DNA from: Tetramitus jugosus
Taxonomy: Eukaryota > Heterolobosea > Eutetramitea > Acrasida > Vahlkampfiidae
Reading direction: 5' to 3'
Length of the DNA: 64,000 nucleotides
Assembly: GCA_937625935.1 (NCBI GenBank)
Contig: OW569365.1
Coordinates: 186,001-250,000 of the forward strand
Shown: piece by piece, positions 1 to 64,000 of the stretch
How the letters are laid out: every line of letters starts with the position of its first letter
Numbering within the stretch: position 1 is the stretch's first letter
Translations under genes and position numbers: made by a program
The notes under the pieces: model-generated
Databases searched by the model: none
Told to the model about the DNA's origin: nothing
What the model saw: only the letters and a program-made list of their open reading frames with translations

Positions 1-775
1 AATCAACACTACACGAGAAGAGTGTTAACATACTTCCATATCTGAGAGAAGAAAACTCATGTCATACCCTTTGCCATATTTGTTATTTTGCACAATCTCA
101 GGTGCTAGATACTCAACTGTGCCACAAAAGGTATGAGTTCCGTCATGTTCGATACTCTTTGCTATTCCAAAGTCCACGAGCTTCAGATGTCCATCACCTG
201 ACAGTAATAAATTTTCTGGTTTCTGTGATACCAATGTTCGTCAACAAGTCATCCTAAATACAAGTAGGAAATGAATAGGAAGTACGTACTAAATCTCTAT
301 GTACAATATTGTTTTCGTGAATATAAATGATCGCTTCGAGTAATTCTGCCATGTAAAATCGAATCACTTCTGTCGTTTCCTTCTTCTTTCGCCTTACTCG
401 AACAAACAATTCACCTCCACTAATCAGCTCCGTAATAAAATATAACCTCTTATCATCAGCAAAAGTAAAGTATAATCGTAGCACATTGTCGTGATTCAAC
501 TTCAATAGGATATCTCTTTCTGTCTTCACATATTTTGTCTTTGTTTCCAAGGTTCAGTTAGTGCATGGGTCAGCTAATTCAAGAGATTCTGATATCTCTC
601 TTACCTGATTTTTCTTGATCAAGTTCTCTTTTTGTAAAATTTTAGCAGCATACTGAATGTCTGTGGTTTTGTGCTTGCACAATCTCACTTGACCAAAAGC
701 TCCTTCGCCTAATACTTGCCCAAATTCGAATTGATCTTTCGTGATACCAGTGATATTCGCTCCCGTTCCCTCCAT
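1..775 (-). CDS. PDK1-like AGC protein kinase, 3' part outside window
   Basis: Ser/Thr kinase that most resembles 3-phosphoinositide-dependent kinase 1, the activator of other AGC kinases. Three exons read together: 605-775, 290-538 and from 222 leftwards, with introns 539-604 and 223-289 (GT..AG, both phase 0). Visible motifs in order: glycine loop GEGAFGQV, the ATP-binding lysine in YAAKIL, a C-helix segment [10 protein letters not shown], catalytic loop HRDLKPEN completed across intron 2, DFG in VDFGIAKS, and [12 protein letters not shown]. The KYVKTERD segment and LYFTF strand favour PDK1 over Akt or S6K. The first in-frame ATG is at 775; an upstream exon cannot be excluded. The reading becomes unclear near position 48, where another intron may start, and the rest of the C-lobe lies off the window. 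The kinase call is firm; the PDK1 assignment is probable. Confidence 0.8.
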
Positions 776-992
776 GAACCAAAAATCAGCTACTCTTATT
801 TGTTGCAGATCCAATGTCGTACTGCTGATAAAACGTAAATCTAGATAGTCCGACAGATAGTCGTAGTTTTATGGCCTTTCCCTCCAAAAAAAACGTTACA
901 TTTTGTATGAGAGACATTGTTTTTTTCAATTGGCTGATCATGCTTGAACGAAGATCCCATAAGTGTAACTTGAATCTATCATAGCCAAAGAT

Positions 993-3464
993 ATGCCTGA
1001 AGAGAAAATTCCCAAAAAGGTAGGAAATCAGGTCGTTCTCTCTGATGAAGATCAAGACGAACCCACTCAAGAAGACATTCAAGAGTATGCAAAGTGGCTA
1101 GGGTTGAATCCAGAGAAAGATACAGATTTACTATGGATAGCACTGGAGGGAATTAGGGCTCCACTTCCAGATGGATGGAAACCCATTCAATCTGAGAACG
1201 GTGAACTATACTTTTTCAACTTTAGTACAGGAGAGAGCAGGTGGGACCACCCTCTGGATCAATTTTATAAAGATCTCGCACAAAAAGAACTCGAACAAAA
1301 GAGTCAAAGAAAGGAAAAGAAATCTAGTTCGAAGCTAAGGACCTCTGTCAAGATTGAGAAGAGAAGAAAGAAGTTCTCTCTCGGTGATGCTGAAAGAGGG
1401 AGAAGTAACTCTAAACTACAGCCTTTGCTGTCCTCGAGTATCAAGGAAAAGTCAACAAAGAGTGATGATGAGACCAATAGAGGAACAATGTTGTTAAAGA
1501 ACTTGGATCTGAACAGTTCTGATACTGCACTTCTCTCGAAGACTATATCTCGGGCAAAATCTTCAGCTCATATGTTTCCTAGTAGTGAAGAAGAGACAAC
1601 AAGTGTTTCTAGTGGACATCCCGATAGTGATTTCGAGGATAGCGGAAGAAGCAATCCTCTCGCAAAGCAGAGAGTTTCGGATGAAGATATGGAAAGAGAG
1701 ATTACGAGGAAAGAAAACGAATCTTTACGAATAGAGGTCGAAGAATTGAAGTCGAAATTGATTTTACTTAGCAAAGAAAAGAGTGATGTGGAAGAACAAC
1801 TAGAGGACAGCACGAAGAAAAATGAGATATTACAAAAAGAAAACAGAGAAATCCAAGAAGAATACAAAATCCTGTTGAACCGCCAAGTACAAGAGCAAAC
1901 AGATTACGAGAATGAGTTGCAGAATCTCAATAAGACAAAACTAGGTGTTCAAAAAGAAATTACATCCTTGGAGTTGGAGAAGCGCTCAATTGAAAACTCA
2001 ATAGACATCATGAAGGAAGAAAAGGAACTGTTAGATAGTCAATTCAAAATTTTGGAAAGAAGATCTTCGATCCTGGAAAAAGAGGTTGAAATTAAAGAGA
2101 ACGAGGTGGGTGTGGTTGAATCAATTTTGAAGGGGAAACAAGAAAGTCTGAAGGTGGTGGAAGAAAAGATAAACGAACATGAAGAGAGAATAAGAGTACT
2201 ACAATTGCAAGAATCAGAAATAAGCCAAAAATTGAGCTTGTTCCAGAAGGAACTTCAAAACAAACAACAATCTTCAGAAGACATGATGCAAGCCAACTTT
2301 AGACTATCTTCTCAACTGTCAAGTCAAATTAAACAATTAAGGCAAGAAAAGAATGAAATACGATCCATGGTAGAAGGAGTTTCTGAGTTGATCATTTCTG
2401 AAATGGGCTCTACTGTAGATCTAATCAATTCTCAATGTACAATGCACCTTAGCGAACAAAAAATCAACCATAAGATTGAAGTCGCGAATCTAACAAAGCA
2501 GTTTAATCAGGAAACAGAGCAATTTGAAAAGAGAGTCGCCGAACTGGAGCTCTTGAATAGTAGACTTACGGAGGTGGTGAAAAAGGTTGAAACTAACAAT
2601 CAATCAAAACCTTCAGTATCAGCATTGAATGAAAATCCAATGTCTCATGTTTGGCGAAAGAGCTGCTTAGATAGTATCCAAACAGAATACAGGAGTTTAG
2701 AAAAAGCAAGGATGTTCATAAAACAAGAGAAGAATAGGATCAAACAACAACAAGAATCATTGCAAAAGGCTAGATCTGAGTGGAAACATGACATGAGCAA
2801 TCTGAATCAAAACAAAGAAAACATTGGATCAAACGTGGATCTTACTGCAATGCTCGGTTCTAACAAGATTGCAAAACATATCGATGTTACAGCTCCGAAA
2901 ATGGTCGTTATTCTGAAGGAAGTAAAGAAAATATTGGAAGAGCAGGCTGTTCGACTCAACCTCGAAGTCAGTCAACTTAATCGCATTCAACAATTCGTTA
3001 AATTGAGGGAAGAAAAACTCAAGTTGTTGAAACAAACTGTTGAGAATTACTCGCCCAGTGAAGATACAATGCGTACCAACATAGACTCCTTTATCGAGAA
3101 TTCTTTTGAGAATGATCAATACTTGTCATTTGACAATGTCTCTCCCCATCTAATCGAGAAATTAAGAAACATAGAGAGTGAAATCAAAGTAATTCATGAC
3201 AAAATTGAGAGGGAATCATCTGACATCAAACCAAAGGATGAACCCCACAAGCGCCATTCATCCTTCTCTCAAAAATGGGACGATATCTTATCCATGTACA
3301 ATAACAATGCGAACCAAATTGTTCTGAGGAAGAACAAATTGACAGGATTCAAAGATAGAATCTCGCAGTGGGAATTAGATCGAGGAATTGAATGTCGAGT
3401 ACTGAACAACCATATCCAATGGATGAAAAAACTATATGATGAAATGGGCAAGCAACCGTATTAA
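993..3464 (+). CDS. CEP164: CEP164-like WW-domain coiled-coil protein
   Basis: Intronless, 823 residues. The N-terminus carries the signature CEP164 arrangement: a helical segment EYAKWLGLNPEKDTDLLWIA followed by a WW domain at about residues 57-90 (LPDGWKPI ... YFFNF ... WDHP). From about residue 235 to the end it is mostly charged coiled coil, preceded by a Ser/Lys-rich linker. In animals CEP164 is a distal-appendage protein of the mother centriole needed for basal-body docking and ciliogenesis; Naegleria builds basal bodies de novo when it becomes a flagellate, so a basal-body role is likely (inference). The start ATG lies 218 bp from the divergent kinase start. The stop is separated by one base from the stop of the convergent MTG1 gene, so the two 3' ends must overlap in mRNA. 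Human CEP164 is longer, chiefly in the coiled coil. Confidence 0.82.
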   Translation: MPEEKIPKKVGNQVVLSDEDQDEPTQEDIQEYAKWLGLNPEKDTDLLWIALEGIRAPLPDGWKPIQSENGELYFFNFSTGESRWDHPLDQFYKDLAQKELEQKSQRKEKKSSSKLRTSVKIEKRRKKFSLGDAERGRSNSKLQPLLSSSIKEKSTKSDDETNRGTMLLKNLDLNSSDTALLSKTISRAKSSAHMFPSSEEETTSVSSGHPDSDFEDSGRSNPLAKQRVSDEDMEREITRKENESLRIEVEELKSKLILLSKEKSDVEEQLEDSTKKNEILQKENREIQEEYKILLNRQVQEQTDYENELQNLNKTKLGVQKEITSLELEKRSIENSIDIMKEEKELLDSQFKILERRSSILEKEVEIKENEVGVVESILKGKQESLKVVEEKINEHEERIRVLQLQESEISQKLSLFQKELQNKQQSSEDMMQANFRLSSQLSSQIKQLRQEKNEIRSMVEGVSELIISEMGSTVDLINSQCTMHLSEQKINHKIEVANLTKQFNQETEQFEKRVAELELLNSRLTEVVKKVETNNQSKPSVSALNENPMSHVWRKSCLDSIQTEYRSLEKARMFIKQEKNRIKQQQESLQKARSEWKHDMSNLNQNKENIGSNVDLTAMLGSNKIAKHIDVTAPKMVVILKEVKKILEEQAVRLNLEVSQLNRIQQFVKLREEKLKLLKQTVENYSPSEDTMRTNIDSFIENSFENDQYLSFDNVSPHLIEKLRNIESEIKVIHDKIERESSDIKPKDEPHKRHSSFSQKWDDILSMYNNNANQIVLRKNKLTGFKDRISQWELDRGIECRVLNNHIQWMKKLYDEMGKQPY

Positions 3465-3465
3465 A

Positions 3466-4524
3466 TTATTCAATAATCATTGGGGAAGAGATTGCTTGTT
3501 GTTCCATATCATCCAATACAATATTTCCTAATTTTCCATCTCGAAACATCTTTAGAACATGAAGACTTCCTTTCTTCAAATCAGGTTCACCTTGAGGTCC
3601 AATGGCTCGTATATGCGAACAAACATTTCCCAAAAACAGTGTAATATCATCAGTTGGCTCTGTCATCTTAAATATACGAACATAATCAAAATTCTGCTTC
3701 CGATTCATCTCATACAGCAGAAAATCAACCAACATCTCTGGTCCAACCGAAAGCAATTCATCTGGCAATGCATTGATTAGAGCCAATCGAAATGCGTGTT
3801 CATGTGTCTCCAAATTGGGGAACAAAACACCAGGAGTGTCCATTAGTAAACATTTAGGATTCGTCGAGACAACAAACGAGTTCACATCTCTTGTCACACC
3901 AGGCGTCGCGCCGGCCTTTGCAGTTTTCGTCAACCCAGAACGCACTGCACTGTGCGTAAAGTCCAAGCTCGCACCCTGTGCAGACCTTCCCTGTGTATCA
4001 AAATTATGGACCTTATTCTTCAGTCTTAGTGCATTAATAATGCTGGACTTGCCAACGTTTGGAATTCCTGCAATCATAAACATGAACGGAATGGTCTTAA
4101 ACTTTTTTTCGACTGGATATTTCCGCAGAGCCTCCTTGATAATGAACCGAATGTTCGTTCCTTGCTTTGCACTGGTAAACATGGTGGCCAACTTTGGTGC
4201 TTGCCCAGTGGATTGCCTCTCGTGCAAACAACGCCGGATTTGCTCTTGTTGTTTTGCACTGCACAAATCAGCCTTGTTGAGAATGAGAAGTCGCGGTTTA
4301 TTGCGCTTCTGCACTTCTTCATCAAACACGGAATTGACACTCGTGAAGGGCAAACGACAATCTCTCACTTCAATCACATAGTCAACCAGCTTCAACTTTT
4401 CACACATGATACGAGTGGCCTTGACCATGTGACCCGGGTACCAATTGATTCTCTGGACATTTGGAAACTCAAATTGAGATCGAAACACTTGTTTTGTCTT
4501 TGTTGCTGCTGTTCGGCTGATCAT
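3466..4524 (-). CDS. MTG1: MTG1-type circularly permuted GTPase, mitochondrial
   Basis: Predicted 352 residues from the ATG at 4524. The G motifs are in the circularly permuted order of the YlqF/RbgA/MTG1 family: G4 LNKADL first, then a G5-like TSAKQG, then the P-loop GIPNVGKSS and G3 DTPG. The N-terminal WYPGHMVKA motif is also typical. The first 20 residues (MISRTAATKTKQVFRSQFEF) are rich in Arg, Lys, Ser and Thr and lack acids, as expected for a mitochondrial targeting peptide. Family members act late in assembly of the large mitochondrial ribosomal subunit. No intron is needed. The segment between P-loop and G3 contains a slightly longer loop, which does not disturb any motif. The gene is convergent with the CEP164-like gene. 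Confidence 0.88.
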   Translation of the reverse strand: MISRTAATKTKQVFRSQFEFPNVQRINWYPGHMVKATRIMCEKLKLVDYVIEVRDCRLPFTSVNSVFDEEVQKRNKPRLLILNKADLCSAKQQEQIRRCLHERQSTGQAPKLATMFTSAKQGTNIRFIIKEALRKYPVEKKFKTIPFMFMIAGIPNVGKSSIINALRLKNKVHNFDTQGRSAQGASLDFTHSAVRSGLTKTAKAGATPGVTRDVNSFVVSTNPKCLLMDTPGVLFPNLETHEHAFRLALINALPDELLSVGPEMLVDFLLYEMNRKQNFDYVRIFKMTEPTDDITLFLGNVCSHIRAIGPQGEPDLKKGSLHVLKMFRDGKLGNIVLDDMEQQAISSPMIIE

Positions 4525-4643
4525 ATGATGCAATTGTTTTTGTTTGAAAGTGTTGACTGGGAAAATGCTGTTTGATGATTGGCGACTTGAACATGCAAAA
4601 GAAAGTGAAAAGAGTTCAGCTGTCCTTCTGAGAAAAAAAGCGT

Positions 4644-6816
4644 TTATCGACGGTCAGTCTTACCGTTTGTTCTCTTACCGGTAACCAAATGCTTTGGTCG
4701 CACATCATAGACAGCTCTATCAGCCTCGCCTCTTCTGGCTTCTTGTTGCAATGGCCGCAACTTCTTGTGACCGAGCTTAATGGCCTTAATCTGAGTCTTC
4801 ACATCCTTGATACCAGACAGCTTATCTGTGGCAGATTGCGTACGTTCTCTGGACTTCAAGTTGGACAAGCTTCTCTTTCTCTTTCCTAGAATAGAATCAG
4901 TCTTGACAGAGGTTTGTTCTTGGACGACTCTTCTCTCAGACAATGATCTGTTTCTTTCGTGGTGTGTTGGATTATTCGTGGATAGAGATTGGGATCTGTC
5001 CAATCTGGCCTTGGATGAACTGCGATCGGTTCGGCTAGTCACGGATCGAGATCTTGCCTTGTCCAAAACTTCTTCAGAGATACCTCTGTCCTTGAGCTCA
5101 TCTGTCAATGCATTCAAGTCTATTGGTCTGTTCTTTGTTGAGAGTCTTGGTTTCGATGATTTCTTTAGGTTGTGCATTTGCTTGTAAATGGCTTGCTTGT
5201 CTCTAATCTTTGCATCCAACCTTTCTTCTTCGGCAGTCACAGTCAAGTCAGTGGCACCAAAGTCAATCGATGCAATCTTCATTCTCTCTTCTTCCTCCTT
5301 CTCCAGTGCGTCCAGTCTCTGCAGAATATCAGCGTCAACAAAGTCGGCAATATTCTTACCGTCCATAAACTCTGGAACTACATCGTACTTCCAGTCTTCA
5401 TTCTTTAGCATGTATCGCTTCTTGTAGTCAGAGCTGTAGACACCGGCACCACCATTCATTGCCTCCAAATCCTTCTCCAAGAGTCTCTTTGGTCTCTCTT
5501 CATCATCCTCCATTGCGTCTTCTCCATTCTTCCTTCTCTCCAATTCTTCAATGACGGATTGAGGGATGGCAGCTGGTCTTTGCTTGTCATCACGCTTCTC
5601 TGGTTGAGCCAAATGAATTCTGCTCAAGATATTCTCAACACTCTTTCCAGTCTTTTGCATCTTTGTTTCTACTCTGTGTTCCAACAGTTTATCACAGGCA
5701 GCTTGCTTCACTTCCATGACACCCTCATCAGTAATGTTACTGATGGCCAATAGCTCATGAGACTCGGATGCCATCGTGTTCAACAACTCCTTCTGCTCCT
5801 CGTTCAAATCACTGTACTTGACCAAGTCACTCTTGGTCATGACAACAATCAATGGCTTTCCAGCAAACAATGGCTTAATGTGCTTAAAGAGATCGACTTG
5901 TTCCTTGATTGAGTAACCACAGTGTTCACTGATATCAATCAAAAAGAGAATACAGGCACGCAAATGAGCCAATGCCGTAATGGATTGCATTTCAATCGTG
6001 TTTCTGTCCTCCAATGGATGATCCAAAATACCAGGAGAATCAATAATTTGCCAATTCAGATACTTGTACTCAGTGTGACCCACAAACAGTGACTTTGTGG
6101 TGAAGGCATAAGGTTGAACATCAACATTAGCTCTCGTCACCTTGTTCATGAAACTGGACTTACCAACGTTTGGAAAACCAGTAAGGATAATGGAACGGGT
6201 GGCAGGGTCAATGCTAGGCAGACGAGCCATGTGTTGTCTGACTTGTTCAAGGTACTTGAATGAACCGTCTTGTCTCCTGAGCAATGTACACATTCTACCG
6301 AGTGCAGCTCTCTTGAGTTGCTTGAGTCTAAACTGTGAATCACCATACTTCATCAAACGAACGTAATCTCTACCAATACCATCAATTAAACTCTTTGCAG
6401 TGTTCAATTGACCTAGAGCAAGCTTATAATGGTCCTTATCGTATAAAACGTTCATCAAATCTGCATAAAATGGATGAATGTCCTGTGTGCAGCAGTAAAT
6501 TTCATTTTGGGCGGCAAAAAAAGCAGCACAAACAAAAATGGGTGGTTAGCTCTCTGCGAACAACAAAAAAAGAGAATGGATATCATGTGAAACATACCTC
6601 AAGTCTAGGGAACTCTTCCAAAATTTGAGACAATTTTTCATGGATGGTAGTTTGGCAGTACTTGACTTTTCTCATGTAAAAACGACGAATTCTGTGAATA
6701 GCATATTGAGGATGGACGACTGTTGGTGTTTTACGTTGTGTTCTTGACAAGACAATGTCAACCAAGTCTTTTCCGTTCGGGACAACGGCAATCTTTTTGA
6801 AATTGTAAACAACCAT
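4644..6816 (-). CDS. NOG1: NOG1 nucleolar GTP-binding protein (GTPBP4)
   Basis: Two exons, 6598-6816 and 4644-6482, separated by a 115-nt intron (GTATGT..CACAG, phase 0), give 685 residues, close to yeast and human NOG1. Exon 1 encodes the conserved N-terminus [20 protein letters not shown]; exon 2 resumes at [19 protein letters not shown]. The Obg-type GTPase domain follows: P-loop [11 protein letters not shown]3 [12 protein letters not shown]4 MTKSDL. The C-terminal third is basic and Arg/Ser-rich, as in the family. NOG1 is required for maturation of pre-60S ribosomal particles in nucleolus and nucleoplasm. The gene diverges from the thioredoxin gene. An internal Met at 6458 would drop the N-terminal helical bundle and is not the start. 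Confidence 0.93.
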
Positions 6817-7195
6817 TTGTGTGTTCTAGTGTTCTTCTTTTAATGTGTGTTTTTGTTTGTTATTTGCCTGTGGCAGAAAGGAGAACAGAGTGTGAAAAGT
6901 TTTTGGCGAGAAAGTTTGGTTGTTTTTTGAGTTGTTGCTTGAAAATGGCGAAGCGCACACAAATTCAAGACACAGCAAGAAGCATGCAACATAATCATGG
7001 ACACAGCAATCGGTGAAATCTTGTGTGCAACAATTTGTTGAACGCTCAATGTTGTAAAAGGAACCGAAATTGAAACCTCAAATTAATGAGCGGATAAAAT
7101 TGATCAATTTACCGATCCCAAAAACAATTCCGCAAGTCAACAAAAAGACATCAGAAAGACAACTTACGCATTCGACGGCTACTAACACCACGACA
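6817..7195. other. Intergenic, divergent promoter region
   Basis: 379 bp between the divergent starts of NOG1 and the thioredoxin-TPR gene. Short open frames on both strands show no recognisable protein similarity. The region must hold both promoters, but no clear TATA element or other motif was identified. Confidence 0.5.
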
Positions 7196-8512
7196 ATGCT
7201 ATCTCAGACTGGAAAGAAACTATCTGTTCAAATGGTGAAGCGATCTCATCTGCCATCACTTTCACACTGTGCTTCTTTGAACAGAAACTCAATATTTTCA
7301 CTCAAGATCAATCATCACTTGTTGTCATCACCAATGATACCTCAATTCACTACCGCCACCAATAACAATAATTATCGATTTTTTCACTCGATCTCTCATC
7401 TGAAGCAAGATCAAACCACCGAAAAAATCGAAGAAACCCCGACTGTAGAATCACCTTTAATTGTCCGACTTACCCGCCAAAACTACCAACAAGAGCTTTC
7501 GAACAGTAAACAGGTGCTTGTGATTGATTTCTATGCGGATTGGTGCGCACCATGCCAAAGCTTCACACCCATTCTCGAAAAGGTCGTCAAGGAAAGAAAT
7601 GGCTTCTTTAAGCTATTAAAGGTGAACTCTGACGAAGAGATGGAGATTGCTTCAGCATTCAAGGTATCTGCTCTTCCAACCATGTTCATTGTCTGGCAAT
7701 CCAAAGCTATTACTCAAAAAATTGAAGGTGGAATATCAGAAGAAGAGCTCAACCAGTTGTTTGACAGTGTAGAGAGAGAATTGTCGAACCAACAACAACA
7801 ACAACAAGAAGACTCATCAGAGTCACAGTCAGAGGAGAGCTTGGATCAAAAAGAACAACAAGCAAAGACACCAGAGCAAAAGTTGGAGATTTCAAAACAG
7901 TTGATTTCAATGGGTCACATGCCAAAAGCAATGTCACTCCTCTCCAGGATATTGACTGATGATGTTCCTACAATGGACGCTGCCACAAAGGAAAAGATTG
8001 TGCCCAATGTCTATTCTCTATTCTCCATGTGTTATCTGATGGATGGAGACTTTGAACAGTCTGGTGAAATGATTGAGAAGATCAAGAAGGACTATCCAGC
8101 AGCAGCAGAGAACACTCCAGAAGTGAAGAGCTCCATTTCCTTGCATGAAATTTATGAAGCAGCTGGCATAGAGATGATGCATCTGGCATCGACACTGAGA
8201 GAGCACATTGAAGTGGCAAGACAAGAGGGTAGAGAATTTGATTTCAATCAAATACCATTGGTGGCTGATCTGAAGGCACGCATTGAAAAAGATCCAAAGG
8301 ATTATGAGGCCTACTTTAATTTGTCACTCTTCTTGTTCCTTGGTGGTAACACAAAGGCTGCAGTCGATCAAGCAATGGCACTCGCTCGCAAGAATATCAA
8401 GTGGAACAACATGGCTACAAAGAGACTCATTCTAAACTATGCAAACATTACAACAGACAAGAAGGAATCGGATGCCATTCGAAGAAAACTGGCTTCCTTC
8501 CTTTATGTGTAA
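7196..8512 (+). CDS. Thioredoxin-domain protein with TPR-like C-terminus, probably mitochondrial
   Basis: 438 residues from the ATG at 7196; no earlier in-frame ATG was seen. Residues 1 to about 80 are basic and Ser-rich without a hydrophobic signal core, which suggests a mitochondrial presequence. A thioredoxin fold follows (VLVIDFYADWCAPCQSF, then SALPTMFIVW with the cis-proline), with the CXXC active site WCAPC. A short Gln/Ser/Glu linker leads to an alpha-helical, TPR-like C-terminal half with a segment DPKDYEAYFNLSLFLFLGGN. This layout, thioredoxin plus TPR with a C-terminal helical domain, is that of bacterial YbbN/CnoX, a co-chaperone that hands clients to chaperonins; the same role in mitochondria is inference. 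The CXXC is intact, whereas some CnoX proteins have lost it, so redox activity is possible. Confidence 0.78.
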   Translation: MLSQTGKKLSVQMVKRSHLPSLSHCASLNRNSIFSLKINHHLLSSPMIPQFTTATNNNNYRFFHSISHLKQDQTTEKIEETPTVESPLIVRLTRQNYQQELSNSKQVLVIDFYADWCAPCQSFTPILEKVVKERNGFFKLLKVNSDEEMEIASAFKVSALPTMFIVWQSKAITQKIEGGISEEELNQLFDSVERELSNQQQQQQEDSSESQSEESLDQKEQQAKTPEQKLEISKQLISMGHMPKAMSLLSRILTDDVPTMDAATKEKIVPNVYSLFSMCYLMDGDFEQSGEMIEKIKKDYPAAAENTPEVKSSISLHEIYEAAGIEMMHLASTLREHIEVARQEGREFDFNQIPLVADLKARIEKDPKDYEAYFNLSLFLFLGGNTKAAVDQAMALARKNIKWNNMATKRLILNYANITTDKKESDAIRRKLASFLYV

Positions 8513-8607
8513 AGATATTCTTCTTCTGCATAAACAAAACTCCGTCAAAATTCACACAAAGCAAACGCCAAAAAACAAGCCGAATTAAACCAGCCTCTCG
8601 AGATCAA

Positions 8608-8820
8608 ATGGGAAATCAAGCAACAAAGGACAAGACAGAAGAAGATCCTTGTCACAAATTGGCCTGCAAGATTCAGAGTTGCTTGCAGAACAGCAATTAC
8701 AACATGGAAGCCTGCAAATTTGAACAACAGCAGTACAATGACTGCATCAAGGAAACAACGGCCAAGGCTTGGCAACAGGAACAAGAGAAGAAGCAACAGC
8801 AGCAACAGAAATCCAAGTGA
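8608..8820 (+). CDS. CMC4: CMC4-like twin CX9C protein
   Basis: 70 residues. DPCHKLACKIQSC contains a CX9C pair (plus one extra Cys, as in human CMC4), followed by a second CX9C pair, C-KFEQQQYND-C. The DPC..AC.IQ.CLQ pattern matches CMC4 closely. Twin CX9C proteins are imported into the mitochondrial intermembrane space by the Mia40 disulfide relay; the exact role of CMC4 is not settled. The tail is Gln/Lys-rich and low in complexity. The ATG at 8608 is preferred because the reading frame upstream lacks an ATG and overlaps the 3' end of the thioredoxin gene. Confidence 0.82.
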   Translation: MGNQATKDKTEEDPCHKLACKIQSCLQNSNYNMEACKFEQQQYNDCIKETTAKAWQQEQEKKQQQQQKSK

Positions 8821-8910
8821 TGAGGAGTTTATTTGCAAGTGAAATTTTTTCAAGCACAGATTATTGCTCAGATCAAGTTTCAACAAGGCCTTCAAATGTT
8901 GTGGTCTGTC

Positions 8911-10815
8911 TTATTCGCTCAATGAAATGTATCTGTCATCGCTATGGGATCCAGTTTCATTCTTTGTTGCATTCACAATAAATGGCAGCTGGAACAGTTT
9001 TTTCAACTCTGGTTCATTGATGTACGACCTGCTCACATCCAAAATTTCAAGGAGTTTGAATTGTTCCATTGCGCTCTCCTTCTTCAATACTTGCAAAATG
9101 GCTTTGACACCGGTTGAGGAGAGTGCACCATTTGAAATATCAATGATACGAACTCTTCTTGCGATTGCAGATTTGAAAATCATTGCACAGATGGTATCAA
9201 TCTTCTGATAGTTTCTCAATCCCAGATACTCCAATCGAGGGAACTTGCCATTCTCCTTTCGAGTAAGCAAGAGACTCTGAATGGAACTGGAAGGAATATT
9301 CAGACCATAATCCGAAGTTCCCAACCAGATCTCCAGATGAGCCAAGTTTGGATAACAACCAGCCATGAGCCCTTTGAAAACAGAGTGATCCAAACCACCA
9401 GTGACAAAAGTCAATGAAACCAAGTTGTGGCTCATGATTGGTGAAAGTTTTAGCTCCATCATGCCCTTTGAGGTCAGGTACAATATGTTCGGAAGATCAC
9501 GCAAGACAGGTGTGATGTCTCCGACTCGAATCCATGAGACTTCTGCTTCCTGTTGTTCGATATCGGCCACAGATAAAGCTCTCAAGTGGTTCAATTCCTT
9601 TGCATGTTCACTCAACCAAGATATCAAGTCGACAAAGGTTTCACTGTCCATAAGATCGGATGGATCCTCCCATACTCCCAATGCGAGTTCCTGATACTTT
9701 TCCTTGTTTTTCAAAAAGTCTTCTTGCTGACATTTGAATGTCTTTTCTTCATCGCAACTGTCTTCCTCTGAGAGTTTAATTCTTGGCAGTTTCTTTTTTT
9801 GGTATTGAAGAAGCAAGTATCTTCTCTTGCACAAGTCCATGATACTTGGCTCATTGAAGTCGTTGACGGTTGGAACAATATCTGCAATTTCTTGCTTCTT
9901 GTCTCCCTCACCGCCTTCCTCATCTTTGTTCTCGTTTTCTTCTTCCTCCGCTTCTTCATCTTCTGGCTCTTCTTCCTCCGGCTCTTCCTCACCCTCCTCT
10001 GCTTCCTCCTCGGGTTCATCTTCTGGTTCATCTTTGTCCTCCATTGCATCTTCTTCCTCCTCTGGTTCATCAACAACCTTCTCTCCCGATAGAGCAACTA
10101 CTTGTGCCTTCTTCATCTTCTCAATAAGAGAGTTCAACTTGTCGTGAGTCATCATCAATCTCTCCTTCTTCGCTTTCAGTTGCTTACCCAGTGCAATCCA
10201 ACTGTTCGCTTCAAACACTTGAGAATCAGTCATGTGATGCAACGTATCAAATAGATTGAGCCATGGTCGAACATACATGTCCTTTGCATCAGAAAAGTAC
10301 TGATAGACATACGGTACATAACCTTCCATGGTCAACTGTTCCTTCAATGCTTTCAATTTTTGTGCCTTTTCCTCCTTTTGCTTCTTCTTCTCTTCGCTGC
10401 CCTCTTCCTCGTCATTCTCATCGTCGTCATTCTCGTTGCCACCGTCATCTTCTTCCTCACCTTTCAATTGTAGTCGTTTCATGAGAATGGAGTCCAATGA
10501 CTCTTCATCAGATGACTTCTTCTGATGACTACTACTACCATCAGTATCATTCAAGTACTCTGCAGATAGGGATCTGTTGAGATCAAACTCTTGTTGGATC
10601 AAATGATTCAATTGAGAGATCCAAAAGTGATCATTCTCCCTGTCCATCAACAAATGATTCCACTTTTTACAAGAGAGGGCCACGCGAGACAACAGAGTGC
10701 CAATGTCCAGGAAGGAGAAGACTTGAATGAGCACATCTTCCATTAAGATATGATGGTTGTCGTTGGTGCTAGTGGGACTCAGTTTTATTCTCTTGCTGCT
10801 TGGCTCTTCAGACAT
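8911..10815 (-). CDS. F-box protein with long acidic insert and LRR-like C-terminus
   Basis: 634 residues, no intron. An F-box lies at about residues 22-65 (ILMEDVLIQVFSFLDIGTLL ... CKKWNHLL), so the protein is a likely SCF ubiquitin-ligase substrate receptor that binds Skp1. Two very acidic stretches follow (around residues 110-140 and 245-305, runs of Glu and Asp), then a C-terminal half with leucine-rich-repeat character (LVSLTFVTGGLDHSVF, LEYLGLRNYQKI, LLEILDVSRSYI). The substrate is unknown. The acidic inserts give long open frames on the other strand, which are artefacts of GAA/GAG runs. Its 3' end faces the end of the CMC4 gene 90 bp away. Confidence 0.72.
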   Translation of the reverse strand: MSEEPSSKRIKLSPTSTNDNHHILMEDVLIQVFSFLDIGTLLSRVALSCKKWNHLLMDRENDHFWISQLNHLIQQEFDLNRSLSAEYLNDTDGSSSHQKKSSDEESLDSILMKRLQLKGEEEDDGGNENDDDENDEEEGSEEKKKQKEEKAQKLKALKEQLTMEGYVPYVYQYFSDAKDMYVRPWLNLFDTLHHMTDSQVFEANSWIALGKQLKAKKERLMMTHDKLNSLIEKMKKAQVVALSGEKVVDEPEEEEDAMEDKDEPEDEPEEEAEEGEEEPEEEEPEDEEAEEEENENKDEEGGEGDKKQEIADIVPTVNDFNEPSIMDLCKRRYLLLQYQKKKLPRIKLSEEDSCDEEKTFKCQQEDFLKNKEKYQELALGVWEDPSDLMDSETFVDLISWLSEHAKELNHLRALSVADIEQQEAEVSWIRVGDITPVLRDLPNILYLTSKGMMELKLSPIMSHNLVSLTFVTGGLDHSVFKGLMAGCYPNLAHLEIWLGTSDYGLNIPSSSIQSLLLTRKENGKFPRLEYLGLRNYQKIDTICAMIFKSAIARRVRIIDISNGALSSTGVKAILQVLKKESAMEQFKLLEILDVSRSYINEPELKKLFQLPFIVNATKNETGSHSDDRYISLSE

Positions 10816-10993
10816 GATGGAACAACTTCTTTTTGCTTTTTGTTATTGAGAAAAAAGTTTCCGATCCCTGAGGGAAAAAGGTATGTGCCACATATTCCAG
10901 TTTTTGCTCGTGTTCAGTGACTTTGCGAACTACCGCATAGGGTGAAAGTGGCACATTACAAGAAAACGGTCTCACATATGGAGTTTTTATTAT

Positions 10994-13900
10994 TCATCCA
11001 GGAAAATGATTCATCGGCTGTGAGTCACTGTCTGCAGAGCTTTGTAAATTCACGTAAGACATGTCTGTTGAGTCTGATAGATCTCTTACGTGGTTGTTGG
11101 CACCAAATCTTCGCAAGGATATGATAGACTTCAACTTGTTCTCGTCTTCATTTTTCACCTTGTGCATCTTTCGAGCAAAGATGGCAAATTGGTCATCCTC
11201 TAGAGACGAAACATTCTTATCAAGAGCAAATTCGAACTTCCAAGCATCCAATTTGGAATGATTTCCCTTCTTCTTCCTCAGCGTGAGCACTTGCCAAAAT
11301 ACAAAGAGAATCATTGGTATAATTGCTGCAATGAACATCAAGAAGAACAAGCTAGCAGCAACCGAGGATATTGCCACAACTACATTCTTGGAATACTGTT
11401 GGATATGTTCAGGCTTGGGTGTTGTGGTGGGTGGCAAATGTTTAGGAATTTTAGTCATATTGCAAATAGAATATTGACATGCAATCCAAATTCGATCAAT
11501 TAGCATTGAAGTATTGGTTGACAAGGAGTTAGATTGCTTTCGATTCATAATATGAGATGGTATACTTTGAGCAATGCCCAAATGACCCACAGACAACATT
11601 TGTTTGAATGTATCAACCTGATTCTTCTCCGTTGCGAGTGAAACCGAGCAAATATGGGAGTAACCTTGCTTCAAATTGACATCAATTCTCCATGGCTCAT
11701 CGGGGATTGGATTAGAGGTATTAGTAGTGATATTTTGTCCAGCGAGCCATTCATTAAACAAGGTCTCATTCGTATTGAGCATCTCAATCTCAGGCCTCAC
11801 CAACGCGAGGGTGATTATATGCGATACTCCTAGTTTGAACCCAGTACACTCTTTTGATTCTGAATGAAATGTTCGGTCTCCCAATTGATAAGATATAGAG
11901 AGAGTTTGAGTACCCGCAGTGTTTACGCCAATACTTGAAAGGACAGAGAAGGATGAATCATTTGCTGATATGTGCCACAATTCCAATAAGTTGCCGACAT
12001 GTTTGGTTTCAATAATAAATTCGACCATAATTTGTTGATCGTTGGTGTTAACGAGAGGAGCTTTGGATGTTATCTTGCCTCTTGTTTGAGAATCGGACAG
12101 GTGTGAGGTGATTCTCGACAAAGATCTACTATAAACTCTGTCAAATGGGGTCCAATCAACAACGCTCTCCTTTGGAATTTCAAAAACATCAGTGAGCGTA
12201 TTATTGTCAAATGAGTCATAGAATGCTACAGATTCAGTTTCAAGGTAGTAAAAGAATGCAGGTGTGTAACCTGACGAGAATTTCCTGTCTAACATAGTTA
12301 CAGTCACTTGAACTCTCTCGTTGTTTGCCCCTTCAAAGCGAGGAACTTTACACTCAATAGAGCGTTGATGTTTGCGGTATGACGATTCGTCTACCAGCAT
12401 CTCTCCTCCATTTACTTTCTTCCAAACAAAGTTGCAGGAAATATTTCTATCGATTGCAAACCACGGACCGTGGATGGATATTATATCGCCATAGTAGGCC
12501 GTAGTTGCACTCAATCTTACAATCTCAGGCTTGAAGTAGACAAGAGATATGGATTGTTGAGGAACTACGGTAGAATTTGAGACGGAGTGCAGTACAATTT
12601 CAGTAAACTCCACACTTCCAACATCAGTGGGCCATGTAAAGTCGGGTTTGAAGCATGCGTCACCTGAGAGACCAAGAGTACTACAATTCACTAGTTGTGC
12701 TGTAGCAGTCACATTTGAGATTGGATCAGTCAGCGTGATCTTTGATTGACCATCGAGCATTAAATACTCACCTTCCAATGTAATCCATGTGGTATTCAGG
12801 GAATCTCCTGGAACTCCAGAGGGAGAAAGTTGCTTAGCTAGAGGTGTCCAGTGACCAATGATCGAAAATGATTTGTCGATAAGATCTTGAGGATAACCTA
12901 GAGGATAAAAGTCCACTGTTTTGTTCTTTTGCATAAACATCAGGAGCCGGTTTGTAGTATCTTGGAGATAGATATGGGAGCGGGTCTCATATTTTACATG
13001 AGCAAAGAATCCACCAAATAAATCACTTACTAGCGTTAATTGATCGCCATTCACCTTTGATAGATAGGTTCTTCTCATAACATGGACTGCACCGTCGACA
13101 AATATAATGCCTTGCACTTCTTCCACCGCGGGGAAAGTCTTAAAAGTTATCAGTTCAGAGAAAGTTCCAGATGATGTGACCTTCAAGATCACCACTTTGT
13201 TGGTGGGCTTACGTGCCAGTATATAAACATCACCACTGATCCAATCGATTGTGGCGAATCGATTGCTGTTTGTTTCGATGAGTGGATAGTAGTTGTTTGT
13301 GGAATAAACCTTGTCTGCATTAGAATTTGCCCAGTCCAGGCAATGAATCTTAATATCATCCACCAAGGAGACAATGACGAGAGATTCGTCCTCCACAAAA
13401 ACTGCAGCTTCATTCAGATTTTTGATCTTTTCTTTGGGTGCAACTCTCAGGAGAGTTAGTGATTGCGAACTCACAGAGTAGAGACCATCTTCCCTCAACA
13501 AGTAAAATAGTTTTGAGATTGTGTTGTAGAAGACGTTGGATGAATTCATAGTTGTGAAACTGTACATAGACTTTCCACAGTTAATATCAACAAGTGAGAT
13601 GTTTTGGGATGAACTTTGAGGAAGTGAAACGAGTAAAAATTCACCACTTGACTCACATTGACTCTTGACAATTTCACACTCGACTCCAGAGAACCGAGCA
13701 TCACACAAGCACCTATCAGGAGCGATGCAGCTGCCTTTCCCACTACAAACGTTGGTATCATTGGATAAAAATCCATGACAAACAGGAATATTACATTCAT
13801 CAGCGACATAACCATGATAGCAGCTACAATGATCTGGTGTCACGCATGAGCCATGACTAGAGCATACAAAGGAGTCGTTGGAGAATTGTCCATAACATCG

Positions 13901-16900
13901 CACGACTCGACACATGTCGCCCACATAACCAAATGGACACACTTCGCACTGAATGCCTGAAGTTCCATTCTTGCAAGCGCACGTGTCAGGTGCTTTACAG
14001 TCTCCAAAATAACTACAAACGCTCTCGTTAGTACCACTAATACCGAAACAGATAGGAGTTTGGCATTCATATCCAGTGTATTCCGGTGAACATCTACATT
14101 CATCGGGCATAGCGCATTGTCCATGACCAGAGCAGACATTTTGATCTGTGCCTTTCAGACCGAAGCACATATTGACTTCGCATTCATCCCCAACTCGACC
14201 CGTACGACAAGTGCAATTGTTAGGAGATGAACAAGTTCCATTCGATGAACAAACTCGGGGGTCAGTGGATGAATACCCATAACAGATAGGAATATCACAT
14301 TTCTTTCCAGTGTATCCCTTCTCTGGAAGACAAACACATGTATCAGGCGAAACACAATGTCCATTTCCACTACAAACGAGGGAATCAGTCTCATTCCTTG
14401 AATAGCAAACATTGAGTTGGCATTGATCACCTGTTCGACCAACAATGCATTGACATTTGTCAACCCCAATACAGGTTCCATTCGCTGAGCATACAGATGC
14501 ATCAGTTTCATTGGTTCCATAACACATTGATAACTGACACTCCAAACCTGTACGTCCAAATGTTCGACTACAGTTGCATGAATCAGCATATATACATGAA
14601 CCCACTCCAGAGCAAGTATCCCTATGATCGTAAGGAATTCCAAAACATATTGGTTCCGAACAATCAGCTCCTTTCCATCCATACGTACAATTACACTTGT
14701 CTACAGAATAACAATCGCCATGGCCACTACAAACCATTGAATCAGTTTCGTTTCTGGAGAAGCACACATTAAATTCGCATTTTGTACCTGTTCGACCGAA
14801 GCCACATTGACAAGTATCTGTGTAGATACATGAACCTCGACCAGAACAAACATCAAGATTAGTAGCCGTAATTCCGAAGCATATTGGAATATTACAGTCA
14901 AATCCAGTCCACTCATTCATAGAACAGTTGCACTTGTGTGGTGCAACACATTGTCCGTGATGATGGCAAGCAAGTTTATCTGTTTCATTGAACCCAAAAC
15001 AGTTGTTCAATTCGCAATTGAGACCCACACGTCCTTCACTACATAGACACACATTCGGTTCATAGCAGAATCCATATCTGGAACAAACAGATGAATTTGT
15101 GCCCCATACACCATAACATCGAGGGATGCTACAATCTCTGCTGACCCACCCATCCGTACAGTTACATTTGTCGGGCTTATAACAAGATCCATGAGTTGAA
15201 CACACTTCCGGATCGGTAGTGTTGACGCCAAAACAACTTGGATAGAAGCAATCCAGACCATAGTAACCATAATGGCATTCACATGTGTCTGGAGCGACAC
15301 ATTCTCCATGATTGGAGCAAACATTTAAGGTGTCGTTTGAGAGTTTTCCATAACAAATGGGATATTGACATTCGTTTCCGGTGTAGCCATCATCACAAAC
15401 GCAATTCTGAGGCGAGCTACATACACCATGCGTTGAGCATACAGAGTGATCCACATCTAGTTTTCCATAGCAATCAATGTATTGACATTCAGTTCCCTTA
15501 TAACCTGTCAGACATTCACATTTATCTGGTTGCGTACAATTTCCCCTTCCATGACACACTTGGGTGTAGTTGTATTCCAAAATTCCATAACATACATTCT
15601 GTTCACACTCCAAACCACCATATCCACGCAGACAAACACAAAGATCAGAGTTAATACAGTTTCCTTGATTCAGTTGAGAATTACAGGCTGGGGGAACAGT
15701 CGTCAAGTTTTTGCCATAGCAAGTCAATGGGACGCAGTTGCCTTGTAAATCCAACTTGGTCAAACATGTACAATTATTTGGGGCAATACACGTTCCATTT
15801 TTGCCGTAATTGCAAGAGGCAGGATTAGTTGCATTCAATCCAAAGCAAATTGGAGTGCTGCAGTAAGCATCCGTAAATCCAGAGTTGCACTGACACTTGC
15901 CGGGTGCAGTGCATTTTCCATGCGCAGAGCAGTCCTTTGCTGTGGACAGAATGAGGTCAGTTGATGTCTCAGGCGCTTGATAAATAGTTTCAATACCAGT
16001 AATCCTATCAAAATATCTGCTCCTGCAAATAGGATAGCTACAGTTGCCACCTGTATAGCCAGGAACAGGAAGTGTATAACACATACAAACATCTGGTGAG
16101 TAGCACATTCCCTGCCCACTACAGACTAATGGATCGTTTGTGTTTCTTCCATGACATATTGTGTATTGACATCGATCTCCATTGTAGCCATGTGTGCAAT
16201 TACATAATCCAGGGCCAATACATTGTCCTTTGGATGAACATGCCTGTGGATCATTAGAGAGGAAGCCGAAACAATTAATGTATTGACATCTATCACCAGA
16301 CCACTTGTTGAGATCGCAGATGCAAGTATTTAAATACCTACACTCACCTCTACCCGTACAAACATTTGCAACATCAGTCATATTGTAACCAAAGCAAGAT
16401 GTAAATTCACAATTAGTTCCAGAGAAGCCTGGTTTGCAAACACAAGTGTCCCAGTCAGTACATGTACCATTACCAGAACAAACATCAGGATCATCCTGAA
16501 GTATGGAAAAGCAAGTAGTTCCGTTGTAGAGGATCATTGAATGTGTCACTCCAGGAGCCATGTATTCTGTCTTCCTCTGGGTGAACTGTGAGCCAACAAG
16601 TTCGGGAAGATTCTTGTTTGTAGTTGAACCTAATCCCAATTGACCATCAGAGTTAATTCCCCAAGCAAACAACATACCGGAATCAGTGAGAGCAAATGTA
16701 GAACCGCCACCAGAGCTGATTCTGACAACATTATAATTGGTCAGTGATTCCACTCTCGTAGGATAGCACTTGTCAGTCGTTGAATTTAATCCCAACTGAC
16801 CTTTGTCATTTGCTCCCCAGCACCACACTTGATTCTTGAGAGTGAGAGCACAACTAAAGAATTCTCCACCTGATACTTGCTGGACTATTTCCGTTCCCAA

Positions 16901-19900
16901 CCCTTTCACAGGAATTGGAACAGAGGAGAGAGATGTAGGACTACCCTGTCCCAGTTGACATCGTGAGTCATCTCCCCAGCTGTACAAAACACCATCGACC
17001 GTTGTTGCTAGTGAATGTGATGCACCAGCAAATAAGGTGGATGCCTTCTTAATTCCAAATATACTGAGCACACGAATGGGCAAGAGTTTAGATTTGAGCG
17101 TGTCAAGTGTTCCATCTCCGAGTTGTCCATTTGAATTACTGCCCCAAGAGTAAAGTTCTCCACTGACACTGAGAGCTAGACAATGGGCCATGCCACAGGA
17201 AGCAAAGGATACTTTGTTCGGAAGAAGGGAGCCTATGACCTTTGGGAGTCCAAATTGAGTATTATCAGTTCCTAAACCTAACTGTCCTTGTTGGTTGCTT
17301 CCCCATGCGTAAAGCGTGCCATTCGGAGTTGTGACCACAACCGAGGAGTAGCCAACAGCAATGCTCGACACAGCCAATCCTTGCTTTGTAAACGTGGTTA
17401 AAATAGGGGTCGAGTTGCTCGTAAAAGTTCCATCTCCTAATTGCCCTAGCGTGTTTGTTCCAACTGAATATAATTTACCATCAACAGTCAGTGCGATGGA
17501 GAATGCACGACCGGCACTGACGTGTCGAATTGGAATTCTATTGAGTGATGCCCTTGCTTTTATGATTACATTTGTGTTGATCACTCGCCCGTCGCCCAGC
17601 TGCCCGCTTGATCCATCACCCATACTGAATAGATAACCAAATCTTGTTTCATTGCAATTCGTTCCCCTGTAATTTGGCTGACACACACAAGTGTTGTTCG
17701 GAATACACACTCCATTGCCAGAGCAAACTAGAGGATCTGTGTTTCTTAATCCATTACAATAATTCACGCTACAGTCTTTATCTGAGAATTGTTCGGTACA
17801 AGCGCACACATCATCACTCACACAGCGACCTCTACCCGAACAAACATTCTCATCATCTGCTAAAAAGCCAAAACAGGATGTACCATTGTACAAGAAGACG
17901 GTATGTTCAGAGGAAGGAGCGATATGAGTAATGTATCGAATCGAATAATGGTTCGCTACTGGAACGGGACTGGCAGTTGAAAGATAACTACCATCCCCTA
18001 TTTGACCTTGAGTATTGTATCCCCACGAGTAAGCTGATCCATTCAATTTCAATGCAAATGCATAATTTCTACCAGCAAATACTGAGCCAGTGCCCATTAT
18101 TCTTGCATCTGAAATTGGGATCGGGGATCTTATTCCCTGGATGCCTGTGATATTGCAACCGAGTTGCCCCTGAGATGTTCCACCCCATGCGAACACTGAT
18201 CCATCAGAAAAGACAGCATAGGAAGATTCCTCTGATCCTTCTATATACACACTTGTTCTTCCTTTGAAATCAGAGCTCAATACTGGTGTTGGCGAGTAGC
18301 GGTCAAAGCCCTTACTGTCTCCCAGTTGACCGAATGAATTTGAACCCCAAATGTAAATGACACCAAAAGGCCCAATACCCATCATGTGATTCCAGCCTGA
18401 TGCGATTCGAAGGATAGGAATATGGTCAATGACTCCTACACCAACTTGCACCGGAACCAAGGATGGCCAATTATCACCATTACCCAATTGACCTTGCGAG
18501 TTCAGTCCCCAGGCATAGATTGTTCCGTCGTCAATTAGAACTGCTGTGTGAGCTTCTCCACACACCGCCTGGACTACCTTTTTGCCGCTGATGCCTGTGG
18601 TGATCAGTGTTGGTGTGAGCTTGTCTGTTAATGAGACATCTCCATTACCGAGCTGACCTCGGTAATTTGTTCCCCAAGAATAAACTCGTCCATCAGAGTC
18701 AACGACCACGGTATGCGCACGACCAGCACATCCTGTGACAACGTGTATTGTATCAAGACCGACAGGAGCTGTAGGATTCAATTTTGTCGTAGTAGTACTA
18801 TCACCGAGTTGACCTTTGTCATTCACTCCCCAACCATACACGCGTCCAAAAGCTGTGATTGCAATTGAAAAGTCTTGACCTGAAGTAACATGAGACACAA
18901 CCTGACCAAACAAGTCTCCAGTGACTGGAACAGGTAATATTTGCGAGAAAGTGTAACCATTACCCAATTGACCAGATGAGCCTTTTCCTAACACAAAAAC
19001 ATATCCATTTACAGCTTGACTACAATCTTCGCCAATGTATCCTGGGCGACACACGCAAGAATCTGCTGCTAAACAAGCTCCTCGACCAGAGCAGGTTCGA
19101 GTATCGTTTGGATAATAGCCAAAGCAGTGGAATGTACTACAGTCAGGTGCATTGTATTTTGGATCACAACTGCAGTAATCTTGAGCGGTACAGTTGCCTT
19201 TGGTGGAACAAACTGTTGGATCATCTGCAAACTTAGAAAAACAAGTCTTGCCATTAAAGAGATAAAAGGAAAAATTATCACCAGCCACGGCTGCTGTGGG
19301 ATAAATGGTTGGAAATTGTTTCTGTACTTGCACCAACCACGGTGTTTTTGTTATATTGTAATCATTATTTCCTAACTGACCAAACGTATTGTCGCCCCAA
19401 GAGAAAGCAGTCTGATTATCAGCAATGGCATGGGCAAATGAACCTCCTGCGCTAATCGTGAGAATTTGCACATTGGAGGGTAAAATGGTAACTTCAGTTG
19501 GTACTTGTTTGTCCACTATGGTACCATCTCCCAGTTGGCCTGCATTATTGGCTCCCCAAGAGTAAACCTTTCCATCAGATGCAATGGCCATCGAGAACGA
19601 CTCACCTGCTGTAATTTGGGAAACAGGTTTGCCATACAATAATCCAGGAACTTGTACTGGTAAAAACTTGTTCGTTTTTGTGCTATCTCCCAATTGGCCC
19701 TTGTCGTTCTTTCCCCATGAATAGACTGTTCCATCAGAACCCAGCGCCATCGAATGATACTTTCCTGCCATTATCTGCACAATTCTCTTATTATTCAAAA
19801 GTGCAGCAACTTTGATTGGCGTATATTTTAGTAAAAATGAATTGTCTCCCAATTCACCATCAAGATTGAAGCCCCAAGTATAGACAGATCCATTCAAAGT

Positions 19901-22900
19901 AAGTGCCATACTGTGGTATCCTCCACATGCTATAGCCACAATCTCTTCCGCCATCAACTCACCGGTAACAGGTGTTGGTGTCAACTGATACTGGTTGGGA
20001 GAATTGATACCTATTTGACCATATTGGTTGGAACCCCACGCAAACACGGTGCCATTTGCTTCCAAAGCCATTGCATGCGATACTCCACCACACAGTCCGA
20101 TGATTTTGGATTCTGCGAGAATATGTTGTTGAAGTCCATTTGAGAATGTAGTGTTATCACCAAGTTGGCCACCAGTGTTTAACCCCCACGTGTATACTTG
20201 TCCATCAAGGGTTTTCACAAGCGAGTATTGATACGCCGGAACTATCAAATTAATTTTTCTCGTTGCAAACATGCTTGCTCTTTCGACGGTTGGTCGAAAA
20301 CCAATTCCTCGACTACCTAACTGAGAATAAGAATCTTGACCTGATGAATACAAATAACCAAGGAAGGCCACTTCACATTTTCTTCCAGAGTATCCCTGGA
20401 AGCAGACGCATGTATCCAACGAAACACATCTTCCTCCACCAGAACATACATTGGGATCTGTTGCGTTTACATCAAAACATTGGGCAACACTACAGTCTCT
20501 GCCTCCATAACTCGGTGGACACTCACAATGATCCACATCTGTACAATTTCCTCTCCAGGAACAAACTGTTGGGTCATCAAAAACGATGCCAAAACAAGAA
20601 ATACCAGAGAAGAGGAACAGAGAATGAGTGGAACCTGTCGAAACACTAGTAATGTATCTCTGGGGTTTCGTATTACCAACAGCAGATGAGTAATTACGAC
20701 TGGTGAAAGTGTAATCTCCAAGTTGACCTCCTGTATTTTGTCCCCAGCCATATGCTGTTCCATTAGATGCCAGTGCGATCGCAAAATTTGAATTCTTTCC
20801 TACAGATATCGAAGTAATTGGATATTCTCCTTGGAAAGGAACGATAGCTGGAATATTACGCGATAAACCGATTGAATTGTCTCCTAATTGACGATTAGGA
20901 GTGTTGGATCCCCATGAATAAAGAGTACCGTTCAGTAAGAGCGCATACGAGCTTTCAATGCCAGCTGCAATTGCCATGACCGGTTCATGTCCGAATAGGC
21001 CGCCAGATCGAACCTCAAAAGGTAAACTTCTGCTATAGTTTGCACCTGATTTTCCATCACCCAACTGCCCCATATTGTTTCTTCCCCACGTGTAAACCGT
21101 TCCATCTTCATTGAGCGCCAGCGAGTGGTATTGACCAGCTGCGACTGAAGTGATCCTTTTAATGTTCAACAAACCTTGAATTTGTTGTGGAACCATGCTG
21201 ATACCACCGCTAATTCCTCTTCCCAATTCTCCATACGTGTTCCTTCCCCAAGAGAACACTCTTCCACTGGATGATAGAGCAAGCGAGTGAGCTTGACCGC
21301 AAGCAATATCAATAACCTTTTCAGATCCGAAATATTGAGTGATATTGGCAGGAATGAGTGATTGCAGAGTATTTCCTGTTCCCAACTGGCCAAATGTATT
21401 TAGACCCCATGAATAGACATTGCTGTTCGAATCAATTGCCAATGTATATCCAGAACAGGCAACAAGTCGAATGATAGGCCGTTCTGGTAGTATCTGAACT
21501 GGGAAATATCGAGTAAAAGTAGTATTGTCGCCAAGTTGACCATAATCATTATTGCCAAAGGCGAAGATACCCTCACTAAGACTCACAGCATAAGAACTGC
21601 CTTCACCAGCGGCTATATAATTGATTGTTGTGAGTGCCAACAAACTTGCTTGTCGAGGATAGTTTTGTGAAACAAAGAATCCATCTCCCAACTGAGAGCT
21701 TGAATCATCCCCAGAAGCATAAAGGAATTGTCTGTCTTTTCCGTTACACATCAGACCAAAGTGGCCAGAATCACAAACGCAAGTATCGGCGAATAGACAC
21801 CTTCCATTGCCTGAGCAAACGAGAGGATTATCAGATGTAAGTCCATAACATTTTGCTATTGAACAATTGGAACCACTGTAACCGAAATCACAGACACAAA
21901 AGTTGTCTTCCACACAAATTCCTCGATATGAGCACACTTTTGGATCATCAGCTAGCACTCCATCACAATATGTACCATTATAAATCAATAGTGAGTGTCT
22001 ATTGCCAGTACCAAACGACACAATAAAACTGACTTGTTGATCGATACGATTCGTATTAAGAGGATATCTAATGATGGGTGTGCTAACATTCAATCCAAGA
22101 TTTTGCTGTGAATTGCTTCCCCAAGAATAACTGACTCCACTACGAGTGGTCACCTGAACAGAAGAACTCCACAAGTTGGCAGACACCAAAGAAACATTTG
22201 TCAAATCATTAATGGTAACAGGGAAGGCTGAAGTCGCAGCAGTTGAATTAATTCCTAGTTGGCCATAACTATTGTCACCCCATGAAATGACTTGTTCATC
22301 CTCAGTAATTGCATATGCGGTTTGGCTTGCTGCTGAAATTTGAGTGGCTGAACGGTTATTAAACAGCCCCTGGATGAGCATAGGAAAGGGAGCGTTGATG
22401 GGGTTCAATGTCCCATCCGCGATTGTTCCCCGCAAGTTTTCTCCCCAGACATACACCTTTCCACGATCTGTTAGCACCATGGAGAACCTGTCTCCAGCAT
22501 CAATTGAGATGACTCTCTTGTTACCCAGTATCTCTCCACTCGAAGTATCAGCATGTAGGAGAACTGGTGATTGAACATACGTTCCATATATTGCTGGAGA
22601 TCCCAACTGTGAATTGGTGTTTTGACCCCATCCATAAATGTATCCATTAGAGGTTAAAGCAAGAGTGTGTTGTGCGCCACAAGCAAGTTCAACAATAGCT
22701 CCGGAATAGCTATTAACTGGTGGATTCACCATGATCGGCGAGTTGCTCCAATAGTATTGACTATTACCTAGAATGCCAGACTTTGCAGGACATCCACTCG
22801 GACAAGGACAAGTCGTATTCTGCACTGGATAAGTGTAGGTTGTACCAGCAGAAGTGAAAGTACAGGAAAGTTGTTGCGACACTGTATTAATACCCCAAGT

Positions 22901-25900
22901 GTAGATAGTATTGTTGTTATCAACAACAGCTACGTGATATGTGCTTACACACATGTGAACAATATTTGTCATAATCATCGCAGGACGATTTCTGATAGCA
23001 AATGTTCCATCTCCGAGTAAACCAACTGAAGCATTAGCGTATACCCATTGAGTGCTCTGTCCCCATGAATATAGCTCACCTTCAGTTGTGAGAGCAAACG
23101 AAATATCGATCCCAGATGATACGTGTTTCACCGACTTCCAATATGTCAATGGATATGCTGGTTGCACTGCTGTCAATTTGTTGTCATAATAATCATCACC
23201 CAATTGACCTTTTGTGTTATCACCGAGAGTATAAAGAAGTCCGAATATGGGTTTCTCACATTGCAAACCAGAATAGTATTTGCGGCAAGCACAACTGTCG
23301 AGAGCAACGCACGATCCGCGACCAGAGCACACATTAACATCAGATTGGTTCAATCCGAAACACATGTTGGTGCTACAATCTGGACCAAAGTAGCCATCAT
23401 CACAAACACACTTATTCTCGGCTACACAAGTACCTCTCGTTGAACAAACATTTTCATCATCAGATAAAATTCCAAAACAAAATGTTCCATTCAAGAGGAA
23501 CATCGAATGAGAGGTTGATGCTGCGACAGCAACATAAAAGCTTGAATTGTACTGATTAATGACGGGAACAGGCGTCGCTCGTGTTACACTGGTACCATCT
23601 CCAATCTTAGAATAAGAATTATCTCCAAAACCGAAAGCTAAACCGTTTGTGGTTGTAACTAAAGCATATTTGCTCCACGTACCTGCTGATATTGTGGCAA
23701 CATTGCTAACACCAGACACTACTGTCGGGATATATTGATTGATTGTAGAATTAATTCCCAATTGACCAACATCATTCTCACCCCATGAGAGCAATGTACC
23801 ATCGAATGTGATTGCGTAGGAGCACCTTGCTCCAGCATTGATTTGTACAACACTGTTTCTGAACAGCAAACCCATGACTTGTCTTGGATGACGATTTGCA
23901 ATTATGGTTGAGTCTCCAAGTTGACCTTTGCTATTGTCTCCCCAAGTGTAAACTTCACCTTTGCTTCCAAGTGCCATACTGTGGTATTGACCAGCAGCAA
24001 TTGCCACAATCTGAACTTCAATAAGCAATCCTTTTATGGGACTGCTTGCTCCAACTCGCACTGGAGTTGTTTCATATCTGCCTAACCCATAGCCAACTGC
24101 TCCATTGGTGGAATCATCTCCAAAACCAAATACTGCTCCCTCCTTTGTCAAAACGATCGTGTGTGACTGACCACAGGCAACAGATATAGGTGTGCCAGAT
24201 ATTCCAGAAACGACAGATGGAGTGTACGAGTATTTTGTGGCTCCAATGCCCATCTGACCTGCCACGATTCCAGTAGTGGTTCCATCGATCGTGTTCACTC
24301 CCCAAGAAAAAACTTCTCCAGTGCTCGAAACAGCAACACTGTGGTATGAGCCACTACAAACACTAATGATTTGTTTTGATAAGAATAGTCTAGCTGGGTA
24401 GAGTATGTCAGAGGTACCTCCTTTTCCCAACTTTCCATATATGCCATTACCCCAGGAGTATAATTCTCCAGAGGGTGTGATGGCAAAGGATGTCTCCACG
24501 CCAGAAACAATGTGTTGAACGAGTGTTCCGTCCTTCAACGGCTCATAGGTTTTCACAAAGTCAGTACTCGATGTGATGTAACCATTTCCCAACTGCCCGA
24601 AGTTATTCCTTCCAATCATTCGCAGAGATCCAAACACACTTACGTCACAATACTTTCCTGTGTAACCTGCTGTACACTGACAAATATTGTAATTCACACA
24701 AGAGCCTTTACCTGAACATGCTTGGCTATCAGTATTATTGTAGCCATTGCAAGTGGTGAATTGACAAAATTCTCCATAAAAGTAATCGGCACACTCACAT
24801 TTATCAGTGTCAGTGCAGTTTCCACGAGTCGAGCATGCCATCACATCATCGAACGGATATCCAAAGCAATACGTGGTGTTTAAAATGAGAACGCTAAAGA
24901 CATTTCCAGTTGTGGCAGCAACAATCTTTCTCGAAGGGAATGGAATATTCACTCGTGTGGGTTCTTTTTTGGACATGATCGATCCATCTATTGCCTGGGA
25001 ATTCGTATTGAGTCCCCAAGAGTATGCCTCACCGTTTGATCCGACTGCAATCACCGTGTTTGAACCTGTTCCAAGCGAAGTGATATTTACACTCGTTAAT
25101 CCTGGAACAAGCGTAGGAATGACAACATAGGGCACAGTGCTATTGATTCCCAATTGACCGTTGGAGTTATCTCCCCAGGCGTAAACCTCTCCGACTGATG
25201 TGAGCGCATAGGAAGCATAATTTCCTGCAGCTACTTGTATAATGGGCAAACTATGGATTGTTGAGAGTACTTGGACAGGATGTCTGCTATTAATCAATGT
25301 TCCGTGTCCCAACTGACCTTTGTTGTTGTAACCCCAAGTATAAATGTCTCCCTTAGAACCGAGCGCGATGCTGTGATAAGAACCTGTCGCGATTTGTATT
25401 GCTTTGAACGTTGAGAACAAGTTTCCTGTTGGTGCACTTACTCCCACTTGAGCTGGTGATACGCTGTTACTCCAATCTCCAATTCCCAATTGACCATAAC
25501 TTCCTGCGCCCCACGAATACAATTTCCCTGACGATCCAGTAGCAACTGTGTGTGCAATACCGCAACTCACTGAAACAATAGGTTCGGGCAGGGAGACCTG
25601 TTGAGGTACACTTGTGAAAAAATAGGAAGCTCCCAAGCCCAGATTGCCAATTTTGGGAGGAACGTAAGCTGCATCCGAACACGCACAGCTTGTAGATGTG
25701 CAATATCGAGTTGGGGAATCAACTAAACAAGTCATCCTACCATCTTGAGTATTGCTTCCCCAAGCGAATACATAACCAGTCGAGTTGACAGCAACACCAT
25801 GATATTGCCCAGCACAAGCGCTCGCTATGGCATGATCTGGAAGAATGAGATATGGTCTCAGAGAGGTTGTAGTAGATCCTATTCCCAAGTTATAATACGC

Positions 25901-28900
25901 ATTGTTTCCCCAAACATACAGCTTATTTCTTCTCGAAATAGCAACAGTGAAATTAACTCCTGCGTCAATGAACTTGACAGGTTCACCGTAAGAGAGAGGA
26001 AACGATGTTCTTGCGATAGTTGATTTACTAAGATAGTAATCGTCTCCCAATTGACCATTGTCGTTACTTCCAATCGAATAGACCTCACCATACAACCAAA
26101 TATTACAATCGGCGCCAGTGTAACCCATCGAGCAAACACAGGCATCATTAGACACGCAAACACCAACACCCGAGCAGACAGAAGGATCGGTAGAATTAAC
26201 TCCATAACATGTAGTTCGACTACAATCTTCCCCAGAGAACTCTGGCGGACAAACACAGGTATCGGTAGCAACACAAGTACCCCTACCCGAACATACATAT
26301 GGATCATCAGAGAAGAGTCCATAACAATAGGTTCCATTAAGTAACAAGAGGGAATGTTGAGCACCAGCAGCCACCGCAACGATAGACCTGTTAGTGTATG
26401 AGAGCGTAACAGGATTTGCATAAAGTGTAAGCATAGGTTGCGGAGCAATGACTGGAGATGTAATGCCATTCACCAATTGATAAGTACTACCAAGTCCCCA
26501 GCCATAACCATCACCGTTCAAATCTCCTGCAATCACGAAATCACTGACTCCAAACCTATTCGATGATATTACGCTGAGAGATGGTTGATTATTCAAATTT
26601 ATCGGAGTGGAAGCCTGCAACATTGTTGAATTAATTCCTAACTGGTAATTATTATTGCGTCCCCAAGCAAACACAGTATTGTTACTACTGACTACATAAG
26701 AAGACGATGTTCCAGCAAATATTGTTTTGATTGGTACTCTGTAAATTGGTGCTTGGATAATCATTTTTGGATAACGACTCAAGTTCGAACTTCTCACAAT
26801 GCCATCGCCAATCTGTCCGTTGTTATTACTTCCCCACACATACACCTCACCCATTGAGCTGAGCGCCATACTGTGATACGATCCAGCAGCAATTGAAACA
26901 ATCTTAACCCCACTAAGAGTTCCTCCTGTAACCAAAGAATAAGCTACACGCACCGGGGAATACTGTTGCTTATTTGCTCCAGAATCACCATTTCCCAATT
27001 GGCCATAAGTATTGTCGCCCCAGGCCCAGACTTCACCATTGACTGTCAACAGTAAACAATGGTACACTCCGCAAGACACTGAAATGGCAACTCCAGAAAA
27101 CCCGATCACTTGTCTTGGTGTAGCACTATAATAGTAAGAAGGACCTAAGCCTAAATAACCAAGGATGGTTGGATTTGGTCCCACATCACAAAATCGAGGA
27201 TCGGTAGGTATACAACATGTAGTTTCTGTGCACTCCTCTAAGAAGACACTGCTAAAGTAATAGCAACATAATCGTGTTCTATAATTAAAAGATGTGACGC
27301 CATTGAAGGTGTTGTCGCCCCACGAAAAAACTCTTCCATCGGTGGTGACTGCAACGGCATGATACTGGGCTGCAGACGCCGAAATAAAGGTCTTGTCAGT
27401 CATGAGTTGCATGGGTTTGATTCTGGTAGTTTTAGTTCCATCTCCTAGGTTGTAATTCGCATTCGAACCCCAGGTGAACAACTCCCCACTGGTGGAGATC
27501 GCCAACGAAAAATCAACTCCCGCAGAGATGTACCTCATGTATTCATTTGTTGATAGGGGCAATGCGGTCATCACGAGAACTGAACGATCTATCTGTAAAT
27601 CGTCTCCAAGTTGACCCAGCGTATTTTTACCCGTACCATAGATGTACCCCATGACTGTTACCTCGCAATTACTTCCAGAATATTGACCATTAGTACACGA
27701 GCATACATCTTGTGCAATACAAGCTCCACGTCCCGAACAAACATTCGATTGATTTGAGAACACTCCATAACAGGAGGTTATTGAGCACTCTGTGCCAAAG
27801 TATCCCGCGTCACATTCACATTGATCATTATCAACACATCTGCCTCTCCAGGAACAGACCCTTGGATCTTGCGCTAACTTTCCAAAGCATACTATTCCAT
27901 CCAATAGGAACACTGAATGAGTGTATCCTGTCCCGACACCTACTAGGTATGTCGATGGATAATTCTTGTTCATCAGTTGAGGTACTGGTTCAGGCCTATT
28001 AACTGCTGTGTCGTCTCCTAATTGTGCATTGTCGTTTATTCCCCAAGCATACCCAGCTCCAGTCGAATTGACAGCAATGATCCAATTATATGTCCTACTA
28101 CCGTACACTGCTTCAATTCGACTTCCTCCCAGATTTTTGACCATACCAGGCAGTGTACGGGACGATCCAGCTGAAGCATCACCGAGCAATCCATTTGTGT
28201 TACTGCCCCACGAGTACACCTTACCCTCATTTGTTACTGCATAGGAACTTTGCATGGAACCAGCAATCTGAACAATCAACTCTTGGGTAATGGCACCAGT
28301 GGTTAGAACAGGAACATTCTTATCAGTTGTTGTTGTGTCAGCTAGCTGGCCCATATTATTTCTTCCCCAAGAGTACACTTCTCCGTATATTCCTAGAGCA
28401 AGCGAGTGAGAATCACCTGCGGCCACCTGAGCAATATTTTTTAGACCCAAGACTTTTTGTCCAGTCCATGAATTGGAAGTTGACCCAAATCCCAGTTGAC
28501 CATATGCTCCATAACCAAACGAGTATACATTGCCTTGTGTTGTGAGAATCAATGAATGATAACCTCCACAAGCCACAGATTTTGGTATATCGCCAACATC
28601 AAATCCAGTGATAGTGGATTTCGTAGTGGACGTACCAGTATTGACTACATATGATCCCCAAGCGATCACAGCACCAGATCGCGTTACGGCTACAACTCTC
28701 GCAACACCAGCACAGCAATCGAGAACATTGCTTAAAGCAACTCGAGGACGATCGTTGGAGTTGGTTGAACCATCTCCCAGTTGGCCATTTGCGTTATTTC
28801 CCCAAGTATACAAATCGCCTGTTGTTGACAACGCGATGGAGAAATATGAACCTCCATCTACTTTGGCAGCCACAACCCCTGACATAATACCTCCAGTTAA

Positions 28901-31900
28901 CAAAGGAATAATTGAGTATCCAATTGCAGGTACATCATCATTCGCTAATACACCATAATCGCCTCTACCAATGGAATAGGTAATACCTCGTACAGTCTTC
29001 TCACAATTAGAGCCCGAATAGCCTGGATCACACAGGCACACATCAAGACCAGCACATATACCCCTACCAGAACAAACACTGGAATTAGCTCTAGAAAAAC
29101 CGTTGCATTCAAAATAATCACAATTCACTCCACTGTAACCGTTTTCACACACACACTGATCAAAACTTGTGCAATTGCCATGATATGAACAAACAGAAGG
29201 TTCGTCAGCCAACACTCCAAAACATGACTTTGTTATGCTGTATACAACTAATGTGTGATAACATCCAACAGAAATACTTTCCACTTCTCGCGCAGGGAAA
29301 TAAATGTGATACTTATTGGGTGCATTTCTTTGAATATTTGTTCCATCACCCAGTTGACCATTTACGTTATTTCCCCACACAAAAGCGATTGAATCAGATA
29401 CGGCACCCACTTGGGTTCCACTATCACACATACCCACATAGACCTGAGCTACTTGGCGACTCGCCAAGGGAGTAATTACTTGCTGATACGTATTTTTCTG
29501 AGCCACAGAGCCAATTCCAAGTTGACCGTACGAATTGCTTCCGGCTGCATAAAGAGAATGATTTGAAATCACATAGGATGAGTAAATACCGGCAGCGATA
29601 CCAGTCACTTGTGTCGAACCTAATCCAGTCGTTAACGCAATAGCACGATATGCATGAGTGGTGGTGCCATCTGCCAACTGCCCATATGTGTTTTCTCCCC
29701 ATCTGTAAACTGTACCATCATCTGCAATCGCCATCGTAAATGAACTTCCCGCCGCAATCTCTGCAACCTTTCGTTTGTACAGTAATCCTGTCAATAGGAC
29801 TGTTTGTGGTAAATATTTTGAGGTGGAAGTACCGTCGCCCAATTGGCCAAAATAGTTGTAGCCCCATGCGAGGATGGTGCCATTCTTGATCATTGCTACA
29901 CTATGATACATTCCACAAGCAACAGCAACCACTCTTTCATTTGTGAGAGCGCCTCCGATTTGAATCGGCGTCGATACTTGAGTAGTGTCGCCAGTTCCCA
30001 ATTGACCATAAGAATTGTCACCAAATGACCATACACCACCCACGTTATCGACAACCAACGAATGACGATAACCAGCACACATGGAAACAACTTGTCCATT
30101 GAAGGTACCCTGAACCATGACGGGACTGGCTCTATTTGTCTTTGTTCCATCGCCCAACTGTCCAAAATTGTTCAACCCTACGGAATAAAGCATCCCACTG
30201 GACAACAATATCAGAGAATAGTACACTCCCGAGGCAGCAGAGTTAATAATTGATCCCGTAAATGCGGAAGACACAATAGGAATCATCCTTGACACTGAGC
30301 TCTTTCCTAAATTATCGGCCAATTGACCATAGCTATTATCGCCTGAAGCATACAAGAAGCCTTCATCTTTGGACTCACAATTTTGTCCTGAATATCCTTG
30401 ATAACACACACAAGTATTTATCGTTAAGCACTGCCCATGGCCCGAACAAACGACTGGATCAGATGAATTCAATCCAGAACATATGGGCAAGCTACAATCT
30501 GCTCCAGTGTATCCTTCGCGACATTCGCAAACATCATTTGCAGTGCAATTGCCATGTTTCGAGCATACCAATGAATCAGTCTTAAAAATTGAGAAACAAA
30601 TGGTTGAATCAATCAAATACACTGAATGATAGGAACCTGGGGCGACTTTGACGATAACACTGGAGGAGAAGGGTGTTCCGATACTCTGACGCACGGCATA
30701 GTTTGTTCCTGTAGCACCAATTCCGAATTGACCGTACGAGTTATAACCCCAACCATAGACAGAATCATCTGAGGCCACAGCGTAGACATTGTCAGCAGAA
30801 AATTCTGAAAAAATGGACTTGACGGTGACATCCATCATAAGGGCCACTAGTACTGGAGAGACCGCCTTTGCACCTGCTGTTGAATTACCTAGCTCGCCAT
30901 TGGCATTGTTTCCCCACGCCATTATGGAACCATCGGCAAGCACTGCAAACGTTGCTCTTCTCGAAGCAGCGATTTTTCGAACTGGAGTGACAGATGAAAC
31001 CAGATAGGGAGATGCTTGAGTTGCAGTGAATGGATTACCATCTCCAATTTGGCCCCAATCACTCGCACCCCAAGTGAATATTTTGCCCTTGGTATCCATT
31101 CCAGCACTATGAACCTCTCCCAGGGCCATATCGGTCCAGAGAACCATTGCTCCACCACTCATACTGAAAACTTGTTGTGGAGTGGGACTCGATGAAGCAG
31201 AACCACCAAGTCCCAATTGACCATACCAGTTTCCTCCCCATGAAAACAAAGAATTTGTTGAGGTTAAAGCCATTGAATGATATTTACCACAGCGCACTTT
31301 GATAATTCCCTGCATTTCTGCAGGACCATTCACTTTTGTAGGAGAATAATAACTGGTACCGGGAGGCACACCCAACCATCCACCGGTTGTTCTTCCTAAC
31401 TCATCGCTGACAGTGTTTGTCCCCCAAGCATAAACATTTCCATCAGAATCGGCAGCTAATCCATGGAACATGCATGCTGCAATAGATACAATTCGCTTAT
31501 TTTGTATGTCTCCTCTCAATAACGAGGGTATTGCTTGAGATGCAGATGTAGCACCTAGACCTAATTGACCATACTGGTTTTGACCCCATGCAAATACTTC
31601 ACCTTTTGTTGTTAGAGCTAATGAAAACGTATCACCAGAAGACACAGATTCTACTCTCATCAATCCAAGATAGTCTCCTACACGAATCATAGTTGTGTAT
31701 GAGGCAGCAGTGACTGGCTCACCTAATTGTCGATAAGTGTTACTACCAGCAGAGAAGAGATGCCCTCCTCTCCTCACAGCACAACTAGGTGACTTATAAT
31801 TATCATGACAAACACAAGTATCTGTCGCAATACAGAAACCATGAGACGAACAAACCAGAGGATCCGTTGCCAAAACACCATCACAAGTCACTTGCGAGTA

Positions 31901-32111
31901 AACTACAAATCACAAAATAAACTGTTGGTAAGAGATATGACTCTACGAGTGGCATCATGAACAAAATCCTATTCAGCATACCATATGTTACATTGCACAA
32001 CAACACAAGAACTGTGATACACATCAACATCGCTGTTGATGTGAGTCTACATGTGCTCATTAGATTAATGACTGCCCTTCTCTTCTTCGCGTTATTGACG
32101 AGGTGCTTCAT
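10994..32111 (-). CDS. Giant type I membrane protein: eleven RCC1 propellers, EGF-like arrays
   Basis: Two exons, 31982-32111 and 10994-31902, with a 79-nt intron (GTATGC..TTGTAG, phase 1), predict about 7,012 residues; exon 2 is a single uninterrupted frame of 20.9 kb. Exon 1 encodes a basic leader and the hydrophobic signal core MLMCITVLVLLCNVTY; exon 2 starts in the first EGF-like module. Eleven blocks of RCC1 repeats (YxWGxNxxGQLGxG) follow, each closed by two six-cysteine EGF-like modules, then a further array of about 22 EGF-like modules, a non-repeat region, a TIG/IPT-like segment (PEIVRLSATTAYYGDIISIH), a probable lectin-like region, one membrane span near 11282-11375 and a cytosolic tail of about 94 residues. 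N-glycosylation sequons are abundant. RCC1 propellers are usually intracellular, so their use as an ectodomain is unusual. A surface adhesion or sensing role is inference. Without exon 1 the protein would lack its signal peptide. Confidence 0.87.
13680..16515 (-). repeat. Tandem EGF-like array of about 22 modules
   Basis: Continuous array of roughly 40-residue modules with the pattern CxGxxxTDxxVCSxHGxC..PDxCxCxxGxxGxxC, downstream of the last propeller and before the juxtamembrane region. Spacing between cysteines is nearly constant, with a few longer modules (near 16050-16000 and 15720-15660). Such arrays form stiff, disulfide-bonded stalks and resemble tenascin or teneurin EGF modules; here the array would hold the propellers away from the membrane (inference). 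Confidence 0.85.
16520..31770 (-). repeat. Eleven RCC1 beta-propeller blocks separated by EGF-like pairs
   Basis: Within the giant gene, RCC1 blocks lie at about 31770-30605, 30360-29235, 28985-27905, 27655-26345, 26095-24885, 24635-23490, 23255-21980, 21735-20600, 20360-19255, 19005-17890 and 17640-16520. Each has roughly six or seven RCC1-type repeats with the motifs YSWGxNxxGQLGDG and AAGxYHSxAL, enough for one seven-bladed propeller. Nearly every block ends in a strand such as SLFLLNGTYCFG and passes into two EGF-like modules (DDPxVCSxRGxC ... CxCxxGYxGxxC). Period is about 1.2-1.55 kb. Blocks 4, 5 and 7 carry an extra Cys-rich insert (for example 27180-27290 and 22790-22860). The blocks are clearly related but have diverged, so the expansion is not recent. 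Confidence 0.85.
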
Positions 32112-32537
32112 CCTTTACTTGGCTTTTGAGCACTTTTTGACAATCACACGCTTGAATCTAACTGTTGTTCAAGAAGATTTGTTTGTGAGAGTTCAAAGTA
32201 GTAAGATATAGCAAATAGCTACAGCCTTTTTGCACGCACGCGAGTTAGTCTCAGGCTACCCTATCAAGTCACCTGCAAACACACATTTGGACACTGTAAA
32301 GAAGCGGAGAAAATGGAGTCCCCTTTTCAGTATACGGTTTCTCGCTCGTGAGAAATCTCGATATTAGCTTTACGACTCCGGATCTGTTCACAATGTTGGA
32401 ATCTCCAGTCAATCATTCACCTTGCTTTACTAATCCTGAGATTGTTGCTTGAAATGTTGCTCGGGGAAAAGGCGCCAAAATTTTGCTTTTGGGCTCCAAC
32501 AAAAAACGAAGCTTACTTCTTTGAACAACAAACAAAA
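32112..32537. other. Intergenic, divergent promoter region
   Basis: 426 bp between the divergent starts of the giant surface protein gene and TFB5. No gene, tRNA-like cloverleaf or repeat was recognised. An open frame in phase with TFB5 begins near 32442 without an ATG and is taken as leader. Confidence 0.5.
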
Positions 32538-32839
32538 ATGGTTAATGCGGTGAAAACTGTCCTGTTGGAGTGTGATCCTGCCATTCACGAGTTCGTGCTG
32601 TATCTGAACGCAACCAATCACAAAAAGTTTGGTAAGTGAATGAAATTTATGCTAATGGTGATGATGTTTCTCGTATGACCTGACCTGACCTGGTTGTTAC
32701 TCACACACAATTGATTCTCTTGATAGTTGTTGAAGATTTGGATGGTACTCACTTGTTGGTCGATGCTTCTGTCAGTGATTTCTTACAGAAGAAGATTGAT
32801 GAGAAACTTGATGAGAATCAATACAAGTATTTGAAGTAA
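32538..32839 (+). CDS. TFB5: TFB5/GTF2H5 subunit of TFIIH
   Basis: Two exons, 32538-32631 and 32727-32839, joined across a 95-nt intron (GTAAGT..GATAG, phase 1), give 68 residues, matching the 71-residue human protein (TTDA, p8). Recognisable segments are MVNAVKTVLLECDPAIHEF, LYLN, KKFVVEDLDGTHLLV and a final helix with VSDFLQKKIDEKLDENQ. TFB5 stabilises the TFIIH core by binding the p52/Tfb2 subunit and is needed for nucleotide excision repair. The gene would be missed without splicing, since each exon alone is very short. Confidence 0.93.
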
Positions 32840-33028
32840 CAACAAAATCACGGATGGACTTCAACCGGTTGATTCGATGATTCTTATCGAAAGAAGAAAC
32901 AAGTGGTTCATGAACATTGAAATGTTGTTTTCTGATGTGTGTTACAATACAAATAAAATGACAATGGAGACTCCCCATGTTTTTTTCTTGATAGTGTTTC
33001 ATGTACTTGGTTTCAAATAATGACAGTT

Positions 33029-34561
33029 TCACTTACGAGCACTCAAGTCCAGGTTGGTGTTAATCATGGGAGGTTGCTTTGTTTGGTAGACCAAGCAAGT
33101 AGCAACAATCACATTTAAAATGGCCACAGATACGATGCCGACACCAATCATGAGCCACACAATCCCCAAAGGCTTAATGTCTTCCTTTGGCTTGCAGAAC
33201 TGATCGATGAAAAAGTGCTCATCCGTTCCATAGGGCAGTGTGAACTTTGGTGAGACCTTGTGCTGATTAATCAAACAACAATAGTAGGGTTCTATCGTTT
33301 GAGCGCATTTTTTGAAGGGACATGCTGCTGAATCGAACATGACTCGCGTCAGTGTCTCTGTTGTATAAGGAAAATCGCTGTCGGATCCACCGTAGCACTT
33401 GTCCACGACACAGGCACGAATATTAGCGACATCAGCATTTGTAAACTTGCATCCTTGTTCATAGATGGCACAAGTTCCTTCAGCATCCGGATTATCTGCC
33501 TTGCAATTACAATACGATGTCAAGTACTGATGCGTCGCACCAGAGAAACAATTGTTGGATGAATCAGAACACGAGTGCTTCTTCTGACATGTAGACGACG
33601 TAATGTTGCACGACAATCCAAATCCACACACCTCTCTATTCTGAATCTTGAAATAGGGATCAAATTCACATGATTCCTTCTCCTTGAGTGCCACCAAATT
33701 GCTCTGACAAGTAAATTTTCGCCCAATGTCAAACACATCGCTTGGACAATAAAATGGCAATTTGCACGTCGGTGCACCATAACCAAACGAGTTGCACTCT
33801 GATTTGACATCGGCTCTCTGTTGACATGTGCCTTGACCCGTAGATCCTACACCACGCGTCACACATGTTAAATCACGACGACAACTACCGACAGAAGGAT
33901 CCTTGGTGACTTGAGATCCATCGTCCAATGTCTGACAAGACTCACCCAGTGTGTTTCTATGTTGACACGTCAGATCACGTGAACAGTACATGGAGACACC
34001 ACACTCGTTGCTGTTCAAGTAGCGTTGACAACTAGAGTTCAATGGTTTGTTGATGCACTTGTTGGTCCTACTACTACTAGTACTACTTGTAGAGCAAACA
34101 CCGAATTGACATTGACTATTGGAGGTGCAATCGTCACCAATGAACCGAGCTCTCGTGCAATACAGTGTTTGATTGATGGTGATGGGAGTGAGACCATGAG
34201 AGTAACATGTGCTTGGATCAGAGACGATGCGATGGAGAGAAGTAGCAGCAGTTGTTGATGATGATGATGGAAGCAAAGAGAGGAGATCATTCCATTGAGT
34301 GCACGTGTGATCAATGCAATCTAGAAAGGGAGCACAGTGTTGATTGAGTGCTGGTGAACAGGATTCGTTTTGATAGCGGAGTTGAAATGGAGAACATGTC
34401 GTTGTTGTTGTTTTTGCTATGGTGATTGATGCTGTTGATGTGATCATGATGAGAAGGGTGATTGTCATAGAAACATACACAAACATTGTCATTCGTGCTG
34501 GATGATGCATCATCATTGGTATTGGATTTATCGAGTGGGAATGTGCATGATGATGCGTCAT
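33029..34561 (-). CDS. Cys-rich type I membrane protein, function unknown
   Basis: About 510 residues from the ATG at 34561. The N-terminus is His/Met-rich, then a hydrophobic signal segment (MFVYVSMTITLLIMI). The ectodomain contains many cysteines in pairs (GDDCTSNSQCQFGVC, CQRYLNSNECGVSMYC, SCRRDLTCVTRG), a pattern like dickkopf/colipase-type or disulfide-knot repeats, and several N-glycosylation sites. A membrane span lies near the C-terminus (WLMIGVGIVSVAILNVIVA) with a tail of about 25 residues. The last codons run into CGTAAGTGA, which looks like a splice donor, so a further 3' exon is possible though I could not find it. Orientation with the Cys-rich part outside is inferred. No family was recognised. 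Confidence 0.7.
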   Translation of the reverse strand: MTHHHAHSHSINPIPMMMHHPARMTMFVYVSMTITLLIMITSTASITIAKTTTTTCSPFQLRYQNESCSPALNQHCAPFLDCIDHTCTQWNDLLSLLPSSSSTTAATSLHRIVSDPSTCYSHGLTPITINQTLYCTRARFIGDDCTSNSQCQFGVCSTSSTSSSRTNKCINKPLNSSCQRYLNSNECGVSMYCSRDLTCQHRNTLGESCQTLDDGSQVTKDPSVGSCRRDLTCVTRGVGSTGQGTCQQRADVKSECNSFGYGAPTCKLPFYCPSDVFDIGRKFTCQSNLVALKEKESCEFDPYFKIQNREVCGFGLSCNITSSTCQKKHSCSDSSNNCFSGATHQYLTSYCNCKADNPDAEGTCAIYEQGCKFTNADVANIRACVVDKCYGGSDSDFPYTTETLTRVMFDSAACPFKKCAQTIEPYYCCLINQHKVSPKFTLPYGTDEHFFIDQFCKPKEDIKPLGIVWLMIGVGIVSVAILNVIVATCLVYQTKQPPMINTNLDLSARK

Positions 34562-34701
34562 GTGCGTTTGTTTTTTTTGTTGCTTGTTTTGTTGCTTGTA
34601 GGGAAAATGGTTTTTATATCTTAAACTGATACCAAAATGTGTCCGTGTGTAGTGAGTATTGCTTGGCAATATTGTATGTGTGTGTGTGCTTGTACAAACA
34701 A

Positions 34702-36045
34702 TTACACTTCTCCTTGTTGCTTTGCAATATCACTGCTGCCTTTTTGATGCAGTCCACCATTCTGACTCGAATTACTCTTTTCGTTGTCCTCTCTGGCAAT
34801 CTGATTCACATAGTTGTGAATGGCCTCTGTACTCACATTCATGCCATCAACGTACTCTGATGATTCTTGGCCAATCATTTGCTGTTGCTGTTGCAGCACA
34901 GTTGACAAGAGAACCGTAGCGACAGTGTTCTTCTTCCACGAGTTCACATCAAAGAATTCACCGGTTGATTCCTTGACCCACAGTTGTTGTTCTCTGATCC
35001 ATGTCCAACCACGCTTTTGCAGCTCTCGTGCCGCAATCATTTGCATGGCGTCTCTTGGCATTGAATAAAACATGTAAAACAGTGTGTCGTCCTTGAAGTG
35101 AGACAAGTGATCTTCCTTGACTTCCATTTGACCATGTGTCTTGTAGCATGATGGCACAGAGAACTCTGGCTGTATGAATGATCTCTGTTCGCTCCAGGGC
35201 GATGAAAAACTTGTGTACAGATATTCTCGCGAGTTTAGATTGAGGCCGAGTGTTGTCAGATCGGGTCCCAACTGCAGAATACACATCTCTGGATCTTGCA
35301 TGTGAATGAGAGGCAGCAGACCCATGAGTCCATACTTTGATGTGACTCGTGATGCAGGAGCAGAGGACGATGACGTGACAGATGATGAACTGGCAGAGAG
35401 AGGTGTCGTTGCACCGCCTATCGAACCTGACATTCCCATCAATGATGATTGCTGTTGTTGTGGCAAGCCAAGCGACGATGGCATCATTGCATTCAATCCA
35501 GCACCCTGCTGTTGTTGTTGTTGTTGTTGTTTCTGCATCAACTGCTGTTGCTGCTGCTGCGATGATTGTTGCATGGTGGCCATTGGATTCATTGATGATG
35601 ACATGGCAGATCCTCCTACAACACCACCCATTGACATTTGTTGCTGTTTGTTGAGCATGGAGAGAATATTGTCAGATGGTCGATACGAAGGCGGTATCGT
35701 TCCTGCTCCACCACCAATCGATGAAGACGACAATTGATTCAATGATGATGCGGATGATAGTGATGCTCCACCACCAATCGATGAAGATCCTATTCCTGTT
35801 GAGCTAGGTGGTCGATTAGGTATTGCACCACCGCCGTACACTTGCTGTTGAAACTGTTGTTGTTGTTGCTGTTGTTGCTGCTGTTGTTGTTGTTGTTGCA
35901 ACATGAATGACTGCTGTTGTTGCATGAGCAATTGATGTTGTTGTTGAGAAGTGAGTTGAGAGGGGTGAATGTTTTGATTGGATCCTGGTGTGGATGCATT
36001 GGCTGATCCAAAATTTTGTGAGCCAAAATTTTGCATAAAATTCAT
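34702..36045 (-). CDS. NOT2: NOT2 (CNOT2) subunit of CCR4-NOT
   Basis: 447 residues from the ATG at 36045. The N-terminal part is low in complexity with Gln runs, then Ser/Gly-rich segments. The C-terminal part has the NOT2/3/5 family features: PEMCILQLGPDLTTLGLNLN, SPWSEQ, DTLFYMFYSMPRD and the NOT-box segment ELQKRGWTWIREQQLWVKES, followed by FDVNSW. NOT2 pairs with NOT3/5 in the CCR4-NOT complex, which deadenylates and represses mRNA in the cytoplasm and also acts in transcription. The frame is open upstream of 36045 but lacks an ATG. The gene diverges from TGS1. Confidence 0.88.
   Translation of the reverse strand: MNFMQNFGSQNFGSANASTPGSNQNIHPSQLTSQQQHQLLMQQQQSFMLQQQQQQQQQQQQQQQFQQQVYGGGAIPNRPPSSTGIGSSSIGGGASLSSASSLNQLSSSSIGGGAGTIPPSYRPSDNILSMLNKQQQMSMGGVVGGSAMSSSMNPMATMQQSSQQQQQQLMQKQQQQQQQQGAGLNAMMPSSLGLPQQQQSSLMGMSGSIGGATTPLSASSSSVTSSSSAPASRVTSKYGLMGLLPLIHMQDPEMCILQLGPDLTTLGLNLNSREYLYTSFSSPWSEQRSFIQPEFSVPSCYKTHGQMEVKEDHLSHFKDDTLFYMFYSMPRDAMQMIAARELQKRGWTWIREQQLWVKESTGEFFDVNSWKKNTVATVLLSTVLQQQQQMIGQESSEYVDGMNVSTEAIHNYVNQIAREDNEKSNSSQNGGLHQKGSSDIAKQQGEV
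35500..35960 (-). repeat. CAG/CAA-type trinucleotide tracts coding polyglutamine
   Basis: Two clusters of mixed CAA/CAG codons inside NOT2, at about 35505-35570 and 35850-35955, encode Gln runs of up to about 15. Interruptions by CAA suggest moderately stable tracts. Such tracts are common in amoebal regulatory proteins and are not a separate element. Confidence 0.8.
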
Positions 36046-36463
36046 GATGATTAATAATGCCGCGCAGAATGTGTGAGAGCTCTCTTTGATGAGTGATGGT
36101 GGTGATGATTGCTTTATGTTACGTATGTTTTTTTTTCTTCTTGCAAAAAAAGACAAAATTCAGTGTATCAAATATTGTGGATAAGATGATAATTGCAAGT
36201 TCGTTTTTACAAATGTCGTCGTTTGAAAATGTGATCACAAAATGGTTGCACTGCCGCTGGTTTGATTGGTAGCTTCACTGTCTGAGGATCAAAAAAGCAA
36301 AGAAATTTTTTGCGTTGTTGTTGTTTTTTGGAGCGTAAAACCAAACAGCACCTTACAAAATAGGCTTTTTAGTCCGATTCATTCTCCGTTCCAAAATCGA
36401 GAAGGAAACCAAATAACCATTTGTTTGTGTGAAATTTACTGTTGTTGTTGTTGTTGTTGCAGA
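36046..36463. other. Intergenic/leader between NOT2 and TGS1
   Basis: 418 bp between divergent ATGs. The last bases before the TGS1 ATG, a (GTT)n tract ending in GCAG at 36441-36462, look like a 3' splice site, so a 5'-UTR intron is possible; no matching donor was assigned. No other gene is seen. Confidence 0.45.
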
Positions 36464-37411
36464 ATGTCATCCGGTAGGAAGCGAAAGAGAAGTCATGCTT
36501 CCAAACGAAAATCAAAACTCCAAAAGCTTGCAGAGAAAGAAAGCGAAAACGATCAAGTTCCAAGCTCTCATGATTTGAGCTCAAAAGTGGTTCCATTCTC
36601 AGCTGAGAATGAAACAACAAATGAAAATGAAGAAAGTGTCTCGCTCGAAAATGACAATGATGTGGATTCTCTCGTACCGAAATCTGTTCAAAAGTTTTAC
36701 AACATGAGGCTTCGATTGTGGAGTAAATTTGACCAAGGAATTCAAATGGACGAAACAGCATACTACAGTGTGACACCAGAGAAGATTGCAATTCATTTGG
36801 CACAGAGAATTTGTCAGAATGCAAGAATTGTTGTGGTTGATGGATTTGCTGGAGTCGCTGGTAATTCTATCCAGTTTGCATTGCAACCGAATTGTGCTCA
36901 CGTGTTTGCAGTGGAGCTAGACAAGAATCGATGTCGCATGGCACAGCACAATGCTTCCGTGTACGGTGCTCAGGACAAGATTACATTTTTGAATCAAGAT
37001 TTTATGCATGCGATGCAGTTTACTCTACCAGCTTTAATACGGTCGATACAGAAGCAAGAACCTGGTTTGGAGGTGGTTGTTTTCTTGGCTCCACCGTATG
37101 GTGGTACTCATGCTACGTTGACCGATGAGTATGACATGAATGAGATGAGTCCAACAGATGCCGCTACACTCGTCCAGATGTGTATCACTCATTTGTCGAG
37201 TCACATTTGCTTCCTGCTGCCAAAGAATGTTACTCACAAACAGATTGGAGAGATTATAACAAAGAGCAATACAGATACTGCGGAGTACGAGGAGAACAAT
37301 GTGAGTGCCAAGTGTAAAACTGTGTCCTTGTATCTGGGCAAACTTTTGGTTCATCCAGATCGGTGCACAGACCAAGTAGAGCTTTCCGATTTGGAATACG
37401 TGGAAAGTTGA
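36464..37411 (+). CDS. TGS1: TGS1 trimethylguanosine synthase
   Basis: 315 residues from the ATG at 36464. A basic N-terminus (SSGRKRKRSHASKRKS, probable nuclear signal) and an acidic linker precede the methyltransferase domain: KFYNMRLRLWSKFDQGI, the TGS1-specific AYYSVTPEKIAIHLA, motif I VVVDGFAGVAGNSIQFA, motif II HVFAVELDKNRCRMA, and motif IV FLAPPYGG. TGS1 adds two methyl groups to N2 of the m7G cap of snRNAs and snoRNAs. In animals and fungi the motif IV is usually SPPWGG, with the Trp stacking on the cap guanine; here it is APPYGG, Tyr in place of Trp. All other motifs are intact. Confidence 0.9.
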   Translation: MSSGRKRKRSHASKRKSKLQKLAEKESENDQVPSSHDLSSKVVPFSAENETTNENEESVSLENDNDVDSLVPKSVQKFYNMRLRLWSKFDQGIQMDETAYYSVTPEKIAIHLAQRICQNARIVVVDGFAGVAGNSIQFALQPNCAHVFAVELDKNRCRMAQHNASVYGAQDKITFLNQDFMHAMQFTLPALIRSIQKQEPGLEVVVFLAPPYGGTHATLTDEYDMNEMSPTDAATLVQMCITHLSSHICFLLPKNVTHKQIGEIITKSNTDTAEYEENNVSAKCKTVSLYLGKLLVHPDRCTDQVELSDLEYVES

Positions 37412-37557
37412 ATGTGACCACACACTTGCCTTGCTCCGCTTACGCGAGGCGCGGTACTGCTTTGTGGTCCAATTTCGTACACACTCCCGACCAGAGTACC
37501 ACACACTAGGTAAAAACACAGCCAAAGATCATCACGGGATTTCACCTCATCAAGATA

Positions 37558-38247
37558 ATGAACTCATCTTTGATAAATACGAGAGAATGTGAGATGTGGA
37601 GATCTATTCAGAGAAGTTTTGAGAGACAAACACAAGTATCCATTGACGCAGGAAAGATCTATCAAGGAGTCAAGTCTCTTGATACTCTTGGTCGACTAAA
37701 TCTACCTCTATTAAATATTGCATCACCAATAGACCTACAAAGAAACTGTTCTTTGTCAATGGGTGAGAGTCCTCCCTTAATTTCGAGGTCGAGCAATCGA
37801 TCGACAAACTCTGCATCCAACAGTTCAGTAACGAAGAGTCCCCGATTACTACCACTGTCTCCAACTAGCTCGAATGAAGAAAAACATCTACGGAAGCAAA
37901 GGAGGAGGAAGAATCGAAAGACAACAACAGATGACTCAGGGAGTGTGGCTACGATCAACTCGGCAAACAGCAACGCGAGCTCGAGAGACTCTCATAAGAG
38001 ATCAAAGCGAACCAACAAGGAGAAAAACGAAAATGTAGCTCCAACTGAGAACAACAGGGAGTCATGGCCATCGACTTATGAAGATGTTGTCAGCTTATCT
38101 CAATCCTTTGAACCTCCTCACCCTCCAAAGTATCACTATTATGATCGATCACCCATTCGCTCAGTCTTTGAATTGAACAATTACAAGACTTATCCCATCA
38201 TGGAACGAGAATTCCTGGATAACAGACACCTTTCAGTCCTCATGTAA
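37558..38247 (+). CDS. Hypothetical low-complexity protein
   Basis: 229 residues, ATG at 37558, no intron. Ser/Asn-rich with a strongly basic middle (EEKHLRKQRRRKNRK) that could be a nuclear localisation signal. No domain recognised. It lies 146 bp after TGS1 and 75 bp before the next unknown gene on the same strand. The length and single long frame support it as a real gene, but nothing shows its function. Confidence 0.55.
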   Translation: MNSSLINTRECEMWRSIQRSFERQTQVSIDAGKIYQGVKSLDTLGRLNLPLLNIASPIDLQRNCSLSMGESPPLISRSSNRSTNSASNSSVTKSPRLLPLSPTSSNEEKHLRKQRRRKNRKTTTDDSGSVATINSANSNASSRDSHKRSKRTNKEKNENVAPTENNRESWPSTYEDVVSLSQSFEPPHPPKYHYYDRSPIRSVFELNNYKTYPIMEREFLDNRHLSVLM

Positions 38248-38322
38248 TCCCCACGCACTAAACCAAATTAAAAAAAGTTCATCTCTTTGCTCGAACACAA
38301 AGCACCAATTCCACACAACATT

Positions 38323-39582
38323 ATGAACAAGAGAACTCTGGCCAATGTGCTACAATCAAGTGACATCACCAATCGATCCTCTTCTTCATCCTCACCCTCT
38401 TCAACATCCAACAACAACAACAAGAAAACAACAACAAAAACAACAAGACGTGTCATCTATGTGAGCTCAGCACTTGATGTTGCAGGCAGTAGCTTCATTG
38501 AGCCTTCCACACCACCAGAGGGAATCATCTCTCAAGAGAGTGATCTTGCTCCCACCACAACAACTACTGAGAGTGTTAAAAACACTGTCACTACTGCATC
38601 AACAACACCATTGAAAAGAACTGGATCAAAAGCAGCAATAGGAAGTCAGCAAATGGATCATGGAAATAGTCGAAGACAGAGTAATGATTTTCATCATGCT
38701 TCTTCTTCTGTTTCTTCATCTTCATCATCGTCATCTTCCTCTCAGAGTGAAGTTTTTTCATCAGGTGATTCACTGATAACATCAACAACAACGACAATAA
38801 CAACAACAATGAAGACGAATGAAACAAGTACAGAACTACAACAAGGAGAAGAAGAAGAAGATGAGGAGAGTAGAATAAGAGTGCATTCTCCTCCAGATAG
38901 AAAACGAGCAAAGAGGAGTCATTCCAATGTGATAAACTCTGGTGTAGATGCAGTACGGAAACCAGTGATTACTTATTGTGGTAGTAGAAGAGCATCTACA
39001 GTCGTAGCTAATGTTGTCACTCACAGTACAAACAAGGAGAATGACAATTTAGAAGCAATTGAAGGTGGAGAGGTACTAACTGATGCATTAGTGGACTCAG
39101 AGACAATAGCAAATAGCACAAGAGCAAGAAAGGATAGTGACAGGGCAGTTTTGCAAATAGAGCAACAGAGCAATGTGGCGCAAGAAACAGCGAACGAGTA
39201 CCAAAAAACTGAAATTTATGTACAGAATGATACAAATGTGACAATATCAGTTCAAATCTTTCCTTGTGTGCCTGTGAAAGGGAAGGTGTATGGCGAGAGG
39301 TATATCTTTCCTGGAAAAACACAATTTGTCAAAGTTAGACAGAACAGAAAGTCGAATTGCTTTTTTGTCTCTGTTTTGACAAAGAGTAGGAAACAAATGT
39401 ACCGTGGAATATCATGCCTTGAATTTGCATTCAAGCATGAGCCTTTCCGGTTGGTAGTTCGTTTTGGGGAAGCTATTAAGGCATTCTCAGCAGAAGAAAC
39501 GCGTGTGATTCCATTCACGATTGATGAGCACCAAGGCACACTCAACACGAGCTCAGATAGTGATGAGAGTACTTCCTTTTGA
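38323..39582 (+). CDS. Hypothetical protein, disordered N-terminus and globular C-terminus
   Basis: 419 residues from the ATG at 38323. Residues 1 to about 295 are Ser/Thr/Glu/Asn-rich and probably disordered, with basic stretches. The last 120 residues look folded and rich in beta-strand: TEIYVQNDTNVTISVQIFPC, YGERYIFPGKTQFVKVRQNR, FRLVVRFGEAIKAFSAEE. I did not recognise the fold. The frame starts earlier but without an ATG. Confidence 0.6.
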   Translation: MNKRTLANVLQSSDITNRSSSSSSPSSTSNNNNKKTTTKTTRRVIYVSSALDVAGSSFIEPSTPPEGIISQESDLAPTTTTTESVKNTVTTASTTPLKRTGSKAAIGSQQMDHGNSRRQSNDFHHASSSVSSSSSSSSSSQSEVFSSGDSLITSTTTTITTTMKTNETSTELQQGEEEEDEESRIRVHSPPDRKRAKRSHSNVINSGVDAVRKPVITYCGSRRASTVVANVVTHSTNKENDNLEAIEGGEVLTDALVDSETIANSTRARKDSDRAVLQIEQQSNVAQETANEYQKTEIYVQNDTNVTISVQIFPCVPVKGKVYGERYIFPGKTQFVKVRQNRKSNCFFVSVLTKSRKQMYRGISCLEFAFKHEPFRLVVRFGEAIKAFSAEETRVIPFTIDEHQGTLNTSSDSDESTSF

Positions 39583-39700
39583 GGGATCTATGGTTGATTA
39601 ATCTTTGACTCACTTTTACAGTTATTTCCCTCCGACTGGATGTTTTTTGGGCCAAGACAAAAATGGAATTTGCCATTTTCGTTTTAACAACATACAAAAT

Positions 39701-42700
39701 ATGTTAAGAAAGGTACTCACATGCATCATACTGGTGCTTATGTACCCATATGTTACTTGTAACATAGTGCAACTTCATAACTCCTTAGTCGTTAGTTGTG
39801 TGTATATGAAAGATATTTCTTGTGTTGTTAATTTCGGTTCGCTAAGTTTCTCTTTTAGATTCATTATTCCAAGTTTTTACAGACATTCACGATATCCAAA
39901 TTGGATATCCTATCATCAATGAATATGGATCTATTTGTCAAACTCCTCCCTTTACATATAAGTCTCTTCCGATAGGTGTTGTTCCTGAGATAGTAGGGAC
40001 ACTTCGAAATTTGAATGGATCAGCAGTTGGTTTGTGGTACAATGCGAATAATTGTTATGTTGTTCCCTACTCAAATAACAATACATGTACAAAATATTCT
40101 TTTTCAAATCGATTATCTGAGTGTGACAATGATATTAGATTGCAGTTGAATGCGGGAAAAGCTGGTTTTAGTGTGATAAAAGATCTACAAGACACTCGAT
40201 TGTTAATTGAGAAGCTGACAGACAGCCTGTATAATATTCAATCTTTGGACAAAAGGAGTGTGATACTAACTGGAGCTCCAAAGTCAGCATTATCGAGGCA
40301 AATACAAAGCCTCCTCAACACCTTTAAGATTCACAGTGAAACTTATATAGACAAGATTGATGCATACGTACGTCAAGACTTGCAATATATCGAGGAGGTT
40401 GGACAAGAGGCATCGCTCGATACTCAAACTCTCACACAAAGTGTACAAATGGGCTCAGCATTACTTCGCTCCTTAAGCCGAGGAGAACTCAATCAATCTC
40501 ATGTTGATGAACTATCTGAACTTCATCTCTCTGATTTCAGCTTCGATTCGATTTTTAACTCGTCTGAGAGTGTAGAAGCTAACTCGTGGTTTCCAATATT
40601 ACAGCTTAAACGAGTTGCTTTTCACTCAATTGTGGTGTCCATGTCAAATATGATTCATCAAGCCAATATGTATCAAGTAATGAATGATTCATGTCTCAAC
40701 TTTGAATGTAAGAACCAAAACGCGAGAAAATTATTCGATTTTGACATCTTAGGTTTTCTTCAGAATATCACCAAGTTCAATTCGGAACGCATCGGTCCTT
40801 GTGGCAATTCAATCATCGAAAAAGCTATGGGATCTGTTTACCAGATGTTGGACTCTCAGTCAAAGTACACTGAACCAGATTATTCTCTCCCTTTTCAATG
40901 GCATAAGTGCTTATCTCAACAAACGCTATCCCAACATGAAGCTTTTTCACTCGACCTCTCAGGAATGGAGGTTATTCCATTCTCCAGGACAACAGATATT
41001 AATTCCGAGCAAGGACATCATGGATTATTGCTTCTTCCTAGGTCTTCTATTGTATATGTGCATCATGAAAAATTTAATAGAGCGATTGATCTTTCGCGAT
41101 TGAGCTCCAATTCTTTGATTGAAACCAATTTTGGATACAAAGAGGCACCCTACAGTCCAGATCCACAACCTGAACAAGTTCCTCCTCCCTCAGTGAGTCC
41201 ACTATTCCTGTGCCCACCAGGTCGATATGGTAAAGATTGCTCTGTGTGTCCTATCGGTTCGTGGTCAAATGATGGATTTCTCCACTTATGCTCGAATGCT
41301 CCAGACACTGACGCTGAATACTTCGTGCATAACTGGCCAACTCCTAATTGTCCTTTTCGATGTTTGAACAACAAGTATCGAGTTAATAATACCTGCCAGG
41401 TGCCACCTGATGGTTACTATCCATTAAGTAATCAGTATCAGATTGATAGATGTCGAACAGAATTCCCTTCCAATTTTATATCATATTCATCTCACGGCCT
41501 GACTGGTAGGCCATTTTCGTGTTCCGTGGAAGCCCATCATGTATTAGAAATGGAATATAACATTACTAGTATACTAGTTGAATCATTCTCTATCGAGATA
41601 TGGATCAAAGTCAATGTTACTGGTTTGCTTAGAGCATGTGATTCACATCTATGCGACCAAATGCGCTTTGGTATTCTCGACACAGAATTATGGTCATTGT
41701 ATCTATCCCTTCATGATTCGATGGTCAGGTTAAATGTTGCTGATAATATCGGAGCGGCTGCTCAAAGTAAGCTCCTTAGACTAGACAATGATTGGCATCA
41801 ACATGTAATCCAATACGATGCAAGACTCAAACTTATTTATTTCTCAGTTGACTCTGTTCCTATTGGGGGAGGTTGGTATAACTCACCGAAGAGTAGTAAC
41901 AACATTGATAACCTTATAATAGGAGGAGCAAGATCGGATTATCCTTTGAAATCCAGAATCCTACCAGCCCAAATTGCAAGAATGCATATTCGGTCGTCAG
42001 TATTCCCAATGGAAACATTCCCTATGGATATCAGTTCAATAATGAAACGATGCCCAGATGGCCTATATTGGCACTCTCACAAATGTATTCCTCTTTGCAG
42101 ATCAGAAGGGCTCTTCAACATTGCTGATTGCCCATGTACTTGGGGACAGTTCTTCAATACTCAAACAAATCAATGTTCTTGGTGTCCAAGCTCTTCAGTT
42201 GGTAGTGTATTTCCACATTTTAGAAACAGTGATTGCATCTGCGCTTCTGGATATATATGGAGTTATTCAGAGAACTCATGTGTTGTTGGCAAACCCTCTC
42301 TGGTCGAGCCTGATGTTGACTATTATTTTGATCCGATTCCAGAAGCTATCGAGAATATTGAAGGAATTGTCATACCTCTCAATGCAACTCTAGTTGTTCA
42401 TTCTCCATCTCAAAATGCAGCTCTCCTATCTCTAAGAAAAATCGTAGAAACAACAGATGGTGTCGTTCTTGATATCACTATATTGTCTGGATTGCGTATT
42501 GTTCTGAAAGAGCAAATACCTTTTGAGGAATTACCCTTTCACTATTGCTTTTCAGAAGGTGGTCGTTATCGAATTGAAGCACAATTCAATAAGCCAGGAC
42601 ATTTGCTTGGAACAAAATACTCTCAGTTGGTTGTTGTACAAGCACGTGCTTTGCCTCCTTTCATACGGCCCTCAGATCCGAGGTTAAACGGAACAACCCT

Positions 42701-43592
42701 CTTTCAGATAGCTTCACAAGAACCATCCGAAAACAGTGTACTTTATTCATTTGATGGTATATCATTTATGATATATGATAAGCGCAATCCACCAGCTGCA
42801 TCTCCTCCCGTATCAATCTATATGTATACAAAACCCCTTGCATCGACAGTATTACCAAGTCAACTTCTCAAAACTAACTTCACTTGGAACACTGAGTCAG
42901 AGAATTACAAGTACGCTTTAGCGTATGAGAGGGCCCCTGAAAGTAACACTTCTAATGTACAATCGAGGACCGTCACATTTCTAGTTTGGTGCCAAAAAAG
43001 TATTCCAAATTGCATTCTTGCTTTGGTAATACCCATTGTATCCTTGGTGGTTATCGGTTTGGGAATTATTCTAACATTGGTGATTGTCAGAATTGTTATC
43101 AAGAGAAGAAAGACGCGAGGCATTCATGGCACGAAAGATTTTTCGCCAATCGAGAAGGAAAAGAGACCAAAAAAACCAGAGAATGCTGTCAAAGACTGTC
43201 GAACATTAAAAGAAAGAAGAAATAGAGCCTTTGGTGATATTGTATGTAATATGGACCCTTGCAAAAAGCTTGCTCGATTTCGCTGTTGGAATTGTCAGCT
43301 GTATCTTTGTAATTCTTGTCAAAACACCCACCCAACAGATCATGAATGGATAAGAATAATGATATGTGATATATGTAGAAGGAAGAGTAAGAGGCTGGCT
43401 GTATTCTCAACAAAAAAGAACTGTCTCTTTAAGTATGTTTGCTCTCATTGTGTTTCCAATCTCTCGCTACCTCCATCGGTTCGAGTAATCCAGGCTTGTA
43501 CCCAATGTAAGGACGAGCAAACATTCTCTAAGGAGAGCCAACATCTCTGCAAAAGTTGTATTGTATTGTCTAACCTAAATACACCTCGATAA
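39701..43592 (+). CDS. Type I membrane protein, LamG-like ectodomain, zinc-binding cytosolic tail
   Basis: Exon 1 starts at ATG 39701 and encodes a signal peptide (MLRKVLTCIILVLMYPYVTC). Exon 2 is open from about 39880 to 43592. An intron lies between about 39790 and 39882; its exact ends were not resolved, with candidate acceptors at TTTTAG and TTACAG. About 1,270 residues in all. The ectodomain has an N-terminal helical region, a Cys-rich segment (CPPGRYGKDCSVCPIGSW), a LamG/concanavalin-like stretch (FSIEIWIKVNVTG ... DNLIIGGA) and a second Cys-rich part. A membrane span follows (ALVIPIVSLVVIGLGIILTL). The tail has a B-box-like zinc module (CKKLARFRCWNCQLYLCNSC ... HPTDHEW) and more CXXC pairs to the end. 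A receptor role is inference. Confidence 0.75.
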
Positions 43593-43818
43593 ACAACATT
43601 GTTCAGACCATGTAACATATCTCTTCAGAACAATCTCTAGCTCTTGGTGAAGCCAACCATTGACCTTAGTGTATTTTCCTCGTGAGGTGCCAAACGCCAA
43701 GTAGTCATACCTCGTTTAGAAACTTCCGAATATGTCACGTAATATGAGATCCTCTTTTCCTCATGAAAAACCTTGTTGCACCTTGGCCTATCCACAAAGA
43801 ATCAACACAAATTGAAAA

Positions 43819-44265
43819 ATGCTCGAATCCTCAACCCCTGAACAGCGGGAAGTTCAGATAATTCTATTAAGAAAACAACTCGAGCAATTGAAAACAGAAA
43901 CTCAAGAAGTTCATGAACAAAATCAACTAAGGAGAATTGAACTTGACAATCAAAGGAAGTTCAATGAAAAGTTGACAATGAAAATCAAAGGCCAAGAACA
44001 ATTAACCCAAGAGTTAGAGGAGAAGTTACAAGTGGAAAGAGAAGGAGGAACGGATAAGTTAGCAACTCTGGAAACTCTTCAAGACTCGTACCTTGAAATG
44101 ATTGAACAAGAACTTGATCAGGTTGAATTGGATGTAATGAGTATAGGAGATTTAAGTCGATTGTTGGTCATCCTACAGGATCAAATGGTCCGGGTTAACA
44201 AAGAAAGAGACAGGAGGAGCACATACCTACATAAAAAGATCGATAGATTGGAGAGAAATGAATAA
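43819..44265 (+). CDS. Small coiled-coil protein, unknown
   Basis: 148 residues, almost entirely charged alpha-helical coiled coil (LRKQLEQLKTETQEVHEQNQ, LTQELEEKLQVERE, DQMVRVNKERDRRSTYLHKK). No catalytic motif. The clean ATG, single frame and stop support it as a gene; coiled coils of this size are frequent in cytoskeletal and flagellar proteins, but nothing here fixes the function. Confidence 0.6.
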   Translation: MLESSTPEQREVQIILLRKQLEQLKTETQEVHEQNQLRRIELDNQRKFNEKLTMKIKGQEQLTQELEEKLQVEREGGTDKLATLETLQDSYLEMIEQELDQVELDVMSIGDLSRLLVILQDQMVRVNKERDRRSTYLHKKIDRLERNE

Positions 44266-44407
44266 ATTTCGAATTTCAGCCGGACATGCAACTATTCGCG
44301 AAGAAAGAATAGAATTCTTCAATAAGTACTCGTGTCAGATTCAATAAAATAGCTTCTCAGGTTATGATTGTCGTTCGGAGGTTCCTGTTGATCTTAAAGA
44401 GAAAAAA

Positions 44408-45604
44408 CTACAATCGAGAAAAAATGGGAAATTCCCTCAATACAATGGGGTTGTGTTTCTGAAACTCGACTATCTCCCTTCGTGATCTTTGCTCTTGTTT
44501 TAACTGTTCTAACTGTGCTTGCCTTGGAAGCCCTTTCTCCACTGTTTCATTGGTGACCTTCATCTTTGTTAATTGTGATTCATTTGGTTTAATAAAATGG
44601 TTGTATAGGTATTCTTTCCACGGATTGACTTCATTTTCTGATCGCTGGTTGCTAACTGTTTGATACAGTTTGTGTTCCCTCATCATCTGCCGTAAAAGCA
44701 TCAGTTGTCTTCGATTCACTCCAGCCTCTAGTTCACGATGACTTCCTATTCGTTGTTCGTTGATGTTCGATATTGTTTCACTCAGCCCCTCTATCCCCTT
44801 ATTGTTCATTATGTTTTTTAGATATTGCAGATCGGGCACAAGTGCCTGAATCTCAATTGATGAGTCATCCTTGTCTTTGTTTTGTGTACTTGGAGTCAAA
44901 CTATTCCGCGAACTTGTGTCTGAAGTTGAATCTCTTCCATATACTTCAGATAACAATTCACTTTTATCTTTTTCGCTCGTCAGTTGGCCTGATTTGCGTT
45001 CAAATTGGTACAGCATGTGTAATACAAGTGGTGAGTCCATTTCTCTCTTGTATATCTGATCCAACAGAGACATAGGTGGATGTTGTAAGAACTCCTTTTG
45101 AAGTTCACCCAGCTCCTTGGACGATTGATCGTACAAGGAGATCCGATGTTTTTGAAGTGGATGAATCACTTCTCTCACATAACGTCTCTTTTCCTCCTTG
45201 TCCTGTTTTTCTTTTTGTTCTCTTGCGGCTTGTTCCCTTGCTACCTTTTCTATGAAATGCTCCTTTGTGGTGACAGTGGATGGTTCTGGATAATGAATGC
45301 TCGTTAGGAAAGCAGTTCTCTGCCGCCTGGCGTGGCTATTATTGTTCAGTCGCTCCACAAACTGTTTTTGGGCCAATACACGAGACATTTTGTTCAACGT
45401 CGTGTTTGGTTGCTGATCCACGAAATTTTGAGGCACCGTGGCTCTTGTTTGTCTGTCAGAACTTCGAGGGATAAAGTAATGTTCTGGCAAAGAATCAATG
45501 AGATCTTTGAGGTGAGTGGGCAATCCTCTTCCATCGAAATTCGTCTCAATCGGTTGCATAGTCTGATCTGTTTTGTTTGTTTTTTGTGAAGAGAGGAACA
45601 CCAT
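44408..45604 (-). CDS. Hypothetical charged helical protein
   Basis: 398 residues, ATG at 45604. Predominantly helical and charged, with a Lys/Glu-rich segment (KVAREQAAREQKEKQDKEEK) around residue 130, and conserved-looking short patches (LPEHYFIPRSSDR, HPLQKHRISLYDQSSKELGE). No domain was recognised. It starts 53 bp from the stop of the upstream histone-like gene, on the same strand. Confidence 0.6.
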   Translation of the reverse strand: MVFLSSQKTNKTDQTMQPIETNFDGRGLPTHLKDLIDSLPEHYFIPRSSDRQTRATVPQNFVDQQPNTTLNKMSRVLAQKQFVERLNNNSHARRQRTAFLTSIHYPEPSTVTTKEHFIEKVAREQAAREQKEKQDKEEKRRYVREVIHPLQKHRISLYDQSSKELGELQKEFLQHPPMSLLDQIYKREMDSPLVLHMLYQFERKSGQLTSEKDKSELLSEVYGRDSTSDTSSRNSLTPSTQNKDKDDSSIEIQALVPDLQYLKNIMNNKGIEGLSETISNINEQRIGSHRELEAGVNRRQLMLLRQMMREHKLYQTVSNQRSENEVNPWKEYLYNHFIKPNESQLTKMKVTNETVEKGLPRQAQLEQLKQEQRSRREIVEFQKHNPIVLREFPIFSRL

Positions 45605-45656
45605 GAATCTAATAATTATTTACAGATGTACAATGCATTCGCATGCACAAATTGAA

Positions 45657-46742
45657 TTACAACTCTTGCTCTGATTGGGCGCCTTCATCATCTTCACTGG
45701 CCTTCTTTCCTTTGCCCTTCTTGGTTGCCTTGGTTGCTTTGGCTCCCTTCGTCTTGACTGCGGCCTTCTTGGCAGCAGGCTTTGCCTTCTTTGCTGGTGG
45801 CTCCTCGTCTTCAGAAGCAGCTTCTTCGACCTCTTCTTCAGTGTCCTTGGATGCTTGCTCAACTGCCTTTCTGATTCTCTTACCAGTCACCTTTTGTAGC
45901 TTCTTGTATTCTTCCTTCTTCTTTGACTTTTCAGCTTCAAGAATATTGTTGGCCAATTCTCCCAAATTTTCCAATGGAAGATTCTCCGAGCCAATGTCTG
46001 CCTTGACGTTATAAGCTTCTAGGATACGGGCCATTGGATACGAGGAGTGAATTCCGAAACCTTCACGAGGGTTATACATCTTCTTGATCAATGCAGCAAG
46101 CATGAAATCACCCTTTTGAACCGTAATCTTCTTGTGAGTGAGGCGGAGACAGTTGGCAATGAACATGGTTTCAGTCATTTCATATTCGAGAACTTCATGG
46201 ATCAGATTGAATGCAGCAAGACTCACACGGAAATCAGGGTGTGTCTCTCTAATGATATCCTTGATCAATCGCAAAACAGCATTCTTGGTAAAGATTCTCT
46301 TGCTTCCAGTCATGAGATCATAGGCCTCTAGTTCACCCTTTGTGTATTCACCATTGAGCACTTGGTACTTTCTTGTTTTTCTCACGCCCTTCTTCTTTTG
46401 AGCAGCTGCTGGAGCTTCTGTTGTTGCTGCAGCTGGAGCTGCGGCGGCGGCCTTCTTCTTCCTAGTTTCAACCTTGTCAGTGGAAGCAGAAGCTGCTGAT
46501 GGAGATGTCTCAGTCAAGCCTAGGTCAAACACCTCACCAGCCTTCTTGGCGGCTCTTCTCTTTGGTGTGGAAGCTACAGCTTGAGACTGGACATCAATGT
46601 CCTCGTCTCTCTCAACAGAGGAACCACTGAGGAGTCTATTGGTTTCTTCTTGGGAGGAAGAGATCTCTTGAGAGCTACTGACCACTTGCTTAGTCTTCTT
46701 TGCTGGCGTCTTCTTTGTTGGCTTGGTCTTTTGCTTGGCCAT
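45657..46742 (-). CDS. Histone H3-like fold protein with long N- and C-terminal tails
   Basis: 361 residues, intronless. A Lys/Ala/Pro-rich N-terminal tail of about 130 residues precedes a histone fold at about residues 135-225: GELEAYDLMTGSKRIFTKNA aligns with the H3 alpha-N helix (ALREIRRYQKS..), VLRLIKDIIRETHPDFRVSL with H3 alpha-1/loop 1 (RLVREIAQDFKTDLRF), AAFNLIHEVLEYEM with alpha-2, and LTHKKITVQKGDFMLAALI with loop 2/alpha-3 (HAKRVTIMPKDIQLARRI). The C-terminus adds about 135 residues ending in Lys/Ala/Glu-rich repeats. Canonical H3 is about 136 residues. A divergent H3 variant, possibly centromeric, or another histone-fold chromatin protein is likely; which one is not shown. Confidence 0.7.
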   Translation of the reverse strand: MAKQKTKPTKKTPAKKTKQVVSSSQEISSSQEETNRLLSGSSVERDEDIDVQSQAVASTPKRRAAKKAGEVFDLGLTETSPSAASASTDKVETRKKKAAAAAPAAATTEAPAAAQKKKGVRKTRKYQVLNGEYTKGELEAYDLMTGSKRIFTKNAVLRLIKDIIRETHPDFRVSLAAFNLIHEVLEYEMTETMFIANCLRLTHKKITVQKGDFMLAALIKKMYNPREGFGIHSSYPMARILEAYNVKADIGSENLPLENLGELANNILEAEKSKKKEEYKKLQKVTGKRIRKAVEQASKDTEEEVEEAASEDEEPPAKKAKPAAKKAAVKTKGAKATKATKKGKGKKASEDDEGAQSEQEL

Positions 46743-46890
46743 TTTGATCTTGGTGTTACGTCTAAGGTGTGTGCGTTGGTTTGTTGTGTTTTTGGTGACG
46801 TGTGGACTCGACTCTATGGAGACAATCTTTAATAGCGCTGATGGGCGTGGTCAGGGTTGACTTCAGCTCTATTACCCCGATTCAATTTGT

Positions 46891-49449
46891 TTACAATAGA
46901 TCGTTCCCCGATCGTGGGCTCATTGGGATCGGTGGTCGTTTTTTTTTGTGCACCTTCAATTGGAGGTGCAATTTTTCTTCGGGAGACAACTGCCTTCGTT
47001 TTTTCTGCCGCTCCACCTGCGCTCTCAGTTGAATCGCTTCGTTCCGCAACTCCAAATCTCTCTCTTCGAGTCTTTCCAACTGAGTTAGTTCTTCATCTTT
47101 GAGTTCAATTCTGCGATTCTTTGACTTCTTTTTAGGTGGGGTGATCAATGATACATCATCCCAGTCAACTATGCTCTCCTCGTCATCTTCGAGTGCTTTC
47201 TTACGCAGTTCCCTCTTTCGTTTCTTGGTCTTCTTCTCTGCTTCCGCTTTTCTGTTCCTTCTTCTCTTGATAAGACAAACAATGATCAAGATGAGGATAC
47301 CTACAACTGACAAGATGATGAATCCAATTGACAATCCACCAATCACTTTCATATAGAGTGGTAGGGCTGATAGAGAGCTCGCAATACTCGAACTACTGCT
47401 ACCAGATGCCTTCCCACTACCAGAACTCGAGCCAGATGGAGTGTTTTCAGCAGTTTTCTGGGCTTGTTTGTTGCACCATTGTATATTATTCGTTTGAGTC
47501 CAATCGGTGAAATATCCAGAATTGCATATGCAAGTCTCACCAGAAGCAGACACAGTTCCATGGGCACCACAATCAGGCTTAGCTATGCCCGCGAAAGCAT
47601 CTTGCTCACTCTTTGGTTGAGTAGTACCTGATCCACTGCTACCTCCTGAAGAGCCTCCAGAACCTGTCTCATTTCCTACTGAGCCTCCACTCGATGGCCA
47701 AGGTTTTTCATCACATTGATTCGTGAACGGATTATACTCTTGAGTACCATTTGTACAGATAGAAGTGGTTTCACAGAATCCAGTATTTTCATTCCAGTAG
47801 TTTCTGTACCCTTCATAAGCAGCAACGCAATTTGGTGCGATACATAAACCCTTATCAGGATCCCACAATTTTTCTCCCAAACAGGGAGGTCTACAGTATC
47901 TCCTTCCTTCACGAACATACATGATATTTGCCTCTCCTTTGCATGCATCCGATTCGAGTGGAGTTGAACCAGATTCTAAGGGCGTTTTTGTAGTCAGTAC
48001 AAAATCAACCCTTGTAGTAAGATCTACTGTTCCATGTTGGGAAATATCAACATAACAATAACCACCAGTTTTCCCAATTATCTCCTATAATAACACAGTA
48101 CGACAGAATAGGTCAGTTTTGATATCAATAGTTAAGGCGACTACAAAAAGGCTCCTTACCGTTGCTACGATTAAGAACTTAATTCGCTCTGTTGAAGACG
48201 CCTTGATAGTTTGACTTTTCTTCTTCTCAATCCTTAACGCTTCATCTTTTAAAGTACAGACGGACGACGAGCAACAAGTCTTTGGTTCAAGAAGGAAGTC
48301 TCCCTTGTAAGAGTTATCAATATTCATGATATCAATAAACATCACAATATTAATATCACCTGGCGTGTAGGGCAATAAACCGCTATCGACAACATGAGGT
48401 TGACCAAATAATCGAATTAATTTAAAGTTGTTCGCGGCTTCTAGCTCAAAATATAGCATGATCGATACTTGATCTCGAAACACGAGCGATAATTGTCCAG
48501 AGTTTTCCATTGAGGCCACGGCACCAACCTCCATCTCCATTCCATTTAAATTGCTCATTGATCTTAATGTTGTTTTCCTGAATGAGCTGAACTGATCATA
48601 TATCGAACCTCCTTCTACAGACACTTGCTTTTCGAAATCTTTGGAGCATACTAAATCTGAGGTCATTTGCATTCCAATGGTATTGGTCCTCATATGCGGA
48701 TACAAGGCTGTATTGGGCACAAAAAAGGGCTCTGGTACATAGTTTCCAAGGTTTGGATTCGCATAGACAGATTCATGAACGAGGACTCTCCCAGGATTGT
48801 TCAACCGATAATTTGCTTGGATCAGATTATGAGTGACTTGTGCTTTCACTGCTTGTGATTGAGCAATTAAGACATCTTGGTTGAGCCGCAATACATCAGA
48901 TACAGTATTCTGATATACTCTGACGAAAATGTCAAAGTATTGCTTCATCGGTACATAATCGAGGCTGTAGTACGTATATTTGGTAGCATTATTTTCCAGG
49001 CCATATTGCATACCATTACAACAGAGTGAAGATGGTGGACACTGGGAAGATGCAGGGAGCGCCTTCTTGGTAGCATATGTATTGAACAAATATCCTCTCT
49101 GAGTAATATCGTACTTGAATGTGAGTGGAGACGTATCAACCTCGACCAGAATGGGTGTCTCTGGAGCATAGGGTCTACCACTGCCATCACTAATCTGAGT
49201 ACTCTGGTCAATAGTGAAACTAAAGCTGTAACCATCACCTCTAATAGGAGTAATTCCTTGAACAGCTATGATACTTCGGCAGGCGCTCGTAATGTTCGTA
49301 CCCAGATCACACCTCTGAAATTGGACACTAGGTATGAAGACCCCATTCACAGTGCATTGTCGTAGGACACAAATCGCTGTGAGTAGTAATGCGACAATAT
49401 GGATGATAAGTCGAAGAATATGGTCATTAGAGCTATGCATTATGTACAT
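46891..49449 (-). CDS. HAP2/GCS1-like membrane fusogen candidate
   Basis: Exons 48160-49449 and 46891-48084, intron 75 nt (GTAAGG..TTATAG, phase 0), about 827 residues. ATG at 49449 (or 49440) gives a signal peptide with core IIHIVALLLTAICVL. One membrane span (GFIILSVVGILILIIVC) is followed by a very basic tail (KRRRNRKAEAEKKTKKRKRE). The ectodomain order matches HAP2: early Cys and strand IIAVQG, a CCNG motif after CPPSS, YYSLDYVPMKQYFDIFVRVY, LVCSKDF ... GGSIYDQFSS (the HAP2-type C-K-G-aromatic-F stretch), and a last domain with GDFLLEPKTC, IKFLIVAT and GYCYVDISQHG before a Cys-rich stem and a Ser/Gly linker. HAP2 drives gamete fusion in many protists and plants. Sequence identity is low, so this is a candidate. 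The type I topology is clear; the family call is moderate. Confidence 0.5.
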
Positions 49450-49557
49450 CGAGTATGTTTTTTCCAACGAGCAGTCAGTTGTTCCATTGATTGCTCTCAC
49501 ACAAAAGACACGAAAAACAAAAATGGTAATTTACATTTTCGGAAAAAGACAAACAGT

Positions 49558-50313
49558 TTATCTGGAGTGCAGAGTAAACAAATGGTGATATAGCCGCTTC
49601 TGACTCTTTGTTATCTTTTTTTCTATAGAAGAATGAGACTTGTTAGAGCTAGAATAATCAATTAAAAACATACAAAGCTCTCGTCAATTATCATAATTGA
49701 CAAAAACAAGAACACACATACGTGATTCCATAAACTTGTTCAAAGATTGCACCAGAGCTTCATTCGTCGTTACATCCACATGACTACCCTTGTTAATTGT
49801 ATTCTTCTTACTCCTCTGTTCTTTCATTTTGTTCTGTTTTGTGACGCCTGGCGCATTTTTTGATTTTTTGGCGCCAGAACTGGTTGCACCAGCAGCAGCG
49901 GCAGTCGTCGTTGTTGTTTCTATTGGAATCAAATGCAGTTCATTCTGATCTTCTGTCTCTTCTCCATATTCTTCCTCATCGTCCGCTTCATCCTCATCAC
50001 TCAATGCATCAAAATCTTGAAAATCATCATCAGATGCAATATCCAATTCTCTCTCTAAAATGGACTCGTCACTTGCAATGGATGCATTGTCTAATTCCTC
50101 ATCTGATGAGTAATCATTAATGTCCTCACTTCTTTCATCATCATCATCATCTCCCTCGTCTTCATCATTTTGACTGTTGATCCTCTCTTGTTTCATTTGT
50201 TCAATGTCTTTCAGTTTCTTTCTGAGTTCTTCTTCATCTTTGATCAATTGATGTCGTTGTTTGGTAATTGCTTTGAGTGAAGCCTTTCTTTTCAATGATG
50301 TTTTCGAGACCAT
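49558..50313 (-). CDS. Acidic/basic nuclear-type protein, unknown
   Basis: Exon 1, 49722-50313, ATG at 50313. It begins with a basic helical segment (TSLKRKASLKAITKQRHQL), then a long Asp/Glu-rich stretch (residues 50-125), a Thr/Ala linker and a basic part. The frame runs on past a GTATGT donor at 49721, so an intron is likely. A second exon at 49558-49622 would end in a basic peptide (QKKITKSQKRLYHH) and a TAA; another acceptor near 49647 is possible. The make-up resembles nucleolar ribosome-assembly factors, but no family was identified. Confidence 0.55.
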
Positions 50314-50749
50314 ATTTTGTTGTTGTGTTGGGTCGTTTGTGTGTCTTCAATTTTTTTTGTGAACTGTTGTGTGAAAAAGTGGCAAGGGAGCCTTGCTTTC
50401 TGCATTATGGTTCCCGGAAATCCCTTTCGCTCTTTTTATTATGTTGATCTTTGCTAGTGACTGTTTGTCGAATAAGTTGAATAGTGTTAGGTGGAAGGTA
50501 ATATGTAGGTTGTCATATGCATATGAATGATGGTAGATGTAGAGAAAGAGCACGACGACAGCGAGCCACAGAAGGAAAAAAGAGAGCGCGCCACGCTCCC
50601 AAAAAAATTTCTGTGGTACACCGTGGAGCGAAACGTCGTTCTTCAGATAATTGGATAAGTGTCTATATAAAGGTACATATGTACAGCTGTGTGACCTCAC
50701 TCATGCGAAGAGATGAACAAAATATCACACATCGGCTTCCATGAATTGC
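50314..50749. other. Intergenic, with an orphan TATA-like box
   Basis: 436 bp between the start of the acidic protein gene and the stop of MKT1, both on the minus strand, so it holds the promoter of the former. No protein gene was recognised. CTATATAAAGG at about 50671-50681 is a good TATA-type element on the plus strand but no gene starts after it; the palindrome GTACATATGTAC follows at once. A short unannotated transcript is possible but unsupported. Confidence 0.35.
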
Positions 50750-53420
50750 CTACTGGTTCTTTTGTCCAAGAGTCGACAGAGACTCAAGCTTTTCTTGCAA
50801 AAACTTGTCGGCCGACTCAAATTGTTCGAGAATTGATGCTCCATAGGCATCCAATCCGGACTTGGCACCGTACAAAGCACGCACCATATCGACAGTTTGA
50901 TTCCAGAAAGGAACTGCTCTATCACGGAAGTCAGCAAGTACATCAACACAAGATGTAAACTTCTTTGGTAGCTGATCCACACTGAGAGTGTCAACAGGAG
51001 TCTCGAGCAAGTATCGAGCAACGACACCCATGGCGGTGTTTGTCTCCTGGAAGAATGGTAGGTGAATAGAGAGACGAGTCAGACACAAATTTTGAGTGAG
51101 CTCTAAATCACAGTGGCCTTCGAGGAATGTGGCGGCTAGCAGCATCTCAATTACTTGACGCATAGACTTATAGAGTATCTTGACAATGGAGTTGTAGCAA
51201 AGGAGATCTTGACTCACACCAGCTCTCTCACCCCATTGGATAAATTTGAATGTCATTGGTACCATGCTCATAACGCGTTCAATAAGTATTAACTCAGCTT
51301 GGAACTTGCTCTTCTTGACTGGAGCAGTAATAGATGCTGCGTACTTCTTAAATACTAAGCTGAATCGGCGAGTGGTCATTGCTTGATTTCTCAACAATTC
51401 TAGTATGATGATTGCCTGATCAGGATATAGTTTGGCTCTCTGTAATGCTCTTGCATAGGGATTAAGGTCATAGCTGGATCTAGTTTTAGTAAAGTATCCG
51501 AGCACATCTAATGTTTTAAGCAGTAAGAATGACCTCAACTGTTCTGGTGTTGTGAATTTAGTTGTTAGTGAGGTAGATGGTGCTAGTTTCCAGTTGAGGC
51601 AGAATTGGAAGTCAATTGCCTGAGATTTTTGAAGTTTTAGTTGTTTTTGAATATCAGCATCCGATAGTTGCCAGCAAAGGCCATCTGTAATCTTTAAGAT
51701 TGATCTATCAAGTTCTTGAGTAGGGATGTCGCCTGCTGGCCAATAAATGACACTCTATACAAGCAACAACAAAAATGTATTAGAATGAATGAGAATCATT
51801 TTCAAGAATCCATTTTCACACACATACTATTGGTTTCTTTTGGAAGTATTCATTCAATGGCGTAGTTAATAAGTTGAATGAAGCAGATCTGAGATGTGAG
51901 AGAGATGAAATCAGAGCATGATATTCTTGAGAATCCGCTAGTGGTTGAGTCTCTAAAACAGCACCAGCTACTAAGCTACTGAGTGCCTGTGGAGATATAA
52001 CTGATTGAGATAATAAATAGTACAAGTCATTGGGAAGTTTTGGTCCAATTACTTCGTTATAATCTTTTGGAACACTTCCTGGATTCAAATGACCTGCAGT
52101 GCCATCCGACTCCAGTATCACATGATTGTTGATGAGTGCTTTCGAAAATAAAAATTGAGTGGCGGAATCATGATCGAATTGAGTCACTACCAATCCAGAT
52201 CTATAGACTTGCACCATTTCAAGAGCAACTATGGACACAATACAAAAAAATAGATAGATTGAGTTGTGAACATGACGCACGTGCACACTAGCAAATATAC
52301 AAAACAGACTCGATCAAAAATCAAATTGTTTTCAAATATAATGACACATACTTGCAAAAGCCTTCTTGTCACTATCCTTTTTGACAAATTCTGCAATATG
52401 TGGCATCGTTTTTCCAAAGAATGATCCTGCGAGTAAGCAACAATCCAAGAATTGACTCTCATTCAATCCCAAATTCGCTAAAATTTCATTCTTGTCAACA
52501 TATCTGAATATTTCGTCTTCAAAATTGACATCCAATATTAATTTTGGTACGTTAAACATAATTTGTTCGTCTGCGGCATAAATGGCGTGAATCATTGGTT
52601 CTTTCTCGTTCATAAAATGAGCCAGCTGTTGGTTTATATAGAGTCATCATCCACATTCAATTAATTATTTGCGTTTGTTTCGATATCATTCATTTTTTTG
52701 AACATCAACAATCATGCACAGAGAAAACAACATACCTGTCCCCACGTAACATATGGAGCTCTAAAGAACTCGATATTGTGCTCAGTAAAATATTGAAATA
52801 GATAATTGATAAAATCTGTTGGTAGAGCACTTGCAGTAACTGTGTATATGCATATGATGAGACATATTTTATAGATCACACATCAATTGATTTTCAATGA
52901 ATCACAACAAAAAAAACAACAAATGTCAACAATGATCTCATTCATTCATTCATGAATTGTACTGCATGAAGAAAAATACCAAACACCAAATCACAAACAA
53001 TAGCAACAACAATACAAAAAATAACATACTGAATAATGCACTGGCTTCTTTGACTTGACCTCTCTCAAATGCATTAAAGGCCGATCTTCTCTTTCTCTCC
53101 AACTCTTCTGCCACGACAAATGTGTGTGCTTTGATTGGTGATGGACCAACATCTACCTTCTTGTGAGAGATACCATTGAAGACAAACACTGGTGTAATAC
53201 CAGCACTCTTCCATCTGTTAATCTCTTTTTCAATCTTGTTTGTTAGTGTGATTGGGAGTCCACCCATGGCCACTTGGAATGGCTCTGTTCGTTCATGCAA
53301 TAGTTGAGTAAGCCAATGGAAGCCATCAACACCAATTCTGGTGTTTTGAAGTGCTGTTAGTTTTTGTGAATGAACAAGGTTTCGCTCCTCGAGGTATTTT
53401 CGAAGGTCTCGTACAGTCAT
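50750..53420 (-). CDS. MKT1: MKT1-like XPG-fold post-transcriptional regulator
   Basis: Five exons, 53030-53420, 52736-52839, 52352-52625, 51828-52228 and 50750-51754, with GT..AG introns of 190, 110, 123 and 73 nt, give 724 residues in one frame (yeast Mkt1 is 830). The N-terminal XPG/FEN1-type fold is clear: MTVRDLRKYLEERNLVHSQK, IGVDGFHWLTQLL, GITPVFVFNG, FFRAPYVTWGQLAHF, AIYAADEQIMF. The nuclease acids of FEN1 are lost at key positions (VFDG becomes VFNG; EAEA is missing), as in Mkt1. The C-terminal half, up to LDAYGASILEQFESADKFL, corresponds to the MKT1 C-terminal domain. Mkt1 works with Pbp1/ataxin-2-type partners on specific mRNAs in yeast and trypanosomes; the same role here is inferred. 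Confidence 0.85.
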
Positions 53421-53686
53421 GCTTTCTTGTTGCTGTTGTTTTGCTAGGAATAAAGCTTTTTTTTCGTGATCGCTTTTTTTTTGTTCTTGTCGGGGGTCGA
53501 TTTTTTGGGTGGCGGATGATTGACGAGTGTCGGATTTATTCTGAGTGGATTTTTCGCAAGGTCCGCTTCGTATTACGTGGGCAGGTGTTTCCGACCCTGG
53601 ATTTTCCCCATAAAAACTTTGGTGTGATCCATTTCAAAGAGTCTCACACAAACAAAAAACAAAAAAGCATTTCGAAACACTACACA

Positions 53687-54490
53687 ATGACCACAACTCG
53701 ACTCTTTTCATTGAATGAGAGTAAAGCTTGGGGAGACAAATTCTTTCTCTTCTATGCTCCTCTATGGATCGGTTACTTTGCCTTCTTGATCGGCACAGAT
53801 TATTACAATGGAGCAAGCAGACTCGAATGGACCATGTATGGTGTCATTATGGTGATCCCCCTGTTTGCTTATCCATTGCTGTTCCCTGGTAAAGCAGATC
53901 GCAACCTTCCAATCACTCAGCGCTACTGGTTCAAGGCCAACGTTTGGATTGCCATTTTTAACTATGTCGGAAATTATTTTTGGACTCATTACTTTTACAA
54001 TCTTTTGGGCGCGGAATACACCATGGACACGCACAGGATTAACAATGTGCCTTGGCTCATGTTCTTAGCTACACAAGCATACTTTACCTTTTATCACTCA
54101 TTGACCAATGTGTTTTTGAGATTGATCTATACCACTTGGCCAAAGTCAACCAACACACGTTTCATCTGTATTGCTCTGTTCATTTTGGTGTGGGCAGTGT
54201 TTACTGCCTTTATGGAGACATATTCCATCCAGTACTTCCCACACTACACTCACAAGGACAAGTTTTTGATGTACACTGTGGGATCTGTGTTCTACTCAAT
54301 TTACTTTGTTGTCAGCTTCCCAATGTTCTACCGATTGGATGAACATCCAGAGGAGCAACCATGGCCAATGTCCAAGGTCATTATTGACTCTTTGGGATCT
54401 GCCATGGCTGTTACCATTATGCTTGACCTTTGGAGATTGTACATTGGTGGTATCATTCCCAACGTGCCAGAATGTGTTCCCTTCTTGTAA
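53687..54490 (+). CDS. CPI1: Cycloeucalenol cycloisomerase (CPI)
   Basis: 267 residues, ATG at 53687, intronless. It is an integral membrane protein with about six hydrophobic segments. The pattern matches plant CPI1 along its length: SKAWGDKFFLFYAPLWIGY, GKADRNLPITQRYWFKAN, VGNYFWTHYFYNLLGAEYT, NNVPW, TFYHSLTN, METYSIQYFPHY, MYTVGSVFYSIYFVVSFPMF and TIMLDLWRLYIGG. The enzyme opens the 9,19-cyclopropane ring of cycloeucalenol to give obtusifoliol in the ER. Its presence means sterols here are made via cycloartenol, the route of plants, algae and amoebae, rather than lanosterol. The frame is open upstream without an ATG, overlapping the MKT1 leader. Confidence 0.95.
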   Translation: MTTTRLFSLNESKAWGDKFFLFYAPLWIGYFAFLIGTDYYNGASRLEWTMYGVIMVIPLFAYPLLFPGKADRNLPITQRYWFKANVWIAIFNYVGNYFWTHYFYNLLGAEYTMDTHRINNVPWLMFLATQAYFTFYHSLTNVFLRLIYTTWPKSTNTRFICIALFILVWAVFTAFMETYSIQYFPHYTHKDKFLMYTVGSVFYSIYFVVSFPMFYRLDEHPEEQPWPMSKVIIDSLGSAMAVTIMLDLWRLYIGGIIPNVPECVPFL

Positions 54491-54599
54491 TGATGTCTAC
54501 ACATGTGATTAAAGTTGATTCAGATATTTCTGAAATGACGTTTTATTTACTTAAGAAGTTAGTTTGGTGATCATGGTTTGTCATGAGGTATCCGCCACC

Positions 54600-56144
54600 T
54601 TAAAAGAAGTTAGTAAAAGTTTGGTGAGCACTGCTTGCTCTCCTTCTCATCTTCTCCTGTTCCATTTGTTTGTTGAGCCCTGACATGTCCAGTAAGTCTG
54701 GAGAAACAGGTGCAGAACTCAAGGTTGCTTGTCCTCCTGGACCTGGTTGAAACTTGGTTGGTGTTCCTGTCGAATCAAATCTGATCATGTCAGGTATTAC
54801 CAATGGAGATTGAGAAGTGGTTGTGCTGGTGCACTGTAGCGGATCCATGGGGCTCTCTTCTTTGGCTTGAGCTGGCTTCTCATGGATTCGAACATTTCGA
54901 AGTGAAATTGCAGGAATGGATTTGGATCTTGTTCTCACATGATACGATCGGTTCTCCAATTTGTCTCTCTCCTGGAGCATTGTATCATCTTTTGCTTGTT
55001 TCTTGATTTGTAGTTCCTTGACAAGCTTGGAGAATTTCTTTTCTTCTAGTTCCTGATGCTTCAATTCATTCATAATGTCTGCATTCTTGTTGAGTGGCAA
55101 TTCATACACGCCACTCAACATTTCATTCTCTTGATTCTTTCCACCAAAGAAGAACAATCGATGATGCTCCGAATCATATCCACACACCATACCAACAGCC
55201 TTTGGCATATAATTACCGAAATAGGAGGTTAACTTTGTCCATTTGTTGCCCTGCGCCGTGTTGCAAACATACACGTGCTGATCATACTTTGTCCTGGATA
55301 GCAAGTCTCCACCACCAGCCACAAATATCAAATCATGTATGGCGTAGCTCACGTGACAACATCTCGCATGTGGTGTCGATCCACTCTGAATTTCTTTTCT
55401 CCATGTGAACATGTCCAAATCCACACTGTACATCTCATTGATTACATGTTGATCCTTGTATGAGTTTCCTGCGGTCAACCCTCCAAAAAGATACAATCGA
55501 TTGTGAACGAGAACACCAGAGTGACAACACAGTCTCTCTGGTTTATCTCTGGCACCAAACGTCTCTTGACACGACCATTCTCTCTTTTTAATGTCGAAAC
55601 GGAACAAGTCTCCAAAGAAGATTTGTTTGCCTTGAGAACCGCCAAATATCCATAGGAAATCATTGTAATAGACCATGCAACAAGCAGCTCTTGGATCAGG
55701 TGATACTCCAGTGCACTCCAAGTGATCCCATCTTTCTGCTTCTGTGTCAAAGACGTACATGCCGTTGAATACTGTGTGAGGTACATCCGTGTGCACTTGA
55801 TAACCTCCAAACACGTACACCTTGTTTCCAACGGCACAACAACAGGAGAGACATCGGGCACTGGGCACCTTTCCTGTCGATTTCAATTGACTCCACCTAC
55901 CAGTCTCAATATTAAATATATGAACATCTGAATGATTCTATAGATTGAGTAAGATACACAACAAAGATCGTTAGAAAAGTGAGACGGATTGCGAAAACTT
56001 TTTGAACTTCAGATAACTCAAACTTACTTTTCCGTTTGGTTTCATTCCCAAAAAAACATAAATGTTGTGACCAATGGTTGCGGCACAATGGTATACGAGT
56101 GGTCCTGGAGCAGATCCCACCTGCTTCACTTCGGTCAGATGCAT
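54600..56144 (-). CDS. Kelch-repeat protein with coiled-coil C-terminus
   Basis: Exons 56028-56144 and 54600-55937, with a 90-nt intron (GTAAGT..CTATAG, phase 0), give 484 residues. The start MHLTEVKQVGSAPGPLVYHC leads into kelch blades (NIYVFLG..., KVYVFGGYQ, FLWIFGGSQGKQIF, RLYLFGGLTAGNS, LIFVAGGGD, RLFFFGGKNQ), six or so in all, sufficient for a propeller. A Lys/Glu-rich helix (KHQELEEKKFSKLVKELQ) and a Ser/Pro-rich tail follow. Kelch propellers bind partners such as actin, Rho-GTPase regulators or cullin-3 substrates; no BTB domain is present, so the partner is unknown. Without exon 1 the first blade would be incomplete. Confidence 0.82.
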
Positions 56145-56367
56145 TTTGTTGTTATGTTGATTCGCAAGAAAAGTGGAATATTTAGTCTCAAGTGGTTCTC
56201 TTTTACTTTATGAAATTTGGAGGTGAAACAAGAACCAGAGTCTTGTCTCTTCGAAAAAATAGTCACATACTTTTTTGATTGTAAAAATACAAAAATCGTA
56301 TTTTAGGAAGTCAACCGACATCCAAAAAAACCAGGTAATCTGAACTGGCAAGAACTCACAAAGTTGA

Positions 56368-57204
56368 TTAATGGCTCTCCAGAATCTCTGCGATCGACTT
56401 TAACAATATTGATTCTTTGGGCAGGGACGGGTCGACATGACAACGACACTCTGGACACTTGTGTGCCGAATCCATACATCGTTCAACACACTTCTTACAA
56501 TAAGAATGACCACAGTGGAGAGTAGTTGGTTGTTTAAAATTCTCAAAACATATTGGACATTCAAGGAGTTCGCCTATACTCTGTATCCTATCATCTTGCT
56601 TTTCGCTTTTGTGTAGAAGAATTGCGTAATCGCGTTTCTCTTGCATTTTATGGGCAATAGCTATTTGTGCTTTCAGTCCCTCCTGTGCTTGTTCCATTTG
56701 GTAGATCCTCTTTCTCAGGGTTGTGGTATTGTGTTTTAGCTGAGTAATTGTGTTTGTTAGCTGAGCAATCCTTATCTTCTGTTCCTTGTTAATGGTTGTC
56801 AATGATTCCACATAGGTTTCATATTCCTCACATTTCTCCTGTGACGCCTCACACTCCTCTTCTTTCTCCTGTAACAGAGATTGTAAATTAATATAATGGG
56901 ACACAGCAATGCTCTTTTCAATAACCATTTCCTTGAGCTGCAACAAAGAGTTCATTTGACTACACTGCTTCTTCAGTGTGATACATTCTTCTTCTTTCTC
57001 TTCCTTCTGTTGCAGCAATGACCAGCGAAGTTGCCCCAATTCCCGATACTGTCGCATGAGTGCATCAAGCGACTCTTGTTTGTTCTGCAACAAAGAGTTC
57101 ACTTGGCTGCACTGCTTCTTTAAGGTGGCCGTCCACTGAAGAAATCGTATAAATAGGAGAAATAGTCAATTTACCCATCGGATTTGTTCATTGATTTTTT
57201 TCAT
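56368..57204 (-). CDS. RING-finger coiled-coil protein (probable E3 ubiquitin ligase)
   Basis: The C-terminus has a C3HC4 RING: CPICFENFKQPTTLHCGHSY, CKKC, CPEC, intact. The preceding 190 residues are coiled coil with internal duplication, TLKKQCSQ(V/M)NSLLQ occurring twice (coded near 57120-57080 and 56985-56940). No ATG is found in the frame upstream of the coiled coil. A 30-nt first exon at 57175-57204 (MKKINEQIRW) joined across a 39-nt intron (GTAAAT..TTCAG, phase 0) restores a start and gives 265 residues. The intron is short, so this model is tentative; its support is that the neighbouring F-box/chromo gene begins with the same MKKINEQ. Such layouts (coiled coil plus RING) are common in E3 ligases. 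Confidence 0.68.
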
Positions 57205-58007
57205 CTCAAAAAAACTTGAGAAACACATCAACTCGCTTTCCTATTATAATGAATACTGCCTCATGGTTCTGTTGGTGTTGGTTGTGTCACAAATTGTCAC
57301 AGGAGACTGCGAAGGTGATGTGCCCGTGCACATTTCATTGTTGATGGATTCAGAAGAGGATATCTCTGTGATGTCCTCTGTTTCGTGAAGACCTCGCATC
57401 AGTTTCTCAAGATCGTTTGTTTCTTCCTCAGTGTTGTTGCTGCTGTTGTTCTCAACTTCCCTTGGTGTTTGTGTTTTTTAAGGGCATATCGTGAAGCTGC
57501 AAAAGAAGGATTTATATCCGTTGCACGTGCAATCTATTCAAACGCTCTATCGGAATTCCCCACTAAAGCCATACAACTTGATCATCTGAATCTTTGCCTC
57601 CCTCGTCTTCTCATCAGGTATATTCTTGACCCAACTACATCATTTGTCAACAACATCACATACACAATTATACTCAAAAACAACAAGTATGGGCAATTGC
57701 AGCTATATACATACTCTGGAACGAAAAATCTTGACTTCCTATCAATGTACTTTTGTGTCCGATTCACTAATCGTTCACTCATCAACTGTAAGCATTCTGA
57801 TTTTTCAACCCACCACAGTGTACACATCGGGCACTGTTGCATTCGACGATAACTTGACTTCACAATTGGCAGGCAACCCCGCAACCACCTTCTTCACACT
57901 ACAATTAAAAAACATATACAAAACAATAGTTTAACTTTACAAAAACATTCTTACAAATTGTAATACACAAAACAAAAAATACATACGCCTTTAACAAATC
58001 ATTCTGT
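57205..58007. other. Gene-poor region with a gene relic
   Basis: About 800 bp without a convincing complete gene. It contains the PRP6-like relic (57481-57567), AT-rich sequence and short open frames on both strands that lack recognisable similarity. The promoter of the RING gene must lie at its left end and the 3' end of the F-box/chromo gene adjoins its right end. Confidence 0.5.
57481..57567 (+). pseudogene. PRP6-like (U4/U6-U5 tri-snRNP) gene fragment
   Basis: About 29 codons read RAYREAAKEGFISVARAIYS followed by NALSEFPTK. This resembles the HAT/TPR repeat of PRP6 (human: a segment ending [20 protein letters not shown]). The similarity stops abruptly after FPTK, exactly where the conserved KSxW should follow, and no ATG-started or spliced continuation is visible. 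I take it for a relic of a PRP6-type gene copied into this region. It is short, so chance similarity to another HAT-repeat protein is possible. Confidence 0.4.
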
Positions 58008-58514
58008 TTATTGATTAACAACTCTCCACCCTCCAGGGACCAATTCAAATTGTTCCCATGAACATGTCAAGTAGAATCCCTTCCACTTCACATAACCATA
58101 CCAAGAACCATTTTGATACTTCCAATCCAGAACATCATCAATTTGATAGAACTGTCCATTGGAGGTGTAGTTTTGGTGAATGTGACAGTACTGGGTTCCA
58201 CGTTTCCTTTGCAATTTGCACGGTAAGCCTGACTTGCAAACGGCCAAACAGTATGAGTACAAATTGTCCATATAAGACCTTATTGTTGATAGATTATTGA
58301 CCATCGAAGATCGAAAATCCCGACACGTCAATACCAAATTCAACACATCTTCTACACCAAGGAACGAACCAACTAGATACACAAATAAATCAATATGTAT
58401 ATCGGTTATTCTTACTTTTCTTTTGACTCCAAACTTTACCAATTGTTGGTGTTGGTTATGTCTTCTTTTGGCGCCTTTTCCTTGTTTTCCCATTTGTTCA
58501 TTGATTTTTTTCAT
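58008..58514 (-). CDS. Small F-box-like protein with Cys/His knuckle and chromo-like domain
   Basis: 168 residues from ATG 58514 (MKKINEQMGKQGKGAKRR); a second ATG at 58493 is possible, and the frame stays open farther upstream through the tandem duplication. After the basic start comes an F-box-like helix pair (IDLFVYLVGSFLGVEDVLNL, CRDFRSS), then a Cys/His motif (CKSGLPCKLQRKRGTQYCHI), and a chromo-like domain (VLDWKYQNGSWYGYVKWKGF, then CSWEQFEL). Chromo domains bind modified histone tails or nucleic acid; F-boxes bind Skp1. The combination in one small protein is unusual. It sits between a PRP6-like relic and a VPS35 fragment near a Fanzor gene. Function is unknown; whether it is expressed is unknown. 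Confidence 0.6.
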   Translation of the reverse strand: MKKINEQMGKQGKGAKRRHNQHQQLVKFGVKRKVRITDIHIDLFVYLVGSFLGVEDVLNLVLTCRDFRSSMVNNLSTIRSYMDNLYSYCLAVCKSGLPCKLQRKRGTQYCHIHQNYTSNGQFYQIDDVLDWKYQNGSWYGYVKWKGFYLTCSWEQFELVPGGWRVVNQ

Positions 58515-58773
58515 CAAAAAAACTTGCAAAAAACAGAAAACAAACACTCTGAAGGACATCGTGAGAGCGAGTGACCTGATGATGAGTGTGAGTTTTCTGA
58601 CGTTTGTCAAATTCTGTCCTACTATTGATACCATTAGAGATTTTTTCATCAAAAAAACTTGCAAAAAACAGAAAACAAACACTCTGAAGGACATCGTGAA
58701 TGCGAGTGACCTGATGATGAGTGTGAGTTTTCTGATGTTTGTCAAATTCTGTCCTACTATTGATACCACCATT
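58503..58773. repeat. 136-bp near-perfect tandem duplication
   Basis: Copies 58503-58638 and 58639-58773 differ at only about three bases (near GTGAGAGCG/GTGAATGCG and TCTGACG/TCTGATG), by one T in a T-run, and by a CCA insertion near the end. Both strands remain open across the two copies. On the minus strand they would encode two copies of a 45-residue hydrophobic peptide in frame with the F-box/chromo gene. The starting motif GATTTTTTTCATCAAAAAAA also occurs, slightly changed, at 57193. The low divergence means the duplication is recent. Confidence 0.9.
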
Positions 58774-58787
58774 AGAGAGGTGTTGAA

Positions 58788-59423
58788 TTGTCCGATAACT
58801 TGAGTATTCAGATCTCATTGATGACACTTGCTCTTCAAACATATCCTGATAACACTGACGATGTCAACAAGATTATTAATAACATTGCTAGTCAATTGAA
58901 TAGCACTGCACTTGCTTCGAATGAAATTGTAGACATGTTGAAGCGATTGTTGTTGGTGCCACTCGAGTCATACAACAATGTGCTAACAGTTTTGAAGTTG
59001 GAGAAGTATGGTGATATTATTCATTCTCTTGGATATGAACAGAGAAAGTTTATTGCACTGAGCATTGTGAGATGCGCACTTGACAATGGACACAAGATTT
59101 CAACATTTGAACAAGTGAACAAACTGTTTGATTTGATTCGTCCACTGTTGAAGGATGAGGAAGACCAGACAACATTCTCACCTTCTGACGACTCACCAAT
59201 AGCTGCAACATTGCTCGAAGATTTCGAAGAAGAACAGAACTTGATTGCCAGATTGGTTCATTTGTTTGATAATAGCGATTCTGATCAATTGTTTAAAGTT
59301 TTGGCCGCAGCCAGAAAGCACTTTGGTCAGGGTGGTGTCAAGAGAATTCAATACACATTGGTACCGCTTGTATTCTCCTACTTGAAACTTGCTCAGAGAA
59401 TCTACAATGCACACTGCAAATAG
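58788..59423 (+). pseudogene. VPS35: VPS35 (retromer) fragment, lacking both ends
   Basis: The frame reads LSIQISLMTLALQTYPDN, then LLLVPLESYNNVLTVLKLEK, EEEQNLIARLVHLFDNSD, ARKHFGQGGVKRIQYTLVPL and VFSYLKLAQR, and stops. This matches roughly residues 385-600 of human VPS35 (796 residues). The N-terminal half, with the VPS26-binding PRLYLM motif, and the C-terminal VPS29-binding solenoid are absent from the window. Similarity begins right after the tandem duplication and ends at a TAG soon followed by the Fanzor promoter region. VPS35 is an essential retromer scaffold, so a full copy should exist elsewhere and this is probably a truncated duplicate. The internal frame is intact, which suggests it is young. 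Expression as a short protein from ATG 58821 cannot be excluded. Confidence 0.8.
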
Positions 59424-59750
59424 ACACCTCTTGTCGACTCTCCATCTTTTTTGATTGATTTGGTTGTTGTTGTTGATGTTCGTTGTGCGACTTGTGTTTT
59501 TCGTTGTTGTTGTCGCGTTCAAGATTGGATAGATAGGTGGATATATTATAAAAAAATACAATAAATGTTGTATCAGTTTCCTCTAAGCTGCGGAATTGGT
59601 GCAGTTGTAAAAATTTCCGTTGAGACTGTCTTTACAACGGCAACGGCCATCTACCTCGGTTTAAAAAGCGCTGTCTTTTTCGCTGTTTGATTCATCTCAC
59701 ACAACAAATACAACACAACAAATACACCACACAACAAATACAATAACATT
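59424..59750 (+). promoter_or_regulatory. Region upstream of Fanzor, probable promoter and leader
   Basis: 327 bp between the VPS35 fragment and the Fanzor ATG. TATATTATAAAAAAAT at about 59541-59556 is a TATA-like, AT-rich box. The leader just before the ATG is A/C-rich. No protein-coding potential or clear terminal inverted repeat matching the downstream side was found by eye. The left end of the mobile element, if there is one, should lie here or farther left. Confidence 0.4.
59701..59741 (+). repeat. Three direct repeats ACAACAAATAC before the Fanzor ATG
   Basis: Copies at 59701-59711, 59715-59725 and 59731-59741, the last ending nine bases before the ATG. Spacing is 14 and 16 bases. They could be part of an A-rich translational leader, a binding site, or a subterminal repeat of the element; the sequence does not decide. 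Confidence 0.7.
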
Positions 59751-61664
59751 ATGCCACGAGGCGTGCCTAAGGACGGTAAGAGAAAGAGAAAGAGAGAGAC
59801 TGTCAAAAAGAATGAATACTCATCACATTACGTGGTCAAGGTCGGTCTGAAGTCTCTGTTGTTGCATCATCCAACTCTGTTACCAATCATACAAACTCAA
59901 GCTCTGGAGATTACAAGGATTGCTCTTCGACTCACAAGATTTATAAACATATTTGTTTTGAGGCACTTGGAGAACAATTGTGATATCCCTCTCTTGAATC
60001 AAGGATTTATTCAACGAATCGGTTCAGTGTTGTTTGGACGCAAGTCGAAGACAAGAGACGATAATGTCAACCTCATCAACGGGTCAGTCAACATGGATGA
60101 CGTAATAATCAAGCTAAGGAAGATTTGTGAGAAGTTATCCAAATCCATCAATTACGTTGCCAAGTCTCTCAATGTCAATATTTCTAACATGCTCAAGTTC
60201 ACATTGGAACAAAGACTGAGAAAGTACTTGAGAGTGAGGATGGCTCAATTGCACAATGGTCAATCAATCCCCAGGTCTGAATACAGAAGAGTAGTAGAAT
60301 ACATCATCAGAAAGTTGACATTTGTCACTCCAGTTTATGATTTTGTCAAACTGCCTCCAAAAGAGTTGATAGAGACTATTCCTGTGTTGATCCAAGAGGT
60401 TCGAACATTTGTTGGTGCTGAAACCGACGAAGTGGTTGATGAATCGTTTGTGAACAACAACACCAATAACATGCTGAAGTTTTACTGGCATGTTCAACAG
60501 TTTCTGATTGTCAATGGAACAAAATCATTTGCATTGTTGCCCTTGTCCCACTTTAAATGTAGATGCATGGAGATAGGTACAACGGACCTGATAGACATGC
60601 TCCAACAGAAGAAGAAGGGAAATGTACAAGTAATTGAACCCATTGAATTGAAGTATAATCTCAAGTGTTTGAATGTTGGAACAAAGAAGATTCAAATCGA
60701 CTCAATCAGAACAGACGGTATTCAGGCCTCTGTTGTTCTCAGACATCAACTCGTTGGCATCCACAAGAACAATAAGGCAAAGGTATCCAAGGGCCAGAAA
60801 GAAGCAAAGAAGATGAAGAAAGAAGCAACTATTGTTGATCAAAATGCAGATTACTTGATTGGTATCGATCCTGGTATTGTCACATTGATGAGTTGTGCAG
60901 ATTCAGATGGTAAAAAGTGGGAGTTCTCCAATAAGGCATACAGACGACTGTCTCATCATTCACAGAACGCCAAACGTTTGTTGAAATACAAAGCAAAATG
61001 GAACACGAAAACTGGAAAAGATTTAGATGAACTCCATAACTCGATCAAACAAGCCAGTGTATCGACAAGTGATCTGTTTATCGAACACATTGATTCTGTT
61101 TTGAAAGTCGAAGATGACTTGCTTGGTTTTTATTGCACTCCAAAGGTGAAGAGACTGAATTGGGACAGCTATATTATGAGAGACAAAACAATTGCTGGAG
61201 TAATGAATGATTTTCACAAAAGAGCAAATGGAAGAAAGATGGTCATTGGCATGGGCAATGCTGGTTTCAAAAATAGTTACAGAGGACATGCTTCAACGCC
61301 CAAGGGCAAGCTGTTGAAGAAACTGAATGAACGATTTGAAGTGAAAATGATTGACGAATTCATGACCAGCCAAAAATGTTGTGCTTGCCATTCCCATTTG
61401 AAGCCAGTCAAGCACAAACGAATGGACAAGAAAGGTGTATCGGCAATCTCTATTGTACGAGGAGTTAAGCAGTGTGCAACCACTAAATGTTTAGTGACTC
61501 ACAACAGAGACATCAATGCGGCCAAGAACATGCTCCATCTACTGAGAACAGAAATGGATGGACAGTCACGTCCCAATGCCTTCAAGAGGAAGAAAAAGGT
61601 CGCAAAAGAATTAATCAAAATGGTGGAACACCTCCAAGGCTCACTCCATCAAGCTGCTATGTAA
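59751..61664 (+). CDS. Fanzor, eukaryotic TnpB-like RNA-guided endonuclease
   Basis: 637 residues, single intact frame. The N-terminus (MPRGVPKDGKRKRKRE) is a likely nuclear signal. An alpha/beta N-terminal half corresponds to the wedge/REC part. The RuvC domain is complete: RuvC-I GIDPGIVTL with D373; MVIGMGNAGF around residue 500 where TnpB has its RuvC-II strand but no Glu; IDEFMTSQKC with E536, the shifted catalytic Glu known from many Fanzors; a zinc module CCACH ... C-ATTK-C; and RuvC-III NRDINAAKNML with D587. Fanzors are guided by an RNA encoded at the 3' end of their locus and cut DNA next to a short motif; one from Naegleria lovaniensis is among those tested biochemically. Two stem-loops directly follow the stop. 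Activity of this copy is inferred from intact residues. Confidence 0.93.
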   Translation: MPRGVPKDGKRKRKRETVKKNEYSSHYVVKVGLKSLLLHHPTLLPIIQTQALEITRIALRLTRFINIFVLRHLENNCDIPLLNQGFIQRIGSVLFGRKSKTRDDNVNLINGSVNMDDVIIKLRKICEKLSKSINYVAKSLNVNISNMLKFTLEQRLRKYLRVRMAQLHNGQSIPRSEYRRVVEYIIRKLTFVTPVYDFVKLPPKELIETIPVLIQEVRTFVGAETDEVVDESFVNNNTNNMLKFYWHVQQFLIVNGTKSFALLPLSHFKCRCMEIGTTDLIDMLQQKKKGNVQVIEPIELKYNLKCLNVGTKKIQIDSIRTDGIQASVVLRHQLVGIHKNNKAKVSKGQKEAKKMKKEATIVDQNADYLIGIDPGIVTLMSCADSDGKKWEFSNKAYRRLSHHSQNAKRLLKYKAKWNTKTGKDLDELHNSIKQASVSTSDLFIEHIDSVLKVEDDLLGFYCTPKVKRLNWDSYIMRDKTIAGVMNDFHKRANGRKMVIGMGNAGFKNSYRGHASTPKGKLLKKLNERFEVKMIDEFMTSQKCCACHSHLKPVKHKRMDKKGVSAISIVRGVKQCATTKCLVTHNRDINAAKNMLHLLRTEMDGQSRPNAFKRKKKVAKELIKMVEHLQGSLHQAAM

Positions 61665-61728
61665 GTCCCGATTATGTAGGAGCGTTAAGGTGTCTTATCG
61701 GGAAATCATAATTTTTTTATTATGGTTT
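61662..61728 (+). ncRNA. Candidate Fanzor guide-RNA scaffold (omega/fRNA), two stem-loops
   Basis: Stem-loop 1: TCCCGAT at 61666-61672 pairs with ATCGGGA at 61697-61703 (7 bp, 24-nt loop). Stem-loop 2: AAATCATAAT at 61703-61712 pairs with ATTATGGTTT at 61719-61728 (10 bp with one G-U pair, six-T loop). They begin two bases after the Fanzor stop. In TnpB and Fanzor loci the scaffold RNA overlaps the 3' end of the gene and the element's right end, with the guide taken from the flanking DNA, so the place and form fit. The T-rich loop could instead be part of a polyadenylation or transcription-end signal. The real 5' end would probably lie inside the Fanzor frame. Confidence 0.4.
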
Positions 61729-62008
61729 GATCGACAGTGGACCGCCACCTTAAGGTGACACATTCTTCTTCTTTCACTTGATGAACATGTTCCAAAGCTT
61801 GGTACCGTTTCTCCCACCAGAGGCATTTCCCTTCTTTCTCCCGTTCCAACATAAACAAACGTATATATTCCCTATCCAAAGATAGATACTGTTCTTGCAT
61901 CGTATCATAAATGAGCTTTGCTATCCCTAAAATCACAAATATTGTGATCCACAAAAAAATTGTCAAACCTGATGGAGGATTCTCAGTTGTTTGCAGATCG
62001 GGTACCAT
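61706..62008 (-). CDS. Short membrane/coiled-coil ORF, possibly truncated
   Basis: 100 residues from ATG 62008. One hydrophobic segment (GLTIFLWITIFVILGIAKLI) and a charged helix ending HQVKEEECVTLRWRSTVD. The helix resembles the coiled coil of the RING protein (KEEECITLKKQCSQ), with 20 of 21 bases shared near 61752-61772 and 56979-56999. The likeness ends at the palindrome CACCTTAAGGTG (61744-61755), beyond which the frame only reads through the Fanzor 3' stem-loops. This suggests a gene cut by the mobile element, or a solo N-terminal fragment. Whether it is expressed is not known. Confidence 0.45.
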   Translation of the reverse strand: MVPDLQTTENPPSGLTIFLWITIFVILGIAKLIYDTMQEQYLSLDREYIRLFMLEREKEGKCLWWEKRYQALEHVHQVKEEECVTLRWRSTVDQTIIKKL

Positions 62009-62097
62009 TTGAAGTTGTTGTTTGATCGAATTTTGAGGGTTCCTTCATCTTTAGCAAAAGAAAACTACGACATGTCACGCAACGATGGATAAAATTT

Positions 62098-64000
62098 TTA
62101 TACTGCTTCAAAGAGTTCTGCCCATTTCTTCTGCAATTCACCAAAGTCATCCACAATCTCCTGAATCTCTTTCACACGTCTCACAATTCTCAATCTCCTT
62201 CCCTTGGCTTTGATGTTGAACTTTTCTTCCCACGTTGATTCACAGTCTCCACTAATCGAGAGCAAATCTTTCACAGTTTCGATGCATTCCTCCTCAAATA
62301 CAGAGAAGATGGTTTCAAGTCCTTCAGGTTTGTCTTCCCCGGCCTCTGAATCCTCAGTTCCATTGGTTGTACTCTCCTTCTTGACAGGAGTAGACACTTC
62401 TGTCCACCACTTGTATTCATTATTCAAATCCAAAATCCAATCTTTGGCCTTTTGCATTGCCTTCTTTGGACAATAATCGAACAGATCGGTATTCTCATCC
62501 AACTTTGGACACACTTCACCAGTATAAATGTTAATGAGATCTTGTGGAGATGGTACTTCCAGATGATGATTAGGTGGGTTGATCAAATGTTCGTCCACCT
62601 TACTCAACAGCTCCTCCAAAACGTCTACTCTCTTGTCAGCAGTACTTGTATAGTATCTTTGCTTGAAAATGTTGAGGAATTGTTTTAACTCCATAAAACT
62701 GATATCTAACTTAGAAACAGACCCAACCAATCTCTTAACAATGACATCAGGCACATCGACAAAATGGAACTTGAATAATCTCTTGACTTCAGCTGGTGTA
62801 ACAAGTTGGAAATCTGCCATAGCAGCCTTCTCGTTGCTCAAGACATCAGTAATTCTGTTTATATCAGCAGAAGCAGACACACCATTCTGAGTAAAGAGTT
62901 GAGTGGAAGGCTTTGCGCCCAAGTCAAGCACTGTCTTAACTCTGTTCTTCTTGAATGCTTGAATTTGTCTTGCAAATCCAAGACGTTTCAACCACTCTTC
63001 AATTGTAACAGCCGAAATGTTACGCTCCTCCAGTGTATATTGTCGAATGCGCTTAATGAATCCATCCTTCACATTCTCAATACTACCTTCAGGATCTCTC
63101 TTGAATCTGCTAAGATGAGAAAGAATTTGAGCCATGGTCAATTGTTCTCCCTCAGTTTCAAGAGCAACACAAAATCGTTCTGCTTGCTCTTCGGTCGCGT
63201 TCTTATAGAAATGAAGGAAAGCTCCCTTCATCTGTTGTCTTGTAGCATAGGTGAACTCTACCTTGACATCGCAACGTCCAGGCCGTATCAATGCAGGATC
63301 CAGACGTTCAATATGATTGGTAGTCATAAAAAGCAGACGACCAGATTCAGGAGCAGCGATACCATCAATAGAATTAAGCAGTCCAGCAAATGTCACAGAT
63401 CTCTTGTTCTTGTTGGCATCCGGTGTGTTTCTATTCGTGAAAACAGCATCAATGTCCTCCAAAAGGATAACACTTCTTGGAGGAGCAGATTGCATTCTCT
63501 GAGCCAATTCTTCATCACCAATCAATCCACTAGACAAATCCAAGACACAGATATTGAGGTTCAATCTCGATGCAAGCGCAGAGACGAAACTGGACTTACC
63601 TATAAAAGTAAAACAACAAGCAACAGGTTAGAGACCAACAACAATACACAACCAAATAGAACAATAAAAAAATTTCAATACATACCTGTACCCGGAAGGC
63701 CATACAGGAGATATCCTCTTCTGAATGGAATTCCCTTTTCTCTGTACCACTCTTTTCTCTTCAAGAACTGAACAGCATCATCTGATAGTTTCTCTGCTAG
63801 ATCCTTGTCCAAGATCACAGATCCAAAAGGTCTCTTATTCTTTGCGAGTGCCAATGTCCAACCACCCCACTGTTGAGCCACATAGATTCTCACAACATCA
63901 CAGCTGTTGGCCATGGTTGACTTCATTGCTTCTTCAAACAAGTCCAATAGAATTTGTCGATTGCTCATCGACTTCATCGTACCAAACATGTTGAGAGACA
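62098..64000 (-). CDS. BCS1-like AAA ATPase with long C-terminal extension, 5' end outside window
   Basis: Exons 63686 to beyond 64000 and 62098-63599, with an 86-nt intron (GTATGT..TTATAG, phase 1) that splits the Walker A motif: GYLLYGLPGTG joins KSSF. Walker B is SVILLEDIDAVF; then NSIDGIAAPESGRLLFMTTN and an arginine-finger region DPALIRPGRCDVKV. The BCS1-specific segment before the ATPase (WYREKGIPFRRGYLLYG) is present; the N-terminal membrane part is off-window. BCS1 moves the folded Rieske protein across the mitochondrial inner membrane. After the AAA domain about 330 residues follow, including a SAM-like stretch (VTIEEWLKRLGFARQI), a further helical part and an acidic Thr/Glu linker; typical BCS1 ends soon after the ATPase. 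Orthology to BCS1 itself is therefore less certain than family membership. Confidence 0.82.

Follow-up and report, generated by a model that had tools for sequence, protein, structure and literature searches.

The Fanzor1 nuclease encoded in the window, i.e., the whole stretch of 64,000 nucleotides of Tetramitus jugosus DNA analysed here, is carried by a multi-copy transposon bounded by TIRs and TTAA target sites, and this enzyme, apparently functional, probably acts as the homing and retention device of an element in which no transposase has been recognised. The main evidence comes from 5′-truncated copies of the element, some of which repeat, directly to their left, TTAA and a short piece of the host DNA that flanks them on the right.

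The element and the host gene in which it resides are organised in the window as follows:

57120..61753, plus strand: whole transposon, from TTAA to TTAA, 4,634 bp including both TTAA (TIR search)
57120..57136, plus strand: left TIR, TTAAGGTGGCCGTCCAC, including the TTAA target-site duplication at 57120-57123 (TIR search)
61737..61753, minus strand: right TIR, reverse complement TTAAGGTGGCGGTCCAC, including the TTAA at 61750-61753 (TIR search)
59573..61728, plus strand: core common to both TIR families and to both classes of left half (blast boundaries between copies, comparison of ends)
58733..59413, plus strand: piece captured from the VPS35 gene of the host, 684 bp, 97.8% identical to the donor at C22:81200-84200
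58008..58772, minus strand: 254-aa ORF of the element, whose best domain match is a sub-threshold zf-TRM13
56368..57119, minus strand: 3′ portion of the host gene that the element interrupts, with coiled coil and RING (domain scan, joining of the flanks)
61754..62008, minus strand: 5′ portion of the host gene that the element interrupts (joining of the flanks)

The TIRs are 17 bp long and are found together with the TTAA target-site duplication (TSD), the combination that marks a piggyBac-type element; L010, a copy located on a different contig, aligns across all of 57120..61753 at 98.1%. The element interrupts a RING-finger gene, a single open frame for a coiled-coil RING protein being obtained on the minus strand when the element is removed and its flanks are joined. 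In the various copies the common core is flanked by either of two TIR families, TTAAGGTGGCGGTCTAC and TTAAGGATGTAGTTCG(G/T)TG, and the left half of the element also differs, one class, that of the window, containing the VPS35 piece and another a 500-bp module. The VPS35 frame terminates within the element; the start and the end of the donor gene (L069) are both missing from the captured piece. The left half also contains a tandem duplication of 128 bp (58506-58633 and 58641-58768, 97.7%). Elsewhere in the window, an uninterrupted ORF of 6,965 aa with RCC1 and EGF/teneurin-like repeats occupies 10994-31891 of the minus strand.

No transposase domain was found in the four element ORFs scanned, Fanzor included, nor was a piggyBac match found within the element. 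The rest of the genome contains 12 piggyBac-domain matches, and at the 10 piggyBac loci examined no ends resembling the Fanzor TIRs were seen within flanks of ~1.5 kb, ends lying beyond this distance being bound to escape. Within these flanks none of the loci presents itself as an autonomous partner: L036 and L037 have other ends, the boundaries of L031, L032 and L038 lack such ends, and a search for inverted TTAA ends at L029, L030 and L033-L035 gave weak pairs, the best of them (L030) with 10 of 16 bases; matches to a 10-base TIR pattern, with 1-2 mismatches, occur at piggyBac loci singly and not in pairs. L036 (C18) and L037 (C39) are themselves piggyBac-domain elements, 99.95% identical, with a 581-aa ORF and the ends TTCGGCCAGATTTTACC, a pair that apparently reflects recent activity.

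The nuclease gene itself comprises two entries:

59751..61664, plus strand: Fanzor1 ORF, starting with ATG, 637 aa, with the basic N-terminus PRGVPKDGKRKRKR
60867, 61356 and 61509, plus strand, within this ORF: catalytic codons of D373, E536 and D587, respectively

The initial annotation had described an intact gene of 637 residues, and indeed the frame opens with ATG and has no internal stop; D373, E536 and D587, which it had named, read as it gave them and, like the four cysteines of the full zinc module that it had claimed (C543, C546, C575 and C580), are invariant in 16 of 16 aligned full-length copies. Its view that the glutamate is absent from the canonical RuvC-II position also holds, the sequence there being GMGNAG, and the shifted position that it had proposed is borne out by E536, which is followed by FMTSQK and then by C543, in keeping with the alternative RuvC-II glutamate, 6 residues ahead of the zinc finger, by which Fanzor1 is defined together with the DPG motif (PMC10711439). 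The latter is present as GIDPG at 371-375, D373 being retained in 16 of 16 aligned copies; the C4 zinc finger is followed by the RuvC-III RD in the form NRD587, and the TDG motif of the Fanzor1 WED domain (PMC10711439) is found as T321-D322-G323.

The annotation had also called the protein a Fanzor/TnpB-like nuclease and had suggested a profile search, which returned Pfam PF07282 (E 9e-10). The closest relative with a solved structure is SpuFz1 (8gkh; phmmer, E 1.1e-15), the alignment placing D373, E536 and D587 opposite the IDP, LLDEY and NRD motifs, respectively, and the first seven entries in a comparison by fold are all Fanzors. The metal-binding or catalytic residues of SpuFz1 are D383, E541 and D606 (PMC10432273), which we read as the likely counterparts of D373, E536 and D587. 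The AlphaFold model, in which the initial annotation had wished to see whether the three residues meet, has a mean pLDDT of 58.6 and is poor at the active site, with values below 50 at 536-550 and 577-588, the regions that hold E536 and D587. Judged at the level of sequence, the similarity to Fanzor/TnpB families, as seen with PF07282, with SpuFz1 and with the matches in the genome itself, is well above chance; the protein belongs to Fanzor1, as a new member, and its ORF apparently encodes a functional nuclease. No viral relative was confirmed in one IMG/VR scan.

At least 66 stretches of the same genome (26.3 Mb, 56 contigs) match the Fanzor protein; among the matches listed, 19 span residues 1-637 free of stops, and three, the window copy included, stand at 100% identity. 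The alignment comprised 16 of these 19 frames, the other three being L022 and two copies at 64% identity, and the median dN/dS was 0.18 (96 of 120 pairs, those with dS >0.05). The nuclease ORF is under purifying selection. L045 (C19:169366-171741) has a Fanzor protein 64% identical to that of the window, yet the last 154 bp of the element, its right end, show 99% DNA identity, so that right ends seem to have been homogenised or swapped between Fanzor lineages. L044 (C32:2600-5200) represents a second Fanzor lineage, at 39-44% identity and divided over two open stretches; its TIR is of the second type, and its right-end stretch matches itself alone in the genome.

Scanning for TIRs and the right end, followed by reading of the left junctions, yielded 17 loci that have a right end without a recognisable left end and 2 with the left end only (sign test, p 0.0007). 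Three loci were kept out of the 17, namely C8:461447, in which the left end is present and has a small deletion, C39, in which it has diverged, and C52:91097, which is a segmental copy of C47. In 5 of the 17 truncated copies, TTAA and ~6-22 nt of the right flank are repeated directly to the left of the element, the ranges of length being due to microhomology at the join. This footprint amounts to TTAA plus 18-20 nt in L040 (TTAA-GATGTATGTGACTGTTTG on the left and TTAA-GATGTATGTTACTGTTCG on the right, 16 of 18 alike), 21-22 nt in L041 (left copy one base short), 8-11 nt in L049, 6-9 nt in L018 and 12 nt in L011, in the last case with 6 nt of filler. A footprint score of at least 12 was reached by these 5 of 17, compared with none of 272 mismatched pairings of left and right flanks, whose highest score was 9 (once), and in 20,000 permutations a score of 12 was never reached by a mismatched pair. 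The remaining 12 truncated copies have no clear footprint: 10 have none and two, L020 and L028, repeat just TTAA and 1 nt, the TTAA lying 4-6 nt from the junction.

No footprint was detected at the left junction of the 17 scanned copies that have a left end, nor, by eye, in the window copy, nor in the left-only copies C12 and C45; longer duplications were absent from the top matches in at least 297 nt of left sequence at 16 of the 17 truncated loci (all but L011). A 13-nt match to TTAA plus right flank in L022 lies inside the element, away from the junction, and was taken as chance. The solo right ends L039 (108 bp) and L040 (118 bp) cover just 61640..61753. A 35-bp solo right end occurs in L042 (C47) and L068 (C52) with flanks common to both contigs, and is probably an old insertion within a segmental duplication.

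If the guide corresponds to the right flank and the empty allele is cut ~20 nt past TTAA, aborted copying of the element from right to left should leave TTAA and at most ~20 nt of right flank to the left of the truncated copy; the footprint fits a cut of the empty allele some 16-22 nt past TTAA followed by aborted right-to-left copying. The elements of such a guide RNA can be placed at the right end:

61640..61753, plus strand: predicted omega-RNA scaffold, with hairpins and an internal TTAAGG to which the terminal CCTTAA is complementary
61754..61775, plus strand: predicted guide, the right flank adjoining TTAA, its extent taken from the footprint lengths; the target would be the same stretch in the empty allele

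The internal TTAAGG lies ~60 nt ahead of the terminal CCTTAA and is carried by 19 of 23 distinct right ends, among them the one of the L044 lineage (39-44% identical), being lost from L011, L021 and L023 through deletions in this stretch and changed to TTAAGT in L039. Since the ORFs of L011, L021 and L023 are open and full-length, these copies, if the scaffold matters, would need RNA from others. Folding gives z-scores of -2.40 for 61640-61753 and -1.35 for 61661-61753; compensatory changes affect 2 of 18 consensus pairs, and the covariation term is weak (+0.94). Structure and conservation of the right end are at most suggestive of a 3′ omega-RNA with a flank-derived guide; in eukaryotic transposons the TSD belongs to the RNA scaffold (PMC10711439, Fig. 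5 legend). A guide within the element, which would be the TIR itself since the shared core ends at 61728, was rejected, the footprints placing the break in the host flank.

The two sides of the insertion sites are not alike. Immediately before TTAA, at -1, 24 of 25 left flanks have A or T, as against 19 of 36 at +1 of the right flanks (p 0.0002), and at -2 there is C or T in 22 of 25 left flanks, and A in none, as against 19 of 36 at the mirror position on the right (p 0.005), so that left flanks mostly read YWTTAA (n=25); L020, with GC ahead of TTAA and hence C at -1, and L028, with TT, stand outside these 25. TTAA being palindromic, the transposase would be expected to treat both sides alike, and the asymmetry suggests that an oriented reader recognises the left flank, although it could alternatively be due to the transposase. 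The right end of both TIR families reads CCTTAA (CCTTGG in L026), and a reader of YWTTAA would refuse this right end of its own element.

The course of events that we propose begins with a transposase that, acting in trans, would carry the element to new TTAA sites. Transcription of the right end would then yield an omega-RNA whose scaffold ends in TTAA and whose guide is the adjoining host sequence, 16-22 nt long; this RNA would lead the nuclease to the corresponding site of a sister or homologous chromosome that lacks the element, where the nuclease would recognise YWTTAA as TAM and cut 16-22 nt beyond. The filled site would escape cutting because CC precedes its TTAA, and repair of the break would insert a copy of the element, synthesised from its right end towards its left. 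Aborted copying followed by end joining would produce a 5′-truncated element with TTAA and up to ~22 nt of right flank at its left. The upper bound of ~22 nt agrees with the distances from the TAM at which SpuFz1 (16-21 nt) and NlovFz2 (19 nt) cut (PMC10432273), and since the duplications vary from 6 to 22 nt, trimming must be assumed.

One-ended or otherwise aberrant transposition, in which the transposase joins the right end alone to the target and thereby generates truncated copies with variable TSDs, is an unlikely origin of these scars. Intact right ends alongside variable left ends are what it predicts, the footprinted truncated copies still begin at TTAA, the transposase target, and the process was proposed for CRe-1,2,3 by Bao and Jurka in 2013 (PMC3627910). 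However, copies having both ends are bordered by duplicated TTAA (4 bp) and do not repeat the flank, and one-ended events should not yield duplications of 10-26 bp. Furthermore, in Chlamydomonas the effect tracks the Fanzor-bearing elements, the Fanzor-less Helitron-1N1 having a TSD in 1 of 200 elements, even if the authors considered both the Fanzor protein and the length of the elements as possible causes of this contrast, without deciding between them (PMC3627910).

Quite unlikely, too, is abortive gap repair following excision by the transposase, with Fanzor as a bystander or serving another purpose. Such repair would generate truncated copies and also the internal deletions seen in L027 and L047, and the single duplicated nucleotide of L020 and L028 is compatible with it; on the other hand, an excision break leaves no right flank on the left, so that TTAA and 6-22 nt would be unexpected in the five footprinted copies, whose scars would instead call for a break inside the right flank.

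The association of 5′ truncation with a TSD of 10-26 bp is the classic signature of target-primed reverse transcription, and the truncation, the length of the duplications, the filler and the microhomology at left junctions would all be compatible with the reverse transcription of element transcripts by a LINE machinery. Nevertheless, the right ends examined have no A-tail, their 3′ end being the transposon terminus followed by TTAA, and copies with both TIRs show TTAA duplications only, which makes this origin very improbable. Finally, random truncation and decay around a nuclease inactive at these sites, for which the 10 of 17 truncated copies without any footprint might speak, is hardly credible in view of five footprints against 0 of 20,000 permutations, of the purifying selection on the ORF and of the 17:2 asymmetry of ends.

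Homing by Fanzor1, on the other hand, turns the footprints into a specific and testable statement of what a Fanzor does. From the scars one can apparently read off YWTTAA as the TAM, up to ~22 nt as the distance of the cut, and right to left as the direction in which the element is copied, so that the role of Fanzor becomes testable in any genome that has Fanzor elements, and a concrete TAM and guide are available for bench tests of the 637-aa protein. The benefit of Fanzor to its carriers was called unknown in the Discussion of a 2023 paper (PMC10432273), and, if the homing reading is true, gene drives guided by RNA have existed in nature as a property of eukaryotic transposons themselves. 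As far as the passages reached by word search go, no TTAA or piggyBac carrier of Fanzor is mentioned in PMC3627910 and PMC10711439, nor piggyBac in PMC10432273, and such a carrier is also absent from the titles and abstract openings of the Fanzor papers listed; the footprint reading is not stated in these titles and openings either, which leaves its absence from the literature unproven.

Among known systems, SpuFz1 and its element Spu-1 of Spizellomyces punctatus (Saito et al. 2023, PMC10432273) offer a close parallel: a Fanzor1 with the shifted glutamate, carried by a multi-copy TIR element with no transposase found between the repeats and with ghost loci devoid of the ORF. The right-end RNA of Spu-1 is likened to the one predicted here, and its TAM, CATA, with a conserved CA outside the left repeat, finds its counterpart in the YWTTAA left flanks (PMC10432273). 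Unlike Spu-1, the present element has different TIRs and a different target, TTAA, its protein is 16-18% identical to SpuFz1 over the structural alignment, and it displays host-gene capture and flank-duplication footprints, its RNA and cutting being predictions. GtFz1 of Guillardia theta, also a Fanzor1, has the TAM TTAAN, yet its locus, unlike that described here, seems to be without inverted repeats and has no clear association with a transposase (PMC10432273).

The Helitron-borne Fanzor1 elements CRe-1,2,3 of Chlamydomonas (Bao and Jurka 2013, PMC3627910) resemble the present case in having 5′-truncated, 3′-intact copies with short, variable TSDs at a target tetranucleotide, and copies with an exact 5′ end and no such TSDs. 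The duplications of their truncated copies measure ~7-19 bp, almost all directly downstream of TTTT or T-rich tetranucleotides, and some are far longer (44-443 bp) (PMC3627910). The carrier there is a rolling-circle Helitron with TTTT as target, as opposed to the cut-and-paste TTAA type found here, and the pattern was attributed to one-ended transposition (PMC3627910), at a time when the nuclease function of Fanzor had yet to be recognised; homing would re-explain these variable duplications of 2013. Similar scars, in which 5′ truncation goes together with a brief repeat of flanking DNA at the target motif, appear in two unrelated transposon types, and by our reading the factor common to both would be Fanzor and not the transposase. 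We incline to the more general view that Fanzor may serve eukaryotic transposons as their natural, RNA-guided homing nuclease, with a guide derived from the insertion site and a TAM made of the target motif and 1-2 flanking bases, empty sites being cut, filled sites spared and the element copied from its right end. The same logic has been described for TnpB of the IS200/IS605 elements (PMC11870625), in which the guide derives from the insertion site and cutting of the empty copy favours the filled state, as is proposed here; the TnpB gene drive operates in bacteria, on plasmids (PMC11870625), whereas the present case concerns a eukaryotic TTAA transposon and its scars of aborted copying.
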